From: Melioribacteraceae bacterium
GTDB taxonomy: Bacteria > Bacteroidota > Ignavibacteria > Ignavibacteriales > Melioribacteraceae
Direction of reading: 5' to 3'
NCBI GenBank assembly: GCA_027013735.1
Contig: JALWGH010000184.1
Span: 1 to 34,076, forward strand
DNA length: 34,076 nt
Translations under genes and position numbers: made by a program
Shown: positions 1 to 34,076 of the stretch, piece after piece
How positions within the stretch are numbered: position 1 is the first letter of the stretch
Layout: every line of letters begins with the position of its first letter
Notes under the pieces: generated by a model
Seen by the model: only the letters and a program-made list of their open reading frames with translations
Databases searched by the model: none
Told to the model about the DNA's origin: nothing

Positions 1-2
1 CG

Positions 3-1622
3 GCGGAATTGATTGACATGAGCAAACACCACGGCAGTCATCCGCGCATGGGCGCTACGGATGTTTGTCCCTTTGTGCCGGTTAGCGGAGTTACTACCGA
101 GGAAGCAATTGAAATTTCCAAGGAGGTCGCAAAACGTGTTGGCGAAGAATTAAAAATTCCCGTTTACCTCTACGAAAAATCGGCGCAAACCCCGGAGAGG
201 AAAAATCTTGCAATAATTCGCCAGGGAGAATACGAAGCCTTACCCGAAAAATTGAAAGACCCGAAGTGGAAGCCGGATTTTGGTCCTGCCGAGTTTAACG
301 CAAAAGCAGGCGCAACCGTAATCGGTGTAAGAGAATTCCTAATTGCTTACAACATTGATTTAAATACCAGAGAAGTTTTACACGCAACGGACATTGCATT
401 TGAATTAAGAGAAAAGGGCCGTTCTGCGCGCAGGGGCAACACCAAACCGTTTTATTACAAGGGCAAAGAAATTCTAAAATACCGTGAAGGTGAATATCCT
501 TGCGGCTCTTGCGACTTTGTGGGGAAAACAATCGAGGAAACAATTGAACATTGCAAAAGCGTTCACGAATACGATTTGCGAGAGCTTTTGATTTTAAACG
601 GCATTGACCCAGAACACCCCGAGGGACAAAGCGTTAAAAAGCCGGGCTTGTTCAAGCATTGTAAAGCTATTGGTTGGATGGTGCCTCAATACGACAGGGC
701 GCAAATTTCCATTAATCTAACCGATTACAAAATTACCTCGATGCACCACGTCTTGGAAGCCACCCGCAAACTTGCAGCGGAGAGAGGACTTGTGGTAACG
801 GGCAGCGAAATTGTGGGAATGGTTCCTTTTCCGGCACTTTTGGAAACAGGCAAATATTATTTGCGCAAACAGGGACGCTCCACAGGCATTCCTATTAAAG
901 ACATTCTGTCAACGGCGGTGCAGTCTTTGGGCTTGAATGATGTCGCCGAGTTCAAAATCGAAGAGCGTGTTTTGGGACTTCCGAAAAATTCCGAAGACGC
1001 GCTCGTTGAAATGAAAGTAACGGATTTCGTTGACGAAGTTTCCCGCGAATCCCCTGCACCGGGAGGAGGCTCAATTGCAGCTTTAAGCGGAGCGCTCGGA
1101 GTTGCTCTTGCTTCAATGGTCAGTAATCTTACCGCAAACAAACGCGGCAGTGAGGATGTGGACGAAATTCTTAATGCTACGGCAGATAAGTGTCAGGAAA
1201 TAAAAAACGAGCTTGTGAAAATTGTTGACGAAGACACGAACGCTTTCAATGCTTTTATGGAAGCAAAAAGGCTGCCCAAGAAGACGCCGGAGCAAAAAGA
1301 AATACGACACAAAGCAATGCAGGAAGGACTTAAACAAGCTGTTAAGGTCCCTTTGAGAACGGCACAGCTAAGCGTTGAAGCAATTAAACTCACCAAAACT
1401 GTTGCGGAGCTGGGCAATCCGAATTCCATTACCGATGTTGGCGTGGGAGCGCAGAGCGCTTACACGGGCGCTATCGGCGGAATTTACAATGTGCTGATTA
1501 ATTTAAAAGACATTGAAGACGAAGCCTTTGTTGAACAAATGAAAAACGAGTGTGATGCTTTGAAGCAACAAGCAACTCAAGGGTTGGAAGAAACGTTGAA
1601 AATTGTTGAGAGCAAGCTTTAA
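3..1622 (+). CDS. ftcD: Bifunctional glutamate formimidoyltransferase / formimidoyltetrahydrofolate cyclodeaminase (5' partial)
   Basis: Formiminotransferase domain (KHHGSHPRMGATDVCPFVPV...) fused to a cyclodeaminase domain (SPAPGGGSIAALSGALGVALASMVSNLT). The frame is open to the window edge; the ORF-track start is an internal TTG. Confidence 0.93.
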   Translation, partial: AELIDMSKHHGSHPRMGATDVCPFVPVSGVTTEEAIEISKEVAKRVGEELKIPVYLYEKSAQTPERKNLAIIRQGEYEALPEKLKDPKWKPDFGPAEFNAKAGATVIGVREFLIAYNIDLNTREVLHATDIAFELREKGRSARRGNTKPFYYKGKEILKYREGEYPCGSCDFVGKTIEETIEHCKSVHEYDLRELLILNGIDPEHPEGQSVKKPGLFKHCKAIGWMVPQYDRAQISINLTDYKITSMHHVLEATRKLAAERGLVVTGSEIVGMVPFPALLETGKYYLRKQGRSTGIPIKDILSTAVQSLGLNDVAEFKIEERVLGLPKNSEDALVEMKVTDFVDEVSRESPAPGGGSIAALSGALGVALASMVSNLTANKRGSEDVDEILNATADKCQEIKNELVKIVDEDTNAFNAFMEAKRLPKKTPEQKEIRHKAMQEGLKQAVKVPLRTAQLSVEAIKLTKTVAELGNPNSITDVGVGAQSAYTGAIGGIYNVLINLKDIEDEAFVEQMKNECDALKQQATQGLEETLKIVESKL

Positions 1623-1661
1623 TTTGGATTGTAAAGACCAAACACCGCAAGGGCAAATTTT

Positions 1662-2504
1662 CTAAGGTTTTAAAATCCCTAAGCGGTAATTTTGCTTTGG
1701 GGAAGAATTTGCTTTTACTAACGCAATTCCGAAAACGAACAAATCTACCGTTGCCGAAACGGAATTGTGATTCTTAATTTCTTTCCACGCTTTTAACATT
1801 TGCGGCGAGTAGTTAATGTCGTCAAAAACAACCACACTGCCTTGGGAAAGGTAAGGTAAAAGTGTTTCGAAATATTTAATGGTCGGGGCATATTTGTGGT
1901 TGCCGTCAATAAAAGCAAAATCAACAGAGTTTATTTCGGTTAAAACTTCGGGTAAGGTTTCGTCAAAAAACCCTACCTTGACTTTTGCATTTTCGAGAGA
2001 CAATTTACTCAAAGTCGATTTTGCTGTTTCAGCTCTGTGGGGTGAGCCTTCCAAAGTAACAACACTGCCAAAGCCGTTTATTTGCAGGCTTTCGGCAAGG
2101 TAGGCGGCGGAAAACCCAACACAGGAGCCGATTTCCAAGACGTTTTGCGGTTTCAAATGTCTGACAAGTTTAAATAAAATCGAATCCCAAAATTGCGAGC
2201 GGCTGCAACGCCGTGTAACGGTTGAAAGTTTTTCTTTCCCGTCTTTGTCTCCTTCCGGAGTCCAAACAGGCAATTCCGTTTCCGAATTTAAATACTCTTT
2301 CCTGAGTCGTTCGATTTTTTCAATTGCTTCCGTTTCCTTATTAACAAAGGCTCTGCTTTGTGTCTCAATTATTGCTTCGGCAATTTTTTTCAAGCGAGGC
2401 AAATTGCTTTTCAGCATTGCGGCTTTTTGCTTTCGATTGGAAGGTAAGCGTAGAATCAAAGTCAATATTCTTTGCGATAGCCAAAAGTAATTTTGTAAAT
2501 TCAT
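1662..2504 (-). CDS. Class I SAM-dependent O-methyltransferase-like protein
   Basis: SAM-binding motif VLEIGSCVGFSAAYLAESL and FAFIDGNHKY...VVFDDINY. The ATG at 2504 (MNLQNYF) is preferred to the upstream TTG at 2516. Confidence 0.8.
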   Translation of the reverse strand: MNLQNYFWLSQRILTLILRLPSNRKQKAAMLKSNLPRLKKIAEAIIETQSRAFVNKETEAIEKIERLRKEYLNSETELPVWTPEGDKDGKEKLSTVTRRCSRSQFWDSILFKLVRHLKPQNVLEIGSCVGFSAAYLAESLQINGFGSVVTLEGSPHRAETAKSTLSKLSLENAKVKVGFFDETLPEVLTEINSVDFAFIDGNHKYAPTIKYFETLLPYLSQGSVVVFDDINYSPQMLKAWKEIKNHNSVSATVDLFVFGIALVKANSSPKQNYRLGILKP

Positions 2505-2521
2505 TCGAATTGCCAAAAGGT

Positions 2522-3169
2522 TTAATTGTCGAAATATTTAATTTCCAAATTGTTTTTGTCCCAATCTTCTTCCTCGTCTTCCCAGTCGTAGCGTTTGTAT
2601 TTGTCTTTATTCTTAAAAACAAAAGCAAGCAGGAAACCCGTTAAAAGTCCGAAGAAATGGGACTCAAAAGAAACTTGGGGCTCCAGTGGGAAAATTCCCC
2701 AAACCAAACCGCCGTAAAGAAACACAACCAGAAGCGAAACTACGATGGCTCGAACGTCGCGGCGCACAACTCCGCTAAAAAACAAAAAAGAACCGAGCCC
2801 GTAAACAATACCGCTTGCACCAATGTGAAATGCCTGTCTGGCAAAAAGCCAAACAAGAATACTTGGCACAAAATAAATTATCGTAAAAACTTTGTTTGAA
2901 GAAACAGGGTAAAAATAAGCGGTTGCCCAGCCTAAAAGAAGTAACGGAATTGAATTGGAAAGCAAGTGATTAAAACTTCCGTGAATCAAGGGTGCAAATA
3001 ATATTCCTCTTAAACCGGTTATTGTGCGGGGATAAACGCCTAAAGACGCAAAGTTAAGGTGGAAAAAAACTTCTATTAACTTAACGTTAACAATTAAAAT
3101 CACAAAAAGCGCCGGAATCAGAAGGGCGGAAAATAATTTTTTGCTTTCGCTGTTCTCGTCCGTGCTCAC
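2522..3169 (-). CDS. Rhomboid family intramembrane serine protease
   Basis: Hydrophobic multi-TM protein with LIHGSFNHLLSNS, the catalytic Ser motif HIGASGIVYGL, and a later His in ESHFFGLLTGF. GTG start. Confidence 0.88.
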   Translation of the reverse strand: MSTDENSESKKLFSALLIPALFVILIVNVKLIEVFFHLNFASLGVYPRTITGLRGILFAPLIHGSFNHLLSNSIPLLLLGWATAYFYPVSSNKVFTIIYFVPSILVWLFARQAFHIGASGIVYGLGSFLFFSGVVRRDVRAIVVSLLVVFLYGGLVWGIFPLEPQVSFESHFFGLLTGFLLAFVFKNKDKYKRYDWEDEEEDWDKNNLEIKYFDN

Positions 3170-3170
3170 G

Positions 3171-3569
3171 TTATTTTTCTTCGGAAAAATAAACCTTCAT
3201 CGGTTTAAAGTAATGCTCGCGCCAATCCTGACGGTATTTTTTGCCGTCGCCTTCGGGGAGATTTTCGTGCAAAATGGTTAATTTGGTTCCATCCTTAATT
3301 TGTTCAAGCTCGATGGTTACCGTTGAATCTTCGGCTTCTTCGGGAAAGTCTGTGGTTCTCCAGCTTTGAATAATTTTATTAAATCTGTAAAGTTTTAAAT
3401 TTTCGCCCGTGATGTAGCCGTCGCACACGGTAAATTTGCTTCCTACCCGTCTTTCAATATCTGCGTTTAAACCTGTAAAAGCAGCGTGTTTCTCGGCATC
3501 CAGCCATGCTTCGTAAAGTTCGCGAGGGGTAACCGGCAATTTCATTGAAAGCTTGATTGTTTCTCCCAT
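3171..3569 (-). CDS. SRPBCC/AHSA1-like domain protein
   Basis: SRPBCC-like pattern: PVTPRELYEAWLDAEKHAAFTG...GRRVGSKFTV-type region and C-terminal W..HYFKPMK.YF. Confidence 0.75.
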   Translation of the reverse strand: MGETIKLSMKLPVTPRELYEAWLDAEKHAAFTGLNADIERRVGSKFTVCDGYITGENLKLYRFNKIIQSWRTTDFPEEAEDSTVTIELEQIKDGTKLTILHENLPEGDGKKYRQDWREHYFKPMKVYFSEEK

Positions 3570-3650
3570 TTTGTCTCCGTTCTTAGTAACATCTTTTCTA
3601 ATTGAACAAACAAAATATTAAATAATCGGAAAAAATAAAAATCGGAGTTC

Positions 3651-4310
3651 TTAATCTTTCCAAATAAAATCGAATAACAAGTACCCTGCAGTCAGCATTA
3701 TTGCATCGTAGCAAATTAGAATGGCAATTTCAACCCAAGTTTCGCTCACGGTAGCACCGTCAATGGAGCTTTTGGTAATTTCAAGCAATGTGAGAATTAA
3801 AGGCAGCAAAACGGGGAATGAAAGGACGGGGTAAAGAGTCCCTTTTGTGCTTGCCTTGGAAATTATTGCCGCTATTAGGGTTGAGGAAACCGCAATGCCG
3901 AAACTACCTAAAATAAAGGCTAAGAAGAACATAAGAAGATTTCGGATTACAAAGGCATCGAAGAATAGCGCGAATAAAATTGTAATGGAAATGTTCATTA
4001 AAAAAACGAGGAGTAAATTAAAAATCAGTTTACCGCTAAAGACTGTTGACGGAGCGGAAATCAATTGGAGTGTAAGAGTCGTGCCTCGTTCTTCTTCCGA
4101 AACAAACGCGCGGGAAAGCCCCGACATTGCCGAGAAGAAAATTACCACCCACAAAAGTCCGCCCGTTAAATATTCCGAAATGGATTCCTGCCCTATTGAA
4201 AAGAGGATTACGCTGATAGTTACAAGAATGAACATTGCAAGCGCGTTTACGGCATAACGGGTTCTTAACTCGGATTCCCAATCTTTTTTGAAAAGCGCAA
4301 ATGCTTTCAT
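3651..4310 (-). CDS. ccmB: Heme exporter permease CcmB-like
   Basis: About six TM segments, CcmB-like FVSEEERGTTLTLQLISAPSTVFSGKLIFN; directly downstream of a CcmA-like ATPase with a 4-nt overlap. Confidence 0.85.
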   Translation of the reverse strand: MKAFALFKKDWESELRTRYAVNALAMFILVTISVILFSIGQESISEYLTGGLLWVVIFFSAMSGLSRAFVSEEERGTTLTLQLISAPSTVFSGKLIFNLLLVFLMNISITILFALFFDAFVIRNLLMFFLAFILGSFGIAVSSTLIAAIISKASTKGTLYPVLSFPVLLPLILTLLEITKSSIDGATVSETWVEIAILICYDAIMLTAGYLLFDFIWKD

Positions 4311-4954
4311 TCGTCGCCCGGGTTTGTTTTGAAATCTTCGATGTTTAAAATTTCGTTGCAGAGAGCAAGGTCATTATCTTCGTTACTTGCAATGATTACG
4401 AGATTTTCTTTGCCGTAATCCCGTATTACTTTGTAAACGGTTTCTTTCCCTTGGTTGTCAAGATTGGAAGTAGGCTCGTCCAAAAGTAAAAGTTTCGGGC
4501 GGTGCTGTAAAGCAAAAACAAACTTCATTCTTTGTAGCATTCCCGAAGAATAGCCTTTTAAAAAATCACGCTTCCGCTCGTAAAGCCCGAATGTTTGCAG
4601 AAGCGAATAGTTGTAGTCTTTGTCGAAAGGTATTCCGCGGATGCGGGCAAAGTGAATTAAATTTTCTTCGGCGGAAAATTCGTCGTACAACACAAGGTAG
4701 GGAGAAACAAAACCGATTTGCTCGTGAAGTTTTTCGGGGGGTATTTCAATTCCTTTAAACGAGTGAACAACTTTGCCTTTTGTAGAAGAAACGACACCTG
4801 CGATTATCCTTGACAGCGTTGACTTTCCAGAGCCGTTGCTGCCGGCAAGCCCGTAAATATTGCCCGAAACGAACTCGTGGTTTACGTTGCGGAAAACCAA
4901 TCTCCACCCGAACGTCTTTGTCAAATTATTTAACTTTACAGAGTAATCAGTCAT
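4307..4954 (-). CDS. ccmA: ABC transporter ATP-binding protein, CcmA-like
   Basis: Walker A GSNGSGKST, signature YSSGMLQRMKF, Walker B LLLLDEPTSNLD; paired with the CcmB-like permease. Confidence 0.83.
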   Translation of the reverse strand: MTDYSVKLNNLTKTFGWRLVFRNVNHEFVSGNIYGLAGSNGSGKSTLSRIIAGVVSSTKGKVVHSFKGIEIPPEKLHEQIGFVSPYLVLYDEFSAEENLIHFARIRGIPFDKDYNYSLLQTFGLYERKRDFLKGYSSGMLQRMKFVFALQHRPKLLLLDEPTSNLDNQGKETVYKVIRDYGKENLVIIASNEDNDLALCNEILNIEDFKTNPGDE

Positions 4955-6605
4955 TTAAAATTACAATTTTTCCTTTTTTGATTTTGCTTTCGCATTTGAC
5001 AACAAAAAAGTAAACTCCGCTTGGCAGCTTTTGACCGTTGTTGTCCAATGCGTTCCAGCGTACAACGACTTTGTTGATTGAGTAAATTCTGTGTGTGTCG
5101 TTGTAAATTAATTTCATCCCCGACGAGTAAATAAAAAGCTCTGCTTCTTCGGTAGAGCTTAAAGGCGCGGGAATGAACAAAAATTTATTTGCCGAATATT
5201 TGAATGGCTGCGGGTAAGCATAATCTATTACCGTGCTTTGTGTTTCTCCCGTTACCGGAACGTAATTAAAAATGTGTGAAACGTTTAGAAAATTCTTTTC
5301 CGCACTTACTACATTGTAATAGTAACGGTTGTTTATTTTTTTAGCTCCGTTCTCGTTTGAGGAGAGCAGACTGTAGTTCAGATTAATGTAATGATTTTTA
5401 TTATTAATTCCGCTTTGAACGTCGCAGTTAGTAATTATTGCAACGAGAGTGTCCTGACTACCGGTGCTGAAATCCGGAAAGTAAACAAACATATTTGAAA
5501 CGGGAGCAGTGTTCAAATTAACGGTTTTTTTCGGCGGCTTAAACTCGATTGTAGTTGAGGGCGTAATAAGAGGATAATGAATTGCCTCGTCGTAATCGAA
5601 AAAATCGTTTGTTGTCGGGTCCGCTCTAAACCCCGTGAAATAAGTCCAAACGCCGAATTTGTTAAACTCATTTGCAAGCGTTGAGCCTCTTTCGGAAATT
5701 GCAAGTGCAATAGCTTCAATTGCTCTGTGCCGAACCATTAGCTCCCAAATTCTTTTGAGCAAATCGAAGTCGAATCTTTTTTGTAGAAAGATGTTCAGAA
5801 TGGCGAGGTCGTAACCGTCGTTTTGCGAAAGGGTTAAATCCGTGTGCCTGAAATAATAAGGCAGGTAGTAATAATAATCGTTTACATCGTCGAATGTGAA
5901 CTCCTCCATTGCCGTTGAAGTAATTTCGTAGTAGAAGGCGTCTTGCGAATACCGGTCAATGTAATTCCCAATTTGAACTGCGTGGTGAAATTCGTGAGCG
6001 GCGGTAACCTCGGCTCCTTTTTCACCAACGCTGTAATACCTTTCGCTGGCAAGGAAATCGTTGTCGATTTCTGTGTAAGCCGTGTAACGTAAATTTCCCA
6101 ATGCGCTATCCGGTGTTGTTGCGCCGTACAACCCCGAGGGAAGATTCTCAATGTAAAAATCGTATTTGGAATCTCCGCCTGCCGTGCCGTCCGAAGGGGG
6201 GAAGGGGTAACCAAGTTTCAGAATTTCAAATCTGTAAACGGAGTCAAGTATTTCTGCAAACCAATTAACCGAGTAGCCGGGTTTGTTTACTCCAACCGAA
6301 TCGTAATGAATCCTGAATTTCCCGGAAGGTGAAACAATGCTTGTTTGTAGAGAAGGGCGGGTTAAAAGTTTTTTGATTACGGTTTGTTTCTCGGGAGGGT
6401 ACTTCCCGATGTTTTCCTTAATTTGTGTAATTAAACCGAGTCCGCATTTTGAGTAGTGAATATTCTCGGACATCACCTTGGAGACTTTAATTGAAGGGTA
6501 AGAATTTTTTTTGAAGTTAACAAAAGCTTTGTAAAGCGAGTCGAGATTTTGTGCCTGCAATGCAAATGCCGTAATCAGAAATATGTAAAGGAATTTAATT
6601 TTCAT
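4947..6605 (-). CDS. Secreted MXAN_6640-type putative metallopeptidase with a T9SS-type C-terminal sorting domain
   Basis: N-terminal signal peptide (MKIKFLYIFLITAFALQAQ), zinc-binding AAHEFHHAVQ, C-terminal YPQPF...W.ALDNNGQKLPSGVYFFVVKCESKIKKGKIVILND. Confidence 0.82.
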   Translation of the reverse strand: MKIKFLYIFLITAFALQAQNLDSLYKAFVNFKKNSYPSIKVSKVMSENIHYSKCGLGLITQIKENIGKYPPEKQTVIKKLLTRPSLQTSIVSPSGKFRIHYDSVGVNKPGYSVNWFAEILDSVYRFEILKLGYPFPPSDGTAGGDSKYDFYIENLPSGLYGATTPDSALGNLRYTAYTEIDNDFLASERYYSVGEKGAEVTAAHEFHHAVQIGNYIDRYSQDAFYYEITSTAMEEFTFDDVNDYYYYLPYYFRHTDLTLSQNDGYDLAILNIFLQKRFDFDLLKRIWELMVRHRAIEAIALAISERGSTLANEFNKFGVWTYFTGFRADPTTNDFFDYDEAIHYPLITPSTTIEFKPPKKTVNLNTAPVSNMFVYFPDFSTGSQDTLVAIITNCDVQSGINNKNHYINLNYSLLSSNENGAKKINNRYYYNVVSAEKNFLNVSHIFNYVPVTGETQSTVIDYAYPQPFKYSANKFLFIPAPLSSTEEAELFIYSSGMKLIYNDTHRIYSINKVVVRWNALDNNGQKLPSGVYFFVVKCESKIKKGKIVILND

Positions 6606-8679
6606 TTAGTTCTTCAAATGTAACGCCGTTGTTATCGGTGTAAATAATGTAAACTTTATTTTTGTTAAAAGGAGTAATAAAATAATCATTGATTTTTTTT
6701 GATTCAATTGCTTTGCCGATTTTCATTATTTTCTTATTCCGGAGATAAACGATTTTAAATAACGTTTTTCTTTTTTTGTCGTAGGCAAAACAGAACTGCT
6801 TCTTAGTGTTTGAATCGTAGAAGTTTTTAATGTTCCTGTTATTTCTTAAAACCGTGGCAATTGAATCGGGAAGACGGTAAAAGCCCGTCTCTTTTTCTCC
6901 CAAGTAAAACTTAATTTTGTTTTGTTTGAAAACTATTCCGTAATTTTTGTGCTCGTTAAGTTTAACGTTGGGGACAAGGTTAACAAAAAAATCGCCATTA
7001 ACAAATTTTCTCTTGGAAGTAATTAACCTGTGTGTTTTTGTTAAGTACTCTACCAGTGTAGTAGTGGAATCCTCGCTGTTTTGCCAAGCAACCGAATAAG
7101 GGAGCAATTTGTTTTTTAAACTTTTCCGCTCTGCCGTAAAAAACGAACCGTCTCCCGTTATTGTCAGGGAATCCTTTTCAGGCACAAAAGTTTTAATATT
7201 TAATTGTCCCGTTGAATCCGTTAAAAGAAAAGCTAATTTTGTTTGTCTCTCCTTTTTAATCTTAAAAGGCTGGACATCAATTATTTTCTCTTCCAAATGT
7301 TGTAAAGCTAAATTTGTTTGTCCGTTTCTCACGTTGAAAGATTTAAGCAAGATCAAACTTTTTCTTACCTTAAAAGATAGTTCAAAAATTGAACTATTGT
7401 TTTGGAAGGGAATGGAAATAAACGAAGAGTCCAAGGAATATTTGTCAGAGTAAAACACCGGCGAGTTTAGAGTTCCCCAATAATAATAGTCTTTTGAAAG
7501 TTCTGAGGAATCTGAAAATTCAAACAAAAGGAAATCCTTGGTTAAAAATACGTTTTCAGCTTTTCCGTTTCCCACGAATGTAAAAACGTTCGGAGTTTTA
7601 CTCTTCTTGAGCATCTCAAGTATTTGTCCGGCGCTGTTGTAAAAGTAAATTTTCCCCTTGTTAAAGTCCTCCTTGCCCGTAAAGGCGTCAACAATTTTCT
7701 TCCCCGTGAATATTTTTCGCAGAGGAGAAAGTTTTTTCTTGTTTTCGTTAAAAGAAACCTCAACGGATTTTTCTTGCGGGAAAATAAAAACAAAATCTTT
7801 TAAGCCGTCGGAATTAACATCGAAAGGCACAAAGCCGGCAGGGGCAGACGTAAGCTGAAGAGTTAATTCCTTTGAAAAAGAAGAAACCGAATCACCGAAC
7901 ATCAGAACAAATTTGTGCTTAAAGAGCAGAGCAAGGTCTTCAAATCCGTCGTTGTTGAAATCGGTCTTTTTGATTTGAACGGGACTGTCAAAAAGCCGTA
8001 TTGAGCGTTCTTCGTTAAACGACGCCTCCCCGTTGTTTTTTAACAAATGTAAACTGCTGCTAAAAACATCGTAATAAATGACGTCCGTTAATCTGTCGTA
8101 ATTAAAATCCATTGTTAACAAGTGCGAAGCGGAAGCATTTTCGACGATCTTTTTTTCTTTCAGAATAAATTTTTCCTCGGTAAGTTCCGTAATACCGTTG
8201 AAATTGCTGCCGAAAACGAGAGCTTCTTTTCGCCCGTCGCCATTCAAGTCCGCCGTAAACAATCCCGAAGGGAAAGAATCAAACCGGTGAACGTTTAACA
8301 GCTGCAAAGTTCCGTATTTGGTGAAAGACGTAAGAGCCGCAAGTCTTTGGGGGCGGGAAATAATTACGTAAAACGAACCGAAGTTCTCCCTCTTTCTAAG
8401 TTTGCAAATTTCGGTAATTGGGTAAAAAAAGAATTTGTTTTTGGGTGCGGATATTTTTCCGTTTTTCAGACTTCTGTTGATTGCAAAGCGGTTTTTGTTT
8501 ATTCCGTAAAGAACGAAATCGGCGTAGCCGTCTTCGTTGAAATCGAGGACTTTGAAATTCTTAAAACCGGCAAATGTTTCCACAAGGCGAGCCCGCCCGA
8601 AACTATTAATTCGAACCTGAGGGAAAATCGAACTCAATAAGAAGAAGAAAATTAAAAAACTAAGAACTCTTTTTTCTTT
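6595..8679 (-). CDS. Secreted FG-GAP/VCBS repeat protein
   Basis: Repeated Ca-binding-like motifs DFNEDGYADFVLYG, DLNGDGRKEALVFG, DFNYDRLTDVIYYD, DFNNDGFEDLALLF, DVNSDGLKDFVFIF. A TTG start at 8679 puts the signal peptide (LKEKRVLSFLIFFFLLSSIFPQ) at the N-terminus; the ORF track extends to 8733. Confidence 0.75.
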   Translation of the reverse strand, partial: KEKRVLSFLIFFFLLSSIFPQVRINSFGRARLVETFAGFKNFKVLDFNEDGYADFVLYGINKNRFAINRSLKNGKISAPKNKFFFYPITEICKLRKRENFGSFYVIISRPQRLAALTSFTKYGTLQLLNVHRFDSFPSGLFTADLNGDGRKEALVFGSNFNGITELTEEKFILKEKKIVENASASHLLTMDFNYDRLTDVIYYDVFSSSLHLLKNNGEASFNEERSIRLFDSPVQIKKTDFNNDGFEDLALLFKHKFVLMFGDSVSSFSKELTLQLTSAPAGFVPFDVNSDGLKDFVFIFPQEKSVEVSFNENKKKLSPLRKIFTGKKIVDAFTGKEDFNKGKIYFYNSAGQILEMLKKSKTPNVFTFVGNGKAENVFLTKDFLLFEFSDSSELSKDYYYWGTLNSPVFYSDKYSLDSSFISIPFQNNSSIFELSFKVRKSLILLKSFNVRNGQTNLALQHLEEKIIDVQPFKIKKERQTKLAFLLTDSTGQLNIKTFVPEKDSLTITGDGSFFTAERKSLKNKLLPYSVAWQNSEDSTTTLVEYLTKTHRLITSKRKFVNGDFFVNLVPNVKLNEHKNYGIVFKQNKIKFYLGEKETGFYRLPDSIATVLRNNRNIKNFYDSNTKKQFCFAYDKKRKTLFKIVYLRNKKIMKIGKAIESKKINDYFITPFNKNKVYIIYTDNNGVTFEELNEN

Positions 8680-9139
8680 CAAGTAGTCTTCTTTCCCTTC
8701 GTTCGAGCGCTTCTTTGTAACGTCTTTTTTCATCTTCGGTTTCGGGAATAATTTCGGGGACCTTTACGGGTTTGCCTTCTTCGTCCAAAGCGACGAATGT
8801 AAAATAAGCGGAATTTGTGTGTTTGCGCTGTCCTTTTAAGTGACTTTCGGAATAAACTTTTACCCCTACTTCCATTGACGTTCCGAAGGCGCGGTTTACC
8901 GAGGCGTAGAGGTAAACAACTTCCCCGAGTTTAATGGGATGGCGGAAATTAATTTTGTCAACCGAGGCTGTTACGCAAACGTGATGAGCATGTTTGGAAG
9001 CGGCAAGCGCGGCGCAAATGTCCAACCAGTGCATCAGTTGCCCGCCGAGTAAATTTCCCAATTGATTTGTGTGGTGGGGAAGCACCAGTTCCGTCATCTG
9101 AATTGCGGAGGCTTTTACCGTGTTTTTTACCTCAGCCAT
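8660..9139 (-). CDS. Acyl-CoA thioesterase (hotdog fold, YciA/ACOT-like)
   Basis: HTNQLGNLLGGQLMHWLDICAALAASKHA...VDKINFRHPIKLGEVVYLYASV. Confidence 0.9.
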   Translation of the reverse strand: MAEVKNTVKASAIQMTELVLPHHTNQLGNLLGGQLMHWLDICAALAASKHAHHVCVTASVDKINFRHPIKLGEVVYLYASVNRAFGTSMEVGVKVYSESHLKGQRKHTNSAYFTFVALDEEGKPVKVPEIIPETEDEKRRYKEALERRERRLLERKKSS

Positions 9140-9881
9140 TTTTACTTAACTTAGCCTCGAGTTCTTTAATCTCTTTAATGTGAGCATCGTCGGGATATTT
9201 TGCAATAAATTCCTGCGCTTGTTGGATTGCCTCGGAATTCCTTTTTTTCAGCACAAGCAATTTAATTCTTCTGTACATCGCCATTCGGGCGTACTTTGTG
9301 TCGTGGTATTTTTCAATCACATTTTGGTAATATTTAATCGCAGCGTTGTAGTATTCCATCTTTTCGTAAATAACCGCCGCCTCGTATTCTTTGTGCGCGA
9401 GTTTGTCGTTCAGCTCTTTAATTTTTTCCGCAGCTTCTTTCACTTTAGGATTATTGGGGAAAAAGTCGATGAAAGCCTGAAATTCCTCGATTGCTTTTTT
9501 TGTGTAAGTTTGATCGAGCGGGTAAGGCGGGGAAAGTTTGTAATAAGATTCAGCAAGCATAAATTGCGCTTTTGGAACGTAAGGGCTCGAAGGAATATCC
9601 TTAATCAACTTGCTGAATTGGTAAGCTCCCAAAAGGTATTGCCCGTTTTTAAAATAGGACATTCCCAAATAAAATTCCGCGTCGTCCGTTATTTGATTCC
9701 CCGGAAATTGAAGTAGGATAGCCTGAAATTCGTTTATTGCTTTTAAATAATCTTCGTCGTCGTAGAGGGATTTTGCATATTTAAAATGTTCCTCGGCATT
9801 CATCGTCGTAGTGTCCACGGTTGTGGCACAGCCGTAAACCAATGCTACAAGCAACAATGCTAAAAGTGTTCTTCTTTTCAA
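9132..9881 (-). CDS. bamD: Outer membrane protein assembly factor BamD-like lipoprotein
   Basis: Lipoprotein-like N-terminus (LLALLLVALVYGCATT) followed by TPR-like repeats of BamD/YfiO type (YLKAINEFQAILLQFPGN...DAEFYLGMSYFKNGQY). Confidence 0.88.
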   Translation of the reverse strand: MKRRTLLALLLVALVYGCATTVDTTTMNAEEHFKYAKSLYDDEDYLKAINEFQAILLQFPGNQITDDAEFYLGMSYFKNGQYLLGAYQFSKLIKDIPSSPYVPKAQFMLAESYYKLSPPYPLDQTYTKKAIEEFQAFIDFFPNNPKVKEAAEKIKELNDKLAHKEYEAAVIYEKMEYYNAAIKYYQNVIEKYHDTKYARMAMYRRIKLLVLKKRNSEAIQQAQEFIAKYPDDAHIKEIKELEAKLSKNG

Positions 9882-9959
9882 TTCTACCTTCTCTTAAAAA
9901 TTAGAAATATCGGACGTAAAAATAACTAAATTAGTTGCGCTTTGAAAATTAAAGAACGG

Positions 9960-10556
9960 TTATTTGCTGCGAACGCTGAAGAGTAAATAAATTGAAATAA
10001 TTACAGCTCCGAGAGCAATTAACGGTTCGTACAAACTTGCGAAAAAAGGAGGCTCGGGAATTTCACCTTGTGTGAATTTTAACGAATAGGATTCGAGCTT
10101 CTTCAAACTTTCGAGCGGAACGACATCCCTTTTGGCAAAAAAGAAATTGCGGGAATCAATGTTACCGCTTTCGGAAGGAACGGCAAAACTTCCGCTTAAA
10201 ATTATTGTTCTCTTAACGAAAAAATCGCCGAGAAAATTTTCCCGGAACGGTTGACCGTAACCGACCGCCGCTTTTTCAATTGCGTAAGCAATCCTGTTTT
10301 TCTTACTCGTTAAAGAAATTTTAACATTTGCATTTTTTAACGCAGCCAAGAGATGAATTTTAAACACGCCGTATTCGGACGGGGAGTTGAACTCAAGGAA
10401 ATAAGATTTCGAGGTGTCGCATTTAACGGCTATTTCTTTTGCCGATTCGTTTACTTCTTTTAGAAGTACGTCCAAGTTCGAAGGCGTTTGCGCAGACGAA
10501 AGGGCAGGAAGGAGAAAAACGCCAATGGTAAATATTATTTGGACAAACTTTTTCAA
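9960..10556 (-). CDS. Secreted/tail-anchored hypothetical protein
   Basis: Signal peptide [23 protein letters not shown] and one C-terminal TM ([15 protein letters not shown]); 4-nt overlap with htpX. No family recognised. Confidence 0.7.
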
Positions 10557-11404
10557 TATGCTCGTCTCCCTGCCGCCATTTCTTGCAGTCTTCGGATCCT
10601 TTCTTCGGTAGAGGGGTGAGTGGAAAATAGTTTGGAGAATGATTTTCCTTTTAAAGGATTAACGATAAACATATGGGCGGAAGAAGCTCCGGCATTGCGC
10701 ATTGGAACCCGGTCGTTTGCATATTCAAGTTTTTCGAGCGCCGAAGCAAGTGCAAGCGGTTTGCCGCTGATTGCAGCTCCGCCTGCATCCGCAAGGAACT
10801 CGCGAGAGCGGGAAATTGCAAGTTGAATAAGAAGCGCAATTATCGGGGAAAGGATTAGAAGAATCAAGGAAACAATTGCGTCGCCGTCGTCTTCGTCGCG
10901 TCCGCCGAACATCATTGCCCAGCCTGCCATTCTTGCAATAAAAGTAATTGTTCCCACGAGGGTTGCGGCGATTGTGCCTATTAAAATATCCCTGTGTTTA
11001 ACGTGTGTAAGTTCGTGACCTAATACGCCTTCGAGTTCGTCTTGGTTCAATATTTCAAGTATTCCGGTTGTTACGGCTACGGCTGCGTGGGAGGGGTTTC
11101 TCCCCGTAGCAAAAGCATTTGGCGTGGGATTATTCATCACGTAAACCTTAGGCATAGGCAGGTTTGCCTTGTGTGCAAGGCGCTCGACCACAGCGTAAAG
11201 TTCGGGGTATTCCTCACGCGAAACTTCACGCGCACGATACATCGTTAAAACTATTTTATCTGAAAACCAATACGAGCCGAAATTCATTATTAAGGAAAAA
11301 CCGAACGCAAAAATCATCCCCTTTTCTCCGGCGAGTAAATCGCCCACAAGGAGAAAGAGAATCATCATTGCACCCATTAAGACAAACGTTTTTACCCAAT
11401 TCAT
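10553..11404 (-). CDS. htpX: HtpX-like M48 membrane metalloprotease
   Basis: [12 protein letters not shown] zinc motif, [11 protein letters not shown], four hydrophobic segments. Confidence 0.94.
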
Positions 11405-11565
11405 TTTGAATCCTATTTTTAATTTGAAATTTACTTTTTTAATGACATTTGTTCAATAAAGAAAGTGAAAAATTTGAACCGGGTTTTCAGTAAACAAACG
11501 GTCAAAATGTTGGGTTGTTTAACACCAATTTCAGAAAGGAAGTTTCTGTGCAATCAAGCTTTGCC

Positions 11566-11583
11566 TACAGGTAGAAACCCGTA
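11566..11583. repeat. Related hairpin TACAGGT-AGAA-ACCCGTA followed by ATTAATGA
   Basis: 7-bp arms with one G-U wobble; same layout (hairpin + TTAAT) as 17628-17647. Confidence 0.4.
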
Positions 11584-11639
11584 ATTAATGAAATGATGTC
11601 TCTGGTAAAGAAAAGCAATATTTAAAACTATCCGATAAT

Positions 11640-11718
11640 CCACACATCCAACCATCCGAAAATTTCGCTTTAACAAACATTTTACTCTGTTCACTGTTAA
11701 CTGTTCACTGTTCACTGA
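11640..11718. repeat. Mosaic periodic repeat, locus 1 (octamer ATCCAnnn then heptamer TGTTCAC)
   Basis: aatccaca|catccaac|catccgaa then tgttcac|tgttaac|tgttcac|tgttcac|tga, ending 1 nt from the dnaA stop. Confidence 0.75.
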
Positions 11719-11719
11719 A

Positions 11720-13132
11720 TCACGCGATTCCCAGCTCAATTTTATTGCGTATGGATTCAACGGTTTCTTTCAGGCGTTCGTCCTCGTTAATCATATTGTC
11801 GATGCTGTTGAAAGCGTGAATGACGGTTGAGTGATCCCGTCCGCCAAAGTGCAGCCCGATTGTTTTTAACGAAGAGCGGGTAAGCTTTTTGGAAAGGTAC
11901 ATTGCAACTTGTCTGGCAAGAACAACTTCCCTTTTTCTGTTTTTCTCGCGCACCTTGTTTTCGTCAACTCCGAAAAACTCACAAACAATTTTGGTAATGT
12001 AATCTATTGAAATGTTCACTTCCCGGCTTGTGGAAATTTCCTTTACTGTTTTCTTTGCAAGGTCAAGGTCAATTTCTCTTGAGCCTAAACTTGCGTTGGC
12101 AAGCAGTTTAATAAGGCAGCCTTCAAGCTCACGAATATTGGAAGTAATATTGTGCGCAATGTATTCCAAAATCTCGTTGGAAATTTCAATGCCGTAACTT
12201 TCGCTTTTGTTTTTTAAGATTGCAATGCGGGTTTCAAAGTCGGGCGGCTGGATGTCCGCCGTGAGCCCCCACTGGAATCTTGAAATCAGGCGTTCGTTCA
12301 GCCCTAATAAATCTTTGGGCGGCTTGTCGCTCGAAAGAACAATCTGTTTGCCCAATTGGTGCAATGTGTTGAAAATGTGGAAAAACAAATCCTGCGTTTT
12401 TTCTTTCCCGATTAGAAATTGAATGTCGTCGATAATCAAGACATCCATACTTTTGTAGAAGTTCGAAAACTCATTGACCGTGTTGTTTTGAATTGCCTCG
12501 ACAAATTCGACTGTAAAGATGTCCGAGGAAAGGTAAATCACTCTTTTTTCGGGGAATTTTTCGAGCACCTTGTTGCCGATTGCCTGAATTAAGTGTGTTT
12601 TGCCAAGCCCTACGCCGCCGTAAACGAACAACGGGTTAAAGGATGTTTTACCCGGATTTTCGGAAATGGCAATAGCGGCAGCCCTTGCCAATTGATTGCT
12701 TTCGCCCTTAATGAAATTTTCGAAACTGTAACGGGGATTTAAATAAGAATCAAAATCTTTTTCGATTTGTTGCGGCTTGGTCTCTGTTTTCGGTTTTTCT
12801 TCTTCCAACGATTCTGTTATCGGAGGCAGCGATTCTTGGTCGTCGTAAATGACGTAAACCAATTCGGCGTCGCTTCCTATTACCTGAGTAATTGTTCGGG
12901 AGATTAAAGTGTTGTAATGTTCTTCAATCCACTCAATAAAATAACTGTTGGGCACTTGTATTTTCAATTTGCTGCCAATCAAGCTAAGAGGCTTAATTGG
13001 TAAAAACCAAGTGTTGTAAGCAATGGGGGGAATATTCTCCTTAATTATTGAAAGACATTCTTTCCAAATTTCTTTGGGAGAAGAAAGGTTTTCTTGTCTT
13101 TTCTCCACAGTCTGCATTACCAAGTTATCCAC
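11720..13132 (-). CDS. dnaA: Chromosomal replication initiator protein DnaA
   Basis: Walker A GGVGLGKTHL, Walker B VLIIDDIQFL, DnaA-box binding motif GGRDHSTVIHAFNSI. GTG start at 13132; alternative ATG at 13117. Confidence 0.98.
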   Translation of the reverse strand: MDNLVMQTVEKRQENLSSPKEIWKECLSIIKENIPPIAYNTWFLPIKPLSLIGSKLKIQVPNSYFIEWIEEHYNTLISRTITQVIGSDAELVYVIYDDQESLPPITESLEEEKPKTETKPQQIEKDFDSYLNPRYSFENFIKGESNQLARAAAIAISENPGKTSFNPLFVYGGVGLGKTHLIQAIGNKVLEKFPEKRVIYLSSDIFTVEFVEAIQNNTVNEFSNFYKSMDVLIIDDIQFLIGKEKTQDLFFHIFNTLHQLGKQIVLSSDKPPKDLLGLNERLISRFQWGLTADIQPPDFETRIAILKNKSESYGIEISNEILEYIAHNITSNIRELEGCLIKLLANASLGSREIDLDLAKKTVKEISTSREVNISIDYITKIVCEFFGVDENKVREKNRKREVVLARQVAMYLSKKLTRSSLKTIGLHFGGRDHSTVIHAFNSIDNMINEDERLKETVESIRNKIELGIA

Positions 13133-13620
13133 AATTAAATTATCCGAAAAAGTTTAAAAATTTAGAAAAAATCAAAGTTTTTAAAACAACGTCGTGATTT
13201 TTATCCACAACTTATCAACATTAAAAGCCCAATCCTAACCCATTGTATTTTAATAAGTTAGAAGCGCCAGCTAAAGCAAATAAACAAAATTTTACGTTTG
13301 TAAAAGTTGACAACGCCGTAAAAGAACTTTTGTGAAACGTTTCACGGTTCCGAGTTATCCACAAGTTATTAACACCCCGAATCAGCCTCAAAACCGATTC
13401 AATTATACGTTTAAAATTCAATGTGTGCAAATATTTTTGCAGGTAAATTTCTATCTCTTTTATTTACATAGGTTTAAATTTGTCGTAAAAAATTTCTCGG
13501 GGATTAAATTAGAAATTCGGTTAATTTGTTCTTAAAAAATTTTTTCAAAACAAAAGCATCTTCTTTCCAGAAAGCGATTTTTAAATCAACGAAAAAATTA
13601 ACATATTAGCACTTTGAAAT
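13125..13620. promoter_or_regulatory. oriC: Putative chromosomal origin of replication (oriC) upstream of dnaA
   Basis: TTATCCACA at 13125-13133, 13201-13209 and 13355-13363. Related TTATCCGAA 13140-13148, TTATCAACA 13212-13220, TTATTAACA 13366-13374. Very AT-rich stretch about 13425-13620. Adjacent to dnaA and at a gene-orientation switch. Confidence 0.82.
13332..13345. promoter_or_regulatory. 14-bp perfect palindrome GTGAAACGTTTCAC in the putative oriC
   Basis: Sequence reads gtgaaacgtttcac, identical to its reverse complement; the core TGAAACGTTTCA resembles LacI/GalR-type operators. Confidence 0.5.
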
Positions 13621-13683
13621 TTTACCCGTGGTTAAATTTCTTCCGTTGAGGAAAAATTCCTTTAAGAATACTCAAGGAGTAAG

Positions 13684-14616
13684 ATGAAAGTTGTTGTAAC
13701 CGGCGGCACCGGTTTTATCGGAAGCCATATTGCCGAATATTGGAACGGCAAAGCCGAGGTAGTAATATTAGACAGTTTCAGAACCGGCTACGCGGAAAAT
13801 GTAAAGCATTTGTCCGGTGTGAAATTGTTAGAAGGAGATATCAGGGACAAGAGTCTTGTGGAGAAAGTTGTTGCCGGGGCGGATTACGTTTTTAATCTTG
13901 CAGCGCTTGTCTCCGTTCCCGAGTCAATTGAAAAACCGGAAGAAACAATAGAGATTAATGTCAAAGGCTTAATTAATATTCTTGAAGCGGCAAAAGAACA
14001 CGGCGTTAAGAAAGTTGTTCATTCTTCTTCGGCGGCAATTTACGGAGACGATCCCCGCCTGCCGAAAAGAACGGATATGCTACCCGTGCCGAAAACTCCT
14101 TACGGAATCACAAAACTCGACGGCGAATATTGGTGTAATTTCTTTTCGGATGAATTTGGAGTGGGAGCGGTTTCCCTCAGGTATTTCAATGTTTTCGGAC
14201 CAAGGCAGGATCCTAAAAGCCAATACGCCGCGGCTATTCCTATTTTTGTTAGCAAAGCAATAAAGAACGAAGACATTACTATTTACGGCGACGGCAAACA
14301 AACGCGTGATTTTGTTTACGTGAAAGACGTCGTACGTGCAAACGTTCTCGCGGCAGAATCCGTTTTGAAAAAAGGCGTTTTTAACGTTGCCACGGGCAAT
14401 TCAATCACGATAGGAGAACTTGCCGAGAAAATAATCAAACTTACCGATTCAAAAAGCAAAATTGTTTTTGCGCCCGAGCGCCCGGGGGATATTAAGTTTA
14501 GTTCTGCGGACATTGAGGAAACAAAAAAACTCTTGGGATTTGAACCGCAGTTTGATTTTGACGAAGGACTAATATCCACAATTGAATTTTTCAGAAGGAA
14601 ATACGAAGATGAATAA
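13684..14616 (+). CDS. NAD-dependent epimerase/dehydratase (UDP-glucose 4-epimerase-like, extended SDR)
   Basis: VTGGTGFIGSHI Rossmann motif, YGITK catalytic motif, RYFNVFGPRQDP; upstream RBS-like aaggagt. Confidence 0.92.
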   Translation: MKVVVTGGTGFIGSHIAEYWNGKAEVVILDSFRTGYAENVKHLSGVKLLEGDIRDKSLVEKVVAGADYVFNLAALVSVPESIEKPEETIEINVKGLINILEAAKEHGVKKVVHSSSAAIYGDDPRLPKRTDMLPVPKTPYGITKLDGEYWCNFFSDEFGVGAVSLRYFNVFGPRQDPKSQYAAAIPIFVSKAIKNEDITIYGDGKQTRDFVYVKDVVRANVLAAESVLKKGVFNVATGNSITIGELAEKIIKLTDSKSKIVFAPERPGDIKFSSADIEETKKLLGFEPQFDFDEGLISTIEFFRRKYEDE

Positions 14617-15577
14617 AATAGTTATTGCTTTTACCGGCGGAACATTCTCAATGAAAATAGATCCCGAAACGGGTGGAGCGGTGCCTTATTTCCACGGTGA
14701 GGAACTTTTGGAAATGATTCCCGAGGCAAGGGGACTGGCGGAAATTGAAATATTCAATTTCGGGAATTACCCCGGTCCGCATATGACTCCCGCCAGGATG
14801 TTTGAGCTTTCCAAAGAGATTCAAAAAATAGTAAAAAGAGAAGATGTTAACGGAGTGATTGTTACTCACGGAACGGACACGCTTGAAGAAACCGCTTACT
14901 TCCTTGACCTGACGGTAGAAACGGAGAAACCGATTGTTGTAATCGGCGCAATGAAAACAAGCTCCGAGCCGGATTGGGACGGACCGCGTAATTTAATCGA
15001 CGCCATTCACATTTGTAATAATGCAAACAGCACGGGAATGGGAGTACTGGTTTGCTTAAACGGCGAAATAAACGCTGCAAGCGAAGTAACCAAAACACAC
15101 ACGGAAGATTTGGAAACTTTTCACAGTCTCGACTTCGGCGCGCTCGGATTTGTTGAACGAGGCAGGGTTGTTTTCAACCGTCTGCCTCGGAAATTGGAGA
15201 AACTCCCGACAAAAAAAATTAATTGCAATGTCGATTTAATAAAAGCCTACGCAGGAATGGATGAAAAATTCTTCGTCTGTTCTGCTGACAGCGGCGTGGA
15301 AGGAATTGTTGTCGAAGCAATGGGAGTTGGCAATTTGCCTCCCAAAGCATTTGACGGAGTAAAATACGCGCGGCAAAAAGGAATCCCTGTTGTTTTAACT
15401 TCCCGCTGTCCTGCAGGTGAAACGCTTGATGTTTACGGCTACCCGGGAGCCGGTAAATGGCTGAAGAAGGAGGGAGTGATTTTCTCGGATTACCTCAACG
15501 GACAAAAGGCGCGAATAAAGTTAGTTATTGCGCTCGGAATCACAAACGACGAAACAGAATTGGAAAAATTATTTTAA
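14609..15577 (+). CDS. Asparaginase (type I/II asparaginase family)
   Basis: Catalytic FTGGTFS and VTHGTDTLEETAYFLDLT. The start at MNKIVIAFTGG (14609) overlaps the epimerase stop. Confidence 0.9.
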   Translation: MNKIVIAFTGGTFSMKIDPETGGAVPYFHGEELLEMIPEARGLAEIEIFNFGNYPGPHMTPARMFELSKEIQKIVKREDVNGVIVTHGTDTLEETAYFLDLTVETEKPIVVIGAMKTSSEPDWDGPRNLIDAIHICNNANSTGMGVLVCLNGEINAASEVTKTHTEDLETFHSLDFGALGFVERGRVVFNRLPRKLEKLPTKKINCNVDLIKAYAGMDEKFFVCSADSGVEGIVVEAMGVGNLPPKAFDGVKYARQKGIPVVLTSRCPAGETLDVYGYPGAGKWLKKEGVIFSDYLNGQKARIKLVIALGITNDETELEKLF

Positions 15578-15597
15578 TAACCAAAAAGGAAATAAAA

Positions 15598-16716
15598 ATG
15601 AAAAAAATAATCGTAGCTTTATTAGTAGTATTCTCTCAACTTTACGGACAAAATTTCAAATTTGCCGTAATGTCGGACAGCAGGGGAGATGTCCACGGTG
15701 TAAACGAACCCGTGCTTAAAAAGCTAACTCATCATTTGTTAACAAACAATCCTGACCTTAAGTTCATTCTTTTTCTCGGAGATTTGATTGACGGAAGCTG
15801 GAAAGATGCGTCCGAAAACTTTTCTCAAATGAAATATTGGAAAAAGGTAATGAGCGAGGCGTACAATTCTTCCACGCTTGTAGGCAAGAAGGTTTACGTA
15901 GGAATCGGGAATCACGAAGTCCGTACGCCGAAAGACGAGGCAAATTTTCTTAAGGTTTTTCCCGATATGCCGAAAAACGGGCCGGCTGACGAAAAAGGTT
16001 TAACCTACTCGTTTGATTATGACGGAGTTCATTTTGTTGTATTTGACACGGACAGGTGGTATTACGGCGACACAACCACAACAAAAGACGACCATCCCGA
16101 CTGGCACAAATTCCACCATTACCAATGGCTGGAAAATGATTTGAAAGCCGCACGGGAAAGAGGAGTTAAAAGAATTTTTGCCGGCAGCCACGAGATGTTT
16201 TTCCCCGTCGGTGGACACTTAAGAGACGGTTTGGCAAATCTCGGCAGAAATCTCACCTTGCCGCTCGATTCCGCCGCCAAAGCAAGGCTTACCGCTCACG
16301 ACAAACTCTGGAAAATTTTGGTGGATAATAAAGTAACGGCTTTCGTTTCAGGGCACGAGCATCTTTACAGTCGCCAGAGTGTTGACGGAATTTACCAAAT
16401 CATTTCAGGCAGTTCCGGCGCCCCGGTTTACGATTTTAATCCCACTTACGACCAAGGGGACAAGAAAAAGGTCGGACGGGAATTTACTTACTCGCAAGCT
16501 CTTCCTTATTACAAAGCTCTCGGCTACAATTACGGTCCCGGGAAAAACTCCCAGAAATCGGAAGACTTTGTCGGTAAAAGAGCTTACCATTACGTCTTGT
16601 TCGACGTTCAGCCGGATTCGGTTTCGGTTAAGACATTCGGGATGTTGATTAAGAAAAACACAATGACTAAAACCGACAGCACAATTAAACTAATTGACAG
16701 TTTTACGATTAAATAA
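15598..16716 (+). CDS. Secreted calcineurin-like metallophosphoesterase
   Basis: Metal-binding motifs GDLIDG, GIGNHEV, SGHEHLYSRQ. Signal peptide MKKIIVALLVVFSQLYGQ at 15598; the ORF-track start at 15457 overlaps the asparaginase gene. Confidence 0.9.
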   Translation: MKKIIVALLVVFSQLYGQNFKFAVMSDSRGDVHGVNEPVLKKLTHHLLTNNPDLKFILFLGDLIDGSWKDASENFSQMKYWKKVMSEAYNSSTLVGKKVYVGIGNHEVRTPKDEANFLKVFPDMPKNGPADEKGLTYSFDYDGVHFVVFDTDRWYYGDTTTTKDDHPDWHKFHHYQWLENDLKAARERGVKRIFAGSHEMFFPVGGHLRDGLANLGRNLTLPLDSAAKARLTAHDKLWKILVDNKVTAFVSGHEHLYSRQSVDGIYQIISGSSGAPVYDFNPTYDQGDKKKVGREFTYSQALPYYKALGYNYGPGKNSQKSEDFVGKRAYHYVLFDVQPDSVSVKTFGMLIKKNTMTKTDSTIKLIDSFTIK

Positions 16717-16728
16717 AGAGGAATGGGA

Positions 16729-17469
16729 ATGAAAAAAATAAGAATAATTGTTCTTGCAATAGTTTTAGCAGTTGCGTTGCAAGCCACGTACGCATCTGTT
16801 TCTCCCATTCGGGAAGACTTTGCAAAATTCGACAGGAGCTACATCTCCGCTCTGTTCCTCACAATGAAAGGCAACAAGGAAAAGGCCGAATTAAAATTGC
16901 TAAAGTTGTCGAAAATCTGGAGCCGGTTTAAAAGCGATTATTATTCTTACTCACCGAAAGATTCATTGTGGAAAAAAGATTTCGACAAAGTCGGAGAAAT
17001 CTTAAACTCCGCTAAAGAGCTGGTTAGTAAAAACGAAATTCAGAAAGCACACGAAACCCTTGAAAAAATAAGAGGAATTTTCTACAACCTGCGTAAAAGA
17101 AACGGTATTGATTATTACCTTGACGGCATAATTAAGTTTCACGCCAATATGGAAAAAATTGTGCATCCGTTGAAGGACAAAAAACCAAAAGATGTAAATG
17201 CGGAATTAATTTCGGAACTTAAAACCGTTGTAACAAAAGCAAAAGAAGATTGGAATGATTTTGCTAACAGGAAATTTGACGCTACCGTATTTTCTTTTAC
17301 ACCGGAAAAAACGCAAAAGTTAAAAGCTGCAATTCAAGCCGAAAGCAATACATTAAAGAAATTAGAAAATGCTTTGGCTCAGGGAAACAAGGCAAAAATA
17401 ATCAAGGCGGGACTTGCCGTTAAAAAGAACTTCAGGAAAGTTTTTCTATTGTTTTCGGATTTGAAATAA
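16729..17469 (+). CDS. Secreted, predominantly alpha-helical hypothetical protein
   Basis: Signal peptide MKKIRIIVLAIVLAVALQATYAS; Lys-rich helical body with two similar-looking halves. No family recognised. Confidence 0.7.
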   Translation: MKKIRIIVLAIVLAVALQATYASVSPIREDFAKFDRSYISALFLTMKGNKEKAELKLLKLSKIWSRFKSDYYSYSPKDSLWKKDFDKVGEILNSAKELVSKNEIQKAHETLEKIRGIFYNLRKRNGIDYYLDGIIKFHANMEKIVHPLKDKKPKDVNAELISELKTVVTKAKEDWNDFANRKFDATVFSFTPEKTQKLKAAIQAESNTLKKLENALAQGNKAKIIKAGLAVKKNFRKVFLLFSDLK

Positions 17470-17481
17470 AACACCAAAGAG

Positions 17482-17511
17482 GGAGAGGCTCAAAACCTCT
17501 CTGTCTTTTTT
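17482..17511 (+). terminator. Rho-independent terminator
   Basis: gagagg-ctcaaaa-cctctc stem-loop followed by tctttttt, 13 nt after the stop at 17469. Confidence 0.8.
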
Positions 17512-17627
17512 AACATTCTGACATTTATTGTTTTTCTTGTTCAATGTTTTGTCACGATTTTTACACGCCCAAACAAGCCAGCCAAAAATCGCGCCAAAAC
17601 AAATTTGTGTGTTTTTGTCCTCTAATC

Positions 17628-17647
17628 CCACGGGTTAAAACCCGTGG
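17628..17647. repeat. REP-like hairpin CCACGGGTT-AA-AACCCGTGG
   Basis: 9-bp perfect stem with a 2-nt loop, followed by TTAATTA; intergenic. Confidence 0.65.
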
Positions 17648-17704
17648 TTAATTATACACCTCATAGCCTTATTCCACAAAGGAAAGAAAGCATAAACTAA
17701 TTTT

Positions 17705-17900
17705 TAAAATCCATCAATCCACTCCTCCAACTATCCAAGGTTTTCTATTTGGTAAACACTTTTCTCTGTTCACTGATATCTGTTCTCTGAAAAGATGCGT
17801 CTTGCTTGTCACGGCGAAGCCCGAACTAAGTGAGGGCGAAGGCGGACGTCTTGCCTCTCGCGTCTTGCGTAGAATCCATTTCTTATTTCTTGTTTCTTCT
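17705..17900. repeat. Mosaic periodic repeat, locus 2
   Basis: atccatca|atccactc|ctccaact|atccaagg (8-nt); tgttcac|tgatatc|tgttctc|tga (7-nt); cttgcttgtcacggcgaagcccga...gagggcgaaggcgga; ending ttcttctttcttat. Confidence 0.8.
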
Positions 17901-18015
17901 TTCTTATGTTGCCATCTATTTTAATCCCGTACCAATTTCCGGAAGCTTTTATTATGCAGGGTTGTTTAATTTGTTTAATTTTGTTCTTGTTCGTAAAACA
18001 GAATTGGAGAAAACG

Positions 18016-18669
18016 ATGAGATACTATCCGGATTCAAAAGTGGAGGTTCAGGGTTTCGAGGCAAAGTATTACGACAAACTGCTGAATTACTTGACCTTTG
18101 GCAGTTACGCCGTCTTTATTAAAAAAGCAATTGCCTCAATGGAAATAAAACCCGAAGATAAAATACTTGATTTCGGTGCAGGCACGGGACGCAATGCCCT
18201 TTTGATGCACCGTTACTTAAACGAAAACGGCAAAATTTTGGGTTTGGAAATTTCCGAGGAGATGTTAAAACAATTCCGCGAAAGAACAAAAGACATCCCG
18301 AACATCGACGTGCTTGAGCAAAGAATAGATATCCCTTTCGAGTTGGACGAAAAGTACGACAAAGCGCTGATTTCCTTTGTGATTCACGGTTTTCCGCACG
18401 AGGTTCGCAAACAAATAATTCGCAACGTGTTCAATAACCTCAAGCCCGGCGGATATTTTAACATCCTGGACTTCAACGAGTTTAAATTGAATGAAATACC
18501 ATTTTACGCACGCTTTGTTTTTACCAAGGTTGAATGCAAATATGCTTTCGATTTTGTAGAGCGGGATTGGAAGAAAATTTTGACGGAATTCGGTTTCGGA
18601 AATTTTGAGGAAAAAAGATTTTTTGGCAGATACGTTAGATTGTTAAAAGCCCAAAAAATCAAGGAGTAA
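18016..18669 (+). CDS. Class I SAM-dependent methyltransferase
   Basis: ILDFGAGTGRNALLMHRYL and LEISEEML. The ATG at 18016 (MRYYPDSK) is preferred; the ORF-track N-terminus from 17830 partly translates the repeat. Confidence 0.85.
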   Translation: MRYYPDSKVEVQGFEAKYYDKLLNYLTFGSYAVFIKKAIASMEIKPEDKILDFGAGTGRNALLMHRYLNENGKILGLEISEEMLKQFRERTKDIPNIDVLEQRIDIPFELDEKYDKALISFVIHGFPHEVRKQIIRNVFNNLKPGGYFNILDFNEFKLNEIPFYARFVFTKVECKYAFDFVERDWKKILTEFGFGNFEEKRFFGRYVRLLKAQKIKE

Positions 18670-18671
18670 AA

Positions 18672-19409
18672 ATGGTTGCCCGAGCAGCGGACTTAATATT
18701 AAACGCAAATCACGTTACGGCTTTTACAGGTGCAGGCATTTCAGTTGAAAGCGGGATACCGCCTTTCCGCGGGGAGAACGGGTTGTGGTCAAAATACGAC
18801 CCGTCCTTTTTGGAGATTTCTTTTTTCCACCACCACCCGAAACAATCGTGGAAATTAATCAAAGAAATATTTTACGATTTCTTTGGCAAAGCCGAGCCGA
18901 ACAAGGCTCACTTTGCACTTGCCGAGCTCGAAAAGTTAGGATTGGTAAAAGCCGTAATTACTCAGAACATCGACAATCTTCATCAAGAAGCGGGAAGCAA
19001 AACGGTTTACGAGTTTCACGGAAATTCACAAAGACTCGTTTGCACAAAATGCGGAACGTATTTTGACGTGAAAGAAATAGACTTGTCCGCAGAAATTCCA
19101 CGCTGTAAAAATTGCGGCGGAATTTTAAAACCCGATTTTATTTTTTTCGGAGAGGCAATTCCCGAACCGGCGCGTTCCCGTTCGTTCGAGGAAGCGGAAA
19201 CGGCAGACGTTTTCCTCGTAATCGGCACAACGGGGGAAATAATGCCTGCTTCTTTAATTCCTACGGAAGCAAAAAGGAACGGCGCAAAAATAATCGAGAT
19301 AAACACAGAGCCGTCGAACTACACCCGTACTATTACGGACGTTTTCCTGAAGGGCAAAGCTACCGAGAAAATGCAGGAGCTTTTAAATGAAATCAAATTG
19401 CGGCTTTAA
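18672..19409 (+). CDS. cobB: SIR2-family NAD-dependent protein deacylase (sirtuin)
   Basis: FTGAGISVESGIPPFRG, TQNIDNLHQEAGS, EFHGN, Zn motif CTKCG...CKNCGG, ILKPDFIFFGEAIP. Confidence 0.94.
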   Translation: MVARAADLILNANHVTAFTGAGISVESGIPPFRGENGLWSKYDPSFLEISFFHHHPKQSWKLIKEIFYDFFGKAEPNKAHFALAELEKLGLVKAVITQNIDNLHQEAGSKTVYEFHGNSQRLVCTKCGTYFDVKEIDLSAEIPRCKNCGGILKPDFIFFGEAIPEPARSRSFEEAETADVFLVIGTTGEIMPASLIPTEAKRNGAKIIEINTEPSNYTRTITDVFLKGKATEKMQELLNEIKLRL

Positions 19410-19411
19410 AA

Positions 19412-20131
19412 ATGGCAAGTCCTTCACCGCTTCCCGACCCGCTTGAATTATTTCTTTCCAAATACGGTTTCGACCTTGGAAAAATTTCGGAAATTTTTAC
19501 AGGTGAAAGATATTCGGGAGTTGTGCTGAACAACGGAAACATCGGCGTTTGCTCCGGTATGGGTGAAAAAATCCCTGTGAATAAAGGGGAATACGCAAAT
19601 ATAAATCTGAAAAATTTTCGTCACAGGGTTTTGCTTAACGCTTACTTTAATGCAATAATGAACTACTCTACTAATATAGTAGGCGAGCCGGACATTCTCA
19701 AAGCTGTTGACTTTTCGTTTTTTGAGAAAATTGTAATGTTGGGCTTTATTAAACCGCTGGCTGCAAAATTCGGGGAGCTAAATATTTCTTTAACCATTTT
19801 CGACTTGAACCGGGACGAACCGGAATTGACTCCGATTTCGGAGCGTGAAAAATATTTGGCGCAAGCGGATGCGGTAATACTTTCCTCAACAGCAATAGCA
19901 AACGGAACATTCTTGCAAACTGTTCAAAACTCCAACGCCGGTGCGAAAATTTTCATTTTAGGTCCTTCTTCCACAATGACGGAAGAGTTTTTTCTTTACG
20001 GAAAAGTCGAGGGTGTTTTCGGTTCCTGCTTTGAGAAAAACGACCGCCGGGTAATTGAAATAATTAAAAATAACGAGGGGACAAAGAAGTTTCTTAAATA
20101 CGGAACGAAGAAAGGATTGTTGAAAGATTGA
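19412..20131 (+). CDS. DUF364-like (Rossmann-like, putative heavy-metal chelation) protein
   Basis: Pattern YSGVVLNNGNIGVCSGMGEKIP, VMLGFIKPL, ADAVILSSTAIANGTFLQTVQNS, LGPSSTMTEEFF resembles the DUF364 family. Confidence 0.72.
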   Translation: MASPSPLPDPLELFLSKYGFDLGKISEIFTGERYSGVVLNNGNIGVCSGMGEKIPVNKGEYANINLKNFRHRVLLNAYFNAIMNYSTNIVGEPDILKAVDFSFFEKIVMLGFIKPLAAKFGELNISLTIFDLNRDEPELTPISEREKYLAQADAVILSSTAIANGTFLQTVQNSNAGAKIFILGPSSTMTEEFFLYGKVEGVFGSCFEKNDRRVIEIIKNNEGTKKFLKYGTKKGLLKD

Positions 20132-20165
20132 TGAGCGCCCCGCGAAAACGGAGCGTCCGGGTAAT

Positions 20166-21296
20166 TTATTCAAGCACAAAAATATTTTTCTTTGCACAGA
20201 TGTCTTTCAATATTTGAGGCCATACGGTTACGCTTACCTCGCCGAGATGTGCTTTGCGTAACAGGTACATCATTGTCCGCGACTGCCCTATTCCGCCGCC
20301 GATGCTAAGGGGAATTTCGTCGTTCAGGATTGCTTGGTGGTAAGGCATTTTAAGGAAATCGAGCTGACCGGTTATTTCAAGCTGTTTCTTCAAAGTGTCT
20401 TTTGTAACGCGGATGCCCATTGAAGTCAATTCGTGTCTGCGCTTTGTAACGGGATTCCAAACGAGGAGATCGCCGTTAAGTCCGTGCATCTGCTCGCCGT
20501 TTTTAACAACAGTTTCCGTTACCCAATCGTCGTAGTCCGCTGCGCGCAACTCGTGCGGATAGCCGTCTTTTAACGTCCAGCCGATTCCGATAATAAAGAC
20601 GGCAGGATATTTTTTCAGCAGTTCAGTTTCCCGTGCTTTCCTTGGCAGGTCGGGGTACATATCCAGCACTTCTTCCGCATGGAAGAATGTCAGCTCCTCG
20701 GGGAAGTCGGGATATTTGTCGGTTTTTAATTGCGGGAAAAGTTCTTGCGCATATTTACCGGCGCCGTGTAAAACCTTCCAGATTTTTTTAACAACTTCTT
20801 TCAAAAAATCAAGATTCCTGTCCTCTTCGGTTATTACCCTTTCCCAATCCCACTGGTCAACGTAAACGCTATGGTCGTGGTCGAGGAAATAATCTTTCCT
20901 TACGGCGCGCATATCGGTAATAATTCCTTCGCCAACTTTGCAGTCGAACTGTTTGAGCGCAACGCGTTTCCACTTGGTTGCGGCTTGCACAATTTGTGCG
21001 TCAATCGGGTGCTTGTCGTTATCGTTGGAAATGTGAAATTGAATCGGTGTGCGCGAGCCGTCCCTGTCGAGGTAATCATTGACGCCTCTGTTTACGTCAA
21101 CAATCAAAGGCACTTGCACCATCATTAAGTTCAGCTCTTTGCTGAGATTTTCCTCAATGTAACTTTTAACTGCGTAAAGAGCTTGCATTGTTTCCCTCGG
21201 TGTGAGCAGGGATTTGTAATCGGTCGGTAGAATCTTTTCAATTTCCGCGTAATCTCCAATGCCGGGACCGGCTAAATCGGCTTTCTTGTCGTACAT
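20166..21296 (-). CDS. asnA: Aspartate--ammonia ligase (asparagine synthetase A)
   Basis: AsnA pattern VQVPLIVDVNRGVNDYLDRDGSRTPIQFHI, LKQFDCKVGEGIITDMRAVR, SVYVDQWDWE, SIGGGIGQSRTMMYLL. Start at MYDKKAD with an aggagg RBS; the ORF track begins at 21335. Confidence 0.95.
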   Translation of the reverse strand: MYDKKADLAGPGIGDYAEIEKILPTDYKSLLTPRETMQALYAVKSYIEENLSKELNLMMVQVPLIVDVNRGVNDYLDRDGSRTPIQFHISNDNDKHPIDAQIVQAATKWKRVALKQFDCKVGEGIITDMRAVRKDYFLDHDHSVYVDQWDWERVITEEDRNLDFLKEVVKKIWKVLHGAGKYAQELFPQLKTDKYPDFPEELTFFHAEEVLDMYPDLPRKARETELLKKYPAVFIIGIGWTLKDGYPHELRAADYDDWVTETVVKNGEQMHGLNGDLLVWNPVTKRRHELTSMGIRVTKDTLKKQLEITGQLDFLKMPYHQAILNDEIPLSIGGGIGQSRTMMYLLRKAHLGEVSVTVWPQILKDICAKKNIFVLE

Positions 21297-21445
21297 TTGA
21301 ACCTCCTTAACTAATGAGCGAGAAATTTTACACACCTAAAGTAACTTTTAGAATTCGAAAAGACAAATAAAAAATTATCGGCTCCTTCGGACTGAATTTT
21401 CAAATCTGAAATTGTTTATATTTGCGCAAAAAATTTTTGAAAACT

Positions 21446-21757
21446 ATGAACGTATGGTTTGCAGCATTACTGGTAATTTTATTTAACATTCCGTTTGGTT
21501 ATTGGCGGGCAAATGTGAGAAAGTTTTCCTTGCAATGGGCTCTTGCGGTGCACATTCCCGTGCCTTTTGTAATTGCCCTGCGTTTGCTCGGTCACATCGG
21601 ATTCCAATTTTACACTTACCCTATTTTGATAACGGCGTTTTTCTTAGGTCACCTTTTCGGTAAAATGATTTACGTGAGAATTAAAGCTCTCAAGCCTGCA
21701 AAAGTTTCCTCCTGCCTTGTAATGGATTTGGTGAGAATGAGAGGGGAAGAAAGTTAA
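21446..21757 (+). CDS. Small membrane hypothetical protein
   Basis: Several hydrophobic segments (WFAALLVILFNIPFGYW, VPFVIALRLLGHIGFQFYTYPILITAFFLGHLFG); ATG 21446, alternative TTG 21422. Confidence 0.6.
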   Translation: MNVWFAALLVILFNIPFGYWRANVRKFSLQWALAVHIPVPFVIALRLLGHIGFQFYTYPILITAFFLGHLFGKMIYVRIKALKPAKVSSCLVMDLVRMRGEES

Positions 21758-21759
21758 AG

Positions 21760-21854
21760 CCATCCAACAATGCATTTCTCCAATTATCCAAGAGTCTCGT
21801 TTGGGAGAGTGCGCGAGTGCTCTTGGATGATTGGATTTTTGGACAATTGGATGG
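21760..21854. repeat. Long imperfect hairpin (about 35-nt arms) made of octamer repeats
   Basis: Left arm ccatccaacaatgcatttctccaattatccaagag versus right arm ctcttggatgattggatttttggacaattggatgg; about 26/35 positions complementary. Confidence 0.7.
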
Positions 21855-21871
21855 AATGGTCTCGAGTATTT

Positions 21872-22105
21872 AACTTTCCACTTTCCATTTTCAACTTTCA
21901 ATTAAATAAGTCTTAAGTTACGAGTAACGAGTCTTAAGTCTCTGGTCACTGTTATCTGTTCTCTGAGCAGGACGTCTTACGTCTAGCGTCTCGCGTCTTG
22001 CTTGTCACGGCGTAGCCCGAGCATAGCGAGGGCGAAGACGGACCTGTCGCGCCGAAGTCAAGCAAAGCGCAGACGAAGGCGGATTTCTTCTTTCTTATTT
22101 GAATG
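21872..22105. repeat. Mosaic periodic repeat, locus 3
   Basis: ctttcca|ctttcca|ttttcaa|ctttcaa; gttacga|gtaacga|gtcttaa|gtctctg|gtcactg; tgttatc|tgttctc|tga; gtcttac|gtctagc|gtctcgc|gtcttgc; cttgtcacggcgtagcccga...; ending ttcttctttcttat. Confidence 0.85.
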
Positions 22106-22206
22106 TCAAATTAAGTCCCTGCCTATTAACGTCTAACATTATTTTTCCTTAGTTTTGAAAAAGTGATTTGCTGTGAATTTTAAATTAAATTTTCAGGGTC
22201 AAAAGA

Positions 22207-22704
22207 ATGGCAACAAATCTTGAATTGAAAATCGAGTTGAAAGACTTCAGACGGGTTCTCGGCAGACTGAAAAAGATAGATGCCGAATACAAGGGAATAT
22301 TAAAACAGAAAGACATTTACTTTACGGTAAAAGGCGGGCTGTTAAAACTCAGAAGACAAAACGGCGAGTACGAACTGATTTATTACAACCGCGACGAAGA
22401 AGGCAAAAAGCGTTGGAGCAATTTCGAAGTTATTCTACTTAACGGAAAGAACATTGAAAAAACATTTGTAAAAATTTTGAATGTGGAAGCCGTAGTTGAA
22501 AAAACAAGAAAACTGTTTATTTACAAGGGCACAAGGGTTCATCTCGATACTGTAAAAGGACTCGGAAAATTCCTTGAGCTTGAAACCCCTGTGACCAAAG
22601 GCAAGCGTGAGGCGGAAGTTAGATTTAAAGAAATAATCAAGCTGCTCGACTTGGACACAGCGAAACAAATAAAAACTTCTTACAGATTTTTGATTGCAAA
22701 ATGA
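22207..22704 (+). CDS. CYTH domain / class IV adenylate cyclase-like protein
   Basis: N-terminal NLELKIEL, QKDIYFTVKGGLLKLRRQ, VEKTRKLFIYKGTRVHLDTVKGLGKFLELE. Confidence 0.87.
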   Translation: MATNLELKIELKDFRRVLGRLKKIDAEYKGILKQKDIYFTVKGGLLKLRRQNGEYELIYYNRDEEGKKRWSNFEVILLNGKNIEKTFVKILNVEAVVEKTRKLFIYKGTRVHLDTVKGLGKFLELETPVTKGKREAEVRFKEIIKLLDLDTAKQIKTSYRFLIAK

Positions 22705-25700
22705 TTCTTACAAAATCCGAAATAAAGAAAATTGACATTGAAAGATTCGTCGATGACTTTGCCACTGCCGGCGCAATTGAAAAATTTTTATTAATCGTTC
22801 CCACTAACCGCAGGGTACGCAAATTAAAAAAGCGACTAATTGACCTCACGCCGTCGAAAGGGGCAACGGTAATAAACATCGAAACGCTTGAAACTTTCAC
22901 GAGAAAGATTCTCGGCGAGAATGAAATTTTCCGCAGGCTCTCGGAATCCGCAGCCTCGGTATTTCTTGAACAAGCCGCCGAAGAAACGGAGCTGGAATAT
23001 TTTTCTTCTTACAAAGGCGAAATTCCTTTCGGAACAATTGAAGAACTGCGCGAAGTAATTTCCGAATTTAAGCGTTTCGGGTATTTTCCCGAAGACATTT
23101 TAAATTTACCCGAGGATGTTTCCCCTGCGGAAAAAAGAAAAGCACGGGACATTGCTTTCATTTACTCAAAATATTTGCAATCAACTACGGGCGTAAGTGC
23201 TTACGAAGTGGGAGACGTTTACCAAAGAGTAATTGCGCTCGGAAAAGAAAAGTTCAGGGAAATTTTTGCGAGCATTTACCCTGATGTTGAAAACGTAATT
23301 GTTACGGGCTTCGACGAGTTTTCTCCGCCCGAGATTGAGATTTTGAACATCCTTTCCGATTTGGAAAATGTAAAAACCTTCATTGATTTTGATTACGATT
23401 CTTCTAACGGTTTTTTATTTTCTCATCTTAACGACTGCTACGAAGCCTTGAAAAATAAGGGCTTCCGCGCTATCGAGGATGTTTCCCCCGCGGGGAACGA
23501 CAAATTTACGAGCTTCGTCCGTTCCTTCCTTTTCAAAAATGTTGAAAAGCAAAACGAACGTTACAAAGACAATTTGTTTTTAATCCCCGCCGAAAACAGG
23601 GAAGAGGAAATTAAATTAATAGCCAAAGCAATTAAGGAAAATTTAACGGAAGGCACAGCCAAACCGAACGAAATTTGCGTGGCGTTTAATTCCATTACTT
23701 CTTATTCGCAGATTGTTAGAGACGTTTTCAAATCTTACGGAATTCCTTTTAATCTTACGGACAGAATCACGCCGGACAAAACAGCGCCTGCCACGGCAGT
23801 AATTAATCTCCTTGAAATAATTGAAACCAATTACTACTACAAAAATATTCTGCGGGCTTTCAGCAGCGGATTCGTTTACCTGCCAGGCGTTAACATCGGC
23901 GCAATTCAGGCTGCGGCAAGAAGTCTGAAATTAACCGTGGGGCTTTCCAACTGGAAGACGCAATTAAACCAAAACATTTTTGGGAACGAAAACTCAACGG
24001 AAGCAAGTATTTTTAAAGAAGCACTGAAAAGTATTAAGTCAATTGAAAAATTGTTGTCCCCTTTTTCCAAAGAGTTGACAATCGGTGAATTTCTTACCGA
24101 GCTAAAAAAATTAATCAAGGAAGTGAAATTAGATTCCCTGTTGTTCAAGGGGGACGACGCACAGCAGGAAATAAACATCAAAAGTCTTTCAGGCTTAATC
24201 GAAGCTGCGGAAGAAGTTTTTACGTTAATCGAAATCAAGGAAGGCAAAGGAGAGAAATTTACGCTCGAATTTTTCCTCGACAGGCTAAGAACGATTGCAC
24301 GCTCGGCGAGGTTTAACGTTAAGGAGCGCCCCGAATACGGCGTGCTTGTAACTTCGGTAAAAGAAATTCGCGGCTTGAGTTTTAAAGTGCTGTTTGTCGG
24401 CGGAATGGTGGACAAGGATTTTCCCGTCAGATACCGTCCGGAAATTTTCAAACCGAAAACGTTTGCAAAAAACGAGGAGCGCCACCTGACCGAACAACGC
24501 TACCTTTTTTACCAAGCGCTAAAGGCTCGCAGGAACAAGCTCTACTTAACTTACCCGAAACGCGAACTTAAAAAGGAGCTTTCGCCTTCATCTTTCCTGG
24601 ATGATTTTAAGAAACTGTTTGCAGTTACCGAACTTACTCCAAAGGATTTTGAAAACGCTTACTACTCCAGGGAAGAATTACTGAAAGATTTTAACCTGCT
24701 TGTCAAAAATAATCTGACGGAAAATATTTTAACCCTTGAGGAAAAATTCAAAATAGACACAGGTAAAATTAAGACGCTGTTGGACATCGATTTTTCCAAA
24801 TTGCACAGGGCGGAAAACTCCGCCGAATATTTCGGGACTTTGCTGCGTGAAAATATTGAAGATGGAGAAAACTCAAAACTCAAGCACTACCTTGCTTCTT
24901 GGAGACACAGAGTATTTTCAGTAACTCAGCTTGAGACTTACGCAAAATGCCCGTTCAGATTTTTCCTTGAAAGAATCTTAAAAGTAGAAATTCTCGAAGA
25001 ACCGAAGGAAGAAGTTGAAAGAACGGAATTCGGGAAAATACTCCACAAAATTCTTTTCCGTTTTTACGTAGAGTCAAGCAAGAAGAATCTCCGTTTGAGT
25101 AATTGCTCGGACGAAATCTTTAACAGGGCAAAAAATTTACTTTTCCAAATAGCGCGGGACGAAATAAATGCTTCGAAGATTTTTGAGTCGGGGCTCTCGT
25201 TTCACGATAAGGAAAAAATCCTCGGCATAAACGGCAGAGAAGAGGATTCGATTCTCTACAAATTTTTGGAAACGGAAAGAAGCGACACGGACGGATTTGT
25301 CCCGATTTATTTCGAAGCTTCTTTCGGGGCGGAAAAGTTTAGCGAGGAATTAACGTTAATAAGCAAAGACCCGGTTAAGTTGGGCAATGTTTTGCTGAGG
25401 GGCAAAATTGACAGAATCGAAATCAACGAAAGCGAAAAACTTTTTAATGTGGTGGATTACAAAACCGGCGGTAACGCAAGCGGACTCGGTAAAGAAATCA
25501 GAGAGGGACTTTCCTTACAATTGCCCGTTTACCTTTACGCCGCCAATCAATTCCTCGGCGAAGATTACACGGGAAAGGAAATGATTATTTATTCCCTGAA
25601 ATACAAAAAAGACGACTTCGGTAAAAATAAAATAAACGAAAACTCTGCGCGTAAAAAAGCTTCTCGTGATGAATTGGTTGAAGTTAATAAAAGCCTTTTT

Positions 25701-25862
25701 GATTTTGTTGAAGAGAAAGTCAACGAATATGTTGAAAAAATTTCTCAAGGCAAGTTTCCGCTTTCGGCAGTAGAAAACAGGGAAGAAAAAGTTTGTAAGT
25801 ATTGTCCTTTCAAATCAATCTGCCGCGTGGCGGAAGAAAAATTAATTGTCAAACAACCGTAG
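22701..25862 (+). CDS. addB: AddB-like PD-(D/E)XK nuclease/inactivated helicase subunit
   Basis: C-terminal nuclease VVDYKTGG; Fe-S type cysteines (TYAKCPFRFFLE ... CKYCPFKSIC, C-x2-C-x5-C); UvrD-like body; ATG overlaps the CYTH gene stop. Confidence 0.82.
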   Translation: MILTKSEIKKIDIERFVDDFATAGAIEKFLLIVPTNRRVRKLKKRLIDLTPSKGATVINIETLETFTRKILGENEIFRRLSESAASVFLEQAAEETELEYFSSYKGEIPFGTIEELREVISEFKRFGYFPEDILNLPEDVSPAEKRKARDIAFIYSKYLQSTTGVSAYEVGDVYQRVIALGKEKFREIFASIYPDVENVIVTGFDEFSPPEIEILNILSDLENVKTFIDFDYDSSNGFLFSHLNDCYEALKNKGFRAIEDVSPAGNDKFTSFVRSFLFKNVEKQNERYKDNLFLIPAENREEEIKLIAKAIKENLTEGTAKPNEICVAFNSITSYSQIVRDVFKSYGIPFNLTDRITPDKTAPATAVINLLEIIETNYYYKNILRAFSSGFVYLPGVNIGAIQAAARSLKLTVGLSNWKTQLNQNIFGNENSTEASIFKEALKSIKSIEKLLSPFSKELTIGEFLTELKKLIKEVKLDSLLFKGDDAQQEINIKSLSGLIEAAEEVFTLIEIKEGKGEKFTLEFFLDRLRTIARSARFNVKERPEYGVLVTSVKEIRGLSFKVLFVGGMVDKDFPVRYRPEIFKPKTFAKNEERHLTEQRYLFYQALKARRNKLYLTYPKRELKKELSPSSFLDDFKKLFAVTELTPKDFENAYYSREELLKDFNLLVKNNLTENILTLEEKFKIDTGKIKTLLDIDFSKLHRAENSAEYFGTLLRENIEDGENSKLKHYLASWRHRVFSVTQLETYAKCPFRFFLERILKVEILEEPKEEVERTEFGKILHKILFRFYVESSKKNLRLSNCSDEIFNRAKNLLFQIARDEINASKIFESGLSFHDKEKILGINGREEDSILYKFLETERSDTDGFVPIYFEASFGAEKFSEELTLISKDPVKLGNVLLRGKIDRIEINESEKLFNVVDYKTGGNASGLGKEIREGLSLQLPVYLYAANQFLGEDYTGKEMIIYSLKYKKDDFGKNKINENSARKKASRDELVEVNKSLFDFVEEKVNEYVEKISQGKFPLSAVENREEKVCKYCPFKSICRVAEEKLIVKQP

Positions 25863-25925
25863 GAAGAGTTCGTAGGGATGACTTGTAGGGACAACCTGTA
25901 GGGACAACTCATGAGTTGTCCCTAC
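25859..25925. repeat. 13-nt tandem repeat plus 28-bp perfect palindrome
   Basis: gtaggaagagttc|gtagggatgactt|gtagggacaacct|gtagggacaactc then the palindrome GTAGGGACAACTCATGAGTTGTCCCTAC (25898-25925). Confidence 0.85.
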
Positions 25926-25953
25926 AACAATATATTGGCGTTCACCAAAAATG

Positions 25954-25979
25954 TAGGGACAGCTCGCGAGCTGTCCCTA
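25954..25979. repeat. 26-bp perfect palindrome TAGGGACAGCTCGCGAGCTGTCCCTA
   Basis: Second diverged copy of the palindrome at 25898-25925. Confidence 0.85.
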
Positions 25980-26005
25980 TGAATGATGGGAAAAATATTT
26001 AAGAA

Positions 26006-27070
26006 TTAAAATCCGAAAAAGATTGAAGCCGTTGCGGTATTGATTGCGCCGATTTTGTAATCCGCTGCAATGTTAAAGAAGAAAATATTTAATCTCGCTC
26101 CAAGCGTTAAAGCCAATTTGTTTTTGCCTTCCAAATCAAACGAGATGTGTTGCGTGGTGGGACCGACGGGTGTGTCGAACACATAATCGTAGTTCACGGT
26201 AGTTGTGGAAGTTTCGTACGTAACGCCTGCGTAAGGAGTAACGGACAGACCGATTCCAAACTGCTGGCTTACGTAAAGCCCGAACTGCGTGGCTTTGCTT
26301 TCGAAAATGTCCCCGACTTTCAGCTTCTGCGTAAAATACCCGACGGAAAAATCTACCGGCAGCAGCGGAATGGGAATCCAAGAGTTAATGTTGTGTAAAA
26401 TGCCGAAACCGAAGAAAGAGAATTTCCCGAGGTCTTTAATATCCACACTCGGCAGCCAGCGGAATGCCGCCTGCGTTCCGTAAATGGTACCTACGTTCAA
26501 TTGAATTCCGGGCGTTGGAAAGATTGAAAGATTGTCTAATAATCCGGTTACTTCGTTTACGTCAACTGTAGCCGAGCCAACGGTTACGCCGTTAATTGTT
26601 TCGCCGGGGAACTCTATTTGAAGATGCTCGTCTTTGCTTCCGATGACGGTGGGTCCGGAAAGCTTAACAGTGTAAGCTTGGCTCAGCATCTTGTTTTTCA
26701 AAGCGTCGTAGCCGGGCATCCCGGAAAAAATCCCGCTGTTGTTTAGAATTTTTTCCACCTGTGGAGAAGTAAACCTGAACGGAGCGGAAACGCTGAAATT
26801 TTTTGCCTCTCCCGCAAGGAACGAGCCGGCAGCGAAAACTTTAACGTTAAGCGTAAAGCCCAACAGCGTGTTGCCAGGCGAGCCAGAGAACCAACCCGAA
26901 TTCAAGTTGGAACCGAAAGCGGGAATAATTGGCTGAACGTAAGCTTCGGCAGCCTGATTGCTGAGGTTTTGCAAGGTTTCGTCAAGTGATTGCGCATTCA
27001 CGGATGTTGTGCTTAATAGAATCGTGAACGCAAACAAAACGCTTGCTATTTTAAGTGTTAATTGTTTCAT
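26006..27070 (-). CDS. DUF6588-like outer-membrane beta-barrel protein
   Basis: Signal peptide; SLDETLQNLSNQAAEAYVQPIIPAFGSNLNSGWFSGSP; alternating beta strands with aromatic C-terminus (ATASIFFGF). Confidence 0.75.
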   Translation of the reverse strand: MKQLTLKIASVLFAFTILLSTTSVNAQSLDETLQNLSNQAAEAYVQPIIPAFGSNLNSGWFSGSPGNTLLGFTLNVKVFAAGSFLAGEAKNFSVSAPFRFTSPQVEKILNNSGIFSGMPGYDALKNKMLSQAYTVKLSGPTVIGSKDEHLQIEFPGETINGVTVGSATVDVNEVTGLLDNLSIFPTPGIQLNVGTIYGTQAAFRWLPSVDIKDLGKFSFFGFGILHNINSWIPIPLLPVDFSVGYFTQKLKVGDIFESKATQFGLYVSQQFGIGLSVTPYAGVTYETSTTTVNYDYVFDTPVGPTTQHISFDLEGKNKLALTLGARLNIFFFNIAADYKIGAINTATASIFFGF

Positions 27071-27111
27071 CGTACCTCCTTATTATTTTGGTGTTATTTT
27101 CTTTTGGAATA

Positions 27112-28824
27112 TTAATTGCTCCGGAGTAATTCTTTCGCTGAGCTGAGTGCCGAGTCGGTAACCGTTTCGCCACTTAAGAGACTTGCAATTTCTTCCAATT
27201 TCTCTTGCTCGGAGAGCTCCCTGATTCCGCTTACCGCGCGTCCTTCGAAAGAATATTTTTCGACTTTGAAATGCCTGTCCGCCAGAGCGGCTATTTGCGG
27301 TAAATGTGTAATGGCTATTATCTGGTGAAACCTCGAAAGGTTTTTAAGTTCGGCGCCGACCTTGCGTGCAATTCTTCCGCTTACGCCGGTGTCGATTTCG
27401 TCGAAAATCAAAAGCGGAAGTTTGTCGTTCTTTGCCAAGGAAGATTTCATTGCAAGCATTATTCTTGAAATTTCCCCGCCCGAGGCGACTTTAACCAAAG
27501 GCTTGGGGTCTTCTCCCTGATTTGTGGAAATGAAAAACTCAACTTTGTCGATTCCGTTTTTGAAAAGGCGGATTGCGCGTGAGCCGGTTTTAACGCTGAG
27601 GTCTTCAATTCCTGCGGATTCAACCTGCTCTACTTTGGTTTCGAAAACCGCGTGGCTAATTCCAAGGTCTTGCAGTGAGCTTTCGATGTTTTGTTTTAGT
27701 TTTTCAGCCGTTTTCTTTCTTTCCTCACTGAGCTTTGTGCCGATGGCTAAAAGTTTGTTCTTTAATTTTTCTATTTCACCGGAGAGCTTTTCTTTCTTGT
27801 CGGAAAAGTTAACCGCCGTCTCGTATTCTTTTGAAATTTTTTCTTTGTAATTGAGCACGGCAGAGATTGTCCCGCCGTATTTTTTCTTCAAAAGATTAAG
27901 ACTGCCGAGCCTCTCCCGCATTTCTTCAAGCCGTTCCGGGTCAACTTCTATTTTGCTTTTGTAACTTGCAAGTGTTCTTGCAATGTCGTCGAGCACGGAA
28001 AGAGCACCTTCGGCTTCGGAGATTTTATCGGAAAACTCTTTGTCAAACTCCGCAAGGGTTTCGAGCTTCCCGATTACGCTTCCGAGCCTTTCGGTCAAAG
28101 AATTTTCCGATTCGTAGAGTTCCAAATAAACTTCCTCAGACAAGTTTAAAATCTGCTCGGCGTTTTCGAGAATTTTCAATTCGCTTTCAATTGTTTCGTC
28201 TTCGTCCGGTTCAGGGGAAACTTCTTCAATCTCCTTCAATTGAAATTCGTAGAGCTCCTTTTTCTCTTTTAACAACGCTTCTTTTTCCGTCAGGTCCTTT
28301 AGCTCTTTGTTTAATGAATTAAGCAGTTTGTAATTTTCTTCGTACTCGAGGAGCAAATCACCGTAGTCCCCAAACTCGTCGAGCATCTCGATGTGGGTTT
28401 GTGTTCTCAAAACCGATTGGTGCTCATGCTGCCCGTGAATGTCCACAAGCAAATTCCCGACTTCCTTAATAAAATTAAGCGTTGCGGGCGTGTCGTTGAC
28501 AAAGTTTCTATTTGTCCCCTTTAAAGAAATTTCCCTGCGTAAAATTAACTCATCGGAATAATCGTAATCGTTTTCCTCAAGCAATCGGCGGATTTTCTCA
28601 TTACCACTTACGTCAAAGACGGCTTCCAATATTGATTTGTTAGTCCCCCGGCGGATTACTTCCGCTGTGGCGCGGTCGCCCAAAATCATTCCCATTGCGC
28701 CAATTAGAATAGACTTTCCCGCTCCGGTTTCGCCGGTAATAATGTTTAGACCTTCGCCGAAGTTCACTTCGACGTCTTCAATCAGCGCGTAATTTTTAAT
28801 TCTTAAAGAGGTTAACATTTCCAA
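27112..28824 (-). CDS. recN: DNA repair protein RecN
   Basis: SMC-like ATPase: MLTSLRIKNYALIEDVEVNFGEGLNIITGETGAGKSILIGAMGMILGDRA and VASGGEISRIMLAMKS...LLIFDEIDTGVSGR. Confidence 0.96.
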   Translation of the reverse strand: MEMLTSLRIKNYALIEDVEVNFGEGLNIITGETGAGKSILIGAMGMILGDRATAEVIRRGTNKSILEAVFDVSGNEKIRRLLEENDYDYSDELILRREISLKGTNRNFVNDTPATLNFIKEVGNLLVDIHGQHEHQSVLRTQTHIEMLDEFGDYGDLLLEYEENYKLLNSLNKELKDLTEKEALLKEKKELYEFQLKEIEEVSPEPDEDETIESELKILENAEQILNLSEEVYLELYESENSLTERLGSVIGKLETLAEFDKEFSDKISEAEGALSVLDDIARTLASYKSKIEVDPERLEEMRERLGSLNLLKKKYGGTISAVLNYKEKISKEYETAVNFSDKKEKLSGEIEKLKNKLLAIGTKLSEERKKTAEKLKQNIESSLQDLGISHAVFETKVEQVESAGIEDLSVKTGSRAIRLFKNGIDKVEFFISTNQGEDPKPLVKVASGGEISRIMLAMKSSLAKNDKLPLLIFDEIDTGVSGRIARKVGAELKNLSRFHQIIAITHLPQIAALADRHFKVEKYSFEGRAVSGIRELSEQEKLEEIASLLSGETVTDSALSSAKELLRSN

Positions 28825-28879
28825 ATAGAAAAATTAAAGTTGTGTTAAAATACGGATTTACGGTTTTATTTACCACACC

Positions 28880-29205
28880 CGGATTTGAATCCGATTGGTA
28901 ATTGTGCGTTCTCTGCGGAAAATCTTTGCGCCCTCTGCGTGGAAAAAGATTTAGACTAAACTGTTTTTTTGTCATTTGCTCCGCCTTTGGCAGTGTAAAG
29001 CTTGCCTCCGGCGTGGCGTCAGGCGCAGATTGCACGCAATCAACGCTACGGAAATTTAGCAACAATTTTTACTCGAAAGAACTAAGGAAACTTTCCACTT
29101 TCCATTTTCAACTTTCAATTAAATAAGTCTTAAGTAACGAGTCTCAAGTAACAAGTGCTGTTAACTGTTCTCTGTTTTCTGAATAGGGTGTCTTACTTCT
29201 GGCGA
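28880..29205. repeat. Mosaic periodic repeat, locus 4
   Basis: cggatttgaatccg hairpin; tgcgttctctgcgg...tttgcgccctctgcgtgg; 47-nt block identical to 21872-21918 at 29089-29135; tgttaac|tgttctc|tgttttc|tga; gtcttacttctggcg. Confidence 0.8.
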
Positions 29206-29843
29206 TTCTCCACGGAATTACAAATAGAATCGTCCGTGTCGCGATGGTAAACGTAGGTGCGTTCTTCGCATTTCAACACCTTAAAAAGTTTAATTGCTCT
29301 TTCGAAAAATTCGGAGTCTTCGCTGTACGGAATATTCCTAAATCCGTTAAGCTCAACAAACACCTCTCGTTTGCCGAAAAACGTTCCGCCCACAATGCAG
29401 TTGTCAATGTGAATCTTTTTGCCCAAGTCCCGTTTGTCGGGAACGTAAGGGTCGCCGATTATTTTTACTCCGCCGTAAATTAAATCCACGTTTGTATTTT
29501 CCTGAATTAATTTAACGTGTAATTCAAGATGTTCGGGTAAGTACTCGTCGTCGCTGCCGAGGAAAGTAATGTATTTGCCCTTGCTCTTTTCAATGCCGGC
29601 GTTCAAGCTTGGCGAAATTCCACGATGCTCGAATTTGTAGTAACTGATGCGTTTCTCCGTTTTAATCAAACTTTTAACAAAGTCGCCAGTGCCATCCGTG
29701 CTGCCGTCGTCAATTATTACCAGTTCCCAATTGTCAATTGTTTGAACAACAACGGAATTTATTGCCCGCGGGAGTAAAGCGCGCCTATTGTACACGGGCA
29801 TTATTATTGAAACCAATATATCTTTGTTTTTGTAGAAGCTCAT
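29193..29843 (-). CDS. Glycosyltransferase family 2
   Basis: VSIIMPVYNRRALLPRAINSVVVQTIDNWELVIIDDGSTDGT, FLGSDDEYLPEHL; preferred ATG at 29843 (MSFYKNKD). Confidence 0.9.
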   Translation of the reverse strand: MSFYKNKDILVSIIMPVYNRRALLPRAINSVVVQTIDNWELVIIDDGSTDGTGDFVKSLIKTEKRISYYKFEHRGISPSLNAGIEKSKGKYITFLGSDDEYLPEHLELHVKLIQENTNVDLIYGGVKIIGDPYVPDKRDLGKKIHIDNCIVGGTFFGKREVFVELNGFRNIPYSEDSEFFERAIKLFKVLKCEERTYVYHRDTDDSICNSVENRQK

Positions 29844-29994
29844 ATTTTTGTTTGTTCTTTTCCGCAAAAATACTTTGAAAGGATTTGCGACGCTAATCAA
29901 ACTGCCAATATTTACCTTGAATAATTATCCGTCGCAGGTGCGATTTTTTTAATATATTTTAATTCTGAATTATTTTTGAAAGGAAACATTTGTA

Positions 29995-30210
29995 ATGAGT
30001 TACCGCGATCAAAAAAAATATTTTGAAGCTCTGAAAAGGTTCGAAAGGAAATTCGAACCGAAAGAGTTGGAAGACTACAAAATGCTTAAAAAACGGCATA
30101 TCGACGACGAGGACCTCGACAAATTATCCCTTGAAAGATTAAGAAAACTTTACGAGAAATATTACGTGAATCGTCCCAAACCGAACTTTGACGATTTGTT
30201 CAAAAAATAA
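29995..30210 (+). CDS. Small highly charged hypothetical protein (71 aa)
   Basis: MSYRDQKKYFEALKRFERKFEPKELEDYKMLKKRHIDDEDLDKLS...; preceded by gaaagga; in front of and co-directional with the DUF2723 gene. Confidence 0.6.
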   Translation: MSYRDQKKYFEALKRFERKFEPKELEDYKMLKKRHIDDEDLDKLSLERLRKLYEKYYVNRPKPNFDDLFKK

Positions 30211-30242
30211 ACAGGAAATTTAATAACTATAGTGGTGTAGTA

Positions 30243-33152
30243 ATGACTGAATCGAGACTTCACAAATTAATCGGGTTGTTGGTTTTTTTAATTGCCCTGG
30301 TTACTTATTTTTCAACTGTTCAACCTTCGGTTTCCTTTTGGGACTGCGGTGAATTTATTTCTTCATCTTACCTTCTGCAAGTTCCCCACCCGCCTGGCAC
30401 GCCGTTCTTCCTAATTGTTGGACGTGTGCTTTCGATGATTCCCTTTGTCGCAAACATCGGATTGCGCGTTAATACTATTTCCGTTCTCACATCTTCCTTT
30501 GCAATCTTACTGCTCTATTTGGTGGCAGTTAGAGTAATTAATATGTTTACGGACAAGGAAGACAAATCACTTTTACAATCCCTCGGTACTTACATTGCGG
30601 CCGCAGTAGGAGCGCTTTCTTTGGCTTTTGCTGACACTTTCTGGTTCAACGCAGTTGAAGCTGAAGTTTACGCATCTTCAACATTCTTTATTGCGCTGGT
30701 AACTTGGCTGCTTATGGTCTGGTGGGAAAAGGCGGACAACAAAGACAGCGAGAAATATTTAATTTTAATTGCTTACTTAATCGGGCTTGCAACAGGCGTT
30801 CACCTGATGGCTGTGCTGGCAATAGTCCCGATTGTAATGGTTGTTATTTTCAGAAAATACACGGACGACGAGGAAACTCTGAAAAGAACCGCTTACATTT
30901 TTCTCGGGCACGCAGCCGTAGTACTTGTGATTTTTATTGCAATGTGGAGCGCGCTTAAGGAAACAGCACCGCCGACGCCGGAACAGTACCACGCGGTTGA
31001 CGCCCGATTTTTCTGGGTCTTTATTGCAATAAGTGCTGTTTACATGGGAATTTTCTGGAAGAAAATTTACAATAAAAATTCCTTTTACCTCCCGATTGTT
31101 GTCGGGGGCATTGCCCTTATTGCGGTTTATCCGGGAGTGGTTAAATACGTTCCCAACTTTTTAAGATGGATTGGCGGAGACAGCACGTTCATTGGCGCCG
31201 TTGCCTTTGTGGGAATATTTGCCGTGATTGCTTACTTTATTTACTGGGGGCAAAAGAACAACCGCGAAACGGTTGCGATGCTTGCAAAAGCTCTGCTTTT
31301 TGTTTTAATCGGTTTTACGTCGTACATTATGATTATTGTCCGTGCAAACGAGCATCCCCCGATTAATATGAACGACCCGCGCGATTTGAAATCTGTTGTT
31401 GCGTATTTGAATCGTGAGCAGTACGGGGATTTCCCTACTTTCCAAAGAAGATTTTCGCAAGAACCGCACCAGCAGGGAATTTACACAAATTACTCAAGCG
31501 ATTTGGACTTCCTGCTCAGATACCAAATGCAACACATGTTCCACCGCTATTTGTTCTGGAACTACATCGGCAGGGAAAGCACTGTTCAGGATGCGGGAGT
31601 TAAGTGGACGCAATTGTTTTACATTCCTTTCCTGTTCGGACTTTTAGGACTTTACTACCATTTCAAAAAAGATTGGAAGATGGCTTCCGTCTTCCTTGTG
31701 ATGTTTATTTTCCTCGGCTATCTGACGGCGTTCTACCAAAATCAGCAGCAGCCGCAACCGAGGGAGAGGGACTATTTTTACGTCGGTGCGTTCTTCGTCT
31801 TTTCGCTCTGGATTTCCCTTGGCGTTAAGGGAACGCTCGACATTGTTACGGAAACTTTAAGAAACAAAAAACTCTTCAAGCCGGCTTACTACGCGGTGTT
31901 GCTTTTTGCAATTGTGTTTGTGCCTTACAATATGGCTAAAACAAATTGGTTCACCCACGACCGCTCCCGCAATTTTGTTCCGTGGGATTATTCTTACAAT
32001 CTCCTGCAGAGCGTTAAGCCGAATGCGGTTCTGTTTACCAACGGCGACAACGACACATTCCCGCTCTGGTATTTGCAAAATGTTGAAGGAATCCGCAGGG
32101 ACGTAAGAATTGCCAATTTGAGTTTGCTCAATACGGATTGGTACATTAAACAACTTAAGCACGAAAGACCGTTCGGTACGGAGCCTGTCCCGATTTCTTA
32201 TTCCGATGCCGAAATCAGCAGGCTCGGACCAATGCGCTGGAAAACAAAGACAATTACCCTTCCCGTTCCTAAAGAAGCGTACAAGGAATTCGGCGTTACC
32301 GATTCTTCCATTATTAAGCAAGGGAAAATCCAATGGACGATGAAGAACACCGCTAATTTCGGAGGTATTAAAGCCGTTAGAACTCAAGACTTAATGGTGC
32401 TCGACATTATTAAATCCGCACATTGGAAACGCCCGATTTACTTTGCCGTAACTTGCTCGGACGATAGTAAAATAGGATTGAACGATTATTTGAAAATGGA
32501 AGGACTTGCCTTCCGCGTGATGCCGTTCAAGACGGGAAGTTATTACGAAGCTGTGGATACGAAAATAATGTACAAACAGCTTTTTGAAGAGCCGAAAGGA
32601 TTCAGCAGGACTTACCAGCCCGGATTCAAGTACCGCGGGTTAAATGATTCAACAATCTTCTTGAACGAAAACCACAGAAGACTTACGCTTAATTACCGCA
32701 ACGCGTACATTCGTCTTGCGCTTAATTATTTGTACGCTCACCACGACAAGCAAATGACGATTAAAACGCTGGACGAAATGGAAAAGAAGATCCCGCGTAA
32801 GTTAATCCCAATGGATTACAGGCTCTTGAGCGACGTTGGAAATATTTATTTCCAAGCGGGAGCTGTTGACGTTTACAAGAAAATTGCCGCACAAATTGAG
32901 AAAGTTGCTTTGCAAAAATTGGACGAAGACCCCGAAAATATTTACGGGGATTACAATCCTTACTTCTTGCTTAAAACAATTTACGACAATCTTCACGAGT
33001 ACGATAAATTCGTGAAAGTCTTACAGCGTTTGCAGGCAGTACGTCCGCAGGATAAGTCCGTGCAAACTCTGATAAACCAGTACCGTGCAAAAGCAATGAT
33101 GGAAAAGGTAAAGAAGGACGCAGTTAAAAAAGACACGAACAAATCGAAATAA
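30243..33152 (+). CDS. DUF2723 membrane protein (putative GT-C type glycosyltransferase) with C-terminal repeat region
   Basis: YFSTVQPSVSFWDCGEFISSSYLLQVPHPPGTPFFLIVGRV, many TM segments, QQPQPRERDYFYVGAFFVFSLWI, NGDNDTFPLWYLQNVEGIRRDVRIANLSLLNTDWYI. Confidence 0.9.
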   Translation: MTESRLHKLIGLLVFLIALVTYFSTVQPSVSFWDCGEFISSSYLLQVPHPPGTPFFLIVGRVLSMIPFVANIGLRVNTISVLTSSFAILLLYLVAVRVINMFTDKEDKSLLQSLGTYIAAAVGALSLAFADTFWFNAVEAEVYASSTFFIALVTWLLMVWWEKADNKDSEKYLILIAYLIGLATGVHLMAVLAIVPIVMVVIFRKYTDDEETLKRTAYIFLGHAAVVLVIFIAMWSALKETAPPTPEQYHAVDARFFWVFIAISAVYMGIFWKKIYNKNSFYLPIVVGGIALIAVYPGVVKYVPNFLRWIGGDSTFIGAVAFVGIFAVIAYFIYWGQKNNRETVAMLAKALLFVLIGFTSYIMIIVRANEHPPINMNDPRDLKSVVAYLNREQYGDFPTFQRRFSQEPHQQGIYTNYSSDLDFLLRYQMQHMFHRYLFWNYIGRESTVQDAGVKWTQLFYIPFLFGLLGLYYHFKKDWKMASVFLVMFIFLGYLTAFYQNQQQPQPRERDYFYVGAFFVFSLWISLGVKGTLDIVTETLRNKKLFKPAYYAVLLFAIVFVPYNMAKTNWFTHDRSRNFVPWDYSYNLLQSVKPNAVLFTNGDNDTFPLWYLQNVEGIRRDVRIANLSLLNTDWYIKQLKHERPFGTEPVPISYSDAEISRLGPMRWKTKTITLPVPKEAYKEFGVTDSSIIKQGKIQWTMKNTANFGGIKAVRTQDLMVLDIIKSAHWKRPIYFAVTCSDDSKIGLNDYLKMEGLAFRVMPFKTGSYYEAVDTKIMYKQLFEEPKGFSRTYQPGFKYRGLNDSTIFLNENHRRLTLNYRNAYIRLALNYLYAHHDKQMTIKTLDEMEKKIPRKLIPMDYRLLSDVGNIYFQAGAVDVYKKIAAQIEKVALQKLDEDPENIYGDYNPYFLLKTIYDNLHEYDKFVKVLQRLQAVRPQDKSVQTLINQYRAKAMMEKVKKDAVKKDTNKSK

Positions 33153-33167
33153 ACTTCAAAGTGAAAG

Positions 33168-33202
33168 CCGTCGCTGGTTATTATTTCCGGCGGCGGTTTT
33201 TT
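33168..33202 (+). terminator. Rho-independent terminator
   Basis: ccgtcgctgg / ccggcggcgg 10-bp stem (two G-U) followed by tttttt, 16 nt after the DUF2723 stop. Confidence 0.8.
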
Positions 33203-33231
33203 GTTAAAAATCGGGGAGGGAATTTCACCGG

Positions 33232-34076
33232 ATGAAAATTCTTATTAACGCTCTTTCGGGAATAGGCGATGCGCTGATGTTCACACCAGCGTTGGCTAAA
33301 CTCCGCGAGGCTTACCCCGATGCGCAAATCGACGCGCTGGTAATGTACAAGGGCGTTAAAGAACTTTACGAACGTCTCGATGAAATTTCCAACGTAATTT
33401 ATTTTGATTTTCTAAATTCCAATCCGTTAAAAGCGCTACTGTTCGTTTTGAAACTTCGGGGTAAGTACGATGTTTCAATTAACGTTTACCCCTCGAACAG
33501 AAAAGAGTACAACGTAATCAATTTTTTAATAGGCGCCCGCAAGCGTCTGGCGGTTGAATATTTGCACGTTGACAAAAAGGAATTGGGATTCCTCAATAAT
33601 CTTCGGACTAAGGAAGAATTCTCCCTGCACAACGTAGAGGAAAATGTGAAAATGGTTTCCTTGCTGACGGGTAAGGAAATCGAGGAAATTCCACCTCTAA
33701 AATTTCCGCTTGCAGAGGAAGATGTTGCCTTTGCCTCGGAGTTTCTTAAACTTGCGGAAATTTCGCCGGAAGATTTTGTGGTTGGAATGCACCCGGGTTG
33801 TTCCACACTGAAAAACCACATTAACAGGCGCTGGAGCCCTTTGAGTTTTTCTTCCCTTGCAAAAAGGCTGATTGCCGGGCACAACGCCAAAGTACTTATT
33901 TTCGGCGGGCCCGACGAAGAGACCTTAAAATCCAAAGTCCACGCGGGAATAAACTCCGACAAAGCATTTATTGTTAAAACGAAAACCCTCCCGCAATCAG
34001 CGGCGCTTATCCGCAAGTGTGATTTGTTCATCACAAACGATTCCGGTTTAATGCACATTGCCGCCGCAATGCAAAC
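33232..34076 (+). CDS. Glycosyltransferase family 9 (heptosyltransferase-like), 3' partial
   Basis: Own translation: MKILINALSGIGDALMFTPALAKLREAYPDAQIDALV...VVGMHPGCSTLKNHINRRWSP...CDLFITNDSGLMHIAAAMQ; open to the window edge, hence absent from the ORF track. Confidence 0.9.
   Translation, partial: MKILINALSGIGDALMFTPALAKLREAYPDAQIDALVMYKGVKELYERLDEISNVIYFDFLNSNPLKALLFVLKLRGKYDVSINVYPSNRKEYNVINFLIGARKRLAVEYLHVDKKELGFLNNLRTKEEFSLHNVEENVKMVSLLTGKEIEEIPPLKFPLAEEDVAFASEFLKLAEISPEDFVVGMHPGCSTLKNHINRRWSPLSFSSLAKRLIAGHNAKVLIFGGPDEETLKSKVHAGINSDKAFIVKTKTLPQSAALIRKCDLFITNDSGLMHIAAAMQ

Follow-up and report, generated by a model that had tools for sequence, protein, structure and literature searches.

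GTAG-type palindromes and heptamer cassettes in a Melioribacteraceae genome: contacts with stop codons and in-frame copies in type IX sorting domains

Introduction

Tandem heptamers that lie between genes and recur many times per genome are familiar from the cyanobacteria, where they are known as STRRs. Intergenic tandem heptamers are likewise numerous in other genomes, as exemplified by the TAACTGA arrays of the Beggiatoaceae (PMC4679880) and by long simple sequence repeats. A second type of dispersed repeat is represented by the GTAG REPs and their RAYTs (Nunvar 2010, PMC2817692; Di Nocera 2013, PMC3733652): short palindromes starting with GTAG, present in dozens of copies, mostly extragenic or harmless, enriched in convergent gaps, and flanking the RAYT gene. 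The 2013 survey lists such elements for Proteobacteria, Cyanobacteria, Chloroflexi and the PVC group but not for the lineage considered here (Di Nocera 2013, PMC3733652); TAG stop codons provided by GTAG termini, and some REPs inside ORFs, have already been reported (PMC3733652). The same source describes the Rickettsia palindromic elements (RPEs) as palindromes that lie in-frame within genes and are apparently translated (PMC3733652).

The window that we analyzed, a stretch of 34,076 nucleotides from a Melioribacteraceae genome, contains repeats that share these general traits and depart from them in several ways. In the published REPs the GTAG is an unpaired tag, whereas here it is part of the stem and pairs with CTAC in most copies. 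Published intragenic copies reside in varied genes and usually at different sites; here, more than half of the copies are concentrated at a single codon site within one family of domains. The RPEs, as described there, are inserted in unrelated proteins, whereas several palindrome families are found here in a single loop of one secretion domain. Simple heptanucleotide repeats differ from the present ones, which consist of degenerate units, with five words in a fixed order, in a dispersed cassette, and while the TAACTGA arrays are situated immediately upstream of starts (PMC4679880), the heptamer tracts described here are nearer to stops than to starts.

We regard it as quite probable that two dispersed repeat families are present, that their contact with stop codons arises from tolerance on the 3' side of genes together with chance overlap and not from a targeting of stops, and that the palindromes have also entered a loop of a sorting domain. 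The palindromes would persist where they do little harm, namely in intergenic gaps (convergent ones foremost), in the RAYT gene, and in one loop of the type IX secretion system (T9SS) sorting domain, and we infer that tolerance acts as the filter on their placement. The coordinates of the features are compiled in Table 1.

Table 1. Repeats and neighboring genes in the window; positions count from its first letter
Feature	Position	Strand	Basis or remarks
C-block heptamers (CTGTTCA)n adjoining the dnaA stop	11687..11718	+	TRF
dnaA	11720..13132	-	Bac_DnaA 1.5e-69
E-block heptamer tract	17878..17907	+	TRF
Inverted octamer tract, long hairpin, upstream cassette member	21760..21854	.	MFE -45.1 kcal/mol, z -6.0
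Cassette blocks A-B-C-D	21868..22013	+	at least 41 genomic matches
E block (TTTCTTC TTTCTTA) of cassette 21868..22013	22084..22097	+	
addB-like nuclease/helicase gene	22701..25862	+	PDDEXK_1 2.6e-38, ADDB_N 8.7e-10; stop TAG 25860-25862
Four head-to-tail 13-nt half-palindrome units GTAGGAAGAGTTC, GTAGGGATGACTT, GTAGGGACAACCT, GTAGGGACAACTC	25859..25910	+	direct reading
Palindrome copy 1, GTAGGGACAACTCATGAGTTGTCCCTAC	25898..25925	.	RNA fold -21.3 kcal/mol, z -6.3
Palindrome copy 2, GTAGGGACAGCTCGCGAGCTGTCCCTAT	25953..25980	.	z -6.9; terminator-like on minus strand
Composite cassette, blocks A-B-C and one D-like unit	29090..29204	+	block order; 84% identical to cassette 21868-21990
Glycosyltransferase family 2 (GT2) gene	29193..29900	-	Glycos_transf_2 2.1e-34; stop TAA 29195-29193

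The GTAG-Type Palindrome Family

The palindromes and 13-nt repeats that follow addB probably belong to a GTAG-type REP family. A genome-wide pattern search for the 28-nt palindrome GTAGGGACARCTCRYGAGYTGTCCCTAC yielded 49 copies in this Melioribacteraceae genome, and the reversed pattern, searched genome-wide as a control, yielded none. The sister species possesses 21 copies, and none was detected in a search of 18 other relatives. More than half of the copies (28 of 54) reside in the tails of T9SS-secreted proteins, three lie inside a RAYT-like ORF and four adjoin it, and the rest, 23, are intergenic; no copies were found in other, unrelated proteins of this genome. Palindromes seem to prefer convergent gaps: within a genome sample of ~820 kb, six of the 16 palindrome clusters are found in such gaps, which contribute 10% of the intergenic length (P 0.004), and four in divergent ones. 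An Rfam scan of the window returned no matches.

The array of half-palindrome units is the sole example in the examined DNA of this genome and its sister, and TRF reports period 13 at 25872-25908. The AddB stop TAG is located inside the first, degenerate unit GTAGGAAGAGTTC, which matches GTAGGGACAACTC at 9 of 13 positions (chance ~0.001).

The addB and DUF6588 genes are convergent, with the palindromes at 25898-25980 between them. These palindromes might chiefly serve as a bidirectional terminator or mRNA stabilizer for the two genes, a function earlier proposed for REPs (PMC3733652) and consistent with the convergent gap, the strong hairpins (Table 1) and a single terminator-like site, found at copy 2 on the minus strand. 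We nevertheless consider this rather unlikely: copy 1 has no T-run 3' of its hairpin, the hairpin-then-T-run pattern of an intrinsic terminator is seen solely on the minus strand of copy 2, terminator-like sites are not commoner in the region than in shuffled sequences (4 vs. 5.3), and more than half of the palindrome copies lie inside genes.

A RAYT-Like Gene Flanked by the Palindromes

In three genomes, a RAYT-like gene is flanked and interrupted by palindrome copies (loci G000 C76, NAT134 L234 and G001 C219); at G001 C219 the palindrome is present on the upstream side only, and the contig ends within the gene. The E-values of these genes against REP_Tyr_transpos (NF047646) are 1e-17 (L234), 7e-8 (G000) and 4e-6 (G001), all three matches falling short of the curated cut-off, and the palindrome-flanked gene of this genome contains an in-frame stop. 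The putative RAYT probably moves the GTAG palindrome family; a RAYT-like single-strand transposase, encoded by a gene flanked by the same palindromes, would be the agent of their dispersal.

A search with PF01797 retrieved two Y1-transposase genes, neither of which is flanked by GTAGGGACARCTCRYGAGYTGTCCCTAC, and they were rejected as the cognate RAYT on account of the missing palindrome. The relevant RAYT was probably missed by PF01797 alone because palindromes interrupt its gene. One of the two Y1-transposase genes carries a different REP, CCCACGGCTTTAGCCGTGGG.

In-Frame Palindromes in T9SS Sorting Domains

In the sorting domains of 28 type IX-secreted proteins, the palindrome encodes VGTAHELSL. 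All of these copies are in frame 0 and at one codon site, and each of the 28 insert-bearing ORFs is predicted to stay open to the canonical end of the tail, with a net gain of 5-7 residues in tails with the insert, the palindrome itself being 28 nt long. The idea that the in-gene copies represent a repeated transposon gene was dropped when their translations showed T9SS tails. A search of solved structures with a tail alignment, one row of which erroneously joins two tails, produced one weak match, the T9SS sorting domain 8glj (E 0.0008), on which none of the present conclusions depend. The site of insertion is most likely the loop between strands beta2 and beta3 of the sorting domain, a loop of known length variation (PMC11285876); a frame-0 palindrome at this position would add its peptide and leave the following strand intact.

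The identical tail site harbors further inserts in this genome, GTAGAGACAAGGCATGCCTTGTCTCTAC (6), GTAGGGGACGC..GCGTCCCCTAC (3), GTAGGGATCCCGC.. (1) and GTCATTGCGAG.. (3), so that four to five mutually unrelated inserts occupy one codon site, and other genera possess different GTAG palindromes there (also L229). This looks like repeated in-frame insertion of REPs into one tolerant loop. An in-frame palindrome at one fixed spot of a secretion tag is unusual and apparently undescribed; a literature search on in-frame REPs of surface proteins and on palindromic inserts of T9SS tails, with subscription journals mostly outside its coverage, found no relevant report.

A single insertion that subsequently spread only through duplication of tails or gene conversion, with the intergenic palindromes as a separate matter, appears unlikely to us. 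The insert-bearing tails do form a more similar subfamily (amino acid identity 68%, vs. 45% for tails without insert), and spread that was in part due to domain duplication is therefore likely; in addition, the insert state is more clustered on the tail tree than under shuffling. Recent duplicates are recognizable among insert-bearing tails (the L068 pair and the L061 pair). However, the codons of the palindrome are near-identical across the 28 tails and the adjoining codons have diverged; most codons beside the palindrome share synonymous codons at background level only (0.28-0.53), and hence no conversion tract is visible. The variety of unrelated inserts at the one site, here and in other genera, also speaks against a single event. 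On the tail tree, which comprises 55 columns only and is poorly resolved, the inserts do not group as a single clade: of the 18 changes required for PAL1, at least four are forced by supported branches, and such branches force at least three changes for PAL2. No clean empty site was found among the tails examined, and when relatives were searched for the empty sites of two insert-bearing genes, no ortholog turned up for the first and distant paralogs only for the second.

Returning to repeated insertion, we give an even chance to the broader proposal that in Ignavibacteria different RAYT-mobilized GTAG palindromes repeatedly insert in-frame at the beta2-beta3 loop, where the insert may even tune how the tag is recognized or processed. 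If true, the sorting-tag gene family would be a reservoir of a selfish repeat, and in many exported proteins part of the secretion tag would stem from mobile DNA. With ~40 apparent insertions into a single codon site of one domain, in which at least five different repeats took part, the tails provide a natural experiment that can be used to address the site preference of REP transposases, the conversion of non-coding palindromes into protein, and the tolerance of T9SS tags.

The Composite Heptamer Cassette

The heptamer tracts represent blocks that follow the order A>B>C>D>E within a single composite cassette; dispersed through the genome, this cassette would make up the second repeat family. 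The order A>B was counted 15 times, B>C 18, C>D 16 and D>E 14 times, with no case of the reverse order and one on the opposite strand. A 123-nt cassette used as query matched this genome in at least 41 places, with 78-100% identity over ~80-135 nt (40 of 254 first-look candidates scored). Period-7 tracts are intergenic in 32 cases and coding in one, and period-14 tracts in 15 and none, respectively; a Markov control contained no tracts at either period. Octamer words like those of the inverted tract at 21760 (Table 1) also flank other cassettes. The hairpin formed by this tract begins 2 nt past the stop at 21757 of a small ORF that has no Pfam match and was not called by the codon-usage caller.

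Independent slippage microsatellites with no dispersed element behind them, as the predominance of period 7, also reported for prokaryotic repeats (PMC4679880), and the differing copy numbers between loci might suggest, are an improbable explanation given that the five different words keep a fixed order and strand and that the 123-nt query has many matches. The fixed-order cassette is a warning against treating heptamer tracts as independent microsatellites.

Repeats and Stop Codons

A preliminary description of this DNA had placed repeats at the 3' ends of addB, dnaA, the GT2 gene and the small ORF, all with correct coordinates, and had suggested that repeats are aimed at gene ends, or that their insertion makes new stop codons; in such a case an element would recognize 3' ends or terminators as its insertion sites. 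Distances to stops were evaluated in the ~820 kb sample with a codon-usage gene caller that misses short genes. Of 45 heptamer tracts, 12 are no farther than 40 nt from a stop; 4.2 would be expected if tracts were placed uniformly in the same gaps (P <0.001), or 6.2 when the 100 nt upstream of starts are barred (P 0.006); 27 of the 45 are more than 100 nt away from any stop. A single tract is found within 40 nt of a start (5.2 expected), and part of the 3' shift is explained by this depletion. The heptamer tracts are mildly biased to gene 3' ends, ~2-3x random near stops, and this bias is equally expected if promoters and ribosome-binding sites are simply avoided. The palindromes show no excess near stops when tested within their own gaps (P ~0.5).

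Targeting of gene ends is very doubtful in our view, even though the heptamer bias, the palindromes in convergent gaps, the GT2 tail that terminates in a repeat, and the AddB TAG within a GTAG unit point in its direction. The creation of stops cannot be upheld as a general rule because the DnaA ortholog of the sister species, which is 87% identical, has an unchanged last residue with no tract beside its gene; moreover, a GTAG unit provides the stop TAG in 1 of 527 genes, that of addB. With two dispersed families and tolerance on the 3' side of genes, the apparent decoration of gene ends with repeats in this lineage would be explained without a special end-targeting device.

At DnaA, the proposed comparison of C-termini gave the outcome that the earlier description had itself named as a refutation. 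The AddB tail falls within the lengths seen among 19 orthologous matches without the repeat. Among the compared genes, only GT2 looks extended: the D end of its cassette supplies the codons for the final three residues together with the stop (CGC CAG AAG TAA within gtcttacttctggcg), and a five-residue extension, ENRQK, past the usual end of orthologs finishes in the repeat (8 matches in relatives). Some repeat-free GT2 orthologs likewise have extra residues.

Repeats at Gene Ends

The preliminary description correctly placed repeats at the points where addB, GT2, dnaA and a small ORF have their stop codons. These four gene-end repeats fall into two kinds: a 28-nt, REP-like GTAG palindrome and tracts of heptamers. 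Four 13-nt half units followed by two 28-nt palindromes (GTAGGGACARCTCRYGAGYTGTCCCTAC) lie 3' of addB. The half units (25859-25910) form the sole tandem array of this type in the DNA examined and may illustrate expansion or decay of a half unit.

The palindrome is present in 49 copies in this genome (a 3.12 Mb draft MAG with 3.5% contamination, of which the window is contig 184) and in 21 copies in the sister species G001, while a reversed-pattern control gave 0; a pattern search of 18 further relatives, one of them a third species of the genus, did not find it. The identical 28-mer is scattered in distant genomes, Kangiella, Neomarinimicrobiota and Aequorivita among them. Copy-by-copy reading of this genome, with up to three mismatches allowed, yielded 54 places: 28 are intragenic, every one in a T9SS C-terminal sorting domain, 23 are intergenic, and a RAYT-like ORF on contig 76 has three palindromes within it and four adjoining it.

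GTAG REPs have already been described as located downstream of ORFs, with termini that often provide TAG stop codons (PMC3733652). The proposal that the repeats are aimed at gene ends is not supported for the intergenic palindromes, which lie no closer to stops within their own gaps than random placement predicts (median distance 35 nt, random 38 nt; P = 0.44, or 0.53 for clusters); convergent gaps are over-represented among the intergenic clusters (6 of 16, P = 0.004). For the heptamer tracts it finds partial support. Across roughly 820 kb sampled, with our own gene calls, 12 of 45 tracts have a stop no more than 40 nt away; the expected number is 4.2, or 6.2 when 100 nt upstream of gene starts are barred (P = 0.006), but 27 of the 45 are more than 100 nt away. 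This bias is real but modest, and is in part an avoidance of gene starts.

Nor do the repeats create new stops as a rule. The addB TAG does lie in a GTAG unit, but addB is the sole such gene among 527; AddB orthologs have a conserved core finishing at CR(I/V)xE, followed by tails of variable length, and the tail of the window protein falls inside their range. The tract did not create the dnaA stop, since the 87% identical, tract-free G001 ortholog ends at the same residue. GT2 orthologs usually end near DSICNTI, and the window protein adds ENRQK, reaching into the repeat; GT2 is the only one of these genes consistent with a stop supplied by the repeat, although some repeat-free orthologs also carry extra C-terminal residues.

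Features of the repeats and the genes concerned
Feature	Position or sequence	Occurrence	Source
addB	22701-25862 (+)		window
GT2	29193-29900 (-)		window
dnaA	11720-13132 (-)		window
small ORF	stop at 21757		window
heptamer cassette	21868-22013, E block at 22084		window
heptamer cassette	29090-29204		window
T9SS-tail insert	GTAGAGACAAGGCATGCCTTGTCTCTAC	6 tails	this genome
T9SS-tail insert	GTAGGGGACGC..GCGTCCCCTAC	3 tails	this genome
T9SS-tail insert	GTAGGGATCCCGC..	1 tail	this genome
T9SS-tail insert	GTCATTGCGAG..	3 tails	this genome
tail palindromes	GTAGAGACGGGGCATGCCCCGTCTCTAC, GTAGGGGCACGATGCATCGTGCCCGTAC, GTAGAGACGTCATATATGACGTCTCTAC, GTAGGGACAGGACAATCTGCTATCGGCGGATTGTCCCTAC		other genomes

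In-Frame Palindromes in T9SS Sorting Domains

The palindrome occupies 28 of the 93 T9SS tails recovered (Pfam total in this genome, 120), always in frame 0 between the strand TTTIKYSIP and xVYDxLG, where it would encode VGTAHELSL or near variants. Different palindromes or dispersed repeats sit at the identical site in 13 further tails, and when 294 genomes of the class were searched by pattern, four more had GTAG palindromes of other sequence there (reversed-pattern control, 0); a SURF_28 tail (L229) carries the window's own palindrome.

The sorting domain is a 3+4 beta-sandwich whose conserved, essential beta3-beta4 loop holds a functionally important glycine; the beta2-beta3 connector of one solved domain far exceeds in length that of the others (PMC11285876). 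We infer that YDxLG corresponds to beta3-beta4, which would place the insert in beta2-beta3. The final palindrome codons, TCC CTA, specify Ser-Leu and resemble the normal strand VSLKVYD; hence, a palindrome that is in frame can take the place of loop residues cheaply.

Across the 28 tails, the palindrome codons are almost identical, most adjoining codons share synonyms only at background level, and no decay of this sharing around the palindrome was seen. On a poorly resolved tree of the downstream tail part, the palindrome needs 18 changes, at least four of them forced by supported branches. Insert-bearing tails form a more similar subfamily, so some copies probably arose by tail duplication; an empty site was sought and none was found. 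These sequence comparisons are best read as several to many insertions, together with some duplication.

A second insert, around CCCGCCGGTGGCGGGACAAGT (SAGGGTS), lies in the loop between NPF and the strand TTTIKYS in many tails (L055, L066, L068 and others); 14 of its 24 distinct places in the DNA examined are in or near T9SS tails. In the Ignavibacteriae genome NAT134 (L225, L237), a further repeated protein segment (GFEVQRTSVGTTHELSLQWEKIGF) contains the window's 28-nt palindrome in frame, apparently a second translated site.

RAYT-Like Genes

RAYT-like ORFs match REP_Tyr_transpos in NAT134 (1e-17), this genome (7e-8) and G001 (4e-6). Palindromes lie inside and flank the NAT134 ORF (L234), and lie inside and upstream of that of G001, whose contig stops within the gene; the ORF of this genome has an in-frame stop. 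Within that ORF (L123:2596-3532), the three internal palindromes directly follow the HFHGI motif, and GTAGGGGACGC palindromes accompany the four in its flanks.

The Heptamer Cassette

Period-7 and period-14 tracts lie nearly all in intergenic DNA. Five words compose them: ACTTTCC (A), AAGTCTT/AGTNACG (B), CTGTTCA (C), GTCTTGC (D) and TTTCTTA (E). These keep a single order and share a strand: A>B was seen 15 times, B>C 18, C>D 16 and D>E 14, against no reversed pair and one opposite-strand neighbour. The tracts are therefore not independent. Octamer words like those of the 21760 hairpin often precede the blocks. Searched with a 123-nt segment of the window cassette, this genome yields at least 41 matches of 78-100% identity, and the sister species shorter ones. 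A dispersed stretch between the D and E blocks (22014-22083; TTGTCACGGCGTAGCCCGAGCATAGCGAGGGCGAAGACGG..) recurs at that position in other cassettes. Recurrent heptamers built from different words occur across the order, and in G014, from a different family of the order, a clean (GTCCGAC)4 array follows the addB stop (L036).
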